Shown here in pieces: positions 1 through 64,000 of a stretch of DNA of 64,000 nt. Both the position numbers and the translations under genes were made by a program. The stretch's first letter is position 1. Each line of letters begins with the position of its first letter. The notes under the pieces were generated by a model, which searched no databases, was not told the origin of the DNA, and saw only the letters and a program-made list of their open reading frames with translations. Source of the stretch: Aquisalimonas sp. 2447 (GTDB taxonomy: Bacteria > Pseudomonadota > Gammaproteobacteria > Nitrococcales > Aquisalimonadaceae); contig NZ_CP050695.1 in NCBI RefSeq assembly GCF_012044895.1, positions 960,501-1,024,500 of the forward strand. The letters are read 5' to 3'.

Positions 1-1
1 C

Positions 2-439
2 TATCGGGCCCGGCGCCCGTTTCACCCGCAGCGGTTCTGGGACTGGATCCAGTGCGAATGGCCGGGCGTGATTCGCTCCAAGGGGCTGTTCTGGCTCGCA
101 TCCCGGCCGGACATGGTGGGCAACTGGTCGCAGGCGGGCGCGGTTGCCCGGCACGGCCTGGCCGGCATCTGGTGGGCTGACATCGACCCTGCCGACTGGC
201 CCGTGGACCCGGAACTGCTGGCGACCATTCGCGGACGTTGGCAGGAGCCCTACGGCGACCGGCAGCAGGAACTGGTGCTGATCGGCATGAACATGGACGA
301 GGCCATGCTCCGCGGCCGGCTGGACGCTTGCCTGCTAACGGATGAGGAACTTGCGCTGGGCCCGAGTGGCTGGCGGTCCCTGCCGGACCCGTTCCCGCGA
401 TGGGCATTCGCCGGCGAGGAGGAGGAAGCCCCGGCATGA
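2..439 (+). CDS. CobW/COG0523 metal-chaperone GTPase, C-terminal part (truncated by window edge)
   Basis: The reading frame is open from the first bases, so only the C-terminal domain is in the window and the GTP-binding Walker motifs lie upstream. The visible part has the hallmarks of the CobW C-terminal domain: RPFHPQRFWDW, then VIRSKGLFWLASRP and the tryptophan-rich GIWWADI. Proteins of this family (ZigA, YeiR, YjiA) are GTPases that deliver metal, often zinc, to client proteins in the cytosol. The stop codon overlaps the next start (ATGA), so translation is coupled to a DksA2-type gene that no longer needs zinc. That neighbour argues for a zinc-scarcity role rather than B12 synthesis. The metal specificity is inferred from context, because the CXCC metal motif is not in the window. 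Confidence 0.85.
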   Translation, partial: YRARRPFHPQRFWDWIQCEWPGVIRSKGLFWLASRPDMVGNWSQAGAVARHGLAGIWWADIDPADWPVDPELLATIRGRWQEPYGDRQQELVLIGMNMDEAMLRGRLDACLLTDEELALGPSGWRSLPDPFPRWAFAGEEEEAPA

Positions 440-867
440 GCGTGCCATCCGGTCGATCGGGAGGCATCAGCCAGGCCGAACTGCTGAGCATGCCCGAGCA
501 CGAGTACATGAATCGCGAGCAGCTGGAATTCTTCCGGGAGCTCCTCCTGGCCCAGCGCCGGGAACTCCTGGAAGCCGCCGAGGCCAGCATCACTGAACTC
601 AGGGAGCGGCCCGTGTTCCCGGATGAGGCGGACCGTGCCAGCTCCGAGGAAGAGTTCACGCTGTTACTGCGGCTGCGCGACCGGGAGCGCAAGCTCCTAC
701 CCAAGATTGACCAGGCTCTCAATCGCATCGATCAGGGCACCTACGGCTGGTGCGAGCAGACGGGCGAACCCATCGGCCTCCGGCGTCTGCTCGCGCGCCC
801 CACGGCGACGCTGAGTGTCGAGGGGCAGGAGTACAAGGAAGCCAGGGAGCGGCACTACAGCAAGTAA
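436..867 (+). CDS. dksA2: DksA2-type RNA polymerase-binding regulator lacking the zinc finger
   Basis: DksA family protein of 143 aa that acts with ppGpp at the RNA polymerase secondary channel. The coiled-coil tip motif DEADRASSEEEF (about residues 57-68) matches the DPVD-type acidic tip of DksA, followed by RDRERKLLPKI. In the globular domain only one of the four zinc-ligand cysteines is kept: GWCEQTGEPIG has Cys then Thr, and the second pair is replaced by Ser and Gly (TLSVEGQE). This is the pattern of the zinc-independent paralogue that replaces DksA under zinc starvation in Pseudomonas. The ATG at 436 is chosen because GAGGAGGAAG lies just upstream and the start overlaps the cobW stop. 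An in-frame start at 400 lies inside cobW and lacks this ribosome site. Confidence 0.9.
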   Translation: MSVPSGRSGGISQAELLSMPEHEYMNREQLEFFRELLLAQRRELLEAAEASITELRERPVFPDEADRASSEEEFTLLLRLRDRERKLLPKIDQALNRIDQGTYGWCEQTGEPIGLRRLLARPTATLSVEGQEYKEARERHYSK

Positions 868-950
868 CTCTGTGGCAATCACCCGTTTGTCGGGCGTTGC
901 GTTCCGCAGTGATTCATCCCGCCATCCCGATCTCCCGGCATCTGCCACAC

Positions 951-1003
951 GAAATAAAATGATATAACGTCCTTTTATTATATAGCATGACCTTTCAGGA
1001 GGG
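951..1003 (+). promoter_or_regulatory. AT-rich promoter/operator tract with a Zur-like half-site, plus strong RBS
   Basis: In otherwise GC-rich DNA, 951-987 is almost entirely A/T. It includes AATGATATAACGT (958-970), whose right half resembles the TATAAC arm of gammaproteobacterial Zur boxes; the left arm fits poorly. AGGAGGGC at 997-1004 then serves the ATG at 1009. A promoter here for the chelatase operon is likely. Zur control is inference from the zinc-starvation neighbours. Confidence 0.4.
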
Positions 1004-1008
1004 CAGTC

Positions 1009-1098
1009 ATGAGATACCTTAGAGGCGCTCTGCCGACCACGATGGCCGGCTCGCTTCTGCTCGTCTTCGCGTCCGGACTCCAGGCCGTTCGTGCCGGT
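1009..1098 (+). pseudogene. Signal-peptide fragment, out of frame with the following chelatase
   Basis: The ATG at 1009 follows a strong AGGAGGGC ribosome site and encodes a textbook Sec signal peptide: charged N-terminus MRYLRGA, hydrophobic core GSLLLVFASGL, and an AVRA cleavage site at about residue 30. This frame then runs into arginine/glycine-rich nonsense until a stop at 1284. The true chelatase reading frame begins almost immediately, one frame over. The fragment is best read as the native 5' end of the chelatase gene, separated from it by a frameshift or deletion. Confidence 0.6.
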
Positions 1099-4000
1099 GA
1101 GCGGCGGCCCGGCCATGACGGATGTGGTGGCGCCCGACGGGGAGTCGGCGATCGATGCACTGCTGTTCTACCGTGTCACCCTCAACCCGGAAGGGCGGCG
1201 CGCGGATTTCCTGGCCCTCGACGTGCCGGTGCTCCAGGGCATGATCTACCGCGACGGCCCGGAGTCGGCCTGGCGGGCCGATGATGTCGGCTTTCCCCGG
1301 GGCAGTACGCCGTTCTACTTCGCCATGGCGGAGATGGCGGGCATCACGGACCCCACGGTGGTCGCCGCGGAACGCCAGGGCGATGACCAGGTGGTTGCCG
1401 TCCGCCCGGAACTGGACATGCTGGTACAGCGGGCATTCAACGCCGTGGAACTGCGGCGCACGCCCAACGCCGACAAGCGGTTCGGCATCTATATCTACAA
1501 CTACCCGTCAGGCGAAACGAACTTCTCCGCATCCAACCTGAATGTCCCCGAGAGCCTGGCGGCGACCGTGCAGGACCTGGCCGACGCCGGCTACAGCGTC
1601 GACCTCGTCGATGCCGACGCCATGACCGACGCCGGCAAGCGGCTGGTGGGCGCGTATTACCGGGATGCGGAGCTGGACGCCCTGATCGAGGATGACCTGG
1701 CCGTGCGCTACCCGGTGAGCGCGTACCGCGAGTGGTTCGACAGCCGGAGTGACGCCCTGCGCGAGCGGGTCAGCGAGGAGTGGGGTGACCCGGAGGGAGC
1801 ACGTACCGTGGTCGAGCATGAGGGCGAGCCCCATTTCGTGATCCCGCGCCTGCGGCTCGGGCACGTGGCGTTGCTGCCGCAACCGCCTCGCGCCATGCCG
1901 GACGACCCGGAGCGGGAAGGGGAGTACCACGACACTGATCTGCCCTTCAGCCATGATTACCTGGCCAGCTACGCCTGGCTCCACCAGCAGCATCGGGCCG
2001 ATGCCCTGGTACACTTCGGGACGCACGGCTCGGCAGAGTTCGGCGTCGGCAAGACCCGCGGCCTGGCCGCCGATGACGACCCCCAGGCCGTGGTCGGCGA
2101 GCTCCCTCACATCTACCCGTACATCGTGGACAACCTTGCCGAGGCCACCATCGCCAAGCGGCGCACGCGGGCGACGATGGTCTCTCACCAGACTCCGCCC
2201 TTCGCCCCCGCGGCGCTCTACCACGAGCTGGTCGATCTCCACGACCTGATCCACGACTGGGAGGAACTGGAGGACGGCCGGACCCGCGAGCGTGTCGAAG
2301 ACCAGATCATCGAGACCAGCCGGGCGCTGGATATCCACGCCGATCTGGGCTTCAGTGACGAGGACCTGGACAGCGCCTTCCACGACTACGCCCACGCCGT
2401 CCACCACTACATCCACGATCTGGCGCAGGAGAGCGAGCCCATCGGCCTGCACACCTTCGGGCGTCCGGCGGACGACGAACACCTGCTGGCCACGGTCATG
2501 CAGATGCTGGGTGATGCGTACTACGAGGCCACCGCGACCGACCGGCACGAGCTGTTCGTGGGCGATTTCGAGACCGCCGTCGTGGAATCCGAACCCTATC
2601 GCCTCCTGGAAGACCATCTGCTCGGCGACCCCCCCGAAGCCGACGTGGAAACCGCCATCGCGGCTCATCTGGAACAGGGACGCGGCCATCTGGATGCCCT
2701 GCGCAACGCCTGGAACGAAACCGATGCGTTCATCCATGCGCTGGACGGCGGCTTCGTGGAGCCTTCCGTGGGGGGCGACCCCATGCGCAACCCGGATTCC
2801 CTGCCCACCGGGCGCAACCTGTACGGTTTCGATCCCTCCCGTGTGCCCACCCGCGCCGCCTACGAGACCGGCGCCGAGCTCATGGAGGGCCTGATCCGGG
2901 ATCACCGGGACGACCATGGCGAGCCACCGGAGCGGCTGGCGTTTACGCTCTGGGCCATGGAGGTCATGCGCCACCACGGTGTCATGGAAGGGCAGGTGAT
3001 GACGGCACTGGGGGTGGAGCCGGTGTGGAACGACCGCGGGCGCCTGGAGGGCTACGAGGTCATCCCCCGGGATGAACTCGATCGACCGCGGGTGGACGTG
3101 GTGCTGCAGCCCAGCGGGCTCTACCGCGACGCCTTTGCCGGCACCCTGGAGCTGCTGGCCGGGGCGGCTGCCGAGGTGGCGGATCTGAACGAACCCGACA
3201 ACCCGGTGCGTGCCATGACGCGCCACCTGGCCCGGCAACTGGAAACCACCGACCTGGACGCGGACGCCGTGGCGCGGTTGAGCCGCACCCGCGCCTTCTC
3301 CTCGGACATCGGCCAGTACGGTACCGGACTCGACGGCGCCGTGGCGGACGTGGACGCCTGGGCCGACGGCGATGCCCTGAACGAGGACTACATGGGCGAG
3401 GTCTTCCTGGACCGCCTCCAGCACGCCTATGGTCCCGATCCGGAGTACTGGGGCGAGACTGTTCCGGACATCAACCTGTTCGCGCAGCAGCTGGCCACCG
3501 TGGACGCCGCCGTGTTCGCCCGCAGCTCCAACGTCTTTGGCCTGCTGTCCTCCGACGACCCGTTCCAGTACCTGGGCGGTTTGTCGCTGGGTGCGCAGAC
3601 GGCCGGCGGTGAACGGCCGGATCTCTACATCAGCACCCTGCGCGATACCGCCAATGCGCGCATGGAGCGGGCCGACCGCTTCCTCTCCCGGGAGATACGC
3701 TCCCGCTACCACCACCCGCGCTGGCTGCAGAACATGGTGGACGAAGGGTACTCCGGCACTACCATGCTGCAGGACACCGTGGAGAACCTCTGGGGCTGGC
3801 AGGCCACCGCGCCGGAGATAGTGCGCGACGACCAGTGGGAGCGCTTCTTCGACATCTACGTGGAAGACGCCTACGACCTGGGGCTGGACGAGTGGTTCCA
3901 GCAGCACAACCCGGAGGCGCGCACCCGCATCACCGAACGCATGCTGGATGCCGTGCGCACCGGTCACTGGTCCCCGGACGACGCCGTTCTGGAGGCCCTG

Positions 4001-4330
4001 GTGGAGCAGCACCAGGCCTGGACCAACGACCACGGCGAAACCGGCACCAGCGATGAGCGCGAGGCCTTCGTTGCCGACACCGCAGCGGGTTTCGGCACGA
4101 ACGCCGCCGCACCGGCGGACACCGGCGGCATGGCCGAGCCGGTGACCGTCGCCGGCGAGGTGATGGAGCCGGTCGCCGAGCCGGAGCCGGCGGCCGACGC
4201 CGGCGCACCCCGCTGGCAGATCCTGGCCTACATCGGTGCCCTGATCCTGCTCTTTCTGGCGGGAATGCTCCATCAGGCCGTACGCGGGCGCCGCCAATGG
4301 GCTCTCACCATGCAACAGGAGGGGAACTGA
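1091..4330 (+). CDS. CobN-like membrane-anchored chelatase (HmuS/PA1923 type), N-terminus probably lost
   Basis: This 1,079-aa frame is a CobN-family protein, the large subunit type of cobaltochelatases and of HmuS-like heme/metal chelatases. Typical CobN blocks are visible: IDALLFYRVTLN near the start, VHFGTHGSAEFGVGK at about 306-320, LPHIYPYIVDN followed by EATIAKRR, and LGGLSLG plus SGTTMLQDTVENLWGW towards the end. Unlike B12-pathway CobN it ends in a transmembrane helix (AYIGALILLFLAGML) with a positive tail (RGRR), so the bulk should be periplasmic and tail-anchored. It is followed by ExbB-like and DUF2149 genes. Full-length relatives carry roughly 200-300 more N-terminal residues and a signal peptide. 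Here the only start is a GTG at 1091 with no good ribosome site, and a signal peptide sits out of frame just upstream. The gene may be inactive or frameshifted. The chelation substrate cannot be read from sequence. Confidence 0.8.
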   Translation: MPVSGGPAMTDVVAPDGESAIDALLFYRVTLNPEGRRADFLALDVPVLQGMIYRDGPESAWRADDVGFPRGSTPFYFAMAEMAGITDPTVVAAERQGDDQVVAVRPELDMLVQRAFNAVELRRTPNADKRFGIYIYNYPSGETNFSASNLNVPESLAATVQDLADAGYSVDLVDADAMTDAGKRLVGAYYRDAELDALIEDDLAVRYPVSAYREWFDSRSDALRERVSEEWGDPEGARTVVEHEGEPHFVIPRLRLGHVALLPQPPRAMPDDPEREGEYHDTDLPFSHDYLASYAWLHQQHRADALVHFGTHGSAEFGVGKTRGLAADDDPQAVVGELPHIYPYIVDNLAEATIAKRRTRATMVSHQTPPFAPAALYHELVDLHDLIHDWEELEDGRTRERVEDQIIETSRALDIHADLGFSDEDLDSAFHDYAHAVHHYIHDLAQESEPIGLHTFGRPADDEHLLATVMQMLGDAYYEATATDRHELFVGDFETAVVESEPYRLLEDHLLGDPPEADVETAIAAHLEQGRGHLDALRNAWNETDAFIHALDGGFVEPSVGGDPMRNPDSLPTGRNLYGFDPSRVPTRAAYETGAELMEGLIRDHRDDHGEPPERLAFTLWAMEVMRHHGVMEGQVMTALGVEPVWNDRGRLEGYEVIPRDELDRPRVDVVLQPSGLYRDAFAGTLELLAGAAAEVADLNEPDNPVRAMTRHLARQLETTDLDADAVARLSRTRAFSSDIGQYGTGLDGAVADVDAWADGDALNEDYMGEVFLDRLQHAYGPDPEYWGETVPDINLFAQQLATVDAAVFARSSNVFGLLSSDDPFQYLGGLSLGAQTAGGERPDLYISTLRDTANARMERADRFLSREIRSRYHHPRWLQNMVDEGYSGTTMLQDTVENLWGWQATAPEIVRDDQWERFFDIYVEDAYDLGLDEWFQQHNPEARTRITERMLDAVRTGHWSPDDAVLEALVEQHQAWTNDHGETGTSDEREAFVADTAAGFGTNAAAPADTGGMAEPVTVAGEVMEPVAEPEPAADAGAPRWQILAYIGALILLFLAGMLHQAVRGRRQWALTMQQEGN

Positions 4331-4333
4331 ACC

Positions 4334-4813
4334 ATGACCGCACTGGAAATGGGCATGTACGAACTGGGGCGGCTCTTTCTCGTCCCGGTGCTGGTGATCA
4401 TCATGGCGTCGTTCGCCTACGCCTTCTACGCCCTGGGCGCCTTCGCGCTGGAGGCATGGCAGCGGCGCCGGGCCACGGCGCCGTGCCCGTTGCAGCACTA
4501 TCAGGCCCGGGCGGGCAAGGCCGACAGTGAGGAACTGGAGCTGGTCATCCTGCGCCAGCTGGAGCCCCTGCGGGTGGTCTCGCGCACGGCGCCCATGCTC
4601 GGCCTGGTCGCCACCATGATCCCTCTGGGCCCGGCGCTGCTGGCGCTGGGTGACGGTGACCTGGCCACCGTGGGCGAGCAGCTCGTGGTCGCCTTTGCCG
4701 CCGTCATTCTGGCGCTCATCACCGCCTCCATCACGTTCTGGGTGCTGACCGTGCGCCGCCGCTGGCTCCTCGCCGCCCTCAAGCGACTCGAGCAACAGGG
4801 GGCCACTGCATGA
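4334..4813 (+). CDS. ExbB/TolQ/MotA-like proton-channel protein (HmuT/PA1924 type)
   Basis: Inner-membrane protein of 159 aa. One hydrophobic helix lies near the N-terminus (about 13-40), and two more flank the MotA/TolQ/ExbB signature around RTAPMLGLVATMIPLGPAL (about 90-110), with a C-terminal helix ending in RRRW. It is shorter than true ExbB and belongs to the variant found next to CobN-like chelatases, where with DUF2149 it probably forms a small proton-driven energizer. AGGAGGGG lies upstream, it starts three bases after the chelatase stop, and it overlaps the next gene by ATGA. Partner assignment rests on operon structure. Confidence 0.82.
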   Translation: MTALEMGMYELGRLFLVPVLVIIMASFAYAFYALGAFALEAWQRRRATAPCPLQHYQARAGKADSEELELVILRQLEPLRVVSRTAPMLGLVATMIPLGPALLALGDGDLATVGEQLVVAFAAVILALITASITFWVLTVRRRWLLAALKRLEQQGATA

Positions 4814-5109
4814 GCCGGTTTCTGGATGCCGACGACGCGGACGATCCGATTCTGTCCGTGGTCAACGTCATCGACGTGTTCCTGGTGATCATTGTCGTAC
4901 TGTTCATCATGGTGGCCCAGAGCACGGCCAGTGAACTGAGCGAGACCGACGAGGTGGCGGAGGACGGCGAGATCGTGCCCGAAACCATGGAGACCCTTGA
5001 GCGCTACGAAACCAGCGGCGAGATCGGCGAAGGGCAGGGCGTACGCGCCGGGACCACCTACCAGCTCGACGATGGCACCATGGTGTTTGTACCCGACGGC
5101 GACGATTGA
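4810..5109 (+). CDS. DUF2149 family protein, ExbD-like partner (HmuU/PA1925 type)
   Basis: Small protein of 99 aa with the DUF2149 layout. A short cytoplasmic stretch with DDPILSVVNVIDVFLVI leads into one transmembrane helix (about 17-38) starting at the aspartate of NVIDVF. That position recalls the proton-carrying Asp of ExbD. An acidic periplasmic segment follows, ending in YQLDDGTMVFVP. It is translationally coupled to the ExbB-like gene (ATGA). Family members almost always accompany CobN-like chelatases with a C-terminal anchor, so a complex of the three products is inferred. Confidence 0.82.
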   Translation: MSRFLDADDADDPILSVVNVIDVFLVIIVVLFIMVAQSTASELSETDEVAEDGEIVPETMETLERYETSGEIGEGQGVRAGTTYQLDDGTMVFVPDGDD

Positions 5110-5207
5110 CGGCTGCCGCCCCGGAGCCTGTCAGCGTTCAATTTCTTCTGGAGGCGCGGCTTCTTCGGCGAGGGATTGCATGGTATGGTGCGGCGCATCA
5201 TTCGCGC

Positions 5208-5217
5208 AGGAGGTGAT
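5208..5217 (+). promoter_or_regulatory. Near-perfect Shine-Dalgarno that selects a TTG start
   Basis: AGGAGGTGAT, a near-complete anti-SD match, ends a few bases before TTG at 5221. It decides the start of the patatin-like gene over the upstream ATG (5185) and TTG (5176), neither of which has such a site. Confidence 0.7.
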
Positions 5218-5220
5218 GCC

Positions 5221-6297
5221 TTGGCGAAGCGCAGACGCAAGCTCATTGATCTGGCATTGCAGGGCGGCGGCTCTCACGGGGCGCTGACCTGGGGTGTCCT
5301 GGACCGGCTTCTGGAAGAGGAACGCCTGGAGATCGACGGCGTCAGCGGTACCAGCGCGGGGGCGATGAACGCGGTCGTGCTTGCGGACGGCCTGGAGCGC
5401 GGCGGTCGGGACGGTGCCCGCGAGGCGCTGGGGATATTCTGGCGCGCCGTCAGCCGGGCGGCGGCATTCTCGCCTTTCAAGCGCACGCCCCTGGACTGGC
5501 TCACGGGGAACTACGGGCTGGACCGTTCGCCCGGCTATCTGCTGTTCGAGCAGATGACGCAGATGGTGCCGCCGTCCGTGCTGAATCCGCTGGGCATCAA
5601 CCCGCTCCGCGATCTGGTCACCCGCCAGGTGGACTTCGAGCGGGTTAACAACTGCAGCAAGACCAAGGTCTACGTCACCGCCACCAACGTGCGCACGGGG
5701 CGCCCGCACATCTTCCGCCAGCCCGGGCTGAGCGTCGACACGGTAATGGCCTCGGCGTGCCTGCCGTTCATGTACGAAGCGGTGACCATCGACGGTGAGC
5801 CGTACTGGGATGGCGGCTATACCGGGAATCCCGCGCTGTACCCGCTGGTGGAGGATCAGGGCTGCCGTGACCTGGTGGTGGTGCAGATCAACCCACTGGT
5901 GCGCGAGACCCTGCCGCTGGGCGGGCGCGACATTCTCAACCGGATCAACGAGATCACCTTCAATTCCAGCCTGATCAAGGAACTGCGCTCCATCCACCTG
6001 CTGCAGCAACTCATCGAGGCGGAAGGGCTGGATCTCGAGAGTTACCGGGCCATGCGGCTCCACCTGATCCATGCCGAGCGGGAGGTGGAGTCCCTGGGCG
6101 CGTCGAGCAAGCTCAACGCCGAGTGGCCGTTCCTCGAGCGCCTGTTCCACAAGGGCCGTGCCTGGGCCGATGACTGGCTGGATCGGCATTTCGATGACAT
6201 TGGCAAGCGGGCCACGTTCGACCTGGACGAGGTGTTCAAGGACTCCTTCCAGCCGGTGCGGCACAGCCCGGACGGCGGCTCCGCAGGCTCCGCCTGA
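5221..6297 (+). CDS. Patatin-like phospholipase/esterase
   Basis: Cytoplasmic serine acyl hydrolase of the patatin family, 358 aa from the TTG start. It shows the glycine-rich oxyanion loop LALQGGGSHGALTWG (about 11-25), the nucleophile elbow GTSAG and the catalytic aspartate motif DGGYTGNPALYPL, which form the Ser-Asp dyad. It overlaps the downstream GntP-type permease by one base (TGATG), so the two are co-translated. In many proteobacteria this patatin subgroup sits beside 3-hydroxybutyrate/polyhydroxyalkanoate genes, and a role in storage-polymer or short-chain ester turnover is possible. That link is inference from family context. No signal peptide is seen. Confidence 0.85.
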   Translation: MAKRRRKLIDLALQGGGSHGALTWGVLDRLLEEERLEIDGVSGTSAGAMNAVVLADGLERGGRDGAREALGIFWRAVSRAAAFSPFKRTPLDWLTGNYGLDRSPGYLLFEQMTQMVPPSVLNPLGINPLRDLVTRQVDFERVNNCSKTKVYVTATNVRTGRPHIFRQPGLSVDTVMASACLPFMYEAVTIDGEPYWDGGYTGNPALYPLVEDQGCRDLVVVQINPLVRETLPLGGRDILNRINEITFNSSLIKELRSIHLLQQLIEAEGLDLESYRAMRLHLIHAEREVESLGASSKLNAEWPFLERLFHKGRAWADDWLDRHFDDIGKRATFDLDEVFKDSFQPVRHSPDGGSAGSA

Positions 6298-7751
6298 TGA
6301 TCGGTGTCCTGGTCATCGTCGTTGCCCTGGCGCTGCTCATCGTGCTCGCCTATCGGGGGCTCAGCCTGTTGATCCTGGCACCGGCGCTGGCTGCGCTGGT
6401 GGCGCTGGTGTCCGTGGAGGCCCCGCTGCTTGCCAGCTACACCCAGGTGTTCATGGGGGCGGCGGGCGATTTCATCGTGCGCTTCTTCCCGTTGTTCCTG
6501 CTGGGGGCGATCTTCGGCAAGCTCATGGAGGACTCCGGCAGCGCCGAGTCTCTGGCGCGGGCGCTGGTGGCGCGCCTGGGCGACGGACGGGCCATTCTCG
6601 CGGTGGTGCTTGCCTGTGCCGTCATGACCTATGGCGGCGTCTCCCTGTTCGTGGTGGCGTTCGCCGTCTATCCCATCGCCGCCGCGCTGTTCCGCCAGGC
6701 CGATCTGCCCAAGCGCCTGATTCCCGGGACCATTGCCCTCGGCGCATTCACCTTCACCATGACGGCACTTCCGGGAACACCCGCAATCCAGAATGCCATC
6801 CCCATGCCGTATTTCGGCACCTCGCCCTTCGCCGCGCCCGGACTGGGCATCCTGACCGGGCTGCTTATGCTGGTGCTGGGACAGGCGTGGCTCAACTACC
6901 GCGCACGCCAGGCCCGGCACGCCGGTGAGGGGTATGGCGAGCATGCCGGCGAGACGGGCCCGGTGTTGGACCCAGCCATGCGTGAGCACGCCGCTGGCGA
7001 GGGCTTCGACGTCAATGAGCTCCCCCGTGAAGCATCGCCGCCGAATCTGCCGCCATTGCCCCTGGCCGTGCTGCCCATTGTCCTGGTGATTGTGCTGAAC
7101 CTGCTGTTCACGGCCATCATCATCCCGGCCATGGATACCGATTACCTGGCGGAGCCCGTGTACGGCGCGACCACCATTGAATCAGTGCGCGGGCTCTGGT
7201 CCGTGATCTCGGCCCTGGTGGTCGCCAGTGCCGTGCTGGTGGCCGTGAACTGGCGTCGCCTGAGTACACTGACGCGCAGTCTCGACAGCGGTGCCAACGC
7301 CTCCCTGCTGCCCATTTTCAACACCGCCAGCCTGGTGGGCTTCGGTTCCGTGATTGCCTCGCTGACCGCCTTCGACATGATCAGTGAATGGGTAACCGCC
7401 GCCGGCGGCGACAATCCGCTGATCTCACTGGCCATCGCCGTGAACCTGCTGGCGGGCATGACCGGTTCGGCCTCCGGCGGCATGAGCATCGCCCTGGCAA
7501 CGCTCGGTGACACCTACCTGGCCATGGGTCAGGCCGCGGGCATATCGCCGGAGCTCCTGCACCGGGTCACCGCCGTCGCCACCGGCGGGCTGGACGCGCT
7601 GCCACACAACGGCGCGGTGATCACGCTGCTGTCCATCTGCGGCCTGACGCACCGGCAGGCCTACCTGGACATCGCCGTGGTGGGAGTGATCGTGCCCATC
7701 ATCTCCCTGGTCTTCCTGATCGCCACAGGAACCCTGGTGGGAACGTTCTGA
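6297..7751 (+). CDS. GntP-family permease (hydroxy-acid:H+ symporter-like)
   Basis: Integral membrane protein of 484 aa with about 12 hydrophobic segments. It has the GntP-family features GKLMEDSGSAESLARALV (about 76-93), the conserved MTYGGVSLFVVAFAVYP, and TALPGTPAIQNAIP. In the C-terminal half, GMTGSASGGMSIAL and the DALPHNGAVITLL segment complete the family pattern. Members carry gluconate or short hydroxy acids such as 3-hydroxybutyrate in symport with protons. Overlap with the patatin gene suggests import of a product or substrate related to that hydrolase, hydroxybutyrate being the most natural guess. Substrate is not determined by sequence. Confidence 0.83.
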   Translation: MIGVLVIVVALALLIVLAYRGLSLLILAPALAALVALVSVEAPLLASYTQVFMGAAGDFIVRFFPLFLLGAIFGKLMEDSGSAESLARALVARLGDGRAILAVVLACAVMTYGGVSLFVVAFAVYPIAAALFRQADLPKRLIPGTIALGAFTFTMTALPGTPAIQNAIPMPYFGTSPFAAPGLGILTGLLMLVLGQAWLNYRARQARHAGEGYGEHAGETGPVLDPAMREHAAGEGFDVNELPREASPPNLPPLPLAVLPIVLVIVLNLLFTAIIIPAMDTDYLAEPVYGATTIESVRGLWSVISALVVASAVLVAVNWRRLSTLTRSLDSGANASLLPIFNTASLVGFGSVIASLTAFDMISEWVTAAGGDNPLISLAIAVNLLAGMTGSASGGMSIALATLGDTYLAMGQAAGISPELLHRVTAVATGGLDALPHNGAVITLLSICGLTHRQAYLDIAVVGVIVPIISLVFLIATGTLVGTF

Positions 7752-7769
7752 AGACGGCGCCGTGGCGCA

Positions 7770-7909
7770 CGGTCGATCTTCTCGAACGGCTTGGGCACCG
7801 TATGCAGCGCAATATTCAGGGCAATGTCGCAGTGCTCGATGATGTCCAGGCGTTGTTCGAAGGTATCGGGCCTCCTGCCGGTTCTCTTTCCGGGCATCGC
7901 CTGGCCCAC
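7770..7909 (-). pseudogene. Remnant of a third immunity-like gene
   Basis: On the minus strand this stretch reads FEQRLDIIEHCDIALN, then PKPFEKIDR. It matches the first ~30 residues of the two immunity-like proteins upstream (EEQRLDIIENCD, LKPFE.VDS). A 3-residue insertion interrupts it, it sits in a frame with no family continuation after PFEKIDR, and it abuts the permease gene. It is the broken end of a third copy of the immunity gene, lacking about 85% of the sequence. Confidence 0.7.
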
Positions 7910-9696
7910 TCGGGTCAGGCGGCGTTCAGGGTGCGCTCAACGGCCGCCACCTCACGCTCGGCATCCTCCGGGGTCAGCCAGGTGTCTGGGCGGATGCCGT
8001 TTCGGTACAGATTGGTGAAAGTCTTGATCAGCCAGAAACCGTTGAGGAGATCGTCAATGGAGCTCTTGGAAAACCGGAACATTTTTCTGAGGCCTGGACA
8101 CTCCGAGAAATAGTCTCGCATTGGCGGCTCAATCTTGCTGTCCCTGAGCCCGTCCCGCAGTTTGCGCGCCTCGTCGATCGCCGCCCGCTCATGCTGGTCC
8201 AGAGGCCTTGGAGCCTCGTTCAAAAGCCGGATGAGCGTGTCTGCACAGCGGATCGCGTAGGGGTAGTATGCGGGCTTGAGCAGAAGTCGGCCCTCGCGGG
8301 TGAGATAGACCAATCTGGACATGGGCACTTCGATCTCGTCATGCACCCGATCCCGGGAGCTCGCCGTCCAGTTGATCCAGCCTTCGACATCCACACGCAG
8401 CAGTGTCCCAAGCCACCCTTTCTCAACCGGAAGCGGCAAGTCGTGGTTCTCCGCACGCTCCTTGAGCCAGTGAAGTTGGGCCACCATCCGCCCTTCGGCG
8501 GTGCTGTCCACATTCTCGAATGGCTTGAGCACCGTGCCGAGGAGAATGTCGCAGTTCTCGATGATGTCCAGGCGTTGTTCTTCGGTGTTGGGCATGGTGA
8601 CTTCCGTCAGGGTTTGAGTACTTTGAGGGCACCTTGGTCGATGGTCACCTGGGTGCCACCACCGGGCATGGTTTTGCGCATGAGGTTCGTGGTGTAGCCA
8701 CTGGTGGGGTCATGGTACTGGAGCAGTTCAGTGGCCGGGTCGATATCTGCTTTGATCGCCTCCGTGGGCTGGGTGACCTCCAGGATGTCGATCTGATCGG
8801 CGCGGTTGAAACAAGGGAGCGCCAGGTGGTTCTTGACGCCCTCCCGGTCCCAGTGGCCATCGCGATGGAATCGCTCCTGGACGTCCCGGAAACCCGCCTC
8901 GTCGAGGAGGTAGGCGGAGTTGCCCAGATCCCGATCGCGACCGTGGGAGTTGAAACCGTACGCCCGATCACCCGGCTGCAAGGGCTCCGTTCGGGCGTTG
9001 GTTCCGGATTCGAGGACCTCTCTGACCTTGCGGTGAGACCATCCTTGATCGTCCAATTGTTCCGCCATTTGCTGGTTTCTGGTCGACAGATTCTCCATAT
9101 CGAGCTCACGCTGGGTCCGGAACGAGTCATCCTCGACGTCCGGGCGCATGTCGCTATTGTGTAGTCCCGGGTGCGGGGTCGGCCCAGGTTGCGCGGGTGG
9201 TACGGAGCGGCCGTCGCGGCCGATCTCGGGATCATCGCGGCGGCGGTCGTCCGGCCGGCGGCGGCCGCCCGTGCGGCGCAGGAGCTGGACGATCTCCGCC
9301 ATGACCTCGATGGCGCGGCGGGTGAACTGGCCGATGCGCCGGGAGGCGCGGGCGGCGACCACCGCGATGCCGGCGCCGGTGAGCGCCAGGCCCAGGCCGA
9401 TGATCACCTCGGCGCCGATGACCACCGCCACCGTGGCGCCGCCACGCAGCAGCCAGGTGCGCCGGTCGAACTCGGAGATGGACTCCTTCCAGCCGATGAG
9501 GAAGTCCCACAGCAGCTCCCGGGTGGCGCTGTCGGCGAGCAGCGCCTCCAGCGTCTCGCGCCCCCGGCGCAACAGCGCCAGGGCCCGGTCGATACCGCCC
9601 TGGACGGTGAGACCGAGCTGTGTGAGGCGGTGCTTGATATCCTCCCAAGTGGCCTCGGTGAGCCGCTCGCCCAGGTCGTGGGCGAGCTGCCAGCCG
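7896..9696. repeat. Tandem duplication unit A (toxin end plus immunity gene)
   Basis: 1,801-bp unit matching 9722-11522 with no net insertion or deletion and a period of 1,826 bp. Left edges share ATCGCCTGGCCC and right edges share GCTGCCAGCCG. Similarity is very high except in the immunity-gene middle/C-terminal half and at 9030-9087. Confidence 0.85.
7915..8595 (-). CDS. Putative immunity protein, copy 2 (partner of orphan toxin module)
   Basis: A 226-aa soluble protein with no recognised domain, no signal peptide and no membrane helix. The first ~117 residues are nearly the same as the copy at 9741-10421: both share the VEKGWLGTLLRV block and the REGRLLLKPAYYPYAIRC block. From about residue 118 to 205 the two proteins differ strongly (for example DYFSECPGLRKMFRF against HYFPEFPGIRRVYKP), then they converge again on NGIRPDTWLTPEDAE. 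It starts 11 bases after the toxin module, the same spacing as in the other copy. The immunity role is inferred from pairing, gene order and co-variation with the toxin. No family name is recognised. Confidence 0.6.
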   Translation of the reverse strand: MPNTEEQRLDIIENCDILLGTVLKPFENVDSTAEGRMVAQLHWLKERAENHDLPLPVEKGWLGTLLRVDVEGWINWTASSRDRVHDEIEVPMSRLVYLTREGRLLLKPAYYPYAIRCADTLIRLLNEAPRPLDQHERAAIDEARKLRDGLRDSKIEPPMRDYFSECPGLRKMFRFSKSSIDDLLNGFWLIKTFTNLYRNGIRPDTWLTPEDAEREVAAVERTLNAA

Positions 9697-9704
9697 TCCG
9701 TCAT
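8607..9704 (-). CDS. Orphan toxin C-terminal module, copy 2
   Basis: A 365-aa protein that repeats the C-terminal 60% of the large protein at 10433-12244. It keeps the hydrophobic hairpin (about 85-120, TVAVVIGAEVIIGLGLALTG), the basic linker RRRPDDRRRDDPEIGRDG and the whole terminal domain (AYGFNSHGRDRDLGNSAYLL through NHLALPCFNRADQIDI). It lacks the N-terminal ~238 residues, which probably target or deliver the full protein. It is not simply a fragment, because it has its own ATG (MTDGWQLAHD) with a GAAAGAGAG ribosome site that is absent from the long copy. Against the long copy, divergence is concentrated at residues about 206-225. It resembles the orphan toxin/immunity cassettes of polymorphic toxin systems. 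Toxic activity is unknown. Confidence 0.6.
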   Translation of the reverse strand: MTDGWQLAHDLGERLTEATWEDIKHRLTQLGLTVQGGIDRALALLRRGRETLEALLADSATRELLWDFLIGWKESISEFDRRTWLLRGGATVAVVIGAEVIIGLGLALTGAGIAVVAARASRRIGQFTRRAIEVMAEIVQLLRRTGGRRRPDDRRRDDPEIGRDGRSVPPAQPGPTPHPGLHNSDMRPDVEDDSFRTQRELDMENLSTRNQQMAEQLDDQGWSHRKVREVLESGTNARTEPLQPGDRAYGFNSHGRDRDLGNSAYLLDEAGFRDVQERFHRDGHWDREGVKNHLALPCFNRADQIDILEVTQPTEAIKADIDPATELLQYHDPTSGYTTNLMRKTMPGGGTQVTIDQGALKVLKP

Positions 9705-9721
9705 CTCTCTTTCAGGGTATT

Positions 9722-11522
9722 ATCGCCTGGCCCGCTCAGGTCAGGCGGCGTCCAGGGCGCGCTCCACGGCCGCCACTTCGCTCTCGGCATCCTCCGGGGT
9801 CAGCCAGGTGTCGGGGCGGATGCCGTTGAAGAAGGCGTTGGCGACCGTTTTGATCAGCCAGAAGCCGTTAGGGAGATCATCGATACAGCTGCCGAAAGGT
9901 TTGTAGACACGCCTGATGCCGGGAAACTCTGGAAAGTAGTGCAAGATCGGAGGTTCAATTCCGCCGCGCTCAAGACGCTCTCGCAGTGTTTTTACCTCGC
10001 TGATCGCCGCCTGTTCATTCGGGTCGAGAGACCTTGGAGTTTCGTTTAACAGCCGGATCAGAGCAGTCGCGCACCGGATGGCGTAGGGGTAGTATGCGGG
10101 CTTGAGCAGCAGTCGGCCCTCGCGGGTGAGATAGACCAATCTGGACATGGGCACTTCGATTTCCTCATGCACCCGATCCCGGGCGCTGGCCGTCCAGTTG
10201 ATCCAGCCTTCGACATACACACGCAGCAGTGTCCCAAGCCAGCCTTTCTCAACCGGAAGCGGCAAGTCGTGGTTCTCCGCACGCTCCCTGAGCCAGTGGA
10301 GTTGGGCCACCATCCGCCCTTCGGGAGTGCTATCCACTTTCTCGAACGGCTTGAGCACCGTATTCAGCAGAACGTCGCAGTTCTCGATGATGTCCAGGCG
10401 TTGTTCTTCGGTATCAGGCATTGGGATGTCCGTCAGGGTTCGAGCACTTTCAACGCATTCTGGTCGATGGTCACCTGGGTGCCACCCCCCGGCATGGTCT
10501 TGCGCATGAGGTTCGTGGTGTAGCCACTGGTCGGGTCATGGTACTGGAGCAGCTCAGTGGCCGGGCCGATATCCGCCTTGACCGCCGCCGTGGGCTGGAT
10601 GACCTCCAGGATGTCGATCTGGTCGGCGCGGTTGAAACAAGGGAGTGCCAGGTGGTTCTTGACGCCCTCCCGGTCCCAGTGACCGTCGCGGTGGAACCGC
10701 TCCTGGACGTCCCGGAACCCCGCCTCGTCGAGCAAATAGGCGGAGTTGCCCAGATCCCGGTCCCGGCCGTGGGAGTTGAAACCGTACGCCCGATCACCCG
10801 GCTGCAAGGGCTCCGTTCGGGCGTTGGTTCCGGATTCGAGGACCTCTCTGACCTTCCCGTCTTCCCAACCTTGTTCATATAGTTGGTTCGAAGCTCGTTG
10901 ATCCGTCTGAGAGAGATTCTCCATATCGAGCTCACGCTGGGTCCGGAACGAGTCATCCTCGACGTCCGGGCGCATGTCGCTATTGTGTAGTCCCGGGTGC
11001 GGGGTCGGCCCAGGTTGCGCGGGTGGTACGGAGCGGCCGTCGCGGCCGATCTCGGGATCATCGCGGCGGCGGTCGTCCGGCCGGCGGCGGTCGCCCGTGC
11101 GGCGCAGGAGCTGGACGATCTCTGCCATGACCTCGATGGCGCGGCGGGTGAACTGGCCGATGCGCCGGGAGGCGCGGGCGGCGACCACCGCGATGCCCGC
11201 GCCGGTGAGCGCCAGGCCCAGGCCGATGATTACCTCGGCGCCGATGACCACCGCCACCGTGGCGCCGCCACGCAGCAGCCAGGTGCGCCGGTCGAACTCG
11301 GAGATGGACTCCTTCCAGCCGATGAGGAAGTCCCACAGCAGCTCCCGGGTGGCGCTGTCGGCGAGCAGCGCTTCCAGCGCCTCGCGCCCCCGGCGCAATA
11401 GCGCCATGGCCCGGTCGATACCGCCCTGGACGGTGAGACCGAGCTGTGTGAGGCGGTGCTTGATATCCTCCCAGGAGGCCTCGGTGAGCCGCTCGCCGAG
11501 GTCGTGGGCGAGCTGCCAGCCG
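9722..11522. repeat. Tandem duplication unit B (toxin end plus immunity gene)
   Basis: Second 1,801-bp copy, joined in the genome to the unique N-terminal half of the long toxin gene. The counterpart of the variable toxin patch lies at 10856-10913. Between units lies a 25-bp junction (9697-9721) that supplies the ATG and ribosome site of the orphan toxin module. Confidence 0.85.
9741..10421 (-). CDS. Putative immunity protein, copy 1 (partner of full-length toxin)
   Basis: A 226-aa soluble protein, the paralogue of 7915-8595 and of identical length. The N-terminal half is conserved between copies with only scattered changes, whereas residues about 118-205 differ heavily. It starts 11 bases downstream of the long toxin-like gene, indicating tight co-expression. 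In polymorphic toxin systems the gene directly after the toxin C-terminus encodes its cognate antidote, and the divergent segment normally contacts the toxin. That function is inferred; no known immunity family was recognised. Confidence 0.6.
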   Translation of the reverse strand: MPDTEEQRLDIIENCDVLLNTVLKPFEKVDSTPEGRMVAQLHWLRERAENHDLPLPVEKGWLGTLLRVYVEGWINWTASARDRVHEEIEVPMSRLVYLTREGRLLLKPAYYPYAIRCATALIRLLNETPRSLDPNEQAAISEVKTLRERLERGGIEPPILHYFPEFPGIRRVYKPFGSCIDDLPNGFWLIKTVANAFFNGIRPDTWLTPEDAESEVAAVERALDAA

Positions 11523-12244
11523 GATGCCACGGCGTCGGCACTGCGCTCGATCACGACGCTGCCGAGCTCCGGTAGATCGCTGACCGCCTCCCGCACCCGG
11601 GCGGGAAGCTCCGCGGCGGCGCTGGTCACCTGCTCACCGAACGCCCAGAGATCCTCGCCCACCGACACTGCGGCACTCCCGGCGGCGTGGAAGAACGCGC
11701 CGGTGACGATGAGGTGCTGTTGCCAGACCGGACTCTGGTAGAACGCGGAGTCGGCGGCGTCGCGGCTGAGCCAGCGCTGCCGGAGAATCCCGCCCAGCTC
11801 CCGGGCGAGCTCCAGGCGCTGCAGGTGCAGCGCGTCATCCCGCCCGCTCAAGGGGACGAGGTCGCCGTCCACCGTCTCGGGCACTTCGAAGAGCACATCG
11901 TCCGGGTTGAACAACCGCCCGCGCTCGGCGGGGTCGAAGGCGTAGATCTTGATGCGTGCCCGCAGGAACAGCTTCTCCAGGCGACTGCGCAGCGCCTGGC
12001 CGGACCACTCCCCGGCGGTGGGCACATCGCCGAAGCGCTCCACCAGCCGCACCTGCAGCCGGCGCGGCATGCGCCGGATCAGCGGGAGGAGATCCTCCCG
12101 CTCCAGCGCCGTGCGGCGCATGATCATCATGAACGTGGGCCGGAACAAGGCGCCCGTGAACACGTAGAGCACCCGGCTGGTCTCGTAGCCAACGGGACCG
12201 CCTTCAGTATGGGCCAGGTGGGAAATCGGGAAGTACTCGTCCAT
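10433..12244 (-). CDS. Large two-domain toxin-like protein (polymorphic toxin candidate)
   Basis: A 603-aa protein from ATG at 12244 (MDEYFPISHLAH); an upstream in-frame start at 12316 adds only low-complexity arginine/glycine residues and is less likely. Residues 1-238 are unique to this copy and contain no motif I recognise. Residues about 323-358 form two hydrophobic helices separated by a glycine turn, suggesting insertion into a membrane. A basic, disordered linker (about 380-430) leads to a C-terminal domain of about 150 residues with YGFNSHGRDRDLGNSAYLL, HWDREGVKNHLALP and GYTTNLMRKTMPGGG. There is no PAAR, Rhs, VENN or two-partner-secretion signature, so the delivery route is open. 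The order long toxin, antidote, duplicated toxin end, antidote is typical of polymorphic toxin loci. Confidence 0.6.
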   Translation of the reverse strand: MDEYFPISHLAHTEGGPVGYETSRVLYVFTGALFRPTFMMIMRRTALEREDLLPLIRRMPRRLQVRLVERFGDVPTAGEWSGQALRSRLEKLFLRARIKIYAFDPAERGRLFNPDDVLFEVPETVDGDLVPLSGRDDALHLQRLELARELGGILRQRWLSRDAADSAFYQSPVWQQHLIVTGAFFHAAGSAAVSVGEDLWAFGEQVTSAAAELPARVREAVSDLPELGSVVIERSADAVASGWQLAHDLGERLTEASWEDIKHRLTQLGLTVQGGIDRAMALLRRGREALEALLADSATRELLWDFLIGWKESISEFDRRTWLLRGGATVAVVIGAEVIIGLGLALTGAGIAVVAARASRRIGQFTRRAIEVMAEIVQLLRRTGDRRRPDDRRRDDPEIGRDGRSVPPAQPGPTPHPGLHNSDMRPDVEDDSFRTQRELDMENLSQTDQRASNQLYEQGWEDGKVREVLESGTNARTEPLQPGDRAYGFNSHGRDRDLGNSAYLLDEAGFRDVQERFHRDGHWDREGVKNHLALPCFNRADQIDILEVIQPTAAVKADIGPATELLQYHDPTSGYTTNLMRKTMPGGGTQVTIDQNALKVLEP

Positions 12245-12378
12245 GAGTCGTGCCTTGCGTTGTTCCGTCCGTGGGGCGCATCCATTGCGCCCGCGGGCAT
12301 GCCCCTGCCCGCGCATTCGCCAAAAATCCTAGCGGATCAGTTCCGGGGTGGCAAGATAACCCCGTCCGGACAAAATCG

Positions 12379-13101
12379 ATGAGTAACGAATGCGGCGATG
12401 CAGTTCGTGGTTTCCATCCACCGGTGGACGGGCGCGACTGGTACCATGGCTGCTCGAACGCCGCTGATCCGGAGCCCGTCATCCGAAGCCTGATTTACGA
12501 CACCCTGGTCCTCAAGCTCACCTCGCGGTGGTACGCGCAGGTGCTTGAGCGTGTGCCCGAGGGTGCTGCCCTGCTGGATGTGGGGGTTGGTACCGCCGGT
12601 GCGCTGCTGGCCAATGCCGACCTGGTGGAGCGCAAGCGCTTGCGGATTACCGGCATCGACATCGACGCGGACTACATCGACAGCGCCCGGGGAAGACTCC
12701 GCGACTCCAGTCTGCGGGAGCGGGTGGAAGTGCGCCGGGAATCCGTCTACGACCATGCCGGCGGCCCCTACGATGCGGTGTACTTCTCGGCCAGTTTCAT
12801 GCTCCTGCCGGAACCCGAGCGTGCCCTGCGCCATTGCTGCACGCTCCTGAACCCCGGTGGACGCATCTACTTCACCCAGACCATTCAGGAAAACCGCTCG
12901 CCGTGGATGGAGACGCTCAAGCCCATGCTGAGACGCTTTACCAGCATTGATTTCGGTCGCGTGACCTACACCGACGATTTCCGGGCGCAGATCCGCGCGG
13001 GAGGAATGGGAATGGAGGAATTCACGATATTGTCGCGGCATGGACCCAGGCTGTCGTGTCTGGCGGTGGCTTCGCCCATGGAGGGCGCCGGGGCAGAGTG
13101 A
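12379..13101 (+). CDS. Class I SAM-dependent methyltransferase
   Basis: A 240-aa Rossmann-type methyltransferase. Motif I is LLDVGVGTAGALLANA (about 58-73), the acidic residue after strand 2 is in GIDIDADYI, and PYDAVYFSASFMLLPEPERAL fits motif post-II/III. A later segment, LNPGGRIYFTQTIQ, is motif IV-like. The N-terminal WYHGCSNAADPEP.IRSL resembles methyltransferases that act on small molecules or lipids. The ATG at 12379 begins the conserved region, with no strong ribosome site seen. The stop overlaps the start of the DUF488 gene (TGATG), so the two are co-translated. Substrate unknown. Confidence 0.8.
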   Translation: MSNECGDAVRGFHPPVDGRDWYHGCSNAADPEPVIRSLIYDTLVLKLTSRWYAQVLERVPEGAALLDVGVGTAGALLANADLVERKRLRITGIDIDADYIDSARGRLRDSSLRERVEVRRESVYDHAGGPYDAVYFSASFMLLPEPERALRHCCTLLNPGGRIYFTQTIQENRSPWMETLKPMLRRFTSIDFGRVTYTDDFRAQIRAGGMGMEEFTILSRHGPRLSCLAVASPMEGAGAE

Positions 13102-13538
13102 TGCAGCGGCTGGTCACGATCGGCTACGAACGGGCGACCATGGAGGCGTTCCTGCAGGCGTTGCAGGTGGCCGGCATCGATGTCCTGGTGGACGTCCGCC
13201 AGGCCCCGGTGTCCCGGCGCGCGGGTTTCTCCCGGCGACAGCTCGCCGACGCTCTGGCGGCAAGTGGCATTGAGTACCGGCACGAGGGTGCCCTGGGGGC
13301 CCCGAAACCCATCCGGGATGCGGTCAAGGCCGGTGGGGACTACGCGACATTCTTCCAGGCATACGAAGCCCATCTGGCCACGCGGAGTGACCGCGTCGAC
13401 GGTCTGGTGAGTGATCTGGCGGACAGCAGCGTCGCGCTCATGTGCTACGAGCGGGATGTGGCCATCTGCCACCGCGGTACGGTGGCCCGGGAGATTGGGC
13501 GACGAACCGGGCTGGAGCCTGTCCATCTGCAGCCTTAA
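13101..13538 (+). CDS. DUF488 family protein
   Basis: A 145-aa cytoplasmic protein with the DUF488 pattern: TIGYERATMEAFLQAL at the N-terminus, the VDVRQAPVSRRAGFSRRQL block (about 30-48), and near the C-terminus the cysteine motif LMCYERDVAICHRGTVA. The family is widespread and has no settled biochemical role. It is translated from an ATG overlapping the methyltransferase stop and ends four bases before the convergent nitrile hydratase activator gene. Confidence 0.85.
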   Translation: MQRLVTIGYERATMEAFLQALQVAGIDVLVDVRQAPVSRRAGFSRRQLADALAASGIEYRHEGALGAPKPIRDAVKAGGDYATFFQAYEAHLATRSDRVDGLVSDLADSSVALMCYERDVAICHRGTVAREIGRRTGLEPVHLQP

Positions 13539-13542
13539 GGCG

Positions 13543-13887
13543 TTATTCCGACTGCGCGAGGACTTCGAATCCCTTGTCCAGGTGCACCGGATGGCCGTGT
13601 GGCGTTGCCTCGTAGGCGGCAACCCAGGCCTCCCGAAACGCCCGTAACTCGTCCGCTGTGGCCGGGTCGCGCTGGATGAGCAGATGCTCCAGGGCCTGCA
13701 GCCAGTCCAGGTAGTACTGTTCCGGCCGGTCCGCGATCCCCGCCTCGCCGGAGCGCCGGCGCTGAGCGGCAAGGGCCTCCGCCCACTCGCTCCAGGTGAA
13801 CATGCCGCGCTCGTTAAGGTGCACGGCAAGAGCAAACGCCTGGGCCTGCCACGGGGCCTCGAAGCACGGTTGTTCGTCACCGTGCAT
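13543..13887 (-). CDS. Nitrile hydratase accessory (activator) protein
   Basis: A 114-aa homologue of the nitrile hydratase beta N-terminal region, the kind of small activator (P14K/NhlE type) that helps insert cobalt into the alpha subunit. The pattern PCFEAPWQAQAFALAVHL followed by FTWSEWAEALAAQ and YYLDWLQALEHLL is characteristic. The ATG at 13887 overlaps the 3' end of the beta gene by about 11 bases, giving the order alpha-beta-activator on one transcript. In cobalt-type enzymes the activator swaps apo-alpha for metal-loaded alpha; that mechanism is assumed from the family. Confidence 0.85.
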   Translation of the reverse strand: MHGDEQPCFEAPWQAQAFALAVHLNERGMFTWSEWAEALAAQRRRSGEAGIADRPEQYYLDWLQALEHLLIQRDPATADELRAFREAWVAAYEATPHGHPVHLDKGFEVLAQSE

Positions 13888-14527
13888 TGAGGTAGCTCTC
13901 CCACAGATCCAGCATGACCGTGTCGCCTTCCAGGGCGTCACTTCCCCAGAGATCCCGGGCGAGGAACTGCACCGTGTACAGGTGTTCGGGGTTCTCCCCC
14001 TGGTAGTGCGCGTTGGTATCCGGCAGGACATGGCCGCCATGATGGCGGAGCACCACGCCGGTGCGCCCACGGGCGTAGCGGGGCAGCCGCGTGTGCCCGG
14101 TCGGGTGCTCATTGGCCGTCGTGACCCGGTCTCCCACGCGGAACCGGGGCGTGGTTGGCGCGTCGCGCTCGGTAGGTCCTCCGCGTCGGAGCATTGCTCG
14201 CGCGCCGTCGGCGTCCACCGGCGGGGTCAGGGGCTCACCCCGGGGTTCGCCGCTGCGCAGTTCCTCCTCCGTGACCAGGCCGGTTTCGAGCATGAGACGC
14301 TCCAGGGCGTCGATCCAGCGCTCATAGTAGCCGTAGCGCAGGTACTGCGCCGGGTGCATGTCCTCCCGTGCACGGCGGCTGGCATCGATGTTCCAGCGCC
14401 CCCAGGCGGCCATGACCACGGTCATCGCCATGGCGCGGTTGTACCACTCGGGGTGGGGGTGATCGTCCGCCTTGTCCGGCACGGGGCCGAAGCCGTGCAT
14501 GCCGCCCAGATCGTGTGCGCCGTTCAT
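13877..14527 (-). CDS. nthB: Nitrile hydratase beta subunit
   Basis: A 216-aa beta subunit. The N-terminus [16 protein letters not shown] is diagnostic, followed by [18 protein letters not shown]. The C-terminal SH3-like domain has FRVGDRV, then [16 protein letters not shown] and [14 protein letters not shown]. With the alpha subunit it forms the heterodimer that hydrates nitriles to amides in the cytosol. Its ATG overlaps the alpha stop codon (ATGA), giving equal expression. The gene order alpha before beta is seen in several proteobacterial operons. Confidence 0.93.
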
Positions 14528-15153
14528 GCGGCACCTCCGATGTCCTCAGGGCCCCGGGCCAGCCCGGCGCCGACCATGGAATCCCGGGTGACCAGGTCCA
14601 CCAGCGCCTCTTCGCTCCAGCCCTCGGTCCCGGCCGGCCGTTGCGGGATGACCAGGTAGCGGATCTCCGCGGTGCTGTCCCAGAGCCGCACCTCGGTGCT
14701 GTCGTCCAGCTCTACGCCGAATTCGGCCAGCACCGCGCGTGGTTCCCGGACCGCGCGGGCCCGGTAGGCCTCGGACTTGTACCAGGTGGGCGGAATCCCC
14801 AGCACGGTCCACGGATAGCAGGAGCACAGCGTGCAGACCACCAGGTTGTGCACCTGGTCGGTGTTCTGCAGCGCCACCATGTGCTCGCCCTGGCGCCCCT
14901 GGTAGCCCAGGTGGGCGATGGCCGCGGTGGCGTCATCCAGCAACCACTGACGGTAGTCCGGATCCACCCAGGAGCGGGCCACCACCCGAGCCCCGTTGCG
15001 GGGGCCCACTTCGTTGGAATAGGTCTCGATAATGGCTTCCAGTGCGCCGGGATCCACCAGCCCCTTGCGGGTGAGGAGGGACTCCAGGGCCTGGACCCGC
15101 AGGGCCGGCTCCGGCGGCACGTGACTGTGATCGTGGTGGTGATCGTCACCCAT
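14524..15153 (-). CDS. nthA: Nitrile hydratase alpha subunit, cobalt type
   Basis: A 209-aa alpha subunit that carries the metal centre. The claw motif [10 protein letters not shown] (about 105-114) has Thr after the first cysteine, the signature of cobalt enzymes; iron enzymes have Ser. The Cys-Ser-Cys residues are those oxidised to sulfinic and sulfenic acids. Other conserved parts are [18 protein letters not shown] and [14 protein letters not shown]. The N-terminus is histidine-rich ([10 protein letters not shown]), possibly for metal handling. The ATG at 15153 is chosen for the GAGGAGCC ribosome site; an upstream ATG (15174) is weaker. An amidase is encoded divergently nearby, giving a nitrile-to-acid route. 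Confidence 0.93.
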
Positions 15154-15372
15154 GGGGAGGCTCCTCGTTGGCATCCTGCGTTGACAATAACGCGTCTGGT
15201 GGCGATGTCCAGAACTGGAAAGTCGGGCTTTAGGCACACAGGTATCCTTCGGTAGCGGACTGGCGAGCGGGCGCACAGAGTCCATACTCAGAGGCAGCAG
15301 GCCCGGTTTCGCTCCGTCTCTCGTGTGTCTGCCAGCCGGGTAACCGCGTGGCCGGGCACCAGGAGTCGCGCC

Positions 15373-15846
15373 ATGAGCAACGCAGAGATCACCGCCGAGA
15401 TCCGGAACGAGCCGTTCTTCGCCGGTCTGGACGAACCGGTACTGCAGTATCTTGGCAGTCATGCCACCCGGCAGGTCCTGCCGAAAGGCAACTTACTCTT
15501 CCGCCAGGGTGACGCTGCGGATGCGTTCTACATGCTTCTTGGCGGCGAAATCCTGGTGGAGATCCCCGCAATCACGGGCCCGTCACTGGAGATTCAGCGG
15601 CTGGGGCAGGGACAGGTCCTGGGGTGGTCCTGGTTAATCTCTCCCTACAGGTGGACCTTCCAGGCCCGCGCCGAGGAGGACACCGAGGTGCTGGCGTTCG
15701 ATGGTGCCGCCATTCTCGCGCATTGCGAAGAGAACCCCGATTTCGGATATGCGCTACTCAAGCGCTTTTCCGCCCTCATGTCCGAGCGTCTGGAAGCTGC
15801 TCGGCGACGCATGATGGACGAGTGGAATCCGCCCGGGTTTGCATGA
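15373..15846 (+). CDS. Cyclic nucleotide-binding domain protein without DNA-binding domain
   Basis: A 157-aa protein consisting of one CRP-like cNMP-binding domain. It shows [17 protein letters not shown], then [20 protein letters not shown] (about 43-62) and the phosphate-cassette-like region [15 protein letters not shown]. The latter lacks the usual RS.A pair, so cAMP binding is doubtful. There is no helix-turn-helix, so it cannot be a CRP-type repressor by itself. The ATG at 15373 has AGGAG twelve bases upstream. It lies between the nitrile hydratase operon and the amidase, and a sensory role for this cluster is only a guess. Confidence 0.8.
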
Positions 15847-15922
15847 TCCGGTGGGGCACTTCCGTCCCCGGTGCGTTCGGCGGGTGGGGACGGGGGTGCG
15901 TGGTCTCTGATAGATTGCCTTC

Positions 15923-17317
15923 ATGGCGGCAATCAGCAATCCGGACACGCTATCGCTCACGGGCCTTCATGCTGCTCTCCGGGCTGGCCGTCTCTCGGTT
16001 CGTGAACTGGTACAAGGCGCCGTCGCGGGACACGACGCCACCGAGGATCGCGACCAGGCATACTTCGCGTGGAGCGGTCATCAGGGCCTGGCGCTGGCCG
16101 AGCATGTGGACGGCCTCCTGGCCCAGGGGCGCGACACCGGCCCCCTGATGGGGCTGCCGGTGTCGGTGAAGGAACTCTACGGTGTGCCCGGTTTCCGGAC
16201 CTACGCCGGGTCACCGGCCCCCATGCCGGAACGCTGGGAAGCTCCCGGCCCCTTGGTGCAGCGGTTACTGGGCCAGCTGGCCGTGATCATGGGCAAGACG
16301 CACACCGTTGAATTCGCCTTCGGCGGTTTGGGAGTCAATGTGCACTGGGGAACGCCACGCAACCCCTGGGACCGGCAGGCACATCGAGTGCCCGGCGGAT
16401 CAAGTTCCGGGGCAGGTGTGTCTTTGCTGCAGGGAAGCGCCCGCCTTGCCCTGGGGACGGATACGGCCGGCTCCGTGCGTGTGCCGGCAGCCATGACCGG
16501 GGTTGCCGGTCTCAAGACCACCCGTGGCCTGTTCTCCATCGACGGCATCGTGCCTCTGTCGCCAAGCCTGGATACGCCCGGTCTTCTTGCCCGCGACGTG
16601 GCTGATCTTGCCTTCGGTTTTCATGCCCTCACTGGTGGTCCCGCAGGCCCGGAGCAGCCATCGGGGCCGGAACCCCGGGCCATCCGGCTGGGTGTTCCCA
16701 GGACATTCTTCTGGGAGGATTGCAGCCCCGGGGTTGTCGCGGCGGTGGAAGCGGCTGTCACGACACTGGAACACGCCGGCGTGTCCCTGGTGCCGCTGGA
16801 ATTGCCGCATACCGGCGAGGCCTTCGATCTTCTGCGGGCAGGTGGGCTCGCGGCCCCGGAACTGGCCGCGTTCCTGGAGCAGGAGAGCCCGTCGCATCTG
16901 CAGACGCTGGATCCCGTTGTTGTCGCCCGCATTCGGGCCGCGGAAGCGTTGCCGGCCACGGCCTACATCCAGCGGCGGCAGCGTCTCGAGGCCATGAGCC
17001 GGGATGCTGCCCGGGCGCTTGCGGATGTGGACGCCCTGATCACCCCGACTGTCGCAGTGACGCCACCACGGGTGGACGAAGTGGCGAATACGGACGATTA
17101 CGCCCGCCACAACGTGCTCGCCCTGCGCAACACCGTGGTGGCCAATTTCATGGGGCTGTGCGGGCTGACCATGCCGGTGGGTGTGGACGCCGCCGGCATG
17201 CCCGTGGGCCTGCAACTGCTGGCTGAGCCATGGCAGGAGGCACACCTGCTGCGCCTTGGCGCCAGTCTGGAGGGTGTGCTGGGCCGGGGTGCCGACCTCC
17301 CGGGATACCCCCTGTAA
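15923..17317 (+). CDS. Amidase signature family hydrolase
   Basis: A 464-aa cytosolic amidase with the full Ser-cisSer-Lys set: catalytic lysine in LPVSVKELYGVPG (about 83), the bridging serine and nucleophile in VPGGSSSGAGVSL (about 156-168) and GTDTAGSVRVPAAMTGVAGL (about 181-200). Length is normal for the family. Amidases of this type hydrolyse amides to acids plus ammonia; beside a nitrile hydratase the obvious pathway is nitrile to amide to carboxylate. It faces away from the nth operon, so it is not co-transcribed. Substrate range is not evident. Confidence 0.9.
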   Translation: MAAISNPDTLSLTGLHAALRAGRLSVRELVQGAVAGHDATEDRDQAYFAWSGHQGLALAEHVDGLLAQGRDTGPLMGLPVSVKELYGVPGFRTYAGSPAPMPERWEAPGPLVQRLLGQLAVIMGKTHTVEFAFGGLGVNVHWGTPRNPWDRQAHRVPGGSSSGAGVSLLQGSARLALGTDTAGSVRVPAAMTGVAGLKTTRGLFSIDGIVPLSPSLDTPGLLARDVADLAFGFHALTGGPAGPEQPSGPEPRAIRLGVPRTFFWEDCSPGVVAAVEAAVTTLEHAGVSLVPLELPHTGEAFDLLRAGGLAAPELAAFLEQESPSHLQTLDPVVVARIRAAEALPATAYIQRRQRLEAMSRDAARALADVDALITPTVAVTPPRVDEVANTDDYARHNVLALRNTVVANFMGLCGLTMPVGVDAAGMPVGLQLLAEPWQEAHLLRLGASLEGVLGRGADLPGYPL

Positions 17318-17348
17318 ACGGCACCGCACGCCCCGCAGACCGTGCGCT

Positions 17349-18134
17349 TCAGTGGGACATGCCGAGGAGCATCGCCAGTCGCGGTTCCACTATCACTGCA
17401 ACGCCGAGGAGGATCAGCATGACTCCCACCGGACGCACCATGCGGTCGCCGCCGGGGCCGAGCTTCTCGTAGAGCATGAGCAGGGCCAGGGGAACCATCC
17501 ACGCCAGGTTCGCGATGCCCACTACGAACATGATCAGCATCAGCGCCCAGCAGCAACCGAGACAGAACAGGCCGTGGCGCAGACCGAGGCTGAATCCGCC
17601 GGCAACGCCCTGGCGGTAGTGACGGGTGATGAACGCCGCCGGATGACGGCACTGCTCCATGCAGCGGTCCTTCAGCGAGGAGAACTGGAACGCGCCTGCA
17701 AGAATAATGACCCCGCCGGCCAGCAGGCCGGGATTTCCCCCGCCCGTCGGCTGATGATGGAGCACGGCGTGGGCCAGGGCGTCTCCGAGGACGGCCGCCA
17801 CGCCAAACCCCGTCCAGACCACCAGGTAGCCGCCCAGGAAGGCGGCCCGCGGCAGCGCCGGGTGCGGCTGGCGGGCCGATGCCCGCCGGAACAAGCCGAT
17901 CATGGGCAGGGTTGACGGCAGCATCATGGCCGCGATGTGGACCTGCCAGGCGAGCAGGAACAGAGCAAGGCTGCCCAGGGGGCTCATGTGATCCGTCATC
18001 AGGTGGTGGTGATGAATCCACTGCACCCGCCCGGTGTACTCCGCGGCAAGCGCGAGCCCCCAGGCCACGGCGATGGCGGCAGCCACCACCGGCGAGACCC
18101 GCCACTGTTGTCCGGCGTCCGCTACCGCATTCAT
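17349..18134 (-). CDS. DUF2182 membrane protein (predicted metal-binding)
   Basis: A 261-aa integral membrane protein with about seven hydrophobic segments. The DUF2182 hallmarks are the WQVHIAAMMLPSTLPMIGLF segment (about 62-81) with its methionine-rich turn, FSSLKDRCMEQCRHP with two cysteines, and GLRHGLFCLGCCWALM. The histidines HHHH near residue 40 and these cysteines could bind metal, but no ligand is established for the family. It is coupled by ATGA overlap to the upstream DUF1326 gene, a pairing seen in many proteobacteria. Confidence 0.88.
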   Translation of the reverse strand: MNAVADAGQQWRVSPVVAAAIAVAWGLALAAEYTGRVQWIHHHHLMTDHMSPLGSLALFLLAWQVHIAAMMLPSTLPMIGLFRRASARQPHPALPRAAFLGGYLVVWTGFGVAAVLGDALAHAVLHHQPTGGGNPGLLAGGVIILAGAFQFSSLKDRCMEQCRHPAAFITRHYRQGVAGGFSLGLRHGLFCLGCCWALMLIMFVVGIANLAWMVPLALLMLYEKLGPGGDRMVRPVGVMLILLGVAVIVEPRLAMLLGMSH

Positions 18135-18787
18135 CCCGCATGCTCCATGCGCCAGGCCGTCTGAATGGTGTTGCGGCCCTCGAAGGACCAGTTCATGTCC
18201 GCATCGGGCAGAGTGACGCGATAGTGCCGGGATTTGCCCAGGTAGGCCGGGGCGCCCTTGACCGTGGTGAAGGCGCTGTCGTAGAGGGTGGCAGTGGTGC
18301 CGTCCGGGGACGACTGGATGGGTTGCAGTTGCGCCTCGACAATGCCTTCCACCTCGAACCGGCCGTCCGCGTTGTCCACCGCGTGTCGCACGGTCGCGCG
18401 CCTGACATCCACGAGCTCACCCACCAGGCCGGCCAGGTCGGCGAGCCCGCCGCCGAGCCGGCCGGAGAAAGCGTTCACCAGGGCGTCGTACTGCACGTCG
18501 GCGGCGCCGTCGTCCACCACCAGCACCGAACGCCATCCGCCGCTCAGCGCATTGCCCGGGATGTGGGCGATGTTCACCACGGTGCGTCCGGAGACGTCCA
18601 CGTCCCCGATGCGACCGTGCTCCAGGTGAAAGGCGATCACGCCGAAGCATTCGCCGCCATGGGGGTCCTCGCCGATGAAGCAGGGACAGGGTGATCCGCA
18701 GGAGCAGATCTCCAGCATGGTGCCTTCCAGGGTGTAGCCAGTGCCGTCGCCGGCCGGCGTTTCTCTGCTGTCCAGCGGCTCGTTCAT
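18131..18787 (-). CDS. DUF1326 family protein
   Basis: A 218-aa soluble protein with the diagnostic N-terminal cysteine cluster EICSCGSPCPCFIG (about 27-40) and the later GDVDVSGRTVVNIAHIPGNA. The cluster suggests metal or redox chemistry, but no function is known. It precedes and overlaps the DUF2182 membrane protein, and the two presumably act together. No signal peptide is present. The ATG at 18787 follows a GGGAGAACC ribosome site. Confidence 0.88.
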   Translation of the reverse strand: MNEPLDSRETPAGDGTGYTLEGTMLEICSCGSPCPCFIGEDPHGGECFGVIAFHLEHGRIGDVDVSGRTVVNIAHIPGNALSGGWRSVLVVDDGAADVQYDALVNAFSGRLGGGLADLAGLVGELVDVRRATVRHAVDNADGRFEVEGIVEAQLQPIQSSPDGTTATLYDSAFTTVKGAPAYLGKSRHYRVTLPDADMNWSFEGRNTIQTAWRMEHAG

Positions 18788-18955
18788 GGTGTGGTTCTCC
18801 CTTGTCCGGTAGGTTCGGCGTCAGCATGGATCGAGGTGGTCGCTGCCGCATCCCGGAGAACCGTCAGGAGGCACTATCGGAAATCCTGTAGTGGGGTCGT
18901 CGCGGGCGCAGGGCACGCCTTCCCGCAGGCGTGGCACGTACCTGGCCGGGGGCGA

Positions 18956-20008
18956 CTAGGGGGCCGGCGAGGAGAGGTTCATGGACAGCGCCGTGCGGAC
19001 CGCCTCCGCCCGGCAGCGGACGCCGAGCTTGCCGTAGATGTTGCAGGCGTGACGCTCCACTGTGCCGGTGCTGATCTCGAGTGCCGTGGAAATGGCCTTG
19101 TTGGACATGCCTTCCGCGATCAGCGCGAGAACCTCGCGCTCCCGCCGGCTCAGGGCCGCAGGCGCCTTGGATTGCCGTGCCGGAGTGCCGTTGCTGCGTC
19201 CGGACAGGAAGCCGAGCAGCGTCTCTACCACCGCGCCGGAGTCACGGATAAAGGGATCGTGCTCGTTGCCCTGCAGCACCCGGAACGCGCAGTCGGGCAA
19301 CAGCGCGGCGACCTCCTGGCCGGCGCTCAACGGCACGGCGTGGTCGTCCCGGTGATGCAGAACCATCGTGGGTGTGTGGACCTCGGGGAGCCAGGCGCGA
19401 ACATCCATGGACTGGATGTGGTCCAGGAGCGCCTCTGCCATGGCAGCACTCGCCGCGACCTGCTGGAAGCGGGTGAACCATTCAATGTCCCGGGAGCTCC
19501 CGGTGGGCACGATCATCGCCGCCAGCGCCCTGGAGCCCAGCCCCCAGTGCATGCGGACCAGGTGCTTGAGGGCCTCGAAGCGCTCGGGAGTGGTGACGGC
19601 GGTGCCACGGGCGAAGGCGGAATACAGGATCAGGCGATGAACCCGCTCGGGATGGCGGGCGGCGAACACGGCGGCCGGGCCGGCACCGAACGAGTAGCCG
19701 ATGAGGCTGGCCCGCTCGATGCCGGCGGCGTCCAGAACGGCCTCGAGTTGCGCCACATCGTTATCCACGGACAACTCGAAGCCGCGCCGGTCCGACAGGC
19801 CGCAGCCCAGACGGTCGTACCAGAGGAAACGGTGGTGCCGGGACAGGCGCGCCCTGGCGCTTGCCGCCGCCGGGTGGCTCCATAGCTCGCGGACATGACA
19901 CAGCCATCCAGGCAGCATCACCAGGGGTCTGCCGGAGCCCATCGAGGCATAGGCCACGCTGGAGCCGTTGTGCAGACGACAGAAGCGTACCGTCGGCGCA
20001 ACGTTCAT
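18956..20008 (-). CDS. Alpha/beta hydrolase fused to LuxR-type DNA-binding domain
   Basis: A 350-aa chimera. Residues about 1-270 are an alpha/beta hydrolase with nucleophile elbow GYSFGAG, an acid in HHRDDHAVPL and the catalytic histidine in GNEHDPFI, all apparently intact. Residues about 285-345 are a LuxR/FixJ helix-turn-helix (LSRREREVLALIAEGMSNKA, then EISTGTVERHACNIYGKLGV). A ligand that is bound or hydrolysed by the first domain could set DNA binding by the second; this is inference. Upstream on the same strand is a shortened FAD-oxidase-like gene, a frequent neighbour of such fusions in full-length form. Confidence 0.87.
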   Translation of the reverse strand: MNVAPTVRFCRLHNGSSVAYASMGSGRPLVMLPGWLCHVRELWSHPAAASARARLSRHHRFLWYDRLGCGLSDRRGFELSVDNDVAQLEAVLDAAGIERASLIGYSFGAGPAAVFAARHPERVHRLILYSAFARGTAVTTPERFEALKHLVRMHWGLGSRALAAMIVPTGSSRDIEWFTRFQQVAASAAMAEALLDHIQSMDVRAWLPEVHTPTMVLHHRDDHAVPLSAGQEVAALLPDCAFRVLQGNEHDPFIRDSGAVVETLLGFLSGRSNGTPARQSKAPAALSRREREVLALIAEGMSNKAISTALEISTGTVERHACNIYGKLGVRCRAEAVRTALSMNLSSPAP

Positions 20009-20069
20009 GGTTCCGCCTCTCCTTCCGGTCAGAGCGCGGCGGCAGCCGAGCCCAGGGCGTGACTGCCGG

Positions 20070-20429
20070 CTACCCGGCGGTGTCCGTCTGGGCCAGGTGC
20101 CGGGCCCCCTTGCGCGACATTGCCGAGAGGTCCACGGCGATTCCCTGGGCGCAGCCGTCCCAGGAGCGTGGGTCTCTGCGGTCGTTCGTCATGGTGACCA
20201 GCAGCCCGTGACGCGCCGCGAATTCCAGACACTGCATGGCGTCCCGGCGATCGGCGCAGCGCACGATCACCGCCGGTCCACGATCACCGTCGATGGTCCG
20301 GATCTTGTCCGGCATCGCCCCGGTCTCTTTCTGGAACGACAGCTCGCCGCGCACCGACAGCGCAAGCCCACCCAGATTCACCGGCACCAGCCGATCCCCG
20401 TCAACAGAGCGCAAATGGAGTTCCATCAT
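20070..20429 (-). pseudogene. Shortened FAD-linked oxidase-like protein (relic of FAD_binding_4 domain)
   Basis: Predicted 119-aa product. The second half follows the start of FAD-linked oxidases: GPAVIVRCADRRDAMQCLEF with FAARHGLLVTM, then GIAVDLSAMSRKGA, which matches the viDLs.M block after the flavin site. The GGHS/GxxG flavin-attachment stretch expected between them is replaced by NDRRDPRSWDG, and all further domains (about 330 residues) are missing. It is therefore either decayed or recruited as a small protein. The start at 20429 has GAGGGG upstream. It lies between the TetR regulator and the hydrolase-LuxR gene. Confidence 0.5.
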
Positions 20430-20569
20430 GACTGTGTCCCCTCTCGTGACATCTCGCTGCAATGATTCGTGCGGCCAACACGCATGCCGGCCACACGGGG
20501 GCAGCCATGCTGTGCCGGGCCCGGCGGGCTGCCCCGTTATGCGCGGGGCCCGGCGGCGCTGCAGCGACC

Positions 20570-21148
20570 TCAGGCCGAGCGAGCGCGGGAGAAATAGAAA
20601 TCCAGCATGTCATCCAGGGGGCGAGGGTCCCTGCGCAGACGGCTGCGCAGGGCGGCGCCCTCCCAGCAGTTGAGCAACAGTTCAGCCATTTCCCGTGGGT
20701 CCGCGTCGGCAGCCAGTTCCCCGCGATCACGGGCCTCGGCCAGGCAGGCGGCGAGGCGCCCGGCGATTTCGGAGAAACACTGCTCGATCCTGCGCGCGAA
20801 GCCCTCGCTGATGCCGGACATCTCCTGTCCCAGACCGCCCAGCATGCAGCCCAGATGGCCATCCTGGCCGTACTTGTCCCGCGAGATCTCGAAGAAGCGC
20901 CGGACGCGCTCAAGCGGGGTCAAGGAGGCATCCGTCAAGGCGCCGTCCAGGCCCTGATGGACTTCGGCCATGTAGCGGTCGATGGCCTGGAGCGCGAAGT
21001 CTTCCTTGCTGCGGAAGTGGTAATAGAACGAGCCCTTGGGCGTTCCGGTGGCTTTCAGGATCGCCTGTATACCGAGGTCGTTGTATCCGCGCTGGAGCAG
21101 CAGGCCCATGCCCGTCGCCAGGAGCTGGTCTTTGGTCGTCGTGGTCAT
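20570..21148 (-). CDS. TetR/AcrR family repressor
   Basis: A 192-aa regulator with the TetR N-terminal helix-turn-helix (LLLQRGYNDLGIQAILKATG, then PKGSFYYHFRSKEDFALQAI, about 16-58) and an all-helical ligand domain. It resembles the AcuR/NemR-like subgroup, in which cysteine-containing HLGCMLGGLGQEM forms part of the effector pocket; that could sense electrophiles, but this is by analogy. The region directly upstream is filled with TAGACC/GGTCTA half-sites, suggesting autoregulation. Downstream on the same strand is the FAD-oxidase relic. Confidence 0.9.
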   Translation of the reverse strand: MTTTTKDQLLATGMGLLLQRGYNDLGIQAILKATGTPKGSFYYHFRSKEDFALQAIDRYMAEVHQGLDGALTDASLTPLERVRRFFEISRDKYGQDGHLGCMLGGLGQEMSGISEGFARRIEQCFSEIAGRLAACLAEARDRGELAADADPREMAELLLNCWEGAALRSRLRRDPRPLDDMLDFYFSRARSA

Positions 21149-21160
21149 GCTTTCTCCATT

Positions 21161-21228
21161 TGACCGACCGGTCTACTACAAAGTGTAGACCCCGGTCAGC
21201 GGTCTGCAAGGTAGACCGCTGACCGGGG
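21161..21228 (-). promoter_or_regulatory. Repeated TetR-type operators, including a perfect 16-bp inverted repeat
   Basis: GACCGGTC (21166-21173) is a perfect palindrome inside GACCGACCGGTCTA. TAGACC or its complement recurs at 21170, 21186, 21201 (GGTCT) and 21212. Positions 21190-21205 and 21213-21228 are perfect 16-base inverted copies around a 7-base loop. On the minus strand no T-run follows the hairpin, so operator function fits better than termination. It lies 13-80 bases upstream of the TetR start. Confidence 0.6.
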
Positions 21229-21291
21229 CGTCAACGCTTGTCAGCGCTGGCGCCCCGGCATGACCTCCCGAAGGTGGTGTGCGATTGTCAC

Positions 21292-21663
21292 TTACCGTGC
21301 AGTTCGTTCCGCCATCTGCTGGCTCTCGTGGTCCGAGGGCATGGCCCGGTAGGTCAGGGACTCTCCCTGGAAGCCGAGATCCTGAAGGCGTTGGTCCGTG
21401 GCCGTCAGTTCTGGTTTGGGCTGCTTGTGGAACCGTCCCGTGTATTTCACCTCGGTGGCCGCCGGCGCAAAACCCAGGGCGACTGCCTGGTCCATGCCGA
21501 TGCTGCCGTGGGAGACCTCGACGGTGTTGACCACCTGGGAGGGCTGGATCGGCTCCGGCATGAAGCCGTAGTCGACCAGGCGCTGCTCGGTGCTGTCGAG
21601 GGCGGCGGCGCCGGTGGCGAAGCCGGCAAGAGCGATGGCGGTGATCAGGTTGCGCATCATCAT
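21292..21663 (-). CDS. Small secreted protein of unknown function
   Basis: A 123-aa protein with a clear signal peptide (MMMRNLITAIALAGFATGAAA, cleavage near residue 21). The mature part contains two similar short units: DSTEQRLVDYGFMPEPIQ and TATDQRLQDLGFQGESLT, i.e. a repeat T.QRL.D.GF. The function is not recognised. AAGGAG lies seven bases before the first ATG. Probably periplasmic. Confidence 0.75.
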   Translation of the reverse strand: MMMRNLITAIALAGFATGAAALDSTEQRLVDYGFMPEPIQPSQVVNTVEVSHGSIGMDQAVALGFAPAATEVKYTGRFHKQPKPELTATDQRLQDLGFQGESLTYRAMPSDHESQQMAERTAR

Positions 21664-22021
21664 GGTGAATCTCCTTCAAGCATGTCGTGGTTGATCGTCA
21701 GCGGCGTGGGCTTATCCCTTTCGCCGTTGATGATCAGTCTAGGGATCTGCGCCTGATCCACCATTCGGGGATGTTCGTAAGTACTTGCCACATAAAGGCT
21801 GATCCGGAAGTCACGGTGCAACGGATCTAGCGGTCGGGAAAAGCGGCCCGGGTGACCATCAACCATGCTCGCGCCAACCCGGACTCGGAAGTCATCATGG
21901 CGCATCACGGGCACGGACACGTACGGGGGTTCCTGTTGGGCTGCATCAGCCAGCGGGTGTGCACGTGGTGCACTGCCCGGCGACCATGGTCCACTGACTG
22001 CAGAACCGGAGGACTGATTGC
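21664..22021. other. 358-bp intergenic region, no supported gene
   Basis: Divergent promoter space between the small secreted protein (minus) and the SelW-like gene (plus). An open minus-strand frame (21660-22082) crosses it but has no ribosome site, homology signal or sensible start. GGAGGACT precedes the gene at 22022. Nothing else is recognised. Confidence 0.5.
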
Positions 22022-22312
22022 ATGAGTGAGAACGTCGTGGAGATTGCCTACTGCACCCGCTGCCGCTGGATGCTACGGGCAACGTGGATGGCTCAGGAAC
22101 TGCTCACGACCTTCGATGGGGATATCGGGCGCATTGTGCTGTCCCCCGGCACAGGGGGCGTGTTCGAGATCCATGCCAACGAGTGTCGCGTCTGGTCCCG
22201 GAAGGAGGACGGTGGCTTTCCCGAGATCACCGAGCTCAAGCGCCGCGTGCGGGATGTGATCGCGCCGGATAAGGATCTGGGGCACGCGGACCGGGAGCGC
22301 CGCGGCGCTTGA
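22022..22312 (+). CDS. SelW/Rdx family thioredoxin-like protein
   Basis: A 96-aa SelT/SelW/SelH (Rdx) family protein. The redox motif is YCTRCRWMLRA (CXXC at about 10-13; the selenocysteine position is cysteine here), followed by WMAQELLTTF and the typical glycine-rich SPGTGGVFEIHAN. The C-terminus EITELKRRVRDVIAPDKDLGH is also standard for bacterial members. Its role is probably thiol redox in the cytosol; partners are unknown. GGAGGACTGATTGC provides a good ribosome site. Confidence 0.9.
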   Translation: MSENVVEIAYCTRCRWMLRATWMAQELLTTFDGDIGRIVLSPGTGGVFEIHANECRVWSRKEDGGFPEITELKRRVRDVIAPDKDLGHADRERRGA

Positions 22313-22320
22313 GGCGGCAC

Positions 22321-22692
22321 TCAGCCGAACAGCCAGCTGGTCGGTTCGTCGATGCCCCGGCCTTCATTGATGCGCATCAGTCCCTTGATGCAGCGCACCA
22401 GGGTCCAGACGAACCAGAAGAGGAGGACCAGGCCGCCGATCACGATGGCGGTAAGGATGGATCCGCCGACAATCATCAGTAGGCCGATCCAGAAGGTGCG
22501 GATCTGGAACTGCAGGTGGCTCTGCTCAACGGGAGTTGCCTCCTGGCGTTTCACGTAGGCCATGATGACGCCGACAAGTGCGGTGATGGCGGTGAAGTAG
22601 CCCACCAGATAGAGCACGTAGACGACGATCACCCAGGTCTTGTTGGGCGTGCCGGTGACTTCGCGGGTGTCCGTGCTGGCTGGGGTTTCCAA
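22321..22692 (-). CDS. DUF4870-like small membrane protein
   Basis: A 123-aa protein with three hydrophobic helices (about 20-45, 65-85 and 88-105), including VIVVYVLYLVGYFTAITALV and IGGLVLLFWFVWTLVRCIKG, which matches the DUF4870/YidC-like small membrane protein pattern. The start is taken as TTG at 22692 because AGGAG lies seven bases upstream; the ATG at 22761 would add 23 residues that look non-coding. Function unknown. It is convergent with the SelW-like gene, 8 bases apart. Confidence 0.75.
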   Translation of the reverse strand: METPASTDTREVTGTPNKTWVIVVYVLYLVGYFTAITALVGVIMAYVKRQEATPVEQSHLQFQIRTFWIGLLMIVGGSILTAIVIGGLVLLFWFVWTLVRCIKGLMRINEGRGIDEPTSWLFG

Positions 22693-22763
22693 GGTTGTAC
22701 TCCTGATTCGTCCATGGTGTCCGGGCGCACGGTACCCAAAGATCGCCTGGCTCGCCAGCATGC

Positions 22764-23495
22764 CTATGACTTCACATGCCCCAGGAATTCACGGAAACGC
22801 TCCGAAGGTGGGTCAGCGAACATGGGCCCCGGCCGGCCGTCGTGGACGATGCGCCCCTGGTCCATGAAAATCAGACGGTGGGCTGCCGCCTCGGCAAAGC
22901 GCATCTCGTGGGTGACGATGAGCATGGTCATGCCTTCGCCGGCAAGACCCTGCATCACCTGGAGCACCTCGCCGCGCAGTTCCGGGTCCAGTGCCGAGGT
23001 GGGTTCGTCGAACAGCATCACCTTCGGATTCACCGCCAGTGCGCGGGCAATGGCCACGCGCTGCTGTTGGCCGCCGGAGAGCTGATTGGGCCGCTGGTCG
23101 GCCCACTCGATCAGGCCTACGCGTTCCAGCAACCGGTCTGCGGTAGCCCGCGCTTCGCTGCGGGATTGCCTGCGCACCTTGCGCGGGCCGAGCATGACGT
23201 TCTCCCGCGCCGTCATGTGCGGGAACAGGTTGAACTGCTGAAACACCATGCCGGTCTCCTGGCGAATGGCGCGGGCACTGGTGCCGCGGGCCCCCAGGCG
23301 CTTGCCGTCCACCTCCAGGGTGCCGCCGCTGAGGGGCTCCAGCACGTTGATACACCGCAGCAGGGTTGATTTGCCGGAGCCGGAAGGCCCCACGATGACG
23401 ACCACCTCGCCGGCCTCCACGGCGAAATCGATGTCCTGGAGCACCGGCGTGCCGCCGAAGTGCTTGTTTAGCTTGTCGCAGACAATCAGGCTCAC
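22764..23495 (-). CDS. Polar amino-acid ABC transporter ATPase (GlnQ/HisP type)
   Basis: A 243-aa cytosolic ATPase with Walker A GPSGSGKST (about 37-45), Q-loop FQQFNLFPHMTARENV, signature LSGGQQQRVAIARAL, Walker B VMLFDEPTSALD and H-loop THEMRFA. The sequence is that of the glutamine/histidine/arginine importer group. Its ATG overlaps the permease stop, and with the periplasmic protein gene it forms an importer operon on the minus strand. Substrate specificity within polar amino acids is not resolved. Confidence 0.95.
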   Translation of the reverse strand: MSLIVCDKLNKHFGGTPVLQDIDFAVEAGEVVVIVGPSGSGKSTLLRCINVLEPLSGGTLEVDGKRLGARGTSARAIRQETGMVFQQFNLFPHMTARENVMLGPRKVRRQSRSEARATADRLLERVGLIEWADQRPNQLSGGQQQRVAIARALAVNPKVMLFDEPTSALDPELRGEVLQVMQGLAGEGMTMLIVTHEMRFAEAAAHRLIFMDQGRIVHDGRPGPMFADPPSERFREFLGHVKS

Positions 23496-24148
23496 AGGAT
23501 GGTCATCCTCCGTTCGATCAGGCGCATGATCATGGCCAGCGTGAAGGTCATGATCAGATAGAACACGGCCACCGCGGTCCAGATCTCCAGCGCCCGCCCG
23601 GTCTGTGCCGTGAGCTGTTCACCGCGCTGGGCCAGCTCGGCGACTCCGATGACTAGGAACAGTGCGGAATCCTTGAGGCTGATGATGAACTGGTTGCCCA
23701 GCGGCGGAATAGTGCGCCGGAAGGCCAGTGGCCCGACCACCGTTATCAGCACCTGCGGGTAAGACAGCCCCAGGGCCAGGCCCGCGTCGGTGAGCCCCTT
23801 GTCGATGGACAGCACCGCGCCGCGCACAATCTCGGTGATATAGGCGCCGGCGTTCAGCGCCAGGCACAGCGATGCGGCGGCGAACCCCGACAGGGTGATG
23901 TCCATGGCAAGCGGCAGGGCGAAGTAGATGAACATCGCCTGCACCACGATGGGTGTGCCACGGATCACCGAGACGTAGGCGAACACCAGCCAGTGGATCA
24001 CCGGCAGCCGGAAGGCGAGAATGAGGCCGCACAGGGTGCCGATGACCATGCCGCCACCGATGCCGATCAGGGTGATCTGGGCGGTCAGCTGGGCACCCTG
24101 CACCATCTGTGGCATGGCATTCCAGACCACGTCCCAGCGGAAATCCAT
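23492..24148 (-). CDS. Polar amino-acid ABC transporter permease (HisM/GlnP type)
   Basis: A 218-aa inner-membrane permease with five to six helices. The N-terminal MVQGAQLTAQITLIGIGGG is typical, and the EAA loop reads TDAGLALGLSYPQVLITVVGP (about 138-158). RGTPIVVQAMFIYFALP is the family motif after helix three. Only one permease gene is present, so a homodimer is expected. GGGAGGA precedes the ATG; the gene overlaps the ATPase gene downstream. Confidence 0.94.
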   Translation of the reverse strand: MDFRWDVVWNAMPQMVQGAQLTAQITLIGIGGGMVIGTLCGLILAFRLPVIHWLVFAYVSVIRGTPIVVQAMFIYFALPLAMDITLSGFAAASLCLALNAGAYITEIVRGAVLSIDKGLTDAGLALGLSYPQVLITVVGPLAFRRTIPPLGNQFIISLKDSALFLVIGVAELAQRGEQLTAQTGRALEIWTAVAVFYLIMTFTLAMIMRLIERRMTIL

Positions 24149-24217
24149 GGAGTGTCCTCCCTGGCAGAGCGGGATCAGGGCAACCCGCCGCCGGAATCCG
24201 GCGGCGGGGGAGGGGAA

Positions 24218-24964
24218 TCAGCGCGGGCTGGGTGCCTCGCCGAACCAGCGCTCGTAGAGTTCCGCGTAACGACCGTCTTCCATCATGCCGAGGAGGCTGA
24301 TGTTGAAGTCGTTGCGCAGTTCGCTGTTGCGCGGAAAGGCCATGGCGTAGGACTGCGCTTCCAGGTTCTCGCCCACGGCCTTGACGTCGCCATCGCCGGC
24401 GGTGTCGATGTAGTAGAGCACGTTGGGGGTGTCGTGCAGGGCGGCGTCCACGCGGCCAGAGCGGACTTCGAGATAGGCCTGTTCGGCGCGGGGGAAACGA
24501 GTGATTTCCGTGTCCGGAAGGTTTTCTTCGGCGTAATCGTCGCTGGTGGTGCCGGTCGTGACGGCGAGGGTTTTGCCGTCCAGATCGTCGATGCCCTGAA
24601 CATCGTCGTTGTCGGCGCGGACCATCAGCATCAGCCCGCTGTCGTAGTAGGCGTGGGAGAAATCCATGGTCTCCTCCCGGTCCGAGGTGATGGTGATGGC
24701 GGCGATGGCGCCGTCCACCCGGCCGGTCTGCAAGGCGGAGATGATGCCGGAGAAGTTCATGGTGTCGTACTCGTACTCCCAGTCGTTCTCTTCGGCGATG
24801 GCCTCCAAGAGCTCGATCTCGAAGCCGGTCCATTCCCCGTCCTCCTCGAACATGAACGGCACGAAGCCGGACGGGATGGCGATGGTGAGCCGGTCGGCAT
24901 GGCTGGAGGCGGCGAAGGCGAAGAGTGCGAAACCGGTGCACAGGGAAAGAAGCAGACGACGCAT
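24218..24964 (-). CDS. Periplasmic polar amino-acid binding protein
   Basis: A 248-aa extracytoplasmic solute-binding protein (family 3). The signal peptide is MRRLLLSLCTGFALFAFAASSHA (about 23 residues). Conserved family 3 parts follow: FVPFMFEEDGEWTGFEIEL (first strand and ligand site), GRVDGAIAAITITSDREE, and later GKTLAVTTGTTSDDY with SGRVDAALHDTPNVLYY. The ATG at 24964 is preferred over the one at 25003 because GGAGGG precedes it and the signal peptide starts there. First gene of the importer operon. Confidence 0.93.
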   Translation of the reverse strand: MRRLLLSLCTGFALFAFAASSHADRLTIAIPSGFVPFMFEEDGEWTGFEIELLEAIAEENDWEYEYDTMNFSGIISALQTGRVDGAIAAITITSDREETMDFSHAYYDSGLMLMVRADNDDVQGIDDLDGKTLAVTTGTTSDDYAEENLPDTEITRFPRAEQAYLEVRSGRVDAALHDTPNVLYYIDTAGDGDVKAVGENLEAQSYAMAFPRNSELRNDFNISLLGMMEDGRYAELYERWFGEAPSPR

Positions 24965-25045
24965 GGCGGAGCCCTCCGTTGTTGTCTGGCTTTCCTTTGA
25001 CACTAGGGCGGGGGGTGAGGGCTGTCAAACCCGGGTGCAGGGACG

Positions 25046-26467
25046 CTACCCGAAGAAACCGTGCAGGAACCAGCGCTGCTCCCGCCGTTCCCGGAAGATC
25101 CACATGCGGCTGCCCCGGGGGTTGCGCGCCTGGTAATAGTCGCGGCTGATGTCCGCACCATCCCACCATCCGCCCTCGATGCGCTCGGGGCCACACTCCA
25201 GGGTCAGTGGGCCGTGCCAGCAGGGGTGCCCCTGCGGGCTGTCCAGGGGCAGGGGGGTTGGCAGCAACCACAGGGGGCGTTCGCCGACGGGTGGCAATTG
25301 TTCCTCGGCAGCGCTGGTGTCCTGGCGCCAGGCATGTTCTGGTCGATGGTCCGCTGCGCTGGCAAGGCCGGTGACCGCATGCTCGCCCAGGCGGGCACCG
25401 AGGCGCTCACTGAGCTGTTGCTGATCACGCTCCGGCTGGTCCGATTCCACCATTAGAGAGGTATCCCGTGGTGGCAGTGACTGGATCCGGTCCGCCCGCA
25501 GGCACAGGGCGATGACCGGGGCAGCCAGCTGTTCGCGTTCCAGACGGTGCTGGCACACCGAGAGCAGGTGTTCCGGATCGCGGCTGGGGCGGAGCAGGCC
25601 GATGTCCATGCGGCTGGCATCCCGGTGCAGGTGGTGCAGCTCCAGGCCCAGATGCTGGACACCGCCTTCGAGTCCCCGGAGCAGACCGGCCAGTTCCCGG
25701 AGCAGACGCTGCAGGGCGAACCCCAGCGAGACGGTGTCGTGGGCCTCGGCAGGCAGGTCCAGGTGACGATGGAAACGCCGGGGTGGGCGATGTGCGGGAC
25801 GGGGTTCCGGGCGCTCGCCGAGGGCGTGTTCCAGCTGGAGCAGCAATCCACGGCCGAACCGGCGTGCCAGATCCCGTCGGGGCAGTTGCAGGCAGTCGCC
25901 CAGAGAGTGCACGCCCAGCCCCGCCAGGGCCTGCTGTTGACGCGGGGACAGCTCCAGAACCCGGCAGGGCAGGTGCTGCAGCCTCGCCGCAAGCGTGGCA
26001 GGATCGTCCACCGGGGCCGCCTCACCGGCCAGTGCAAACAGCCAGGCTGCGGTAGGCGTGGGCGCAATGCCGTGCTGGTGGGCGTGGCCCAGTGCATCCA
26101 GCGCGGTGACGAGGTGCTGGATCAGTGGCTCCAGGCCGCCGAACAGGCGCGTGCTGGCACCGATCTCCAGCAGTAACCCGTCCGGTGTTCGCGGGCTGAC
26201 ATGGCTGCTGAACTGATAGGCCCAGTCCGCCAGGTGGCGTAACGTCCGCGCTTCGGTCTGGCGCTGACGCTCCAGCAGTTGCAGGTTCGGTTCCAGAGTC
26301 CGGGCTTCGGTGGGGCGCTGACCATGCTGCACGCCGCTGCCGCGGGCAGACTGATTGCAACAGATGACAACCTGGTTTTCGGTGACGGCCACGGAAGCAT
26401 CGCTGTTGCCATGGTGGCCCAGGGCTTCCAGGGGAAGCTGCGGCAGATGCAGGGCGAGCCACAGCAT
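25046..26467 (-). CDS. imuB: ImuB, inactive Y-family polymerase subunit of the mutasome
   Basis: A 473-aa Y-family polymerase homologue. It begins MLWLALHLPQLPLEAL, so the catalytic aspartate of active Y polymerases (D.DAFYA) is absent, as is normal for ImuB, which works as an adaptor tying polymerase to the beta clamp. Other ImuB features include WAYQFSSHVSPRTPDGLLLEI, the finger/HhH region RVLELSPRQQQALAGLGVHS and the C-terminal block RMWIFRERREQRWFLHGFFG. GGGAGG precedes the ATG. It lies downstream of lexA and imuA, but dnaE2, its usual partner, is not adjacent; the next gene is an ABC transporter. Confidence 0.9.
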   Translation of the reverse strand: MLWLALHLPQLPLEALGHHGNSDASVAVTENQVVICCNQSARGSGVQHGQRPTEARTLEPNLQLLERQRQTEARTLRHLADWAYQFSSHVSPRTPDGLLLEIGASTRLFGGLEPLIQHLVTALDALGHAHQHGIAPTPTAAWLFALAGEAAPVDDPATLAARLQHLPCRVLELSPRQQQALAGLGVHSLGDCLQLPRRDLARRFGRGLLLQLEHALGERPEPRPAHRPPRRFHRHLDLPAEAHDTVSLGFALQRLLRELAGLLRGLEGGVQHLGLELHHLHRDASRMDIGLLRPSRDPEHLLSVCQHRLEREQLAAPVIALCLRADRIQSLPPRDTSLMVESDQPERDQQQLSERLGARLGEHAVTGLASAADHRPEHAWRQDTSAAEEQLPPVGERPLWLLPTPLPLDSPQGHPCWHGPLTLECGPERIEGGWWDGADISRDYYQARNPRGSRMWIFRERREQRWFLHGFFG

Positions 26468-26558
26468 GGGAGTCGCCTCCCGCGTGTTGGAGATCGTGGC
26501 CCGTCAAGGTACCGGGCCACCGGCATGCCAGTGGCCCGACGGGTGTTCAGCGTTTCCT

Positions 26559-27374
26559 TCAGTGCAGAGGATGCACCGGTTGCGGACGCCGGCCCCGGGG
26601 TGGTTCCAGGGGCAGCCGCATCTGGGGGCGAACCTGCTCTGCCTGGAACGGGCGCTGGCGCGATTGCTGTGAGGGCCGGTATTGATCACGGGCCGTGCCG
26701 GAGCTGGTGACATCGCTCACGCGCTGTTCCGGTACCGGCAGTGAGCGGGTGCGCGGGTTGTTCAGGTCCAGTGTCAGGCCATGATGCGGTTGCCCGCCAC
26801 GGACCTTGACCAGATCCAGTCGGGTGTCACTGTCGCCGTGACTGTGCATGAGAACCCTGAGGGCGGCGGGGGAGCGCTCCTGCCGGGCTTGCTCGGAGCG
26901 GAACAGAAGCCCCCAGCAGTTGCCGGCCTCGGCGGCCAGCTGCAGGCGGCGGAGTTGCTTTTCGTCCGCCTGGCGCGGCCATGCCAGGACGGCGGCGCAA
27001 CTGCCGGAGCGCATGGCCTGCTCCAGGGCCCAGAGGGTGTCGCTGCCGGCACGCGGGTGAATCAGCAGGATGCGCGAGAGATCCACGCCCTGGGCTGCCA
27101 GGGCCGGGGCGTAGGGGATGTGTGGTGGCGCCACCAGGGCGATCCAGCGGCCGGCGCGACTGAGTCGGGCCAGAGCCGGCATGATCAGACGCAGCTCGCC
27201 GATGCCGGGGTTTGCATGGAGGATTTCCGTCAGTGCCCCCATGGACCAGCCGCCTTCCGGCAGGGCGGCGTCCAGTTCAGCGTAGCCGCTGGGCAGGCAG
27301 CCCTGGTGGGTGCTGGTGTCGCCGGCGCGCCAGATGCGCGGTTCGCGCAGCAAGTCATCCAGTGCATTGTTCAT
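26559..27374 (-). CDS. imuA: ImuA, RecA-like mutasome/translesion accessory protein
   Basis: A 271-aa RecA/SulA-like protein. The RecA-fold remnants are LPSGYAELDAALPEGGWSMG (about 29-48, replacing the Walker A surroundings), ALTEILHANPGIGELRL and ALVAPPHIPYAPALAAQGVD. The lysine of Walker A is missing, so ATPase activity is unlikely, as in other proteobacterial ImuA proteins. The C-terminus is basic and proline/glutamine-rich. It starts 55 bases after lexA and shares its SOS promoter. The 91-base gap to imuB shows no promoter that I recognise. Confidence 0.9.
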   Translation of the reverse strand: MNNALDDLLREPRIWRAGDTSTHQGCLPSGYAELDAALPEGGWSMGALTEILHANPGIGELRLIMPALARLSRAGRWIALVAPPHIPYAPALAAQGVDLSRILLIHPRAGSDTLWALEQAMRSGSCAAVLAWPRQADEKQLRRLQLAAEAGNCWGLLFRSEQARQERSPAALRVLMHSHGDSDTRLDLVKVRGGQPHHGLTLDLNNPRTRSLPVPEQRVSDVTSSGTARDQYRPSQQSRQRPFQAEQVRPQMRLPLEPPRGRRPQPVHPLH

Positions 27375-27429
27375 GTCGCCCTCGCTCTCGGTTGTTATCG
27401 CGGGGCTCTGGCGGACTGCAGCAGCCCGG

Positions 27430-28050
27430 TCAGAGTGCCTCGCCGTTGCGAATGAGGCCGACTCCGAGTCCTTCAATGACCAGCGGTTCCGTCCGCAAAT
27501 CGACGTTGATGGGGGTGTAGTCCGGGTTTTCCGGCAGCAGCCGGACGTGGTGACCATCCCGCTGGAAGCGCTTGACGGTGACCTCGTCCTGCAACCGGGC
27601 CACGACGATCTGGCCGTTGCGTGCCTCGCTGGTGCGGTGCACGGCCAGTAGGTCGTCCTCCAGGATGCCGGCGTCACGCATGCTCATGCCCTGCACGGCG
27701 AGCAGATAGTCCGCCCGCGGGCGGAACATGCCCGGATCGACACGGCAGCGTTCGCGCACGTGTTCCTGGGCGAACACCGGGCTGCCGGCGGCGACCTGGC
27801 CGATCACCGGCAGCCCCGGGTCCTGCTCGTCGCCGTTGTCGTTCAGCAGGCGGATGCCGCGGGACGAGCCGGCGCGTAGGCTGATGACGCCCTTTTTCTC
27901 CAGCGCACGGAGATGACTCTCGGCGGCGTTGGGGGAGCGGAAGCCGAGGGCTCTGGTGATGTCTGCCCGCGTGGGCGGAAAGCCGGACTCCGCGATGAAG
28001 TTCCGGATGAGCTCAAGGATTTCCTGCTGTCGGTCGGTAAGCTTGTGCAT
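27430..28050 (-). CDS. lexA: LexA repressor of the SOS response
   Basis: A 206-aa LexA with winged helix [19 protein letters not shown] and [20 protein letters not shown] (recognition helix). The self-cleavage site Ala-Gly is in GQVAAGSPV (about 86-87), the nucleophile serine in [11 protein letters not shown] and the general-base lysine in EVTVKRF. It heads the lexA-imuA-imuB operon and is autoregulated through two SOS boxes just upstream. Whether this is the cell's only LexA cannot be judged from the window. Confidence 0.96.
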
Positions 28051-28069
28051 GGGTCTGCCTCCCTTGTTA

Positions 28070-28109
28070 CTGGTAATTTATACAGCTTAAGTGCTGTATG
28101 CAATACCAG
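28070..28109 (-). promoter_or_regulatory. Two LexA (SOS) boxes
   Basis: CTG-N10-CAG boxes lie at 28070-28085 (CTGGTAATTTATACAG) and 28094-28109 (CTGTATGCAATACCAG). Both fit the gammaproteobacterial consensus, with centres 24 bp apart, and the pair forms a larger inverted arrangement bounded by ACTGG/CCAGT. They lie 20-60 bases upstream of lexA and would repress lexA-imuAB until DNA damage. Confidence 0.9.
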
Positions 28110-28277
28110 TGGGTGTGATTCTTGTGAACACACCCCGCGGTTGCGAACAGCGACGCGGCAAACTCGCGCATCGTTCAGCGTTTCCTTGACAGGCGTTACA
28201 CCCTTGCGAGTGACGATGACGTACAATGCGCGCCATTCTGGAAACCGGGCGGGATTGCCCCCACCAATCACGGGATC

Positions 28278-30497
28278 ATGGTCAGCGTAACCGACGACAT
28301 CAGCGATCTGTTTGCCCACGGTATCCCGGCGCCCGACGCCTGGCTGGACCGGGTTGTGCCGGAGGCCGGCGCCGATGAACGGCAGCTGCTCGCCAGTGCC
28401 TGGGAGGCGGCACGTGACGCGTATGGTGACAACATGCGCTATTCCGGAGAGAGCTATTTCGAGCACGGCCTTGCGGTGGCCAGCATCCTTGCCGGCCTGA
28501 AACTCGACGCCCAGGCCATCGCTGCCGGCATGCTCCACGATGCGCCGCACGTATGCGGCTCGCGCTGGCCCGCCGTCAGCCGCAAGGCCGGCCGGGATGT
28601 CGCCACGCTGGTGGACGGGGTGGGGCGTATGGACGTGATCAGCGAACTGCACGCTCCCTCCGGCCAGGGCAGCGAAGAGGCGGACAACAATCGCACCGAG
28701 GCCCTGCGCAAGATGCTGCTGGCCATGGCCCAGGACATCCGCGTGGTGTTCATCAAGCTGGCCGAGAGGCTGCATGACCTGCGCACCCTGCGGGCCCACC
28801 CGGAAGACGAGCAGCGGCGCGTCGCCCACGAGACCACTGACATATACGCGCCACTGGCGCACCGCCTGGGCATCTGGCAGGTGAAGTGGGAGATGGAGGA
28901 CCTCTGTTTCCGCTACCTGGAGCCGGAAACCTACAAGCGGGTGGCGAAGCTGCTACGGGAGAAGCGCCAGGACCGCGAGCGCTATATCAACAAGGTGACC
29001 GAACAGCTCACCGATGCCCTGCGACGTGCCGGCATCCAGGCGGATGTCTACGGCCGGCCGAAGCACATCTACAGCATCTGGAAGAAGATGCAGCGCAAGG
29101 GGCTGGGGTTTCACGAGTTGTTTGACATCCGCGCCCTGCGGGTGATGGTGCGCGATGTGTCCTCCTGCTACGCCACGCTGGGCGTGGTGCACAGCCTGTG
29201 GCGCCACATTCCCAAGGAGTTCGACGACTACATCACCGCCCCCAAGGAGAACAACTACCAGTCGCTGCATACGGCGGTGGTCGGCCCCGAGGGCAAGACC
29301 CTGGAAGTCCAGATCCGTACCTGGGAGATGCACGAGCAGGCGGAATTGGGCGTGGCTGCGCACTGGCGCTACAAGGAGGGTACCAGCAGCCGCGACGCCC
29401 GCTTTGAGCAGAAACTCGCCTGGTTGCGGCAGCTGCTGGAGTGGGGCCGCGAAGACGGCGCCGCCGAGGACTTCATCGACCGCTTCAAGGCCGAGGTGTT
29501 CGAGGACCGTGTCTACGTCATCAGTCCCAGGGGCGACGTGCTGGACCTGCCGCGGGGGGCAACACCCCTGGACTTCGCCTATTACATTCACAGCGACGTC
29601 GGGCACCGCTGCCGTGGTGCCAAGGTCAACGGCCGCATGGTTCCCCTGACCTATGAGCTGCGCAACGGGGACCAGGTGGAAGTACTCACCACCCGCAGCG
29701 GGACCCCCAGTCGGGACTGGCTCAATTCCGCCCGCGGCTACCTGCGCACCTCCCGGGCGCGCTCCCGGGTGCGCGCCTGGTTCCGTCAGCAGGACCACGA
29801 CAAGAACGCCGCCGCCGGGCGCCAGATGCTGGACCGTGAACTTCATCGTCTGGGCGTGCAGGACGTCAACCTGGAACGCCTGGCAGAGAAGAGCCGCTAC
29901 TCCGACCTGGACAGCTTCTATGCCGCCATCGGCCGGGGGGATGTCAGCAGCGGCTACATTGCCGGTCTGGTGGGCGAGCACGTGTTGCCCAGGCACGATT
30001 CGGAGACCGTGCTGCCACAGGGCCCCGCTCCTTCCGGCGGCGAGCACACCGATGAGGTCTCCATCTACGGTGTCGGCAATTTGCTCACCCGGCAGGCCGG
30101 CTGCTGCAAGCCGGCTCCCGGGGATCCGGTGGTCGGTTTCATTACCCGCGGTCAGGGAGTGACCATCCACCGCCAGGACTGCAATAACGTCCGCCGGCTG
30201 CAGGAGACCACCCCGGAGCGGCTCATCGATGTGAGCTGGAGTCGCCATGCCGAAAAGAAATACCCGGTGGATATCCAGGTGGACGCCTACGACCGCCAGG
30301 GTCTGCTGCGGGACATTACCGCCATTCTTACCAACGAGAAGGTCAACGTCACCGGCGTGAATACCAGCACCGGCAGCCAGGATCACCAGGCGCGCATGAC
30401 CCTGACCGTGGAGATCGACGATGTCACCCAGATGAGTCGCCTGCTGGATCGCATCGCCAGCCTGCGCAACGTGCGCGACGCCCGGCGCAAGGCCTGA
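28278..30497 (+). CDS. relA: RelA, (p)ppGpp synthetase
   Basis: A 739-aa long RSH protein. The N-terminal hydrolase domain is degenerate: His63 and HD (87-88) remain in YFEHGLAV and GMLHDAPHV, but the ED motif after HD has become PH, so hydrolysis is probably lost as in RelA. The synthetase region has YGRPKHIYSIWKKM and FDIRALRVMVRDVSSCYATLG. TGS (VYVISPRGDVLDLPRGATPL, about 410-470), a zinc-finger-like CCKPAPGDPVVGFITRGQG, and a C-terminal ACT domain follow. Length and layout match E. coli RelA. It is divergent from lexA across 227 bp; ppGpp also links it functionally to DksA. Confidence 0.94.
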   Translation: MVSVTDDISDLFAHGIPAPDAWLDRVVPEAGADERQLLASAWEAARDAYGDNMRYSGESYFEHGLAVASILAGLKLDAQAIAAGMLHDAPHVCGSRWPAVSRKAGRDVATLVDGVGRMDVISELHAPSGQGSEEADNNRTEALRKMLLAMAQDIRVVFIKLAERLHDLRTLRAHPEDEQRRVAHETTDIYAPLAHRLGIWQVKWEMEDLCFRYLEPETYKRVAKLLREKRQDRERYINKVTEQLTDALRRAGIQADVYGRPKHIYSIWKKMQRKGLGFHELFDIRALRVMVRDVSSCYATLGVVHSLWRHIPKEFDDYITAPKENNYQSLHTAVVGPEGKTLEVQIRTWEMHEQAELGVAAHWRYKEGTSSRDARFEQKLAWLRQLLEWGREDGAAEDFIDRFKAEVFEDRVYVISPRGDVLDLPRGATPLDFAYYIHSDVGHRCRGAKVNGRMVPLTYELRNGDQVEVLTTRSGTPSRDWLNSARGYLRTSRARSRVRAWFRQQDHDKNAAAGRQMLDRELHRLGVQDVNLERLAEKSRYSDLDSFYAAIGRGDVSSGYIAGLVGEHVLPRHDSETVLPQGPAPSGGEHTDEVSIYGVGNLLTRQAGCCKPAPGDPVVGFITRGQGVTIHRQDCNNVRRLQETTPERLIDVSWSRHAEKKYPVDIQVDAYDRQGLLRDITAILTNEKVNVTGVNTSTGSQDHQARMTLTVEIDDVTQMSRLLDRIASLRNVRDARRKA

Positions 30498-30576
30498 ACA
30501 TCCACGGTGCCCGGGTGCCTAAGCGGATGGAATGTAGCACTCGCGGAGGTCCCTGACGAAACGCCATGGCGACGAG

Positions 30577-30815
30577 GTGCGCGCGGCGGCAGTCGGTGTG
30601 TTCGCGATTGCGGCGCTGGCCCTGTATCCGCCGGGCACGGTGGCGGATACCGGCATGGAATGGCAGGCGGAGCCCCTGGAATTGGCCACCGGCGAGGCAT
30701 TCCAGGGTGTGTGGCGGATGAACGACTCCGACTTCCGCTATGTGGATGCCCCTTCCGTCGCGCTGGATGACGACGGCATCGCCAGTATCGTCTGGGTGGA
30801 TCAGGAAGCGGATGA
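30577..30815 (+). pseudogene. N-terminal remnant of an exported sialidase/BNR-like protein
   Basis: From GTG 30577 the frame encodes a signal peptide (RAAAVGVFAIAALALYPPG) and then GEAFQGVWRMNDSDFRYVDA with PSVALDDDGIASIVWVDQ, typical of the first blade of BNR/sialidase-like secreted proteins. After about residue 80 the similarity stops and unrelated residues run to a stop at 30912. Only the start of the gene is left. The best-supported boundary is near 30815. Confidence 0.45.
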
Positions 30816-31180
30816 AATACCAGGTCGTGGAATCCGTGAATCCTTCCTTGTCGGCAGAGACGTTGACGATGTACCAGTGACTATGGATCGTCAGCGCCGC
30901 AAAAGTTCGTAAGCCATCGCCCATGGCGATTACCCCCTTCCTTTTCCCGGTTATCCCCGATTGTTCCGGCCGCGAGCGGCGCCATGACGCCATGACGGTC
31001 AGTCGCTCCAAGAGTGACCGTAGCAATCGGGCCAGGGGCTATCCTTGACGCTTATCAAGCGCCGTTGCGTGTCGGGAATAAGGCGAAAATCAGGGCATTG
31101 CTCCCGGGGGGCAGTGCCCCGGGTTCAGGAAATATTGTCAGGTCTTGGCGTCGCCCCCGGGAGTAAGAGCGAAGCGGTGG
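30816..31180. other. 365-bp degraded or non-coding segment between relA region and ccm operon
   Basis: No gene is confidently supported. A 22-codon plus-strand frame starts at 30812 (MKYQVVESVNPS...), and a minus-strand frame from 30932 (MGDGLRTFAALTIHSHWYIV) has a passable AAGGAAGGGGG ribosome site; neither has a recognisable continuation. CCCGGGG...CCCCGGG at about 31106-31128 could form a hairpin at the end of the minus-strand ccm operon but lacks a T-run. Confidence 0.4.
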
Positions 31181-31630
31181 TCAGCCGCGTTCGTTGGCGG
31201 GCAGGCTGGAGACGGCGTCCAGGATCTCGGCCTCGCTATCGGGGGCAAGGATGGTGGCGTGGAGTTCGCCGTCGCCGTCGAACAGGGCGAGGATTCCGGG
31301 GGCGGGGAGGTCGTGTTGTTGTGCGAAACGGTCACCTTCGGGCGTCCCGAGGTTGGCGACCAGGAACTCCACATCGGTGGCGTCGGTATCCAGGCGGTTG
31401 ACCAGTTCCATGACGCCGATGGCCGTGGGGTGCGCGGTTTCATAGGTGATGACCCCCTTGGGCTGCCCCTGACCTACCCGGGTGAGATCCTGGTCAAGAG
31501 CGCCGCTGGGCAGCAGGGTGATGATGAACACGGCGGAGGCGGCAACCACCCCGAGCGAGAGAGTCCAGCGCAGCCAGCGCGGGAAAGGCTTGGGATCGTT
31601 ACGGCGGCGGTTGCCAGGCTGTCGGTTCAT
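31181..31630 (-). CDS. Membrane-anchored thioredoxin-like protein without CXXC
   Basis: A 149-aa protein. One transmembrane anchor (about 24-43, LSLGVVAASAVFIITLLPSG) places the rest in the periplasm. The remainder has the outline of a thioredoxin fold, with PEGDRFAQQHDLPAPGILAL and FDGDGELHATILAP matching the cis-proline and following strands. Where the CXXC should be it reads YETAHPTAIGVME, with no cysteine anywhere. It is the last gene of the ccm operon (57 bases after ccmI on the same strand), so a structural role in cytochrome c maturation is plausible. No name is known to me. Confidence 0.65.
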   Translation of the reverse strand: MNRQPGNRRRNDPKPFPRWLRWTLSLGVVAASAVFIITLLPSGALDQDLTRVGQGQPKGVITYETAHPTAIGVMELVNRLDTDATDVEFLVANLGTPEGDRFAQQHDLPAPGILALFDGDGELHATILAPDSEAEILDAVSSLPANERG

Positions 31631-31687
31631 TGTCCAGCTCGTCCAGGGTGTGCGATGTAAGTGCTTTCGCCGGGTCGTGCGGCCGGC

Positions 31688-32587
31688 TCAGTCCATGCCG
31701 GTAATCTCGGCGACGGTGTCCAGGTTGGAGCGCACCACCGCCGCGGCGTCCGAGTCTTCGGGCAGCACTCCCAGGAGGTGTTGCCAGTACTCCCGTGCCG
31801 CCTCGTAATCGCCGCGGTAGTACGCCGCGTTACCGGCCAGCCAAAGTCCGCGGGGGTCCTCCGGGTCCAGCTCCAGGGCCTGGTCGATGAGCTGCTGCGG
31901 GCGGCCCCGCAGGGTGCCGCCGGCTTCCCCCAGGGCCTCGGCATAGAGCAGCAGGAACTGTGGTTCACTATCCGCGCCGCGGGCATAGGCCTCCTCGAAG
32001 GCCTCAACGGACTGCTCGTAGTCCTCCAGGGCCATGAGCGTGCGCGCCAGCAGAATCCAGCCACGGACCTCGCCGGGCTCCTCCTCCAGGCGCTCCCGGA
32101 GCTGATCCGCCAGGCGGCGTACCTCGGCAGCATCCGTTTCGTCATGTTCACTGCGGCCGCCGGCCGCGTCCGGCCGCTCGGGCGAGGCGGTCTGGTTGGC
32201 GGTCAGCGCTTCCTCGCCGAAGCCGACACTGTTGTACAGCCCCATGGCCAGCAGCGGCACGGCAACAACGGTGGCCACCGTGGCGGCCAGCGTGACCCGG
32301 CGCTGGATGGGGCCGGCCGCGCGGACGGGTGCGTCCGGGTCCACCGCACCACTTTCCACCAGTTCCCGGTCCAGATCGGCCACGGCCTCGTCATACTGCT
32401 CCCGGGTCAGCGTGCCCTGGGTGAGGTCGTGATCGAGTTCTGCCAGGCGGTCACGGTGGATTTCGGCATTGACTTCCCGCCGGGCGCGCAGGCGTGCCTG
32501 GCTCGGGTTCCGCAGAAACGGGTACAGGACGAAGGCCAGCGCCCCGACGCACAGGCCCAGCGCGATGATGAAAAAGGTAATCTGCAT
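31688..32587 (-). CDS. ccmI: CcmI, cytochrome c maturation chaperone with TPR repeats
   Basis: A 299-aa protein with N-terminal membrane helix (ITFFIIALGLCVGALAFVLY), a cytoplasmic leucine-zipper-like segment (ARREVNAEIHRDRLAELDHD and TREQYDEAVADLDRELVESG), a second helix (VTLAATVATVVAVPLLAMGL), then periplasmic TPR-like repeats (GWILLARTLMALEDYEQSVE; GLWLAGNAAYYRGDYEAARE). CcmI binds the C-terminus of apocytochrome c and hands it to CcmFH. It is shorter than two-domain CcmH/NrfG fusions but complete. Penultimate gene of the operon. Confidence 0.92.
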   Translation of the reverse strand: MQITFFIIALGLCVGALAFVLYPFLRNPSQARLRARREVNAEIHRDRLAELDHDLTQGTLTREQYDEAVADLDRELVESGAVDPDAPVRAAGPIQRRVTLAATVATVVAVPLLAMGLYNSVGFGEEALTANQTASPERPDAAGGRSEHDETDAAEVRRLADQLRERLEEEPGEVRGWILLARTLMALEDYEQSVEAFEEAYARGADSEPQFLLLYAEALGEAGGTLRGRPQQLIDQALELDPEDPRGLWLAGNAAYYRGDYEAAREYWQHLLGVLPEDSDAAAVVRSNLDTVAEITGMD

Positions 32588-32614
32588 GCGTCTATCCTCG
32601 CGGCAGGCGCTGAA

Positions 32615-33124
32615 TCATTGCTCGTGTCCGTCATCGCGGAATCGCCGTACGGCGTCGCGTTGTTCGGGCGTGAGTTCCCGGCGCGTTGTGAGTCCCCGGC
32701 GATGCCGGACCACCGTGAACCAGATGCCGCCGCCAACTGCCAGCGCCAGGAACGGGCCGGTCCACAGCAGGACTGTGTTGGCCTGCATCGGCGGGCGGTA
32801 GCGCACGTAGTCGCCGTAGCGCTGCACCAGGAAATCGATGATCTCCTCTTCGCTGCGGCCCTCGGCGGTCATTTCGTAGACGCGCCGGCGCATATCGGCG
32901 GCCAGCGGCGCGTTGGATTCGTAGATGGTCTCGCTCTGGCACACGGTGCAGCGCAGCTCGCGCACCAGCCGGCTATACTGCCGCTCCTTGGCCTCGCTCT
33001 CGAATTCCACGGGTTCGCCCATGGCGACCGCGCCTGCGTTGCCGGCACCAAGGGCCAGCCCCGCGGCGAGGGCGGTGCCGAGAAGTGTCCGTAACCGAGC
33101 CGTCCGCATGTCCCGCCTTTTCAT
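32615..33124 (-). CDS. ccmH: CcmH, apocytochrome thiol reductase
   Basis: A 169-aa CcmH/CycL protein with signal sequence (LRTLLGTALAAGLALGAGNA), the redox motif RELRCTVCQSETI (about 56-68, LRCXXC), YGDYVRYRPPM, then a membrane helix (TVLLWTGPFLALAVGGGIWF) and a short cytoplasmic tail. It resolves mixed disulfides at the heme-binding cysteines of apocytochrome c together with CcmG. Its start overlaps the ccmG stop by four bases. Confidence 0.94.
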   Translation of the reverse strand: MKRRDMRTARLRTLLGTALAAGLALGAGNAGAVAMGEPVEFESEAKERQYSRLVRELRCTVCQSETIYESNAPLAADMRRRVYEMTAEGRSEEEIIDFLVQRYGDYVRYRPPMQANTVLLWTGPFLALAVGGGIWFTVVRHRRGLTTRRELTPEQRDAVRRFRDDGHEQ

Positions 33125-33651
33125 GTTTCCTCCTCGAGGCGTTCGATCAGCGGGATAATGTCATCCCGAACCACCTCGGCCGTCAGCGGCCCGATGTGCT
33201 TGTGGCGGATGGTGCCATCGGCGTCCAGCACATAGGTTTCCGGCGTGGCGTAGACGCCCCAGTCCATGCCCACGTCACCTTTGGGGTCGAAAGCGATGGT
33301 GCGGTAGGGATTGCCGCTCTGGCGCAGGTAGCCATTGGCGTCCTCGCGGGTGTCGCGGTAGTTGATCCCGTGGATGGTCACGCCCTGGTTGGCCAGACGG
33401 ATCAGGTGAGGCTTCTCCGAGCGACAGGAGGTGCACCAGGAGGCCCAGACGTTGACCAGGGAGACGTCGCCGCTGAAGTCCTGTTCGGAAACGATGGTGT
33501 CCGGATCGTGCAGCGACTCCACGGCGAAGGCCGGCGCCGGCTTGCCCACCAGCGGCGAGGGCAGTTCCCGGGAGTCCAGCCCCAGACCGACGTAGAACAG
33601 GCTCAGCAGCGCCATCACCGCGATGAATGGCAGGGCGATACGTTTGATCAT
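33121..33651 (-). CDS. ccmG: CcmG/DsbE thiol:disulfide interchange protein
   Basis: A 176-aa periplasmic, membrane-anchored thioredoxin (helix about 6-24). The active site is NVWASWCTSCRSEKP (about 81-95), WCTSC instead of the commoner WCPTC, and the cis-proline region reads WGVYATPETYVLD. It keeps the cysteines of apocytochrome c reduced, with electrons from CcdA/DsbD. The ATG overlaps the ccmF stop by one base. The acidic substitution pattern is otherwise ordinary. Confidence 0.94.
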   Translation of the reverse strand: MIKRIALPFIAVMALLSLFYVGLGLDSRELPSPLVGKPAPAFAVESLHDPDTIVSEQDFSGDVSLVNVWASWCTSCRSEKPHLIRLANQGVTIHGINYRDTREDANGYLRQSGNPYRTIAFDPKGDVGMDWGVYATPETYVLDADGTIRHKHIGPLTAEVVRDDIIPLIERLEEET

Positions 33652-35654
33652 TACGGAGCCTCCTGCGCCGGCCGCGCATTCGGCACGGCGTACGCGGATT
33701 GTGTGGCACTGGCGCGCTCACGGGCCAGGCGGTAGCGGCGGTCGGTCGCCGCCAGGAACCCCCCGAAGGCCAGCAGCAGGCCGCCGGTCCACATCCAGAA
33801 CATGTAGGGCTTGTAGTAGAGGCGCACCAGCCAGGCATCGCCCTGCAGGGGATCCCCCAGGGAGACGTAGACGTCCCGCAGCGGGCGCCGGTCCAGCGAT
33901 GCCTGGATCATCGGCATTTCCCGCTGAGAGTCGTAGTTGCGCCGCTGGGGTTGTAGCACGGCCACCGGCTCGCCGTTCCGGGAGACGTAGATATCGGCCT
34001 CGTCGGCGGTGTAGTTGGGGCCACGCACCTGGCGCGACTCGCCCAGAGTGAAGGTGTAGCCACCGGCGGTGGCGGTGTCGCCCGGCCCCAGGCGCACGTC
34101 CCGTTCTACCTCGTAGGTGTTGACCATGGTGATGGCCATGACGATCAGGGCGAGGCCGATGTGGGCCAGGTGCATGCCGACGAAGCTTGGCCGCAGGGAG
34201 CGGACCATGGCCACGGCGCCCTGGTTGCGACGGCGACCCATGCGGTCGGCAATGTCCTTGACCGCCGTGAGTACGATCCAGGCCACCAGGCCCAGCCCCA
34301 GGGCCGTGAGCGGGTTCCAGGCGCCCATGGTGAGCGGCCAGACGGCGCCGATCAGGAAACTCGCCAGCAGCAGCCAGCGCAGCTGCCGCACCGTCTCCTC
34401 TGGCGAGGCCTGCTTCCAGGAGATCAGCGGGCCGACCCCCACCAGGAACAGCATGGGCATCATCAGCGGCATGAACACCGCGTCGAAATAGGGCGGCCCG
34501 ACGGAGATCTTGCCCAGGTTGAAGGCATCCAGCGCCAACGGGTAGAGCGTGCCGATGAACACGGCGGTGCAGGCCACCACCAGCAGCACATTGTTGCCCA
34601 GCAGCAATGACTCCCGGGAGAACCAGCCGAAGCTGCCCCCCAGCCCGACTTTCGGTGCCCGCCAGGCGTAGAGGATCAGTGAACCGATGAGCGTGACGGC
34701 GAGCATGCCGAGGATGAAGATGCCGCGTTCCGGGTCGGTGGCGAAGGCGTGCACGGAGGTCAAGGTGCCCGAGCGCACCAGGAACGCGCCGAGGATGGTT
34801 AGCGCGAAGGTGATGATGGCGAGCATCAGCGTCCACACCTTGAAGCCGCCGCGCTTCTCGGTGACCGCCAGGGAGTGGAGCAGTGCCGTGGCGGTGAGCC
34901 AGGGCATGAACGAGGCGTTCTCCACCGGGTCCCAGAACCACCAGCCGCCCCAGCCGAGTTCATAGTAGGCCCACCAGGAGCCCACGCCGACTCCCAGGGT
35001 CAGGAATGCCCAGGCGACGATGGTCCAGGGGCGCGACCAGCGCGCCCAGGCGGCATCCAGCCGACCGCCGATCAGTGCCGCGATGGCGAAGGAGAAGGCC
35101 ACGGCCATGCCCACATAGCCCATGTACAGCAGTGGCGGATGGGCGATCATGCCCGGGTCCTGCAGCAGCGGGTTGAGATCGGCGCCGTCTGCCGGGGCGG
35201 GAATGAGCCGGTCGAAGGGGTTGGAGGTCAGTGCGGTGAATGCCAGGAAACCCACCGACACCATGCCCATCACCGCCAGCACCCGGGCCAGCATCTCCCG
35301 GGGCAGCGCCTTGCTGAAGATCGCCACGGCCACGCCCCAGCCGGCCAGCAGCCACATCCACAGCAGCAGCGAACCCTCATGGCCGCCCCAGACCGCCGTC
35401 ACCTTGTAGATCAACGGCAGCGCCTGGTTGGAATTCCGTGCCACGTACTCCACCGAGAAGTCGCTGACCACGAAGGCCCAGGTGAGCGCGGCGTAGGAGA
35501 GCGTGAGGAATACAAACTGTCCCAGCGCCAGGGAGCGCCCGGTGCGCATCAGTCGGTCGTTGCCGGTGTAGGCCCCGAGCAGCGGCAGGACGGACTGTGC
35601 CAGCGCCAGGCACAGCGCGAGGATCAGGGCAAAGTTCCCGAGTTCGGCAAGCAT
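33651..35654 (-). CDS. ccmF: CcmF, heme lyase core component
   Basis: A 667-aa polytopic membrane protein with about 15 helices. The WWD domain motif reads YELGWGGWWFWDPVENASFM (about 231-250), flanked by conserved histidines (SMLAHPP-like MIAHPPLLYMGYVG). Later blocks include VRSGTLTSVHAFATDPERG and the periplasmic domain with VYVSLGDPL. CcmF with CcmH and CcmI forms the complex that ligates heme from CcmE to apocytochrome c. Length is normal for the family; a large antisense frame here is a shadow. Confidence 0.96.
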   Translation of the reverse strand: MLAELGNFALILALCLALAQSVLPLLGAYTGNDRLMRTGRSLALGQFVFLTLSYAALTWAFVVSDFSVEYVARNSNQALPLIYKVTAVWGGHEGSLLLWMWLLAGWGVAVAIFSKALPREMLARVLAVMGMVSVGFLAFTALTSNPFDRLIPAPADGADLNPLLQDPGMIAHPPLLYMGYVGMAVAFSFAIAALIGGRLDAAWARWSRPWTIVAWAFLTLGVGVGSWWAYYELGWGGWWFWDPVENASFMPWLTATALLHSLAVTEKRGGFKVWTLMLAIITFALTILGAFLVRSGTLTSVHAFATDPERGIFILGMLAVTLIGSLILYAWRAPKVGLGGSFGWFSRESLLLGNNVLLVVACTAVFIGTLYPLALDAFNLGKISVGPPYFDAVFMPLMMPMLFLVGVGPLISWKQASPEETVRQLRWLLLASFLIGAVWPLTMGAWNPLTALGLGLVAWIVLTAVKDIADRMGRRRNQGAVAMVRSLRPSFVGMHLAHIGLALIVMAITMVNTYEVERDVRLGPGDTATAGGYTFTLGESRQVRGPNYTADEADIYVSRNGEPVAVLQPQRRNYDSQREMPMIQASLDRRPLRDVYVSLGDPLQGDAWLVRLYYKPYMFWMWTGGLLLAFGGFLAATDRRYRLARERASATQSAYAVPNARPAQEAP

Positions 35655-35657
35655 GGA

Positions 35658-36107
35658 TCAGTACCCCTCCCCGGCATCCGGCGGATGGCCGGCGCGTTCG
35701 ATGGCCTCCTGCGCCTCGGCAGGCATGTACTCCTCGTCATGGCGGGCCATGACCTTGTTGGCGTGGAACGTCCCGCTGGAATCGATGCGGCCCTCGGCAA
35801 CCACGCCCTGTCCCTCGCGGAACAGGTCCGGAAGAATGCCGCTATAGGTCACGACTACGCTCTTGTCCGTGTCCGTGACGTGGAACACCACGTCGGCGGA
35901 GTTCTGGTCGCGTTCCACCGATCCCTGTTCCACCAGGCCGCCAATGCGGAAATTGCGCTCCGGCATGTCGCTCATGGCCATGACTTCGGACGGCGTCACG
36001 AAGAAAACCATGCTGTCGCGCATGGCATTGAGGACCAGTGCGGTGGCAATGGCAAGGCCTGCCAGTGCTCCGAGTATGATGGTCAGGCGCTTGTGTCGCT
36101 TCTTCAT
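35658..36107 (-). CDS. ccmE: CcmE, periplasmic heme chaperone
   Basis: A 149-aa protein with N-terminal anchor (LTIILGALAGLAIATALVLN), the NFRIGGLVEQGSV block and the heme-linking histidine in VMARHDEEYMP (about 125), followed by the tyrosine typical of H-type CcmE. It carries heme covalently from CcmABCD to CcmF. The ATG at 36107 begins MKKRHKR; a longer frame upstream belongs to ccmD in another frame, which overlaps by four bases. Confidence 0.95.
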   Translation of the reverse strand: MKKRHKRLTIILGALAGLAIATALVLNAMRDSMVFFVTPSEVMAMSDMPERNFRIGGLVEQGSVERDQNSADVVFHVTDTDKSVVVTYSGILPDLFREGQGVVAEGRIDSSGTFHANKVMARHDEEYMPAEAQEAIERAGHPPDAGEGY

Positions 36108-36304
36108 GATTCCGAACCTGTCGATGAATGCCGGACTGTGGTTGAGCGCCGGGCCCGCCATGCGAGTCGCGTCCACACTCGCTGCCGGCGGCGGGCGAGC
36201 AGCGCTGCTTCCAGCAGGAGCAGCAGGGCGAAGGCGCCGTAGGAGCCCCAGACGTAGGGGCCGTGGCCGCCCATGGCGATGAAATCCCCGATACCATCCC
36301 ACAT
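36104..36304 (-). CDS. ccmD: CcmD, small membrane subunit
   Basis: A 66-aa protein with the standard CcmD start (MWDGIGDFIAMGGHGPYVWG), one transmembrane helix (SYGAFALLLLLEAALLARRR) and a basic cytoplasmic tail. It holds CcmE to CcmABC and helps release heme-loaded CcmE. It starts inside the ccmC stop and overlaps ccmE, so all three are coupled. Confidence 0.92.
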   Translation of the reverse strand: MWDGIGDFIAMGGHGPYVWGSYGAFALLLLLEAALLARRRQRVWTRLAWRARRSTTVRHSSTGSES

Positions 36305-37098
36305 CAGTGGCGCCTCCCCGTTGGCATCGCGACGCCCGGCGCCGCCGGTGGTGCCTCGTCCGTGAACACTGCTTGAGTCCACTCGGTGCCGTCTTCGCGC
36401 TCCAGCAGTTCGGTCTGTGCCCGGCGCAATGTCACCGCCGCGCAGTAGGCCCAGCATGCGCCGGTGCCCAGCAGCAGCGCGGCGAGCATGGAAGGCGCCA
36501 TGGAGGCCCCGCCACTGGGGCTGATGGACATGCCCTGGTGCAGCGTGTGCCACCACTCCACCGAGAAGTAGATGATCGGGACGTTGATCACGCCGATCAG
36601 GGCCAGAAGAGCGGCAGCCCGTGCGCCTTTTTCCCGGTCGTCAATGGCGGCATAGAGCGCCATGTAGCCCAGGAACAGGAACAGCAGCAGCAGTGTCGAG
36701 GTCAGCCGCGCATCCCAGACCCAGTAGGTGCCCCAGGTGGGCGCGCCCCACAACGCGCCGGTCCACAGGGACAGGGCGGTCATGAGCGCGCCGGTGGGTG
36801 CCAGGCTGCGGGCCATGACGTCGGCCATCTTGATGCGCCAGGCGAGGAAGATCACCGAGTACACCGCCATGAGCGCGTACAGGAACATGCCCATCCAGGC
36901 CGTGGGCACGTGGATGAACATGATGCGGTAGCTGTTGCCCTGCTGGTAGTCCGGGGGAGCCACGAAGAAACCGACGTATAACCCGGCCACCGCCAGCAAC
37001 GCGGCCACTGCCCAGATCAACGGTACCAGCCGTTGCACCAGCCAGTAGAAATTGCGTGGCACGGTGAAGTACAGCCACGGGATGGGGCGGCGGTTCAT
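36304..37098 (-). CDS. ccmC: CcmC, heme-handling membrane protein
   Basis: A 264-aa membrane protein with six helices. The WWD motif reads WGAPTWGTYWVWDARLTSTL (about 118-137), with the flanking histidines in FIHVPTAWMGM and WWHTLHQG. CcmC moves heme to CcmE in the periplasm. The ATG at 37098 (MNRRPIPW) is chosen because it aligns with family starts. An unusually long polar C-terminal tail (about 30 residues after the last helix) has no clear role. Confidence 0.95.
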   Translation of the reverse strand: MNRRPIPWLYFTVPRNFYWLVQRLVPLIWAVAALLAVAGLYVGFFVAPPDYQQGNSYRIMFIHVPTAWMGMFLYALMAVYSVIFLAWRIKMADVMARSLAPTGALMTALSLWTGALWGAPTWGTYWVWDARLTSTLLLLFLFLGYMALYAAIDDREKGARAAALLALIGVINVPIIYFSVEWWHTLHQGMSISPSGGASMAPSMLAALLLGTGACWAYCAAVTLRRAQTELLEREDGTEWTQAVFTDEAPPAAPGVAMPTGRRH

Positions 37099-37126
37099 TG
37101 GGCACTCCTCGTGTGCATGGTGCCTC

Positions 37127-37795
37127 TCAATCCAGTGCAATCCGCAGGGCGCCGGCGACGGCCAGTGGCGCCAGTGGCAGGGCCAGCGCCAGCAGTGCCC
37201 CCAGCAGTGACAGGTGCGGCCCCGGGCCGGCGGCATGCATGGCTTCGCTCACCGCGCCGGAGCCGAGAATCAGCACCGGCACATACAACGGCAGAATCAG
37301 CAGTGCCATGAGCGCGCCACCGGCGCGCACCCCCAGAGTCAGCGCCGCACCGGTGGCACCCAGCAGGCTGAGCACCGGGGTGCCCAGCGCCAGGGAGAGT
37401 GGCAGGACGAGCAGTGTCATGCCATCCAGACCCAGGGCGTAGCCCATGAGGGGCGACAGCACCACCAGGGGCAGGCCCAGTGCCAGCCAGTGCGCCATGA
37501 TCTTGGTCAGCGCCACCATTGCCAAGGGTGCAGGCCCCAGGGCCAGCTGTTCCAGCGTGCCATCGCGCCAGTCGTCGGCGAACAGGCGGTCCAGCGAAAT
37601 CAGGCTCGCCAGGGCAGCCGCGATCCATACCCCTCCCGGCGCCAGCGCCCGCAGGGTCTCCGGCTCCGGCCCGACGGACAGCGGCAGCAGGGTGGTGACG
37701 ATGAGAAAGAACGCGATGATGGTCATCACGTCCTGCCGCCGCAGGACCAGCAGGGTGATGTCGCGTTTCAGCAGAGTCCATAGTGACCGCCCCAT
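37127..37795 (-). CDS. ccmB: CcmB, membrane subunit of the CcmAB ABC transporter
   Basis: A 222-aa membrane protein with six helices. Conserved elements include LLKRDITLLVLRRQDV near the start, FADDWRDGTLEQLALGP (about 72-88) and the GTPVLSLLGATGAALTLGVR block. With CcmA it uses ATP to free holo-CcmE from CcmCD. It starts five bases after ccmA. Confidence 0.95.
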   Translation of the reverse strand: MGRSLWTLLKRDITLLVLRRQDVMTIIAFFLIVTTLLPLSVGPEPETLRALAPGGVWIAAALASLISLDRLFADDWRDGTLEQLALGPAPLAMVALTKIMAHWLALGLPLVVLSPLMGYALGLDGMTLLVLPLSLALGTPVLSLLGATGAALTLGVRAGGALMALLILPLYVPVLILGSGAVSEAMHAAGPGPHLSLLGALLALALPLAPLAVAGALRIALD

Positions 37796-37800
37796 CTATC

Positions 37801-38469
37801 TCAGCCCAGGTCCAGCATTCGGGCCTGGCGCAGCCCCTGAATCGACTGGTGGCTGGTGCAGATCACCATACCGCCACCCTCCAGGTGCTCGTTGATCTGC
37901 TTTGCCATCCACGCGACTGCATCCGTATCCAGGGCCGCGAGCGGTTCGTCCAGTACCCACAGCGTGGCCTGGCTGACCAGCAACCGCGCCAGGGCAGCGC
38001 GCCGGCGTTGGCCCTGGGACAGGTAGCGCACCGGTGTGTCGACGCGCTCCCCGAGTCCGGAGGCCTCCAGGGCGTCCAGTAGCCGGTCCTCATCAGCGTT
38101 GCCCATGCCACGCAGGCCCAGGTGGAGCTGCAGGTTCTCCAGCGGCGTGAGCTCCTCCTTGAGGGCATCCCTGTGCCCGATGTACAGCAGTGCCATGCGT
38201 CGGGCGTCATCCATGGTGCGAATGCTGTCGCCGTGGAACCGGATCTCGCCGGAGGCCGGTTCAGTGAGCCCGCAGATGGCGCGCAGCAGTGTTGTCTTGC
38301 CCTGGCCGTTGCGGCCGCGAACGAACAGCAGTTCACCGGCGGTCAGCTCGAAATCCAAGGGTGCGAACAGCGTGGCACCACCGCGCCGGCAGGCTACGCC
38401 CCGGACCTGCAGCGCCGGAAATTGCCCGGCCGTCGGGGTGGCGCTGGTTTGTGCTGTCCCTGGCGCCAT
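37801..38469 (-). CDS. ccmA: CcmA, ATPase of the cytochrome c maturation ABC transporter
   Basis: A 222-aa ATPase, first gene of the ccm operon. Walker A is RGRNGQGKTTLLRAICGL (about 51-68), the signature YLSQGQRRRAALARLLV and Walker B LWVLDEPLAALD. The signature has SQGQ, as is usual for CcmA. The N-terminus has a 15-residue extension, and a later start is possible. It is divergent from panE over about 208 bp, which should hold the operon promoter; I do not see a clear one. Confidence 0.95.
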   Translation of the reverse strand: MAPGTAQTSATPTAGQFPALQVRGVACRRGGATLFAPLDFELTAGELLFVRGRNGQGKTTLLRAICGLTEPASGEIRFHGDSIRTMDDARRMALLYIGHRDALKEELTPLENLQLHLGLRGMGNADEDRLLDALEASGLGERVDTPVRYLSQGQRRRAALARLLVSQATLWVLDEPLAALDTDAVAWMAKQINEHLEGGGMVICTSHQSIQGLRQARMLDLG

Positions 38470-38677
38470 GTGCTGTGGTCCTCATCTGGAGTAGTGGAAG
38501 CGTGGCAGAAGCTCACCGACGCCGGCCAATCTCGTGATGCAGCGTAACCCGAGCGTGGTAGGCGATGATTTGATCTTCGTCAACCTCGGGCTCATCAGCT
38601 GTCGCGGCAACGGGAAAGCTGCGATCATCTTGCGGCGACGCGGCGCTGTTGTGGGTGGATCGCGGGAGGTTGCTGGC

Positions 38678-39652
38678 ATGCGAATGGCCGTCATTGGTGC
38701 TGGTGGCGTCGGAGGATATTACGGCGCGCGCTGGCTTGCAGCAGGTAATCCGGTCACGTTCGTGGCGCGGGGAGGCCACCTGGAGCAATTGCGGGAGCAA
38801 GGATTGCGGGTGGAGCACCCGGAGTTTCACTACCGGCACAGGGTCGACGCCACCGACCTGGCCGCCCTCTGCGCCGGCGATCCGGCGGAGTTCGATCTGT
38901 TGGTGCTGGCGGTGAAATCTGCTGCCACACGGGACGTCGCGGCGACGCTGCACGACTGGTTCCAGCGCTACGGTCGGCGTGTCCCGGTGTTGTCCATGCA
39001 GAACGGCGTCGACAACGAAGGAGAACTGGCTGCCGTGCTGGGGCAGGATGCCGTGATCGGCGGGCTTGCCCTGCGTGTCGGTACCCACGTGGAGGCGCCG
39101 GGCCGGATCACGGCCACCGGGGCCGGGCAGGTTGTGACCGGGCCCTGGCCGAATCGGGAAGAGGCCGTTGCCGGGCCGGCAACGGACATCCTGCCGACCT
39201 TCGTGCAGACGGCGAACGCGGCCGGTACACCGGTGATCGAGACCAGTGACATTCGCCGTGAGCTGTGGCGCAAGCTGGTCATCAATAACGGCCTCAACCC
39301 GATCTCGGCGCTCACCGGCTGGGACAGTCGCCGCCTGACGCGCAATCCGGAGATGGTGGTGACAATCCGGCGGCTCATGCACGAGGCGGCCGCTGCGGCC
39401 CGGGCGGATCGGGTGACGCTGGACGGAGCCGACGTGGACGAGATGTTTCAGCTTATTCATGACCTGGACCCGATCAAGACCTCCATGTTGGTAGACCGTG
39501 AGCACGGGCGGCCCATGGAACTGGACGCGATCTGTGGCGCGGTCATGGCGCGGCTGCGACAGCTGGGCGAGGACGCCCCCGCCACAGAACTGCTTGCCGG
39601 ACTGCTGCGCAACGGTATCTGGTCGACGGAGCCCGACCGTGACGATGCATGA
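38678..39652 (+). CDS. panE: 2-dehydropantoate 2-reductase family protein
   Basis: A 324-aa ketopantoate reductase-like enzyme. The NADP-binding start is MAVIGAGGVGGYYGARWLAA, and conserved blocks include LSMQNGVDNEGELAAVLG, the catalytic lysine region RRELWRKLVINNGLNPISAL (about 190-209) and the serine/aspartate site KTSMLVDREHGRPMELDAI. It reduces 2-dehydropantoate to pantoate in CoA synthesis; many paralogues have other substrates, so the symbol is tentative. The ATG at 38678 has GGGAGG upstream. Its 3' end overlaps the hydrolase gene by 8 bases. Confidence 0.85.
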   Translation: MRMAVIGAGGVGGYYGARWLAAGNPVTFVARGGHLEQLREQGLRVEHPEFHYRHRVDATDLAALCAGDPAEFDLLVLAVKSAATRDVAATLHDWFQRYGRRVPVLSMQNGVDNEGELAAVLGQDAVIGGLALRVGTHVEAPGRITATGAGQVVTGPWPNREEAVAGPATDILPTFVQTANAAGTPVIETSDIRRELWRKLVINNGLNPISALTGWDSRRLTRNPEMVVTIRRLMHEAAAAARADRVTLDGADVDEMFQLIHDLDPIKTSMLVDREHGRPMELDAICGAVMARLRQLGEDAPATELLAGLLRNGIWSTEPDRDDA

Positions 39653-40796
39653 GGGCGATCCCGGTGCCCAGGGGATGCCAGCGGCGTTGCTGCCGCGGGG
39701 CATCCGTTCGCGCATGGTCGACAATGGCCATGGGCTGCGCATGCACCTGCTGGAGGCCGGGAAGCCGGGCGCCGAGCGGGGCTGCATCGTGTTGTTGCAC
39801 GGCTTCCCGGAGCTCGCCTTCACCTGGCGCAAGGTGATGCCGCCGCTGGCGGCGGAAGGGTTCCATGTCATCGCTCCGGACCAGCGCGGCTATGGCTGGA
39901 CCACCGGCTGGGACGATCGCTATGACGGGGATCTGCGGCAGTACTATGTGCTAGCGCTGGCGCGCGACGTGATCGGGTTGGTACAGGCCCTGGGGCATAC
40001 CGCGGTGACTGCCGTTGTCGGCCACGACATGGGGGCAACTGTGGCGGCCTACTGCGGCCTGGCAAGGCCGGATCTGTTCCGCTCCGTCGCCCTGATGAGC
40101 GCGCCATTTGCCGGGCCGCCGCCGTTTCCGCCGGTGGAGGGGCGTACCGCTCCCGCCGGCGAGGACCTGGATGAATCGCTGGCGGCACTGACGCCGCCCC
40201 GGAAGCACTACCAGGCCTACTACCGCGGCCGCGAGGCCGCGGCGGACATGCTCCATTGTCCCCAGGGTGTGCACGCCTTCCTGCGCGCCTATTTCCACCA
40301 CAAGAGTGCCGACTGGCCCGGCAACCGGCCGGAGCCATTGCCGTCGTCACGGGCCGCGGATCTGGCGCGGATGCCCACCTACTACATCATGGAGCGGGAC
40401 AAGGGCATGGCCGCCACGGCTGCCGCGGAAATGCCGACGCAGCAGCAGATCGCCGCCTGTGGATGGCTTCCAGACGAGGAGCTTGCCGTGTATTCACGGG
40501 CGTTCGAGCACACCGGATTCCAGGGTGGTCTGCAGTGGTACCGGGCGTTCGCCGCGGTGGAGAACCGTCGGGAGTTGCAGCTGTTCGCCGGCAGCACGCT
40601 GGATGTGCCGTCGTGTTTTATCGCCGGACGGCAGGACTGGGGCGTCTACCAGATGCCGGGCCGGTTCAAGCGCATGCAGGAGCGCGTGTGTACACGCATG
40701 CAGGCTGTCCACCTGGTCGATGGTGCCGGGCACTGGGTGCAGCAGGAGGCGCCGGAGGTGGTGTCGGCGCGGCTACTGGCATTCGTTACAGGGTGA
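39645..40796 (+). CDS. Epoxide hydrolase-like alpha/beta hydrolase
   Basis: A 383-aa alpha/beta hydrolase. The oxyanion motif is LLHGFPELAFTWRKVMPPLA, the nucleophile is aspartate in VVGHDMGATVAAYCG, the acid is likely in IAGRQDWGVYQ and the base in GAGHWVQQEAPEVV. Aspartate as nucleophile and a helical cap point to the epoxide hydrolase/haloalkane dehalogenase group; a cap of about 170 residues is long. The ATG at 39645 overlaps panE. It converges with the MocR-type regulator gene, overlapping its 3' end by 11 bases. Confidence 0.82.
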   Translation: MHEGDPGAQGMPAALLPRGIRSRMVDNGHGLRMHLLEAGKPGAERGCIVLLHGFPELAFTWRKVMPPLAAEGFHVIAPDQRGYGWTTGWDDRYDGDLRQYYVLALARDVIGLVQALGHTAVTAVVGHDMGATVAAYCGLARPDLFRSVALMSAPFAGPPPFPPVEGRTAPAGEDLDESLAALTPPRKHYQAYYRGREAAADMLHCPQGVHAFLRAYFHHKSADWPGNRPEPLPSSRAADLARMPTYYIMERDKGMAATAAAEMPTQQQIAACGWLPDEELAVYSRAFEHTGFQGGLQWYRAFAAVENRRELQLFAGSTLDVPSCFIAGRQDWGVYQMPGRFKRMQERVCTRMQAVHLVDGAGHWVQQEAPEVVSARLLAFVTG

Positions 40797-42189
40797 CGGG
40801 CGTGGCAGGTTGGCCCGCCAGCGTGTCGCGGACAATCTCCAGGCCTTGCCTGACCGCGTCCCGCGATGCCGGCGCCGACAGCGCCAGCCGGACCGCTTCC
40901 GGGGCCGGGTGGCGGCCCACCGCGAAGGGCTCGCCGGTCTTGATCTGGACGCCGCGGCTCGCGCAGGCCTCTGCCAGTTCCTGGGCACGCCAGGGCTTGG
41001 GGAGTTCAAGCCACAGGTTGAAACCGTAGGTGCGGGCGCGGAACTGAAGGCCCGCGAGAACCTCGGCCGCCAGCGCCTGGCGCGCGCCCAGCTCCTGGCG
41101 TTGCCAGCTTGCAAGCTCGTCGGCCAGACCGGATTCGATCCAGCGGCACGCCAGCTCAGCGTTCAGCGATGGTGCCATCCAGCAGTGACCACGCAGCGCG
41201 TCTGCCAGCGCCGGGCAGAGTCGACGGGGAGCCCGCAGAAGGCCCACGCGAAGCCCGCCCGCGAGTATTTTCGAGCAACTGGTGATGTAGAGCACGTGGT
41301 CCGGCGCCATGTCCACGAGATTGGGCGGGCGCTCGCCGCCGGCCACCAGATGGACGTCGTCCTCGATGACGGTGACCCCGTGGTGTCTGGCCACATGCAG
41401 GAGGTCCTGCCGGCGCGTCTCTCCCATGCAAGCCGTGGTTGGGTTGTCCTGGTTGGGCATGCAGTAGGCGGCCCGCACGCTGCGCTGCCTGCACAGCTCG
41501 GCCAGTGACGCCGGCACGATGCCCTGGTCATCCGTGGCCAGCGGCAGCAGTTCCAGCTGCTGTTGCCGCGCCGCCGCCAGCATGCCTGGGTAGGTCAGCC
41601 CGGCCGCGGCGACGGCATCGCCGGGGCGCGTGAGTACCTGCAGCGACAGGTGCAGCGCATGCAGCCCGCCCACGGTCAGCAGGAGCTCCCCGGCCTTCAG
41701 TGCCACGCCCCAATCTTCCCTGAGCCAGGTCGCCAGCGTCTCGCGATGCCGTTGCAGTCCCGGCTCGGGCTGGTAGGAGAGGGTGTCGCGGAGCGCCAGG
41801 GGATCGTCGGCCAGGCGTCGAAGCGCGTCCGCCAGCATCGCCTCCCGGTGGGCCGGCACCGGGAAGGCGAGACCGAAGTCGATGGTGCTGGCATCCGCGT
41901 CCGCGGCCGGGATGCTGAAGTCCGTAAGCCCGCCGCCGGAGGGGCTCTCGCCGAGTACGTAGGTGCCGCTGCCGACACGCCCTGTCACCAGTCCGCGCCG
42001 CTCGGCTTCGCCGTATCCGCGGGTGACCGTGCCCACCGTCACGCCGAGAGCGTCGGCCAGGTGGCGATGGGGCGGAAGTTTGGCATCCGGCGGCAGGGTG
42101 CCGTCGGCAACGGCATCCGCAATGGCAGCGGCGATGGCGCGGTATCGCGGGCCCGGATATCCGTCCAGTTCTGGTGTCCAGAATGTCAT
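40786..42189 (-). CDS. MocR-type transcription regulator (GntR HTH plus aminotransferase fold)
   Basis: A 467-aa MocR/PdxR-like protein. The N-terminal winged helix has PRYRAIAAAIADAVADG, then KLPPHRHLADALGVTVGTVT and RGLVTGRVGSGTYV. The aminotransferase part contains YCMPNQDNPTTACM, VIEDDVHLVAGG and the PLP lysine in ITSCSKILAGGLRVG. Such regulators usually bind PLP and an amino compound. The ATG at 42189 (MTFWTPEL) fits family starts; codons at 42234 or 42243 would extend it, and no start has a good ribosome site. It is divergent from a LysE exporter across a perfect palindrome, which makes the exporter its likely target. Confidence 0.88.
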   Translation of the reverse strand: MTFWTPELDGYPGPRYRAIAAAIADAVADGTLPPDAKLPPHRHLADALGVTVGTVTRGYGEAERRGLVTGRVGSGTYVLGESPSGGGLTDFSIPAADADASTIDFGLAFPVPAHREAMLADALRRLADDPLALRDTLSYQPEPGLQRHRETLATWLREDWGVALKAGELLLTVGGLHALHLSLQVLTRPGDAVAAAGLTYPGMLAAARQQQLELLPLATDDQGIVPASLAELCRQRSVRAAYCMPNQDNPTTACMGETRRQDLLHVARHHGVTVIEDDVHLVAGGERPPNLVDMAPDHVLYITSCSKILAGGLRVGLLRAPRRLCPALADALRGHCWMAPSLNAELACRWIESGLADELASWQRQELGARQALAAEVLAGLQFRARTYGFNLWLELPKPWRAQELAEACASRGVQIKTGEPFAVGRHPAPEAVRLALSAPASRDAVRQGLEIVRDTLAGQPATPVTL

Positions 42190-42277
42190 GGTGACAAAAA
42201 AATCATTGCATTCGGTGTCTTCGAATTTAACCATTAAAGTCACTGAAAATAAACATTTTTATACGATGTTTGGCGTA

Positions 42278-42295
42278 TATTGTATCCATACAATA
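42278..42295. promoter_or_regulatory. Perfect palindrome in the MocR-LysE divergent promoter
   Basis: TATTGTAT-CC-ATACAATA is an exact 8+2+8 inverted repeat in a strikingly AT-rich 120-bp gap between the divergent genes. It ends 16 bases before the exporter ATG at 42312. A MocR-type dimer operator is the natural reading; binding is inferred. Confidence 0.6.
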
Positions 42296-42311
42296 GCAAT
42301 TGGACGTTTTT

Positions 42312-42923
42312 ATGGGTGAACTCGACTTTCAGGGATTCTTCCTGCCGGTGATGCTCTTCGCCTTCGTCATGTCCGCGACGCCGGGACCGAACAACATCAT
42401 GCTGACGGCTTCGGGCGCCAACTACGGCTTCCGGCGCACGTTGCCGCACATGTTCGGGATCTCCTGCGGCTTTCTTGCGCTCATCGCCACTGTGGCGGCC
42501 GGGTTGGGGGCGTTATTCGTGGCCTATCCGCCGTTGCAGACCACACTGCGGGTGGTGGGCAGCGCCTACCTGTTGTATCTGGCCTGGCGTATTGCCACTG
42601 CCAACCCGGAGGGTCATGGTGGTGGCGAAGGCAAGCCCATCACGTTCCTGGAGGCGGCGGGTTTTCAGTTCGCCAATCCCAAGGCCTGGATCATGGCCAT
42701 CTCCGCAGTGAGTGCCTTCACCCTTAGTGGTGACGCCTACGTGGTGTCTGCGGTTGCCGTGGCGCTGACCTGCTCCCTGGTGAATCTGCCTTCCATCGGC
42801 ATGTGGGCGGCATTCGGGACGGCCATCGGCTGGTTGCTGCGTTCCGCGAACGCCTGGCGAAGGTTCAATCACGCCATGGGCGGGCTCACCGCCGCATGCG
42901 TGCTGTTGATCGTGCTGGACTGA
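42312..42923 (+). CDS. LysE/RhtB family amino-acid exporter
   Basis: A 203-aa inner-membrane exporter with six helices. The family start FAFVMSATPGPNNIMLTASG (about 17-36) is diagnostic, and FQFANPKAWIMAISAV is the second conserved block. These proteins expel amino acids or related metabolites. The ATG at 42312 is taken; a TTG at 42300 is in frame but would add four residues. Control by the adjacent MocR-type regulator is probable from the divergent layout and palindrome. Confidence 0.9.
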   Translation: MGELDFQGFFLPVMLFAFVMSATPGPNNIMLTASGANYGFRRTLPHMFGISCGFLALIATVAAGLGALFVAYPPLQTTLRVVGSAYLLYLAWRIATANPEGHGGGEGKPITFLEAAGFQFANPKAWIMAISAVSAFTLSGDAYVVSAVAVALTCSLVNLPSIGMWAAFGTAIGWLLRSANAWRRFNHAMGGLTAACVLLIVLD

Positions 42924-43146
42924 AGCCCACAACTACGGTCGGTGGTACCTGTAGTGATCCGACCGCCCCGTTGAATGCCCCGCGTCCGTGTGCAACAACC
43001 CAAAGTGGGAGCCGATCTGATCTGGGCCACGTTGGGCGGGAGAGCTATCGGGATCGTGGTTCATGGCATCAGCATATGGCCGGCCATGATGCGCTATGCT
43101 GGCTGCCGATCCACCAGCAATGTGCCGTCGCCGGGGTGATGTCCCG

Positions 43147-43560
43147 ATGTTGCGTATCTCGAATAGTGTTGAACTGCCCGATGGGGAGATCGAGACCACC
43201 CAGGTCCGTGCCCAGGGAGCGGGCGGTCAGAACGTGAACAAGGTATCCTCGGCGGTCCACCTGCGTTTTGATGTGCGCGGTTCCAGCCTGCCCGCGAGCT
43301 ACAAGGATCGTCTGCTGGCGCGGCGCGACCAGCGCATCACCAGGGACGGTGTGGTGGTTATCAAGGCGCAGCAATATCGCACTCTGGAACAGAATCGCGA
43401 GGACGCCCTGGAGCGGTTGCGGGTGTTGATTGAGGATGCGGTTCGGCCCGTGAAGGCGCGTCGACCGACGCGACCCACCCGTGGCGCAAAGAAACGCCGT
43501 ATCGAGGAGAAGAAACAGCGGGGGCGCACCAAGGCCCTGCGCGGGAAGCCAGTGGACTAG
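43147..43560 (+). CDS. arfB: ArfB (YaeJ), ribosome-rescue peptidyl-tRNA hydrolase
   Basis: A 137-aa release-factor homologue. The catalytic GGQ sits in VRAQGAGGQNVNKVSSAVHL (about 21-40), and the basic C-terminal tail (RPTRPTRGAKKRRIEEKKQR) is the part that enters the empty mRNA channel of stalled ribosomes. Length and layout match E. coli ArfB. The ATG at 43147 begins MLRISNSVELP; GGGGTGAT lies upstream. The HIT-domain gene follows 22 bases later. Confidence 0.92.
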   Translation: MLRISNSVELPDGEIETTQVRAQGAGGQNVNKVSSAVHLRFDVRGSSLPASYKDRLLARRDQRITRDGVVVIKAQQYRTLEQNREDALERLRVLIEDAVRPVKARRPTRPTRGAKKRRIEEKKQRGRTKALRGKPVD

Positions 43561-43582
43561 CGTCTCACGCCGGGGGAGGGTC

Positions 43583-43993
43583 ATGCCGGAATCGTTCAGT
43601 ATTCATCCGCAACTCCGGGGAGACTGCCACTGGTTGCTGGCGCTGGAGTGCAGTGAGCTGCTGCTCCACCGTGATGCTGCCGTGCCCTGGTTCATTCTGG
43701 TACCCCGCGTGGAAGCCGGGGAACTTCACGAACTGGAATACCCCATTCGCCACCGGCTTGCCGACGAAGCGGATGCCGTGGCGCGTTTCGTGTCAACGTG
43801 GTTTCGTTGTGACCGCATCAATCAGGCGAGCATCGGTAATCTCGTCCCGCAGTTGCACCTGCATGTTATCGGTCGCCACCGGGGCGACGCCTGCTGGCCG
43901 GGCGTGGTCTGGGGGCGTCTGCAGACCGACGAACGTTACGACGACGATCGCCTCGCCGCCATCGTGACAGCCGTGCGCGCCTGGCACTGCTGA
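43583..43993 (+). CDS. HIT domain hydrolase
   Basis: A 136-aa histidine-triad protein. The triad region reads NLVPQLHLHVIGRHRGDACW (about 94-113), in which the first histidine of H.H.H is glutamine, as in several active members. The N-terminus has FSIHPQLRGDCHWLLALE and PWFILVPRVEAGELHELE. It probably hydrolyses nucleotide conjugates; substrate unknown. GGGGGAGGG is a strong ribosome site. It follows arfB and may share its transcript. Confidence 0.9.
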   Translation: MPESFSIHPQLRGDCHWLLALECSELLLHRDAAVPWFILVPRVEAGELHELEYPIRHRLADEADAVARFVSTWFRCDRINQASIGNLVPQLHLHVIGRHRGDACWPGVVWGRLQTDERYDDDRLAAIVTAVRAWHC

Positions 43994-44065
43994 CACCGTC
44001 CTTCAGCGTGTAACTGCTGGCCCCGTCGTGGACACTGCCGGGTCGCATGGGCGTAGTATGAGCGC

Positions 44066-44722
44066 ATGAAAAAACTGGATATCGATATCGTCTCCGATGT
44101 GGCCTGCCCCTGGTGCGCCATTGGCTACAAGCGCCTGGAACAGGCCATGGCGGAGCTGGACGGAGAGATCGCGCTCTCCCTGCGCTGGCGACCGTTCCAG
44201 CTGAATCCTGAGATGCCGCCGGAAGGCGAGCCCATTCTCGAGCACCTCACCCGCAAATACGGGCGTAGCGCCCAGGAGATGGAGGCGGCGCAGCAACAGA
44301 TCGTGGACGCCGCGCACGAGCTGGGGCTGAACTTCGCCGGAGCCCACCAGCGGCGCGCTCATAACACCTTCGATGCCCACCGTCTGCTGGCGTGGGCCGG
44401 ACAGCACGACCGGCAGACCGAGCTCAGCCTTGCCCTGTTCGAGGCGTACTTCGGCCATGCCCTGAACCCGTCGGATCCCGCTGTGCTTCGGCAAGCGGCG
44501 GAGCAGGCCGGTTTGCCACGGGACGAGGCCGCGAGGGTGCTTGCCGACGGCGATTATGACGAGGAGGTACGCCGGGAGGAGGACTACTACAAGCGAGCCG
44601 GCATATCCGGCGTTCCGGGATTCGTCATCCAGGGGCAGTACCTGGTGTCCGGAGCGCAGGAGCCGGCGGTACTCGTGGGCGCCCTGCGCGAGATCGTCGG
44701 GGAGCGGGGCGCTCACGCCTGA
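44066..44722 (+). CDS. DsbA-family oxidoreductase (FrnE-like)
   Basis: A 218-aa cytosolic thioredoxin-fold protein with DsbA helical insertion. The active site CPWC lies in DIVSDVACPWCAIGYKRLEQ (about 7-26); RWRPFQLNPEMPPEG follows, and SGVPGFVIQGQYLVSGAQEP (about 178-197) holds the cis-proline. There is no signal peptide, so it belongs to the FrnE group of cytoplasmic disulfide enzymes rather than periplasmic DsbA. FrnE-like proteins are tied to oxidative stress in other bacteria. Confidence 0.92.
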   Translation: MKKLDIDIVSDVACPWCAIGYKRLEQAMAELDGEIALSLRWRPFQLNPEMPPEGEPILEHLTRKYGRSAQEMEAAQQQIVDAAHELGLNFAGAHQRRAHNTFDAHRLLAWAGQHDRQTELSLALFEAYFGHALNPSDPAVLRQAAEQAGLPRDEAARVLADGDYDEEVRREEDYYKRAGISGVPGFVIQGQYLVSGAQEPAVLVGALREIVGERGAHA

Positions 44723-44885
44723 GTTCCAGTGGTTCGTGTTCTGTAACTCTCCGGAATCGTTCAGTGTTCCCTGATCGGTGAGCTATACTGATCCAGGGAC
44801 TGCCTTCCTGTGCGGGCGGGCCCAGAGTCAGTATCCGTCAACCAACGGCAACCAGGGTCGGTTGATGACGGCCCGGGAGGTCACA

Positions 44886-45101
44886 ATGGTGAAAGCAGTC
44901 ACCGCTGTCTATCCCACCGTTGGCGCCGCCGAGAATGTCTTCGATGAACTCGTCGCCGACGGTTTCGAGCAGGAAAAGCTTTTTCTTGATCGGGACCACA
45001 TGCAGGTCAAGGTTATGATCCCGGAAGCCAGCTATCGGGAGGTGGAGGAAGTGCTTGGGCGCCACGGACCCAGCGACCTTTGGTCCACGCAGGTGCAATA
45101 G
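44886..45101 (+). CDS. Small conserved-looking hypothetical protein
   Basis: A 71-aa soluble protein, beginning MVKAVTAVYPTVGAAENVFD and containing FLDRDHMQVKVMIPEASYRE. The alternating pattern suggests an alpha/beta fold similar to small proteins that flank stress genes, but I do not recognise a family. The ATG at 44886 is chosen for GGGAGGT upstream; a longer frame from 44778 looks non-coding. TATACT at about 44780 could be a -10 element for it. An 8-bp inverted repeat (GATGCATCC/GGATGCATG) follows the stop. Confidence 0.6.
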   Translation: MVKAVTAVYPTVGAAENVFDELVADGFEQEKLFLDRDHMQVKVMIPEASYREVEEVLGRHGPSDLWSTQVQ

Positions 45102-45174
45102 ATGCATCCTGGATGCATGCTTGTACAGTCCCGATGCATTAGTTTGTGCATGGTTTCACAGATCCATTTCCTTT

Positions 45175-45235
45175 GACCCCGGACACTGACCGACACGCGA
45201 CGTCAACGTACGCGCGTCGGTCAGTGTCCGGGGTC
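45175..45235. repeat. Perfect 20-bp inverted repeat with 21-base loop
   Basis: Arms 45175-45194 and 45216-45235 are exact reverse complements; each begins or ends with GACCCCGG. A further four pairs inside the loop are possible after one mismatch. There is no T-run on either side, so a simple intrinsic terminator is unlikely. It may be a solitary mobile-repeat unit or a large RNA hairpin in the leader of the MHYT gene. Confidence 0.8.
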
Positions 45236-45327
45236 GTCCTGTCACCCCCTCAGGCCGCTTTCGGTTTTCCTGCAGACGTGTTCCTGGGGCCCAGTGGCGC
45301 CGCAGGCGGTTCGATTGGAGGTGGTGC

Positions 45328-46074
45328 ATGTCGGAAATGCTGTCCGAGTTTCATCTGGGGTTGGTGGCCCTGTCTTATGGGCTGTCGATGCTCGGTGCGC
45401 TCACGGGACTGCTGGTCTCGCGCAACATCCCGACCGAGGCGGGAGGGATCCGCATCGGCTGGTTGCTGCTTTCTGCGGTGGTGCTTGGCTTTTTCGCTGT
45501 ATGGTCCATGCACTTCGTTGGCATGGTGGCGTATCAGCCGGGCATTGCCATTACTTACGATACCCTGATCACGGTGCTGTCCGTGGTGCCGCCGGTGATC
45601 GCCTTCGCCGTCGGTCTCTGGGTGGCCTATACCTGGGCGCAATCGAAGATCGCCCTCGGGATTGCCGGTGCGGGCATGGGGCTCGGGATCGCCGGCATGC
45701 ACTACCTGGGCATGGCTGGCATGCGTATGGCCGCCGACATGCACATGGCCCAGGGGCCGCTGGTGGCATCGGTGATGATCGGCATGGTGGCCTCGGCGGC
45801 GGCGCTGTACTTCATCCGGGATACCCGGGGTGCCCTGCGGTATCTGAGCGCGCCAATCATGGGGCTGGCGGTGTGTGCCCTGCACTACACCGGCATGTAC
45901 GGCGTCACCCTGGCGCCGAACGAGGCGACGGTCCGCTACTTCGAGGGCGCCGTGACAGGGCCGCAGATGGTGATGTTGATCATTGCCTCGGCCACCGCGT
46001 TGACCGTTGTCTCCCTGGGGCTCGCCTGGTGGGCAGACGAGCGACGCACACAGGCACTGATACGGACGGGCTGA
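45328..46074 (+). CDS. MHYT domain integral membrane sensor-like protein
   Basis: A 248-aa protein with seven membrane helices and the repeated MHYT motifs: SMHFVGMVAY (about 60-69), GMHYLGMAGM and a later LHYTGMYGV. The methionines and histidines at helix ends are thought to bind copper and to sense a gas or redox signal. Here the domain stands alone, without a GGDEF, EAL or kinase output. GGAGGTGG lies upstream of the ATG. A good terminator follows. Confidence 0.9.
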   Translation: MSEMLSEFHLGLVALSYGLSMLGALTGLLVSRNIPTEAGGIRIGWLLLSAVVLGFFAVWSMHFVGMVAYQPGIAITYDTLITVLSVVPPVIAFAVGLWVAYTWAQSKIALGIAGAGMGLGIAGMHYLGMAGMRMAADMHMAQGPLVASVMIGMVASAAALYFIRDTRGALRYLSAPIMGLAVCALHYTGMYGVTLAPNEATVRYFEGAVTGPQMVMLIIASATALTVVSLGLAWWADERRTQALIRTG

Positions 46075-46092
46075 GCTGCCATCGAGGCACGG

Positions 46093-46119
46093 CCGCCACC
46101 CGCTGAGGGCGGCGGTTTT
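46093..46119 (+). terminator. Intrinsic terminator after the MHYT gene
   Basis: CCGCCACCC, loop GCTGA, GGGCGGCGG and TTTT. Eight of nine positions pair, with one A/C mismatch. It is located 19 bases after the stop codon. Confidence 0.65.
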
Positions 46120-46121
46120 GC

Positions 46122-46151
46122 TTGACCGCACGGTGACTTGAGGTGTATCTT
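46122..46151 (+). promoter_or_regulatory. Sigma-70-like promoter for the rimP-nusA-infB operon
   Basis: TTGACC (46122-46127), an 18-base spacer and TATCTT (46146-46151). It is the only good promoter found in the 312-bp gap before rimP, and it places both terminators in the transcript leader. Confidence 0.55.
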
Positions 46152-46233
46152 CCCGGCCTCGAAACGTCGCGGATCGACGGGTATGAGGCCCGCTCGCGGC
46201 TCGAGCGACGTTACCTCGGTAAAGACAAACTTT

Positions 46234-46258
46234 AAGGGGCCGGCATCGGCCTTTTTTT
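46234..46258 (+). terminator. First leader terminator of the nusA operon
   Basis: GGCCG-GCAT-CGGCC followed by seven T; flanking AAGG can pair with the T-run to lengthen the stem. It lies about 80 bases after the likely start of transcription and about 130 bases before rimP. Confidence 0.7.
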
Positions 46259-46346
46259 GTCGGCGGGGCGCCTGCCGTGTTCCGGGGGCGGAGTACGCAA
46301 CCCAGCGGGTGGTGCGCGAACGTTGGCACCGCTCGCTGAGAGACGG

Positions 46347-46373
46347 ATGGGCCTCGGGGCCCATTTTTTATTT
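46347..46373 (+). terminator. Second leader terminator, 13 bases before rimP
   Basis: ATGGGCC, tetraloop TCGG, GGCCCAT and TTTTTTATTT form a strong intrinsic terminator ending 13 bases before the rimP ATG. With the first hairpin it would block transcription of the operon unless antiterminated. Confidence 0.75.
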
Positions 46374-46386
46374 GTATGGACGGAAC

Positions 46387-46842
46387 ATGGACGGAATCCA
46401 CGACAAGCTGACGGCCATGGCCGAGCCCGCGGTGACGTCCCTGGGGTATGAACTGGTGGGTTTGGAGTACCGGCCCAACAAGAGCGAAGGTCTACTGCGG
46501 ATTTACATTGATTCCGCCGCCGGTGTCACGCTGGAAGATTGCGAGCTCGTGTCCCACCAGATCAGTGGTCTGCTGGATGTGGAAGATCCGATTCAGGGCG
46601 CCTATCGGCTTGAGATTTCCTCGCCGGGGCTGGATCGGCCGCTGTTCAAGGCCGCGGATTTCGAGCGCTTCGCCGGTGTCGAAGCAAGAATAAGGCTGAC
46701 CGGCCTGTGGGACGGGCGGCGTAAGTTTCGGGGCATCCTGCGCGGCGTGCAGGATGGCCATGTACTGATCGAGGAAGAGGGTGCCGAGTACGCGGTGCCG
46801 CTCGACCGTATCGACAGGGCAAATCTGGTTCCGGATGTCTGA
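46387..46842 (+). CDS. rimP: RimP, ribosome maturation factor
   Basis: A 151-aa 30S maturation factor. It has the N-terminal domain LGYELVGLEYRPNKSEGLLR with IYIDSAAGVTLEDCELVSHQ, the YRLEISSPGLDRPLFKAADF block (about 75-94) and the C-terminal SH3-like domain. It starts the canonical rimP-nusA-infB operon. The ATG at 46387 lies directly after a strong terminator; only GGACGGA stands where a ribosome site would be. Confidence 0.94.
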   Translation: MDGIHDKLTAMAEPAVTSLGYELVGLEYRPNKSEGLLRIYIDSAAGVTLEDCELVSHQISGLLDVEDPIQGAYRLEISSPGLDRPLFKAADFERFAGVEARIRLTGLWDGRRKFRGILRGVQDGHVLIEEEGAEYAVPLDRIDRANLVPDV

Positions 46843-46887
46843 CAACCCGGCGGGCGGATGCCGTCCGCCGGGCGTGGAGTCGCAAGC

Positions 46888-48390
46888 ATGAGCAAAGAGG
46901 TTCTGCTGGTCGTTGAGGCCATGTCCAACGAGAAGGGCGTCGATCGCGACGTCATTGTCGAAGCCGTTGAGGCGGCCCTGGCCTCCGCCACGAAGAAGCG
47001 CCATCCCGGCGAGATCGACGTGCGTGTGGACGTGGATCGCCGCTCGGGCGAGTACAGCACCTTCCGCCGCTGGCAGGTGGTGGAGGACGATGCCGAAGTG
47101 GAGTATCCGGACCAGGTGATTCGCCTGTCCGAAGCGCAGCAGCGGGATCCCTCGCTGCAGGTGGGCGACTTCGTCGAGGAACCCATGGAATCGGTGGCCT
47201 TCGGGCGCATCGCCGCGCAAACGGCCAAGCAGGTCATCGTGCAGAAGGTCCGCGAGGCTGAGCGGGCCAAGGTGGTGGAGGCCTACCAGGACCGGGTCGG
47301 CGAGTTGCTCACCGGCGTGGTCAAGAAGGCCGAGCGCGGCAATGTGATCATGGATCTGGGCAGTAATGCCGAGGCGTTGATCCCCCGCGAGGAGATGATC
47401 CCGCGAGAAGCTTTCCGTGCCGGCGACCGCGTGCGTGGTTACCTCAAGGAGGTGCGCCCGGATGCCCGCGGTCCGCAGTTGTTCGTCTCGCGCACTGCGC
47501 CGCAGTTCCTCATCGAGCTCTTCGAGTTGGAGGTGCCGGAAGTCGGGCAGGAGCTGATCGACATCCTCGGCGCCGCCCGCGACCCGGGCCTGCGCGCCAA
47601 GATCGCGGTGCGCTCCAACGACCCGCGCATCGATCCGGTGGGCGCCTGCGTCGGCATGCGCGGCTCGCGGGTCCAGGCGGTGTCCAACGAACTCTCCGGC
47701 GAGCGTATCGACATCATCCTCTGGGACGAGAATCCCGCGCAGTTCGTGATCAACGCCATGGCGCCGGCGGAAGTTCAGTCCATCGTCGTGGATGAGGACT
47801 CCGGCAGCATGGACGTGGCCGTGGCGGATGACCAGCTCTCCCAGGCCATCGGTCGCGGCGGTCAGAACGTGCGCCTGGCCAGTGAACTCACTGGCTGGGA
47901 GCTCAACGTCATGACCAGCGAGGACGCCCAGGCCAAGAGCCAGGAAGAGGCGCAAAAGGTGCTGGACACGTTTATCGAGACCCTCGGTGTGGATGAAGAG
48001 GTGGCCGGTATCCTGGTGCAGGAGGGTTTCTCCAGCATCGAGGAGGTGGCCTACGTGCCCGCCTCGGAAATGCTGGAAATGGAGGAATTCGACGAGGATA
48101 TCGTCGAGGAACTGCGCTCCAGGGCCCGCGATGCTCTGCTGACCCAGATGATCGCGTCCGGGAGCGACGGCAGCAGCGAACCCAGCGATGACCTGCTGAC
48201 CATGGAGGGCATGGACGACGACCTGGCGCGGCAGCTTGCCGGAGCCGGTGTGGCCACCATGGAGGAACTGGCGGAACAGGCGGTGGATGACGTGGTCGAT
48301 GCCACCGGTATAGATGCCGAGCGCGCGGCGGCACTCATCATGAAGGCTCGCGAACCGTGGTTCGCCGAGCAGGAGCAGAAGGAATCCTGA
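46888..48390 (+). CDS. nusA: NusA, transcription elongation/antitermination factor
   Basis: A 500-aa NusA. The N-terminal RNA polymerase-binding domain opens with [20 protein letters not shown], then an S1 domain ([20 protein letters not shown]), KH1/KH2 ([40 protein letters not shown]) and two acidic C-terminal repeats of the gammaproteobacterial type ([40 protein letters not shown]). The ATG at 46888 is the family start. NusA is known to control its own operon in E. coli, consistent with the terminators in the leader here. Confidence 0.96.
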
Positions 48391-48475
48391 TCCGTGGTGT
48401 GGGCGCCAGCAGCGCCCTGCGCGGGGAGCGGCCGCAGGCCGTCGTGATCGATGACCAGGATTCGGGGAGAAACGC

Positions 48476-51151
48476 ATGTCGGAAGTGACAGTCAAGCAAT
48501 TTGCGGAAACGGTCGGTACACCGGTGGAGCGGCTGCTGTCGCAGCTCAGCGAGGCAGGTGTCGAGGTGACCGATGCGGAGTCCGTGCTCACGGATGACGA
48601 CAAGGCGGCCCTGCTGACCTATCTGCAAAAATCCCGCGGCGGCGGCGAACCGGAGGAGTCCGGTCCACGCAAGGTGACGCTGCGCCGCAAGAGTACCAGT
48701 CAGATCAAGCTTCCGACCGGCGGTGGCGGTGCGCGTGGCGCCCGTGGCAGTGCCGGTTCGCGGACCGTGAACGTGGAAGTGCGCAAGAAACGCACCTACG
48801 TCAAGCGCGAGGATATCGAAGCCCAGCGTGAGCGCCTCGAGGCGGAGCAGCGCGAGGCCGAGGAGGCGCGTCAAGCTGAAGAGGAGCGCGCGCAGCGCGA
48901 AGCCGAGGAGCAGGCCGTAGCTGCGACGCAGAAGCCGACCGTTGAGGAAACCGCTGAGGAAACAGTGGCGCCTGCATCCACGGCGGCCGAAGAGATGACC
49001 ACCGGCGAAGCAACTGAAGCCGGCGCTGAGGCAGCAGAGCCGGAATCGGCTGGCGCAGCTCCCGAACAGCAGGGCGAGGATGCCGAAGCGGCGCCCGCGG
49101 GAGAAGCTCCCGCCGATCCTGCGCCCAAGGAGGAGCCGCCGGTGGCCGATCCCGCGACCCTGGAAGCCGAGTCCACAAGCTCAGCCAAGCGCAAGAAGGC
49201 CAAGGCCAAGGAGCGCACCCGGGACGATGACGAGGACAAGGGGCGCAAGGGCAAGGGGCGCAAGGGCCGCGAGGGGCGTGACGAGTTGCATGTGTCCCCG
49301 GGGCGCTCCGCCGGCAAGCGTGGCAAGCGCAAGGAGCGTGGCAGCGGAGCCGCCAGCTCGTTGCAACACGGTTTCGAGAAGCCCACCGCACCGGTGGTGC
49401 GCGAGGTGGAAATCCCGGAGTCCATCACCGTCGGTGAACTGGCCCAGCGCATGAGTGTCAAGGCGCCGGTGCTTATCAAGGAGATGATGAAGCAGGGCGT
49501 GATGGCCACCATCAACCAGGCGGTGGATCAGGAAACCGCCGTGCTGCTGGTGGAAGAACTGGGCCACAAGCCCCGCATCGTCAACGAGTACGCCCTGGAG
49601 GAAGAGGTGGTCAGCGAGGCTGCCGAGCCCGAGGGCGAGAAGCGGCCACGGCCGCCGGTGGTCACCATCATGGGCCACGTGGACCATGGCAAGACCTCGG
49701 TGCTGGACTTCATCCGTCGCGCCAAGGTGGCCGATTCCGAGGCAGGCGGGATTACTCAGCACATCGGTGCCTATCACGCCACCACGGAACGCGGCACCGT
49801 GACCTTTCTGGATACCCCGGGGCACCAGGCATTCACCGCCATGCGCGCCCGTGGCGCTCAGCTCACCGATGTGGTGGTGCTGGTGGTGGCCGCCGACGAC
49901 GGGGTCATGCCGCAGACCGAGGAGGCGATCAAGCACGCACGCGAGGCTGGCGTCCCCATCGTTGTCGCAGTGAACAAGATGGACAAGGCGGATGCGGATC
50001 CGGACCGGGTCAAGCAGGAACTCTCCAAGTACGAGGTCATCTCCGAGGAGTGGGGTGGCGATACCCAGTTCGTCCACGTCTCTGCCAAAACCGGTGAGGG
50101 CCTGGAAGAACTTCTGGAAGCCATTATCCTGCAGGCCGAGTTGCTGGAGTTGCAGGCGGTGGTGGATTGCGCAGCCACCGGCATCGTGGTCGAGTCCAGC
50201 CTGGACAAGGGCCGCGGCCCGGTGGCCACGGTACTGGTCCAGAACGGCGAACTGCACAAGGGGGACGTCATTCTCTCGGGAGTGGAGTATGGCCGCGTGC
50301 GCGCCATGCTCGACGAGAACGGCCGCCAGGTGGACAAGGCCGGACCGTCCATTCCGGTGGTGGTGCTGGGGCTGTCCGGCCTGCCCAACTCCGGCGATGA
50401 TGTCATGGTGCTGAAAGACGAGCGCAAGGCCCGGGAAGTGGCCGAAATGCGCCAGGAGCGTCAGCGCGAGAAGCGGCTTCAGCAGCAGAAGGCCGCGCGC
50501 ATGGACGAGCTCTTCAGCCAGATGAAGTCCGACGAAGTCAATCAGGTCAACATCCTGCTGAAGGCGGACGTGCAGGGCAGCGCCGAAGCGCTGAGCCAGT
50601 CGCTGACCGATCTCTCCAACGACGAGGTCAAGGTCCACGTGATCCAGACCGGCGTTGGCGGCATCAACGAATCCGACGTGAACCTGGCCATCGCCTCCAG
50701 TGCCATTCTGATCGGCTTCAACGTCCGCGCCGACGCAGCGGCGCGCAAGCTGATCCGTGAACACGAAGTGGATGTGCACTACTACAGCGTCATCTACGAG
50801 GCCATCGACGAGGTCAAGAAGGCCATCAGCGGCATGCTTGAGCCGGAGGTCAAGGAAGAGATTATCGGTCTTGCCGCGGTGCAGGACGTGTTCAAATCCT
50901 CCAAGCTGGGGGCCATTGCCGGCTGCCTTGTGGAGGAAGGCGTGGTGCGTCGCCGCTGCCCGATCCGCGTGCTGCGGGACAACGTGGTGATCTACGAAGG
51001 TCAGCTGGAGTCGTTGCGCCGCTACAAGGACGACGTCAGCGAAGTCCGCTCCGGCACCGAATGTGGTATCGGGGTGAAGAACTACAACGACGTCAAGGTG
51101 GGCGACCAGATCGAGTGCTTCGAGCGCTACGAGGTGGCTCGCTCGCTGTGA
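48476..51151 (+). CDS. infB: Translation initiation factor IF-2
   Basis: An 891-aa IF-2 with N-terminal IF2_N motif ([20 protein letters not shown]), a long charged low-complexity region (about 110-290, Ala/Glu then Lys/Arg-rich), a second IF2_N-like segment, and the GTPase core: G1 GHVDHGKTS (about 399-407), [15 protein letters not shown] and SAKTGEG. Domains II-IV follow to [12 protein letters not shown]. It positions initiator tRNA on the 30S subunit. The acidic, alanine-rich linker is common in halophilic relatives. Confidence 0.97.
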
Positions 51152-51167
51152 GGCGGACGGGATAGAC

Positions 51168-51545
51168 ATGGCGAAGGAAACTCCCCGTACCCGGCGTGTT
51201 GCAGAGCAGCTCCAGCGAGAGCTGGCGGAAACCATCCGCGATGAAATCCGGGATCCCCGCGTGGGCTCGGTGACCGTCTCCGGCGTCCAGGTTGGACGAG
51301 ACCTGGCGCACGCGAAGGTGTACATGACCGTGCTGGGCGCCGATGCCGCCGCCAGTGAGGAGGCGGCATCGGTGCTGAACAATGCCGCGGGTTTCCTGCG
51401 CCGGGAGCTGGCGCGCAGGGTGCGGCTGCGGACCGTTCCAGCCATGAGGTTCATCCGCGACCCGTCCTTTGATCGCGGCGCCCATCTGACCAATCTCATC
51501 GATCGCGCGGTGGACGAAGACGCCGAGCGTGGCAACAACGAGTGA
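51168..51545 (+). CDS. rbfA: RbfA, 30S ribosome-binding factor
   Basis: A 125-aa KH-type protein. Family blocks are TRRVAEQLQRELAETIRDEI, DPRVGSVTVSGVQVGRDLAH (about 27-46), VYMTVLGAD and RTVPAMRFIRDPSFDRG. It helps 16S rRNA processing and cold adaptation. It begins 16 bases after infB and is followed by truB. Confidence 0.95.
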   Translation: MAKETPRTRRVAEQLQRELAETIRDEIRDPRVGSVTVSGVQVGRDLAHAKVYMTVLGADAAASEEAASVLNNAAGFLRRELARRVRLRTVPAMRFIRDPSFDRGAHLTNLIDRAVDEDAERGNNE

Positions 51546-51557
51546 CACCGGACACCC

Positions 51558-52469
51558 GTGGCAGCACGACATCAGCGACGCAAGGTGAACGGCATTCTGC
51601 TGCTGGACAAGCCCGCCGGCGGCACGTCCAACAAGGTGCTGCAACGCGTGAAGTGGCTGTTCAGCGCCCGCAAGGCCGGGCATACCGGCAGCCTGGACCC
51701 CCTGGCCACCGGTCTCCTGCCGCTGTGTTTCGGTGAGGCCACCAAGATTTCCGGTTTCCTGCTGGATGCGGACAAGCACTACCGCGTGCGCTGCCGGCTC
51801 GGGCAGACCACCAACACCGCGGATGCCGAGGGCGAACTCCTGCGTGAGCGCCCGGTGCCGGCACTGGACGAAGCCACTGTCGGAGACGTGCTGCAGCGTT
51901 TTCTGGGTGAGCAGGAACAGGTACCGCCCATGTACTCGGCGGTGAAGCATCACGGCGAGCGCCTCTACCGCATCGCCCGTCGCGGTGAAGAGGTCGAGCG
52001 CAAGGCCCGTCGGATCCGGGTTCGGGCCCTGGCGCTGGTCGAGCTCGGACAGGCAGAGCTCACCCTGGACGTACACTGCTCCAAGGGCACCTATGTGCGC
52101 ACGCTGGCAGAGGAGATCGGCGAGGCTCTGGGGTGCGGTGCCCATGTGACGGTGCTGCGCCGTACTGGCCTCGGCCCCTTCACCGGCCAGCCAATGGTGA
52201 CCATGGAACAGGTCGAGGCCGCCGCAGAACAGGGCTTCGGTGCGCTGGACGAACTGCTGCTGCCATCTGAAACCGGGCTGGTAGACTGGCCCAGGGTCAC
52301 TCTGGACGCCGACAGTGCCCACTTTCTGCGTCTCGGCCAGGCGGTGTTCGTGCCCCGGGCGCCGGACGCGGAGTGGCTGCGGCTGTTCGGACCGGACGGT
52401 TTTCTGGGTATGGGCGTGATGCTGGATGACGGCCGGGTGGCGCCGCGGCGGCTCATGGCCGTAAATTAG
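51558..52469 (+). CDS. truB: TruB, tRNA pseudouridine-55 synthase
   Basis: A 303-aa pseudouridine synthase with a GTG start at 51558 ([20 protein letters not shown]). The catalytic aspartate is in [20 protein letters not shown] (about 38-57), and the [20 protein letters not shown] and [20 protein letters not shown] motifs follow. The C-terminal PUA-like domain is intact. It makes the T-loop pseudouridine in tRNAs. Confidence 0.95.
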
Positions 52470-52498
52470 GAAAATTCCGGGAGTCAGGCGTGTTTAGC

Positions 52499-52527
52499 TT
52501 GTCGCCCCGCAGGTGCGCCGCTACAAT
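52499..52527 (+). promoter_or_regulatory. Sigma-70 promoter for rpsO
   Basis: TTGTCG (52499-52504), a 17-base spacer, and TACAAT (52522-52527). The -10 lies in the loop of an inverted repeat (GCCGCTA/TAGCGGC), so a secondary structure spans the likely start region. It gives rpsO-pnp expression independent of the nusA operon. Confidence 0.7.
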
Positions 52528-52570
52528 AGCGGCCCTTCAGGAAAGTGGACGGAATACCAGGAGTCATTTG

Positions 52571-52840
52571 ATGTCGCTGACGGCCGAAAAGAAATCGGAG
52601 ATCGTGAACGAGCACAAGCGCTCGGAAGGGGATACCGGTTCCCCGGAAGTCCAGATCGCGCTGCTTACTCACCGCATCGCCCACCTCACCCAGCACTTCG
52701 CGGATCACAAGCAGGATCACCACTCCCGCCGGGGTCTGCTGAAGCTGGTGAACCAGCGTCGCAAGCTGCTCGACTATCTGAATCGTAAGGATCGCGAGCG
52801 CTATCAGGCGATCGTGGCCAAGCTCGGTCTGCGCAAGTAA
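52571..52840 (+). CDS. rpsO: 30S ribosomal protein S15
   Basis: An 89-aa S15, starting [20 protein letters not shown] with the typical [20 protein letters not shown] and [20 protein letters not shown] (rRNA-binding helices). The ATG at 52571 is supported by AGGAGT and the exact family start. S15 organises the central 16S domain. It is followed by pnp after 41 bases that hold a GGCGCCGGCGCC palindrome. Confidence 0.97.
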
Positions 52841-52881
52841 GGCGCCGGCGCCATTTTCCCGCAGGCAGAGGATCAGTCGCT

Positions 52882-54981
52882 GTGGAATCAGTAAAGAAGT
52901 CTTTCCAGTACGGCGAACACACGGTCTCCCTTGAAACCGGTGCCATTGCCCGGCAGGCCACTGGCGCGGTGCTGGTGAATATGGCCGATACCGTGGTCCT
53001 GGTGACCGTGGTGAGCAAGAACGAGTCCGGCGCGCAGCGGGACTTCCTGCCGCTCACGGTGAACTACCAGGAACGCACCTACGCCGCCGGCAAGATCCCG
53101 GGCGGTTTCTTCAAGCGCGAGGGGCGCCCCTCCGAGAAGGAAACGCTTACCTGCCGCCTGATCGATCGGCCGATCCGTCCACTCTTTCCCGAAGGGTTCT
53201 ACAACGAGGTGCAGGTGATCGCCACGGTGATCTCCATGAACCCGGACGTGGACCCGGACATTCCGGCCCTGATCGGCACCTCTGCGGCCCTGGCCATCTC
53301 CGGGATTCCCTTCGACGGCCCGATCGGCGCGGCACGCGTCGGCTACAAGGATGGCGAATACCTGCTTAACCCCGGCTTCTCCAGCCTGGAAGAGTCGGAC
53401 CTGGACCTCGTGGTCGCCGGCACCAAGGATGCCGTGCTGATGGTCGAGTCCGAAGCCAGTGAGCTGCCCGAGAAGGTCATGCTTGACGCCGTACTGTTCG
53501 GGCACGAGCAGATGCAGAAGGCCATCAGCTGCATCAACGAGCTGGCCGCCGAAGCCGGCAAACCGCGCTGGGACTGGCAGCCGGCACCCAAGGACGAAAC
53601 GCTGGCCGAGAAGGTCAGGACGCAGTTCGAGGCCCCGTTGCGCGAAGCCTACAGCGTCGCCGAGAAGACGGAGCGCAATGAAAAGGTCAACGCCCTGCGG
53701 GACCAGGCCGTCGACGCCTTTGCCTCGGAAGACGAGGAAGGTGGCCCGACGAAGCAGGACGTGGTCGGTGCCTTCAAGGGCATCGAGAAGAAGATCGTGC
53801 GCGGGCGCATCATCGAAGGACAGCCCCGCATCGATGGTCGAGACAACCAGACGGTGCGGTCCATCGACATCGAGGTGGGGACGCTGCCGCGCACCCACGG
53901 CTCGTCCATCTTCACCCGTGGCGAAACCCAGGCCGTGGTGGTCACCACCCTGGGCACCGGTCGGGACGCGCAGATCGTCGATGCCATCGAAGGCGAGCGC
54001 AAAGAGCCCTTCATGCTGCACTACAACTTCCCGCCTTACTGCGTTGGCGAGACCGGCTTCATGGGTGGGCCCAAGCGCCGCGAAATCGGTCACGGCAAGT
54101 TGGCCAAGCGGGGCGTGCAGGCGGTGATGCCGTCCGCCGAAGAGTGCCCCTACGTCATTCGCGTGGTGTCCGAGATCACCGAGTCCAACGGCTCCAGTTC
54201 CATGGCCACCGTGTGTGGTACCAGCCTGTCGCTGATGGATGCCGGTGTGCCGGTGAAAGCGCCGGTGGCAGGTATTGCCATGGGCCTGATCAAGGAAGGC
54301 GATGACTTCGCAGTGCTCTCGGACATCCTTGGTGACGAGGATCACCTGGGCGACATGGATTTCAAGGTGGCCGGCACCGACAATGGTGTCACTGCCTTGC
54401 AGATGGACATCAAGATCAACGGCATCACCCGCGAGATCATGGAGAAGGCCCTGGAGCAGGCGAACAGCGGCCGGATGCACATCCTGGGCGAGATGAAAAA
54501 GGTGATCGGCGAGCCGCGTTCGGACATGTCCGAATATGCGCCACGTCTGCTCACCATGCGTATCGATCCCGAGCGCATCCGGGACGTCATCGGCAAGGGC
54601 GGCTCCACCATCCGCCAGCTCACCGAGGAGACCGGTGCCAACATCGACATCTCCGACGAGGGCGTGGTGACCATTGCCTCGGTGGACAAGGCCGCCGGCG
54701 AGGAGGCCAAGCGGCGCGTCGAGGAACTGACTTCCGACATCGAAGTGGGGAAGGTCTACGAAGGTCGTGTGGTCAAACTCATGGATTTCGGCGCCTTCGT
54801 CAGCATCCTGCCGGGCAAGGACGGCCTGGTGCACATCTCCCAGATCTCCAACGAGCGCGTGACCCAGGTGTCCGACGAGCTCAGCGAGGGGGATGTGGTC
54901 AAGGTCAAGGTGCTGGAAGTCGATCGCCAGGGGCGTGTGCGCTTGAGCATGAAAGCGGTGGACGAAGCCGACGCCGGCTGA
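52882..54981 (+). CDS. pnp: Polynucleotide phosphorylase
   Basis: A 699-aa exoribonuclease with GTG start. Two RNase PH domains are seen: the first with [20 protein letters not shown] and the second with the active-site segments [40 protein letters not shown] and [23 protein letters not shown] domain ([20 protein letters not shown]) and S1 domain ([20 protein letters not shown]) close the protein. It degrades RNA from the 3' end with phosphate and is part of the degradosome. Confidence 0.97.
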
Positions 54982-55009
54982 CGCTGAACACCGCCGTAGA
55001 TCCCCGAGA

Positions 55010-55032
55010 CCCCGCCGCCGGCGGGGTTTTTT
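55010..55032 (+). terminator. Intrinsic terminator after pnp
   Basis: CCCCGCC, loop GCC, GGCGGGG and TTTTTT. A strong seven-pair hairpin starting 29 bases after the pnp stop codon. Confidence 0.85.
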
Positions 55033-55188
55033 GTGGTCACGTCTCGCCGCAACGGCCGTGTTGCGCGGCCCCGGTGCCGGGCGTACCATCGGAAATGCTT
55101 TGGTGTCGGGCTTCCCTGATTTCCCAGAGTGGTAACGCGGTGCCCCGGTGCCGTGATTCGTGATTATGTGATGCAGAGGTTGCAAGTA

Positions 55189-55401
55189 ATGGAAGAACGA
55201 GAAACGGGTACGGTGAAGTGGTTTGACGCGGCCAAGGGCTACGGTTTCATTGCCCGTGAGGCCGGGGATGACGTGTTCGTGCACTTCCGTGCCATCCGCG
55301 GCACCGGCTACCGGACACTGGAAGACGGTCAGCAGGTGGAATTCGGTGTCGTGAAGGGTCAGAAAGGCCTGCAGGCCGATGACGTGGTTCCCGTCGGCTG
55401 A
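55189..55401 (+). CDS. Cold-shock domain protein
   Basis: A 70-aa single cold-shock domain, [20 protein letters not shown], with RNP1 KGYGFI and RNP2 VFVHFRAI intact and a normal C-terminus ([11 protein letters not shown]). It binds single-stranded RNA or DNA as a chaperone. The ATG at 55189 has AGAGG at a good distance; earlier in-frame starts would add non-family residues. Whether it is cold-induced is not evident, and no long CspA-like leader was recognised. Confidence 0.93.
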
Positions 55402-55425
55402 GCCCGACGCCCCCTGGCCGGGATT

Positions 55426-56493
55426 CTAACCGGCCGATTCGAGAAGGCCTCCGTCCGGGGGTCTTCTTGTGTCCGGGGTACCGCTTGTGTTCCCGGAGCC
55501 GAGCATCGACTCCAGCCGCCCGGCGATTGCAGTGTCCAGCCAGTAGTGGGGCCGTGCCGGTCCCGATCCGGCGACGAAACCGACGTGCCCGCCCCGCTCA
55601 CTCACCTCCATGCGGACTTCCGGCGACAGCTCCCGCACTGATGGCAACGACGATGCGGGGATGAACGGGTCATCCAGCGCGTGGATGATGCGCGTTGGGA
55701 CCTGGATCGCACCCAGGATCCGGGTTGGTGAACAGCGGCTGTAATAGTCCGCCGCATCACGGAATCCGTGCAGTGGCCCGGTAATACGATCATCAAACTC
55801 CCGCAGGCTGCGCGCCCGCCGCAGCGCTGTCGGGTCGACCGGCAGTGCCTGCTGGGCGAGCTTCCGTTGGACCAACTGACGCAGACCACGGACCAGGTGG
55901 CGGTCGTAGACGCGACGGAATCCGGAGCCGAGGTAATCAGCGCATTCGGCCAGGGCCAACGGTGTGGAGATGGTGATCGCAGCGTCCAATCCGGCGCGGC
56001 CCCCGGCAGCACCCAGCCAGTTCAGCGTCATGATGCCACCCATGGAAAAACCCACCATGGCCGTCCGGCGCCCGGGCAGGCGTTGGCGCACATGGCTCAC
56101 CGTGGCCTCCACGTCCTCCACGGCGCCGGCATGGAAAAACCGCGGCCCCGCATTGAGATGCTCGCCAGCCCCGCGGAACTGCATCACGACAGCCTGAAAA
56201 CCCCGCGTCTGCAGCTCCCGTAAGAGCCCCCGCACATACGGTGATTCGGCGGAACCGCCGAGGCCGTGCAGCACGATGACCGCCGGGCCTTGCGCGGGTG
56301 CTCCCCAGAACAGTTGCAGGTGGTCGCCATCCTGCAGCGGCAGTGCTTCCCGTTCCAGGGAAACATCGGGGCCACGGCGAAGCCCACCGGCCCACATGGT
56401 CTGGGCGTGTCCGCTGCGGAGCCACCAGGGTGAGCGGAAGCCATTATCGGCGATGGCGCCGTGGCGCCCGGATTCCCTGGTTTCATGTGACAT
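55426..56493 (-). CDS. YheT-like alpha/beta hydrolase
   Basis: A 355-aa hydrolase of the YheT/EMB8 group. The typical opening FRSPWWLRSGHAQTMWAGGL, oxyanion motif VIVLHGLGGSAESPYVRGLL, nucleophile GFSMGGIMTLNWLG, acid HALDDPFIP and histidine SERGGHVGFVAGSG are all present. The ATG at 56493 overlaps the histidine-kinase stop by 11 bases, so it is likely co-translated with the sensor operon. Substrate unknown, probably esters. Confidence 0.88.
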   Translation of the reverse strand: MSHETRESGRHGAIADNGFRSPWWLRSGHAQTMWAGGLRRGPDVSLEREALPLQDGDHLQLFWGAPAQGPAVIVLHGLGGSAESPYVRGLLRELQTRGFQAVVMQFRGAGEHLNAGPRFFHAGAVEDVEATVSHVRQRLPGRRTAMVGFSMGGIMTLNWLGAAGGRAGLDAAITISTPLALAECADYLGSGFRRVYDRHLVRGLRQLVQRKLAQQALPVDPTALRRARSLREFDDRITGPLHGFRDAADYYSRCSPTRILGAIQVPTRIIHALDDPFIPASSLPSVRELSPEVRMEVSERGGHVGFVAGSGPARPHYWLDTAIAGRLESMLGSGNTSGTPDTRRPPDGGLLESAG

Positions 56494-59224
56494 CGCAGTG
56501 TTCCCCGCCGGCCTGTGGCAGCCGGACCACGAAGGTGGCACCGGCATGCTCGCTGTTCTCGGCGTGGATGGTACCCCAATGGAGGTCCGCGATGCGCTTG
56601 CAGATGGCGAGTCCCAGGCCGCTGCCCTTGGGTTTGCCGGCCTGCTGGTCATTGATCTGGTGAAACTTGTCGAAGACACGTTCGCGTTCGTGCTCGGGGA
56701 TGCCCGGCCCGGAGTCGGTGACGCGTAGTTCCAGGAATGAGCCCGACGGCTTCAACGCGACCATCACCGGGCCCTGGCCGGGTTCCGAGAACTTCACTGC
56801 ATTGGACAACAGGTTGATCACCAGCTGGATCAGGCGGTCGCCATCGCCCTTCACGACGCAGGGTTCATCGGGCAGATCCTCCTCCAGCGGCAGCTCCCGC
56901 TCCTGGAAAAGCTGTGACGTCGCGGCAATGCCTTCCTGGAGCACTCCGCGCAGGTCCAGGCTGCGCAGCTGCCACTCGCTCCAGCCGCTCTCGATCTTGG
57001 AGAGATCCAGCACCTGGTTGATCAGCCGAGTCAGCCGCTCGCTCTCGCGGACCACGACTTCCAGGAATTCGCGACGTTGCTCGTCCTCCATGTCCGGGTT
57101 GTTCAGCAGGATCTCGCCGAAGGCGCGGATGGAGGTCAGCGGGGTGCGCAGCTCGTGGCTGACCATGGAAACGAATTCGTCCTTGAGCTGATCCAGCTCC
57201 TTGAGCCGTTCGTTGGCGGCGCGCAGCTCTTGGGTGGCCTGCTCCAGCTGGCGGGATTTCTGCTCCAGCCGCTGGCTGTACTCGATGGCCTGGGATGTGG
57301 CGTCGAGGATCTCCATGACCCCTTCGAAGGTCAGTGCCTCGCCCTTGACGATGGAGGACACCATCACCCGCGCCGAGGCGGAGCCGATGGTGCCCGACAG
57401 CAGGCGCTCGGCGTGGTTGACCAGCTCCGGCGGTGCCTGGCGCGTGGCTGCCTCCGAGGGATCGCCGTGGCGTGGCAGATAGGGGGCCAGTGCTTCCGCC
57501 GCCCGCTCCTCGCCGATGAACCGCGCCAGTAGCGCCTCCACGTCGCCGATGGAGGCATTACCCTGCCAGAAGCGGGTGTCCTGTTCCGAGCGCAGGAATA
57601 CGTCCACGAACAGTGTTGCCTGAATGCGCTCGATATCGCTCTGACGCGTCATCAATGAGACCAGGACCAGCCCGCCGATGTTGCCGAGCATGCTCCAGAA
57701 CAGGGCATGGGTGATCGGCCCCAGATCCTCCAGGCCGAAAAGCGCGTAGGGGTGCAGCCATGCGATACCGAAGGGCCCGTTCTCCAGGGGGCCGCTGGGC
57801 AGCCAGCCCGGGTCGGCGAGGGACGGCGCGAACAGGGTGTAGAACCAGATCAGAAAGCCAAGCACCAGGCCGGTGATGGCGCCCTGGCGGCTCGCCCCCT
57901 TCCAGTACATCCCGAGCAGGATCGCCGGTGCGAACTGCGCCACCGCGACAAAGGAGATCAGGCCGATGCTCACGAGAGCGTAGGTTTCGGCGATGAGCCG
58001 GAAGTAGGCGTAGCCCAGCAGCACGATGCCCACGATGATCACCCGCCGGACGTAGATGATCAGCCGCCGCAGGCCGATGCGTTCGATCACCGGCAGGTGG
58101 CGCATGCGCAGCAATGCCGGCATGACCAGGTCATTGCTGACCATGATGGCTAGCGCGATGGTGGCCACGATGACCATGCCGGTGGCCGCGGAAAAGCCGC
58201 CCAGGTAGACGAACATGGCCAGCAGTTCGTTACCCTCGGCCAGGGGCAGGGCGAGGACGAAGTTGTCCGGGTCTACGGAGCCGTCGCCGAAGTACAGCAG
58301 TCCGGCCAGCGCAATGGGCAGGACGAACACGTTGATCAGCAGCAGGTACAGCGGGAACAGCCAGGCCGCCGTACGCAGATGGTCCTCGTTGACGTTCTCC
58401 ACCACCGTGACCTGGAACTGCCGCGGCAGGAACATGATGGCCGCCATGGACAGCAGGGTGAGTGCCAGCCAGCTGCCATATCCCCCGGCGGAGTGGCGGA
58501 AGTCCAGCAGTTCCCGCAGGGCTTCCTGTTCGCGGACCTGATTGACGATCTCCGCCGGGCCCTGGAAAAGCATGAAGGTGACGAAGAAACCCACCGCCAG
58601 GAACGCCAGAAGCTTGACAATGGACTCGAACGCCACTGCCACCACCATGCCCTCCAGGCGCTCGGTGGCATCGATGTTGCGGGTGCCGAACAGAATCGTG
58701 AACACCGCCAGCAGCGAGGCCACCCAGAACGCCTTGTCGCCGATGAGCCCGCCGCCCGTGGCCATGTCGGTGCCGTCGGGGAACGTCAGCAGCACATCAA
58801 AACTCGCCGACACCGCCTTGAGCTGCAGGGCGATGTAGGGAGTGATGCCGACAACGGCGATGAAGGTGGCGAGGCCGCCCAGCAGCATGCTCTTGCCGTA
58901 GCGCGACGCGATCATGTCGGCGATGGACGTGATGCGGTGCTGCTTGGCGATGCGGATCATCTTGCGCAGCACCAGCCACCAGAGGATGGCCATGAGCGTG
59001 GGGCCGAGGTAGATGGTGAGGAAGCTCATGCCGTCCTCGGCGGCGCGGCCGACGCTGCCGTAGAACGTCCAGGCCGTGCAGTATACGGCGATGGACAGCG
59101 TGTAGACGTAGGGGTTGTTGACCAGCGACCGGCCGCTGTCGGCGCGCTTGTCCGCGGCGTAGGCGATGGCGAACAGCAGGCCCAGGTAGAGGAACGGCGT
59201 GATGATGATCAGCCACTCCGGCAT
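56483..59224 (-). CDS. Hybrid sodium-solute-symporter/sensor histidine kinase (CbrA/CrbS-like)
   Basis: A 913-aa sensor. Residues about 1-510 form an SSS/SLC5 transporter-like domain with 12-13 helices (MIASRYGKSMLLGGLATFIA; FLPRQFQVTVVENVNEDHLR). A STAC-like linker (about 540-640, SARVMVSSIVKGEALTFEGV), a coiled coil and the kinase core follow, with H-box SMVSHELRTPLTSIRAFGEI (His about 688), N-box LIQLVINLLSNAVKFS and G-boxes DSGPGIP, GSGLGLAI. No PAS or receiver is seen. Such kinases (CbrA, CrbS) sense or move small carbon/nitrogen compounds. ATG 59224 is chosen for its AGGGG nine bases upstream; 59233 (ATGA overlap) is also possible. Confidence 0.9.
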   Translation of the reverse strand: MPEWLIIITPFLYLGLLFAIAYAADKRADSGRSLVNNPYVYTLSIAVYCTAWTFYGSVGRAAEDGMSFLTIYLGPTLMAILWWLVLRKMIRIAKQHRITSIADMIASRYGKSMLLGGLATFIAVVGITPYIALQLKAVSASFDVLLTFPDGTDMATGGGLIGDKAFWVASLLAVFTILFGTRNIDATERLEGMVVAVAFESIVKLLAFLAVGFFVTFMLFQGPAEIVNQVREQEALRELLDFRHSAGGYGSWLALTLLSMAAIMFLPRQFQVTVVENVNEDHLRTAAWLFPLYLLLINVFVLPIALAGLLYFGDGSVDPDNFVLALPLAEGNELLAMFVYLGGFSAATGMVIVATIALAIMVSNDLVMPALLRMRHLPVIERIGLRRLIIYVRRVIIVGIVLLGYAYFRLIAETYALVSIGLISFVAVAQFAPAILLGMYWKGASRQGAITGLVLGFLIWFYTLFAPSLADPGWLPSGPLENGPFGIAWLHPYALFGLEDLGPITHALFWSMLGNIGGLVLVSLMTRQSDIERIQATLFVDVFLRSEQDTRFWQGNASIGDVEALLARFIGEERAAEALAPYLPRHGDPSEAATRQAPPELVNHAERLLSGTIGSASARVMVSSIVKGEALTFEGVMEILDATSQAIEYSQRLEQKSRQLEQATQELRAANERLKELDQLKDEFVSMVSHELRTPLTSIRAFGEILLNNPDMEDEQRREFLEVVVRESERLTRLINQVLDLSKIESGWSEWQLRSLDLRGVLQEGIAATSQLFQERELPLEEDLPDEPCVVKGDGDRLIQLVINLLSNAVKFSEPGQGPVMVALKPSGSFLELRVTDSGPGIPEHERERVFDKFHQINDQQAGKPKGSGLGLAICKRIADLHWGTIHAENSEHAGATFVVRLPQAGGEHCDVT

Positions 59225-59229
59225 GACGG

Positions 59230-59460
59230 TCATCCCCTGGACCTGCGCCCGAGAATCCAGCCGGTGAGGCCGATCACCACCCCCCAGGTTACGAACAGGT
59301 AGAGATAGAGCAGGGGGATGCCGAACACCAGCGTATCACCGGCAAACAGCGACAGCAGTGGGTAGTTGAACAGCAGGAATGCGACAATGAACAGGGCGAT
59401 AAGCCGCTCGCTGCGGCGTGGGCCGGCAGCGATGGTGTTACGCTTGTCAGTCCCGGACAT
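59230..59460 (-). CDS. Small membrane protein of the SSS-kinase operon (CbrX-like)
   Basis: A 76-aa protein with two helices (LIALFIVAFLLFNYPLLSLF and PLLYLYLFVTWGVVIGLTGW) and a basic C-terminus GRRSRG. The LFNYPLLSLF and LLYLYLFVTW pattern resembles the small proteins encoded before SSS transporters and CbrA-type kinases, and it overlaps the kinase gene (ATGA or near). Likely a subunit of the SLC5 domain; function unproven. Confidence 0.8.
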   Translation of the reverse strand: MSGTDKRNTIAAGPRRSERLIALFIVAFLLFNYPLLSLFAGDTLVFGIPLLYLYLFVTWGVVIGLTGWILGRRSRG

Positions 59461-59463
59461 CGT

Positions 59464-59835
59464 TCACGGCTGTCCCAGTAACTCGCTGACCTTGTCCACC
59501 ACGTCCTGGGTAGAGAAGGGCTTGGTGATGTAGTCGTCCGCGCCCAGAGAAAGCCCTTTCTCTCGTTCCACGTCCCGGCCCTTGGCCGTCAACATGACGA
59601 TACGCACATCGTTGAAATCCTCACGCTCCCGCAGCACCTGGCAGACCTGATAACCGTCCTTGCGTGGCATCATGACGTCCAGCAGCATCAGGTCAGGCTT
59701 CTGCTGTTCCACGGCGGCGATGGCCTGATCACCGTCCGTGGCGGTCTCCACGTCGTACCCGTTCTTCTTCATCAGGAACTCCAGGGACAGCACGATGTTG
59801 GGCTCGTCGTCGACGATCAGGATGCGTTTCGGCAT
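59464..59835 (-). CDS. Single-domain response regulator (CheY-like)
   Basis: A 123-aa receiver domain without output: acidic pocket VDDEPN, phospho-aspartate in LMLLDVMMPRKDGYQV (about 53), Thr in VMLTAKGRD and Lys in ITKPFSTQD. First gene of a minus-strand operon with the small membrane protein and SSS-kinase, hence the likely phosphorylation target. How it passes the signal on is unclear because no DNA-binding or enzymatic partner is nearby. Confidence 0.93.
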   Translation of the reverse strand: MPKRILIVDDEPNIVLSLEFLMKKNGYDVETATDGDQAIAAVEQQKPDLMLLDVMMPRKDGYQVCQVLREREDFNDVRIVMLTAKGRDVEREKGLSLGADDYITKPFSTQDVVDKVSELLGQP

Positions 59836-60012
59836 CGTTTCTCCTCGCCTGTTGTTCTGTTTGCCCCGCCGGTGGGTCCGGGCAGCATCTCAAACCATTA
59901 TGGCGTCTAAAGAACCGTGCGTCGCCTCCGTGCCGGTGCGTTCTCGACCGAGTGTTACAGAGAGGAACACGGTCGTTACCGGGGGTGACAGTCCGGGCCG
60001 GGCGGGGACGGG

Positions 60013-60810
60013 TCAGCGCCCTCGGAAAACGGGTTTCTCCCGGCGCAGGAATGCGCTCACCGCATCGCGGAAGTCGCGGGTGGCGGCGCAGTCCTTGAAG
60101 GCCTGTTCCTCGGCGTCGAGCTGTTGCGACAGGTCATTGTCCAGGCTGGCGCGGAGCAGGTGCTTGATGCGGGCCTGTGCCACAGGTGGTCCCGCTGCCA
60201 GGCGCCGTGCCAGTTGCCGGGTTTCACTGGCGAGATCGCCGGCGGGTACCACCCGATTGACCAGCCCCAGCGCTTTCGCTTCGTGGGCGTCGATGGTCTC
60301 TGACAGCAGGGCGATCTCCAGCGCGCGGCGGACGCCCACAAGCCGCGGCAGGCTCCAGGAGCCGGAGCAGTCCGGCACGGCGCCGATGTTGACGTAGGCC
60401 AGGTTGAAGCGCGTGCTGTCCGCCGCCAGGGCGAGATCCGTGGCCATGGCAAGGCTCATGCCCGCACCGGCCACGGCGCCGTGGAGTTGGGCGATGGTGG
60501 GCTGCGGTGCGGCCATGAGCTGTTTCATGGCCGCGTGGGCCGGACCGATGATGGCGTCCACGGTGGCGACGGCATCCTCGCCGGCCCGCTCCATGGCCGT
60601 GAGGTCGCCGCCGGCGAGAAAGGCGTCGCCGGCACCGGCGAGAACGATCACGCGGGTGGCGGGGTCTTCCACCACTTCGGTGACGGCATCGTGGAAGGCC
60701 TCCGCCATGGCGCGGTCCATGGCATTGAGTTGCTCCGGCCGGTTGAACCGCAGTGTGGCGATGCCGTCCGCGCGTTCGATTTCCACGGTCGTGCTGCCGG
60801 TCCCGCTCAT
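60013..60810 (-). CDS. Enoyl-CoA hydratase/isomerase (PaaG-like crotonase)
   Basis: A 265-aa crotonase. The CoA-binding LRFNRPEQLNAMDRAM, oxyanion hole GAGDAFLAGGDL, the second one in AQLHGAVAGAGMSLAMATDL, and the catalytic segment AYVNIGAVPDCSGSWSLPRL are visible. In the last block an Asp after Pro (VPDCSGSW) is as in PaaG-type isomerases, rather than the two glutamates of hydratases. It acts in fatty-acid or aromatic acyl-CoA breakdown. It is divergent from a TetR gene and close to a branched-chain-type ABC importer. Confidence 0.88.
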   Translation of the reverse strand: MSGTGSTTVEIERADGIATLRFNRPEQLNAMDRAMAEAFHDAVTEVVEDPATRVIVLAGAGDAFLAGGDLTAMERAGEDAVATVDAIIGPAHAAMKQLMAAPQPTIAQLHGAVAGAGMSLAMATDLALAADSTRFNLAYVNIGAVPDCSGSWSLPRLVGVRRALEIALLSETIDAHEAKALGLVNRVVPAGDLASETRQLARRLAAGPPVAQARIKHLLRASLDNDLSQQLDAEEQAFKDCAATRDFRDAVSAFLRREKPVFRGR

Positions 60811-60823
60811 GCTGCCTCCGGGG

Positions 60824-60852
60824 TTGACGCCAATGTTACCGACGAGTATAGA
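60824..60852 (+). promoter_or_regulatory. Sigma-70 promoter of the TetR gene
   Basis: TTGACG (60824-60829), 17 bases, TATAGA (60847-60852). It faces the TetR gene at 60935; operator sequences may lie in the 60-90 bases after it, but none is clear. Confidence 0.7.
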
Positions 60853-60934
60853 ATCGACGCATCAGAAAATGCCAATCGACTGGCGCCGACGCTGTAACGC
60901 TGTCACGGCGTGCGTCCGCTGAACGCGGAGAAGA

Positions 60935-61585
60935 GTGGTGGGCTCCGGAGAACAGCCGCAACAGACAGCCGTATCCTCGCCCTGGCAGCCCGCGGCGGCG
61001 CGAGACGGCGAGCGCCTGCGCAAGCGCGAGGCCGTACTCTTGACGGCGGTGCGCTCGTTCAACGAGCACGGCTTCCATGCCACGTCGCTGGATCACGTGG
61101 CAGAGACGCTGAATATCACCAAGCCCACGATCTATCACTATTTCGCCAGCAAGGACGAGATCCTGTTCGAATGTACCAGGCGGGGCCTGGAGCGGATCCG
61201 GGAGATCGCCGCCAGTGGACGCCGCCCCGGGGAAACCGGGCGGGCGCGCCTGGAGGCGATGATGCGTGACTACGCGGTGATCATGACCGAGGATTTCGGC
61301 AAGTGCGTTACCCGGGTGGCGGATCACGAGCTGACGCCGGAGAGCCGCCGCAAGCAGCGGGCCATCAAGCGCGAGATCGACGCCACCGTGCGTGCCACGG
61401 TCGAGGAAGGCATTGCCGATGGCTCCATCGTGGCGCGGGACGTGCGACTGCTGACCTTCACCGTCACCGGTGCGCTGAACTGGATTGCCAAGTGGTACGA
61501 GCCGGGAGGGCGCTACACGCCGGACGAAGTGGCCGCCGAGTGCGTGGCCATGCTCGTCGACGGGCTCGCGCCGCGTGGCGGGTGA
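60935..61585 (+). CDS. TetR/AcrR family regulator
   Basis: A 216-aa regulator starting at GTG 60935 (the next codon is also GTG). The helix-turn-helix reads AVRSFNEHGFHATSLDHVAE with LNITKPTIYHYFASKDEILF (about 38-80). The C-terminal helical domain carries YAVIMTEDFGKCVTRVADHE. The subgroup often governs acyl-CoA, fatty-acid or branched-chain transport genes, which fits the divergent enoyl-CoA hydratase and the downstream liv-type genes. An extended polar N-terminus (about 25 residues) may not all be translated. Confidence 0.88.
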   Translation: MVGSGEQPQQTAVSSPWQPAAARDGERLRKREAVLLTAVRSFNEHGFHATSLDHVAETLNITKPTIYHYFASKDEILFECTRRGLERIREIAASGRRPGETGRARLEAMMRDYAVIMTEDFGKCVTRVADHELTPESRRKQRAIKREIDATVRATVEEGIADGSIVARDVRLLTFTVTGALNWIAKWYEPGGRYTPDEVAAECVAMLVDGLAPRGG

Positions 61586-61668
61586 ACCGCATCGCGACCG
61601 TGGCCCGACAATGATCAGACACAATCAGGCCACCGCGACTGACGGTGACCGACTGGAGGAGAAATCTC

Positions 61669-61737
61669 ATGAACCAACGCATTCCGGGTATCCCCGACAG
61701 ACCCCGACGGCGCGGAAGCGCGGTCGCTGACGACTAG
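61669..61737 (+). CDS. Possible 22-aa peptide or leader ORF before the ABC importer
   Basis: An ATG at 61669 follows GGAGGAGAAATCTC, a first-class ribosome site, and encodes MNQRIPGIPDRPRRRGSAVA plus DD before a TAG at 61737. The strength of the site implies real initiation. It may be a leader peptide for the liv genes, or the start of a deleted gene such as an acyl-CoA ligase or binding protein that usually occupies this position. The peptide is basic and has no membrane segment. Confidence 0.4.
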   Translation: MNQRIPGIPDRPRRRGSAVADD

Positions 61738-61812
61738 TCCGCAGGGCGCTCATGCCGCCCGGCCGCGGGGCCGGCGCGGCGCGGCCAATCCTCTCCTGTC
61801 GGTGGAGCGATC

Positions 61813-62625
61813 ATGAACATTCTCGATGTCGACGGCATCAGTCTGTCTTTCGGCGGCGTGCACGCGTTGCGTGACGTCAGCCTGTCCGTGGCCCGGGGCA
61901 GCATCACCGCGGTCATCGGCCCCAACGGCGCGGGCAAGACGTCGCTGTTCAATGCCATCTCCGGTTTCTACAAGCCCCAGGCGGGACGTGTCCATCTCGA
62001 GGGGAACGACATCTCCCGTACCGGTCCGCCACGTCGTGCCGCTCTGGGCCTCGGCCGAACGTTCCAGAACATTGCCCTGTTCCGCGGCATGACGGTGATG
62101 GACAACGTCAAGCTCGGCGCCCACGTGCGCACCTGCACGGGGCCGCTCACGGCCATGATGTACCTGGGGCGTGCGCGCCGGGAAGAAGTGCGGATACGCA
62201 GCGAGATCGAGCGTGAAGTCTTCGACTTCCTGGAGATCGATCACATTCGTCGCAGCCCCGTGGCGGCGCTGCCCTACGGCCTGCAGAAACGGGTGGAACT
62301 GGCCCGGGCGCTGGCCATGCGGCCGAAGGTGCTGATGCTGGACGAGCCGGTGGCCGGCATGAACCGGGAGGAGAAGGAAGACATGGCCCGGTTCATCCTC
62401 GACGTCAAGGAGCAGTGGGGCGTGACCGTTCTCATGGTGGAGCACGACATGGGCATGGTCATGGACATCTCCGACCAGGTCTATGTGCTGAACTTCGGGC
62501 AGCGCATCGCCGGCGGTCCGCCAGCGGAGGTCCAGCAGAATCCGGATGTCATCGAGGCCTATCTCGGCGCCGACGACATGACCACGCTGCGCGAGCGCCT
62601 GCGCGGTGACAAGGGAGCCGCATGA
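61813..62625 (+). CDS. livG: Branched-chain amino-acid-type ABC transporter ATPase (LivG)
   Basis: A 270-aa ATPase with Walker A GPNGAGKTSLFNAISGFYKP, LivG-type signature ALPYGLQKRVELARALAM, Walker B VLMLDEPVAGMNREEKED and H-loop VEHDMGMVM. The GLGRTFQNIALFRGMTV block is also LivG-specific. It starts the importer genes and overlaps livH (ATGA). Such systems carry branched-chain amino acids but also amides, urea or acyl compounds; with a TetR and enoyl-CoA hydratase near, an organic acid or aromatic is possible. Confidence 0.92.
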   Translation: MNILDVDGISLSFGGVHALRDVSLSVARGSITAVIGPNGAGKTSLFNAISGFYKPQAGRVHLEGNDISRTGPPRRAALGLGRTFQNIALFRGMTVMDNVKLGAHVRTCTGPLTAMMYLGRARREEVRIRSEIEREVFDFLEIDHIRRSPVAALPYGLQKRVELARALAMRPKVLMLDEPVAGMNREEKEDMARFILDVKEQWGVTVLMVEHDMGMVMDISDQVYVLNFGQRIAGGPPAEVQQNPDVIEAYLGADDMTTLRERLRGDKGAA

Positions 62626-63503
62626 TGGACTGGTTATTCTTCTTCGAGGTGAGTCTGGCGGGGCTGGGGTTCGGCGCGCTGTATTCACTGACGGCCGTGG
62701 CCTTCGTGGTGATCTACAAGGCGACCCGGGTCATCAATCTGGCCATGGGCGAGATGCTCATGCTTGGCGCATACATGTTCTTCGGTTTCGCCGGGGCGCT
62801 GGCATTGCCCATCTGGGGTGCGCTGATCCTGGCGTTGGCGGGCGGCGCCATGGTGGGACTGATCCTGGAGCGTCTGGTGATCCGTCCCATGCTGGGGGAG
62901 AGCCCCATCTCGGTGTTCATGGTCACCATCGGCCTGAGCAGCGTGTTCATCGGCCTGGTGGAGATCATCTGGACGGCGGCCCCGCGCAGCCTGCCCGGGT
63001 TTCTGCCCAGTGACCCGATCTTCATCGGTGACGCCTTCGTCGCGCCGAAGACGTTCTGGAGTTTCATCATCGCCGCGGTGGTGATTGCCGTGTTCCTGAT
63101 CCTGTTCCGCTTCTGGCGCGGCGGCGTGGCGCTGCGGGCCACCGCCTCGGACCAGGGGGCGGCCTACGCCATGGGCATCAACGTGCCCATGGTGTACAGC
63201 CTGGCCTGGGGGGTGGCGGGTCTGCTGGCCGCCGGCGCCGGGGTCCTGCTCGGTTCCATCGCCGGCATTTCCTCGGAGATGGGCTTCTTCGGGCTCACCG
63301 TGCTGGTGGTAGTGATCGTGGGTGGCCTGGACAGTGTCCTGGGTGCCCTGCTGGCGGGATTGCTGATCGGCTGGGTGGAATCGCTGGCCGGGGTGTATCT
63401 GGGCGGGGAGTACGAGCACCTGGTGACGTTCATGATCCTCATGGTGGTCCTGCTGCTGCGGCCCTGGGGCCTTTTCGGAACCCGTGAAATCGAGCGACTT
63501 TAA
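62622..63503 (+). CDS. livH: Branched-chain-type ABC permease (LivH)
   Basis: A 293-aa permease with about eight helices: family start GLGFGALYSLTAVAFVVIYK and VINLAMGEMLMLGAYMFFGF (about 37-56), later RFWRGGVALRATASDQGAAY with AYAMGINVPMVYSLAW (EAA-type coupling region), and VLVVVIVGGLDSVLGALLAG. It overlaps livG by four bases and ends three bases before livM. Confidence 0.93.
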   Translation: MMDWLFFFEVSLAGLGFGALYSLTAVAFVVIYKATRVINLAMGEMLMLGAYMFFGFAGALALPIWGALILALAGGAMVGLILERLVIRPMLGESPISVFMVTIGLSSVFIGLVEIIWTAAPRSLPGFLPSDPIFIGDAFVAPKTFWSFIIAAVVIAVFLILFRFWRGGVALRATASDQGAAYAMGINVPMVYSLAWGVAGLLAAGAGVLLGSIAGISSEMGFFGLTVLVVVIVGGLDSVLGALLAGLLIGWVESLAGVYLGGEYEHLVTFMILMVVLLLRPWGLFGTREIERL

Positions 63504-63505
63504 TC

Positions 63506-64000
63506 ATGCGTATCGGATCGCCGAAGGAAACCTATGCCGCCGACGAGAGCCTGTTCAAGACCCGCACGCAATGGGTCTGGTTCGGCATTCTCCTGGCATC
63601 GCTGGCGCTTTACCCGTTCGTCGCCAATCTCTACTGGCTGTTTCTGGCCTGCCTGATCTGCATCAACATCATCAGCGCCACGGGGTTGAACATTCTCACC
63701 GGCTACACCGGGCAGGTCAGTCTCGGTCAGGCCGCGTTCATGGGCGTCGGTGCTTACACTGTGGCCTGGCTGGACAACAATGCCGCCACGCCGTTCCTGA
63801 TCAACCTGCTGGCGGCGGGGGTGCTTACCACGCTGGTGGGCATCGTCGCCGGCCTGCCCAGTCTGCGGGTCAAGGGGCTGTATCTCGCCATTGCCACCAT
63901 TGCCGCCTCGTTCATCCTGCAGTTCGTGTTCATCAACTGGGAGAGCGTGACCCGGGGCACGCGGGGCATCAACATCCAGCCGCCGCAGCTGTTCGGCATG
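63506..64000 (+). CDS. livM: Branched-chain-type ABC permease (LivM), 5' part only
   Basis: The first 165 codons of a LivM-like permease that runs off the window. Visible parts are MRIGSPKETYAADESLFKTR, membrane helices about 25-70 and the diagnostic NILTGYTGQVSLGQAAFMGV followed by GLPSLRVKGLYLAIATIAAS. It forms the heteromeric channel with LivH. The second ATPase (LivF) and the binding protein are expected beyond 64,000. Confidence 0.9.
   Translation, partial: MRIGSPKETYAADESLFKTRTQWVWFGILLASLALYPFVANLYWLFLACLICINIISATGLNILTGYTGQVSLGQAAFMGVGAYTVAWLDNNAATPFLINLLAAGVLTTLVGIVAGLPSLRVKGLYLAIATIAASFILQFVFINWESVTRGTRGINIQPPQLFGM

Follow-up and report, generated by a model that had tools for sequence, protein, structure and literature searches.

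A putative attenuator in the rimP-nusA-infB leader of Aquisalimonas, with a first terminator probably derived from tRNA-fMet

Results

The rimP leader and its operon

The window, by which we mean the whole 64 kb stretch of DNA analysed here, belongs to a 3.97 Mb single-contig genome; positions 45601-47000 were read letter by letter. Among named sequences, its RimP matches best those of two Aquisalimonas MAGs (78 and 74% identity). The features of the locus are as follows.

45328-46074, upstream neighbour of the unit, an MHYT-domain gene (MHYT by Pfam)
46092..46119, + strand, terminator of the upstream gene (-18.7 kcal/mol; 4 of 200 shuffles equally good), setting the MHYT-domain gene apart from the rimP unit
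46122..46151, + strand, promoter TTGACC-18-TATCTT with a GC-rich stretch 3' of the -10, called from scan and conservation
46157..46218, + strand, 5' element of the leader, sequence-conserved within the genus, with a fold no better than shuffles
46234..46258, + strand, T1, intrinsic terminator (hairpin 46234-46255), corresponding to the terminator found behind tRNA-fMet in relatives
46303..46340, + strand, H, hairpin between T1 and T2 (z -5.3; 0 of 300 shuffles equally good), with counterparts in relatives
46345..46373, + strand, T2, rimP-leader terminator (hairpin 46345-46366), GGGCC-loop-GGCCC followed by an interrupted U-tract
46387..46842, + strand, rimP, which heads the operon (RimP_N and RimP C-terminal domains by Pfam)
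46888..48390, + strand, nusA, second gene and candidate feedback regulator (Pfam NusA_N, S1, KH_5, HHH_5)
48476..51151, + strand, infB (IF2), third gene, named from its ORF translation by reading and gene order

The original prediction for this DNA had a promoter at 46122 followed by terminators at 46234 and 46347, and all three elements are present. The T1 hairpin (stem GGCCG...CGGCC) folds at -12.4 kcal/mol, a value reached by none of 200 shuffles, and the T2 hairpin (GGGCC-TCGG-GGCCC) at -13.8 kcal/mol, reached by two of 200. A simple terminator scan (8 found versus 5.6 expected) listed T2 and missed T1, probably because the A-U pairs of T1 itself use up its U-run; a second, structural finder, whose thresholds were our own choice, listed both. 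The predicted gap of 13 bases between the second terminator and the rimP ATG (46387) is correct when counted from the end of the U-rich tail of T2 at 46373.

Promoter and 5' element

By itself the promoter scan argues only weakly for a promoter at 46122-46151, since its rate is near chance (2 promoter-like matches in 44000-54000 versus 1.4 in shuffles); conservation is the better evidence. When leader sites were scored with textbook weights and the top three per genome listed, this site ranked first in all four congeneric genomes that have the locus. These four genomes align poorly as far as about 46110 and well from 46115 on: mean pairwise identity is 0.17-0.52 in 30-column windows ending by 46115, and 0.85-0.89 in those from 46115 to 46175. 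Transcription would start near 46158. By eye, the genes upstream of the leader vary, with G003 and G004 apparently sharing one and G000 and G001 having others.

The conserved sequence continues for about 60 nt 3' of the promoter (46157-46218) in the four genomes, and this element had no match away from the rimP leader locus in 59 genomes at E below 0.001. Its single-sequence folding resembles that of shuffles in all four (93, 213, 40 and 99 of 300 equally good). Two candidate readings of the element were set aside: a conserved fold, proposed by a four-sequence consensus and unsupported by the single-sequence shuffles, and a leader peptide from an ATG noticed by eye at 46183, dropped because that ATG is absent from the other three genomes.

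A promoter downstream of T2, which the prediction had named as a finding that would count against it, is not among the three best sites in the window's genome, and given this and the 13 bases that separate the T2 tail from the ATG, a promoter between T2 and rimP appears unlikely. Weak promoter-like sites overlapping the U-run of T2 were listed for G001 and G004.

T2 is conserved before rimP

We compared rimP upstream regions in two sets. Of 59 genomes searched, 52 gave a RimP match, and 51 of these, the window's own among them, form the first set (G056 was left out); the second comprises 77 usable loci of 80 named ones (L068, L100 and L121 were unusable). Three genomes are common to both sets, L052, L053 and L057 being taken as duplicates of first-set genomes. 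In the 110 nt before rimP, 47 of the 51 genomes, the own genome among them, and 75 of the 77 named loci carry a terminator, where shuffles lead us to expect 1.2 and 0.75. Control counts for genomes and named loci were 1 and 1 on the reverse strand, and 0 and 0 inside the rimP ORF. The finder returned no T2 at four genome loci (L039, L045, L051, L007) and two named loci (L062, L093). Two genomes, G028 (L014) and G031 (L016), have a single hairpin between tRNA-fMet and rimP, T1 and T2 being apparently reduced to one.

The T2 stem changes letters on both sides. At the fourth pair from the loop, 61 of 122 hairpins have G-C and 53 have A-T; at the sixth, 66 have A-T and 41 have T-A. As Methylococcales make up most of the named set, these paired changes may represent few events. 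A strict GGGC expression for T2 was tried and replaced by the structural finder: it matched only 16 of 78 named loci, with some matches not T2, because Methylococcales mostly carry GAGCC...GGCTC. The pattern GGGCCN1-6GGCCCDTTTTTT has 44 matches in the 59 genomes, of which 36 are directly before rimP (in 36 of the 52 genomes with RimP) and 8 elsewhere; the reversed-pattern control gave one match, and in the whole 3.97 Mb genome of the window the pattern occurs exactly once. Within the order the letters of the T2 stem are conserved besides their pairing, and conservation beyond pairing suggests recognition.

T1 and the tRNA-fMet gene

The prediction had also stated that there is no tRNA gene to explain the terminators. 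This is true of the window, in which ARAGORN found no tRNA and T1 does not directly follow a tRNA-fMet gene, but the likely origin of T1 is nonetheless a tRNA-fMet terminator: in 32 of the 51 genomes a terminator at the T1 position lies within 40 nt behind tRNA-fMet. A tRNA-fMet core is present within 450 nt upstream of rimP in 40 of the 51 loci, and ARAGORN called tRNA-Met in 41 of the 51 fetched loci; four genomes with a tRNA nearby gave no T1 by the finder (G028, G031, G039, G057). Many of the 32 counterparts have letters near GGCCGC-TT-GCGGCC; those of genus g10, G054 and G055 are different. A sequence search with the T1 region gave 23 matches in 22 of the 59 genomes, 22 of them at rimP; the sole exception (G020, contig C87) lies beside a second tRNA-fMet copy. 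None of the 22 genomes is in the window's genus, so that T1 is recognised there by place and form.

Four genomes of the genus have the locus (G000, G001, G003, G004), and in all four tRNA-fMet is absent before the rimP leader; the fifth, G002, has no RimP match. T1 is kept in three of the four and lost in G001, the closest by rimP (82%). The window's own genome has one full-length tRNA-fMet copy (C1:661049-661125), about 346 kb from rimP; in G004 and G003 the gene lies on the same contig as T2, 5.7 and 7.9 kb upstream of it. In these two (L148 and L149, respectively) several genes separate it from the rimP leader, apparently with a molybdate-type transporter in G004 (by eye). As judged by eye, the bases before tRNA-fMet in G000, G001, G002 and G004, not in G003, encode the end of the small membrane protein that precedes the gene in relatives, which suggests that the tRNA has retained the gene upstream of it. 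Another hairpin follows the relocated tRNA-fMet in G000, G001 and G002.

Separation is also seen in genus g4, where the tRNA of G007 and G012 has its own terminator and a promoter-like site lies between tRNA and T1; in G013 the tRNA is further off, and the contig of G010 ends too soon. We counted as uncoupled the 13 genomes in which the T1 place does not adjoin a tRNA (G000, G001, G003, G004, G007, G010, G011, G012, G013, G015, G027, G029, G038), leaving out G053, which a contig end cuts, and G054, which belongs to the same class only and has a different hairpin. T1 is kept in nine of these and missing in four, G001 included. From these comparisons T1 is probably a tRNA terminator by origin, which is often, not always, kept. 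In genus g10 (L010, L011, L034) we noticed a TATAAT-type promoter-like site between T1 and T2, from which transcription would bypass T1 and not T2.

A third hairpin between the terminators

The counterparts of H in G001, G003 and G004 have z-scores of -3.4, -4.1 and -2.7 (2, 1 and 4 of 300 shuffles equally good), these values and that of the window being inflated because the borders of H were picked after the sequences had been inspected. Their lower stem is alike; the upper stem has other letters yet is paired. For genus g9, an alignment in register was possible for eight of twelve sequences, in which several H pairs are changed on both sides; the pairs were taken from the individual folds, a procedure that favours pairing. 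Taking the whole T1-T2 spacer instead, mean z is -1.9 in the 34 two-terminator genomes (z <= -2 in 17) and -1.3 in 64 named loci (z <= -2 in 18). The whole spacer is weak in G000, G003 and G004 (z -1.9, -1.2 and -0.8), where the signal is H alone. The support for H is stronger in g1, g9 and some others than over the set as a whole.

Comparison with known rimP leaders

T2 fits the rimP-leader attenuator described by Naville & Gautheret 2010 (PMC2965389), and the core idea has been in print since then; in that survey the rimP operon attenuator ranked first among those found. Here, as there, an intrinsic terminator with a U-tract lies just before rimP (4-130 nt in the published description), rimP is first in rimP-nusA-infB, and T2 carries the GGGc...gCCC stem motif, which is specific for rimP leaders to the extent of the match counts given above. 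Some Gammaproteobacteria also have a second upstream terminator in the published form, and no antiterminator is visible for the downstream one. The window differs from the published tandem form (2010, Fig. 2a) in that the upstream CCCg...cGGG motif is absent, the T1 stem being GGCCG...CGGCC, and in having H in addition; H is in neither the accessible 2010 description nor the structure line of Rfam RF01770.

RF01770, the gammaproteobacterial rimP leader that comprises E. coli T1 and T2, has the same gene and the same order T1-T2-rimP. The window nevertheless does not match it (cut-off 47 bits), whereas the E. coli leader reaches 102 bits, and the T1-T2 spacing of the window is larger. No Rfam family gave a credible match in the window at gathering or relaxed thresholds, and across the 59 genomes no RF01770 match was over the cut-off; weak matches at rimP loci numbered seven, all outside the window's genus.

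The E. coli metY-nusA-infB leader likewise has two terminators (t1, t2) upstream of rimP and nusA in the operon; the window's unit differs in being without tRNA-fMet, its full-length copy being the distant one. The prediction had contrasted the two leaders on the ground that the metY tRNA explains the terminators in E. coli. This contrast is incomplete, as the E. coli pair (that of RF01770) is itself in the rimP leader, with its first member about 120 nt downstream of metY. The rimP(ylxS)-nusA attenuators of B. subtilis and S. agalactiae likewise act by intrinsic termination ahead of the genes of an operon that contains nusA, and NusA feedback is reported for the former and suggested for the latter; in S. 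agalactiae, according to the part of the source available, there is one terminator, 31 nt behind the start, and the parts available for the two species mention no tRNA.

Discussion

We consider it likely that transcription of the operon is attenuated in its leader, in the manner published for rimP leaders and with NusA feedback, T2 being the core and T1 a former tRNA-fMet terminator. RNA polymerase starting near 46158 would meet T1 and then T2; a share of transcripts would end at these points as leader RNAs of about 100 and 215 nt, and those that read through would yield RimP, NusA and IF2. Any transcript that starts at the operon's promoter has both terminators ahead of it and can reach rimP only by readthrough, as the prediction had proposed for expression of the operon. 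NusA, encoded inside the controlled operon as in NusA-autoregulated attenuators, promotes termination at U-tract hairpins, so that NusA made from the operon would lower readthrough and steady its own level. T2 would be the core attenuator element; T1 would have begun as the terminator of a tRNA-fMet gene in front of rimP and, when that gene and rimP were separated in the genus, have been left in place either as an additional brake or as a relic. Speaking against this reading are the absence of T1 from G001 and three more of the 13 uncoupled genomes, the loci at which the finder gave no T2 or a single hairpin is left, and the failure of RF01770 to recognise the window's leader.

Control of readthrough by NusA is put forward as the best mechanism by precedent. 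In the available text, Naville & Gautheret 2010 (PMC2965389) favour a protein, probably NusA, as the regulator at T2 and also consider RimP. In partly accessible sources, E. coli is reported to have two terminators upstream of rimP and to show increased transcripts when termination by NusA is reduced, S. agalactiae to have short and long rimP leader transcripts, with NusA feedback suggested, and B. subtilis, per a review, to autoregulate NusA by attenuation. Attenuation could also be real with another signal read at T2, either a different protein, namely RimP or a ribosomal one, or the overall speed of elongation. The conservation of T2 stem letters within the order beyond what a hairpin needs, and the place given to RimP in the 2010 account, speak for such a signal; as NusA feedback on the same operon is reported in two of these species and suggested in the third, we consider it unlikely.

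A reading without any regulation would make T1 a leftover tRNA terminator and T2 a block on upstream readthrough. The 32 of 51 genomes with a T1 counterpart behind tRNA-fMet and the loss of T1 in 4 of the 13 uncoupled genomes are what mere insulators would give, but both terminators are downstream of the operon's own conserved promoter, T2 is kept in several g10 genomes where a promoter-like site sits between it and T1, and T1 persists in 9 of the 13; we regard this as very improbable. Lower still we place an RNA switch with an antiterminator, or a source of a trans-acting small RNA. The prediction had suggested that the 88-nt piece between the hairpins might be a separate small RNA. The piece does hold H, with its counterparts, and one paper, in the portion available, counts the rimP leader among ProQ-associated sRNAs derived from attenuators; still, the promoter scan gave no match between T1 and T2 in the window, and the third-best leader site (score 5.8 versus 11.1), whose -10 falls in the U-run of T1, is not convincing, so that the suggestion is unsupported. 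As to a switch, the 5' arm of T2 has 7-8 nt of complementarity to the 5' element in G000 and G001 (8 and 4 of 200 shuffles equally good), but complementarity is at chance in the other 35 of the 37 genomes, out of 51, that fit the search expression, which agrees with the lack of a visible downstream antiterminator noted by the 2010 authors, and the shuffle-like folding of the 5' element in all four genomes weighs against it too.

More tentatively than the NusA attenuator, and with more doubt than belief, we raise the reading that the leader is a three-hairpin device, T1-H-T2, in which H is a conserved working part and T1 a tRNA terminator co-opted for a second point of regulated termination, one that outlasted the separation from the tRNA. 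H might serve, for example, as a processing site or as a spacer that prevents mispairing of the GGCC-bearing arms of T1 and T2. It is in any case a testable addition to the described rimP leader; together with the tRNA origin of T1 in this order and its separation from the tRNA, it was not met in the open-access literature that we searched.

NusA and IF2 are essential, and the signal sensed in their operon's leader is proven at most in a few model species. On the side against NusA control, a partly accessible source reports for an E. coli rimP 5'UTR-ORF fusion decreased expression in a Rho mutant, its authors leaving the reasons open. The genomes with an uncoupled tRNA-fMet, in which T1 stayed, went or gained a promoter, offer natural experiments that set the job of tRNA terminator apart from that of attenuator. 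At one such locus (L035, G011) an apparent tRNA-fMet 3' end (CCCCGCTACCA) lies upstream of T1 with the rest absent, possibly a remnant of the tRNA.
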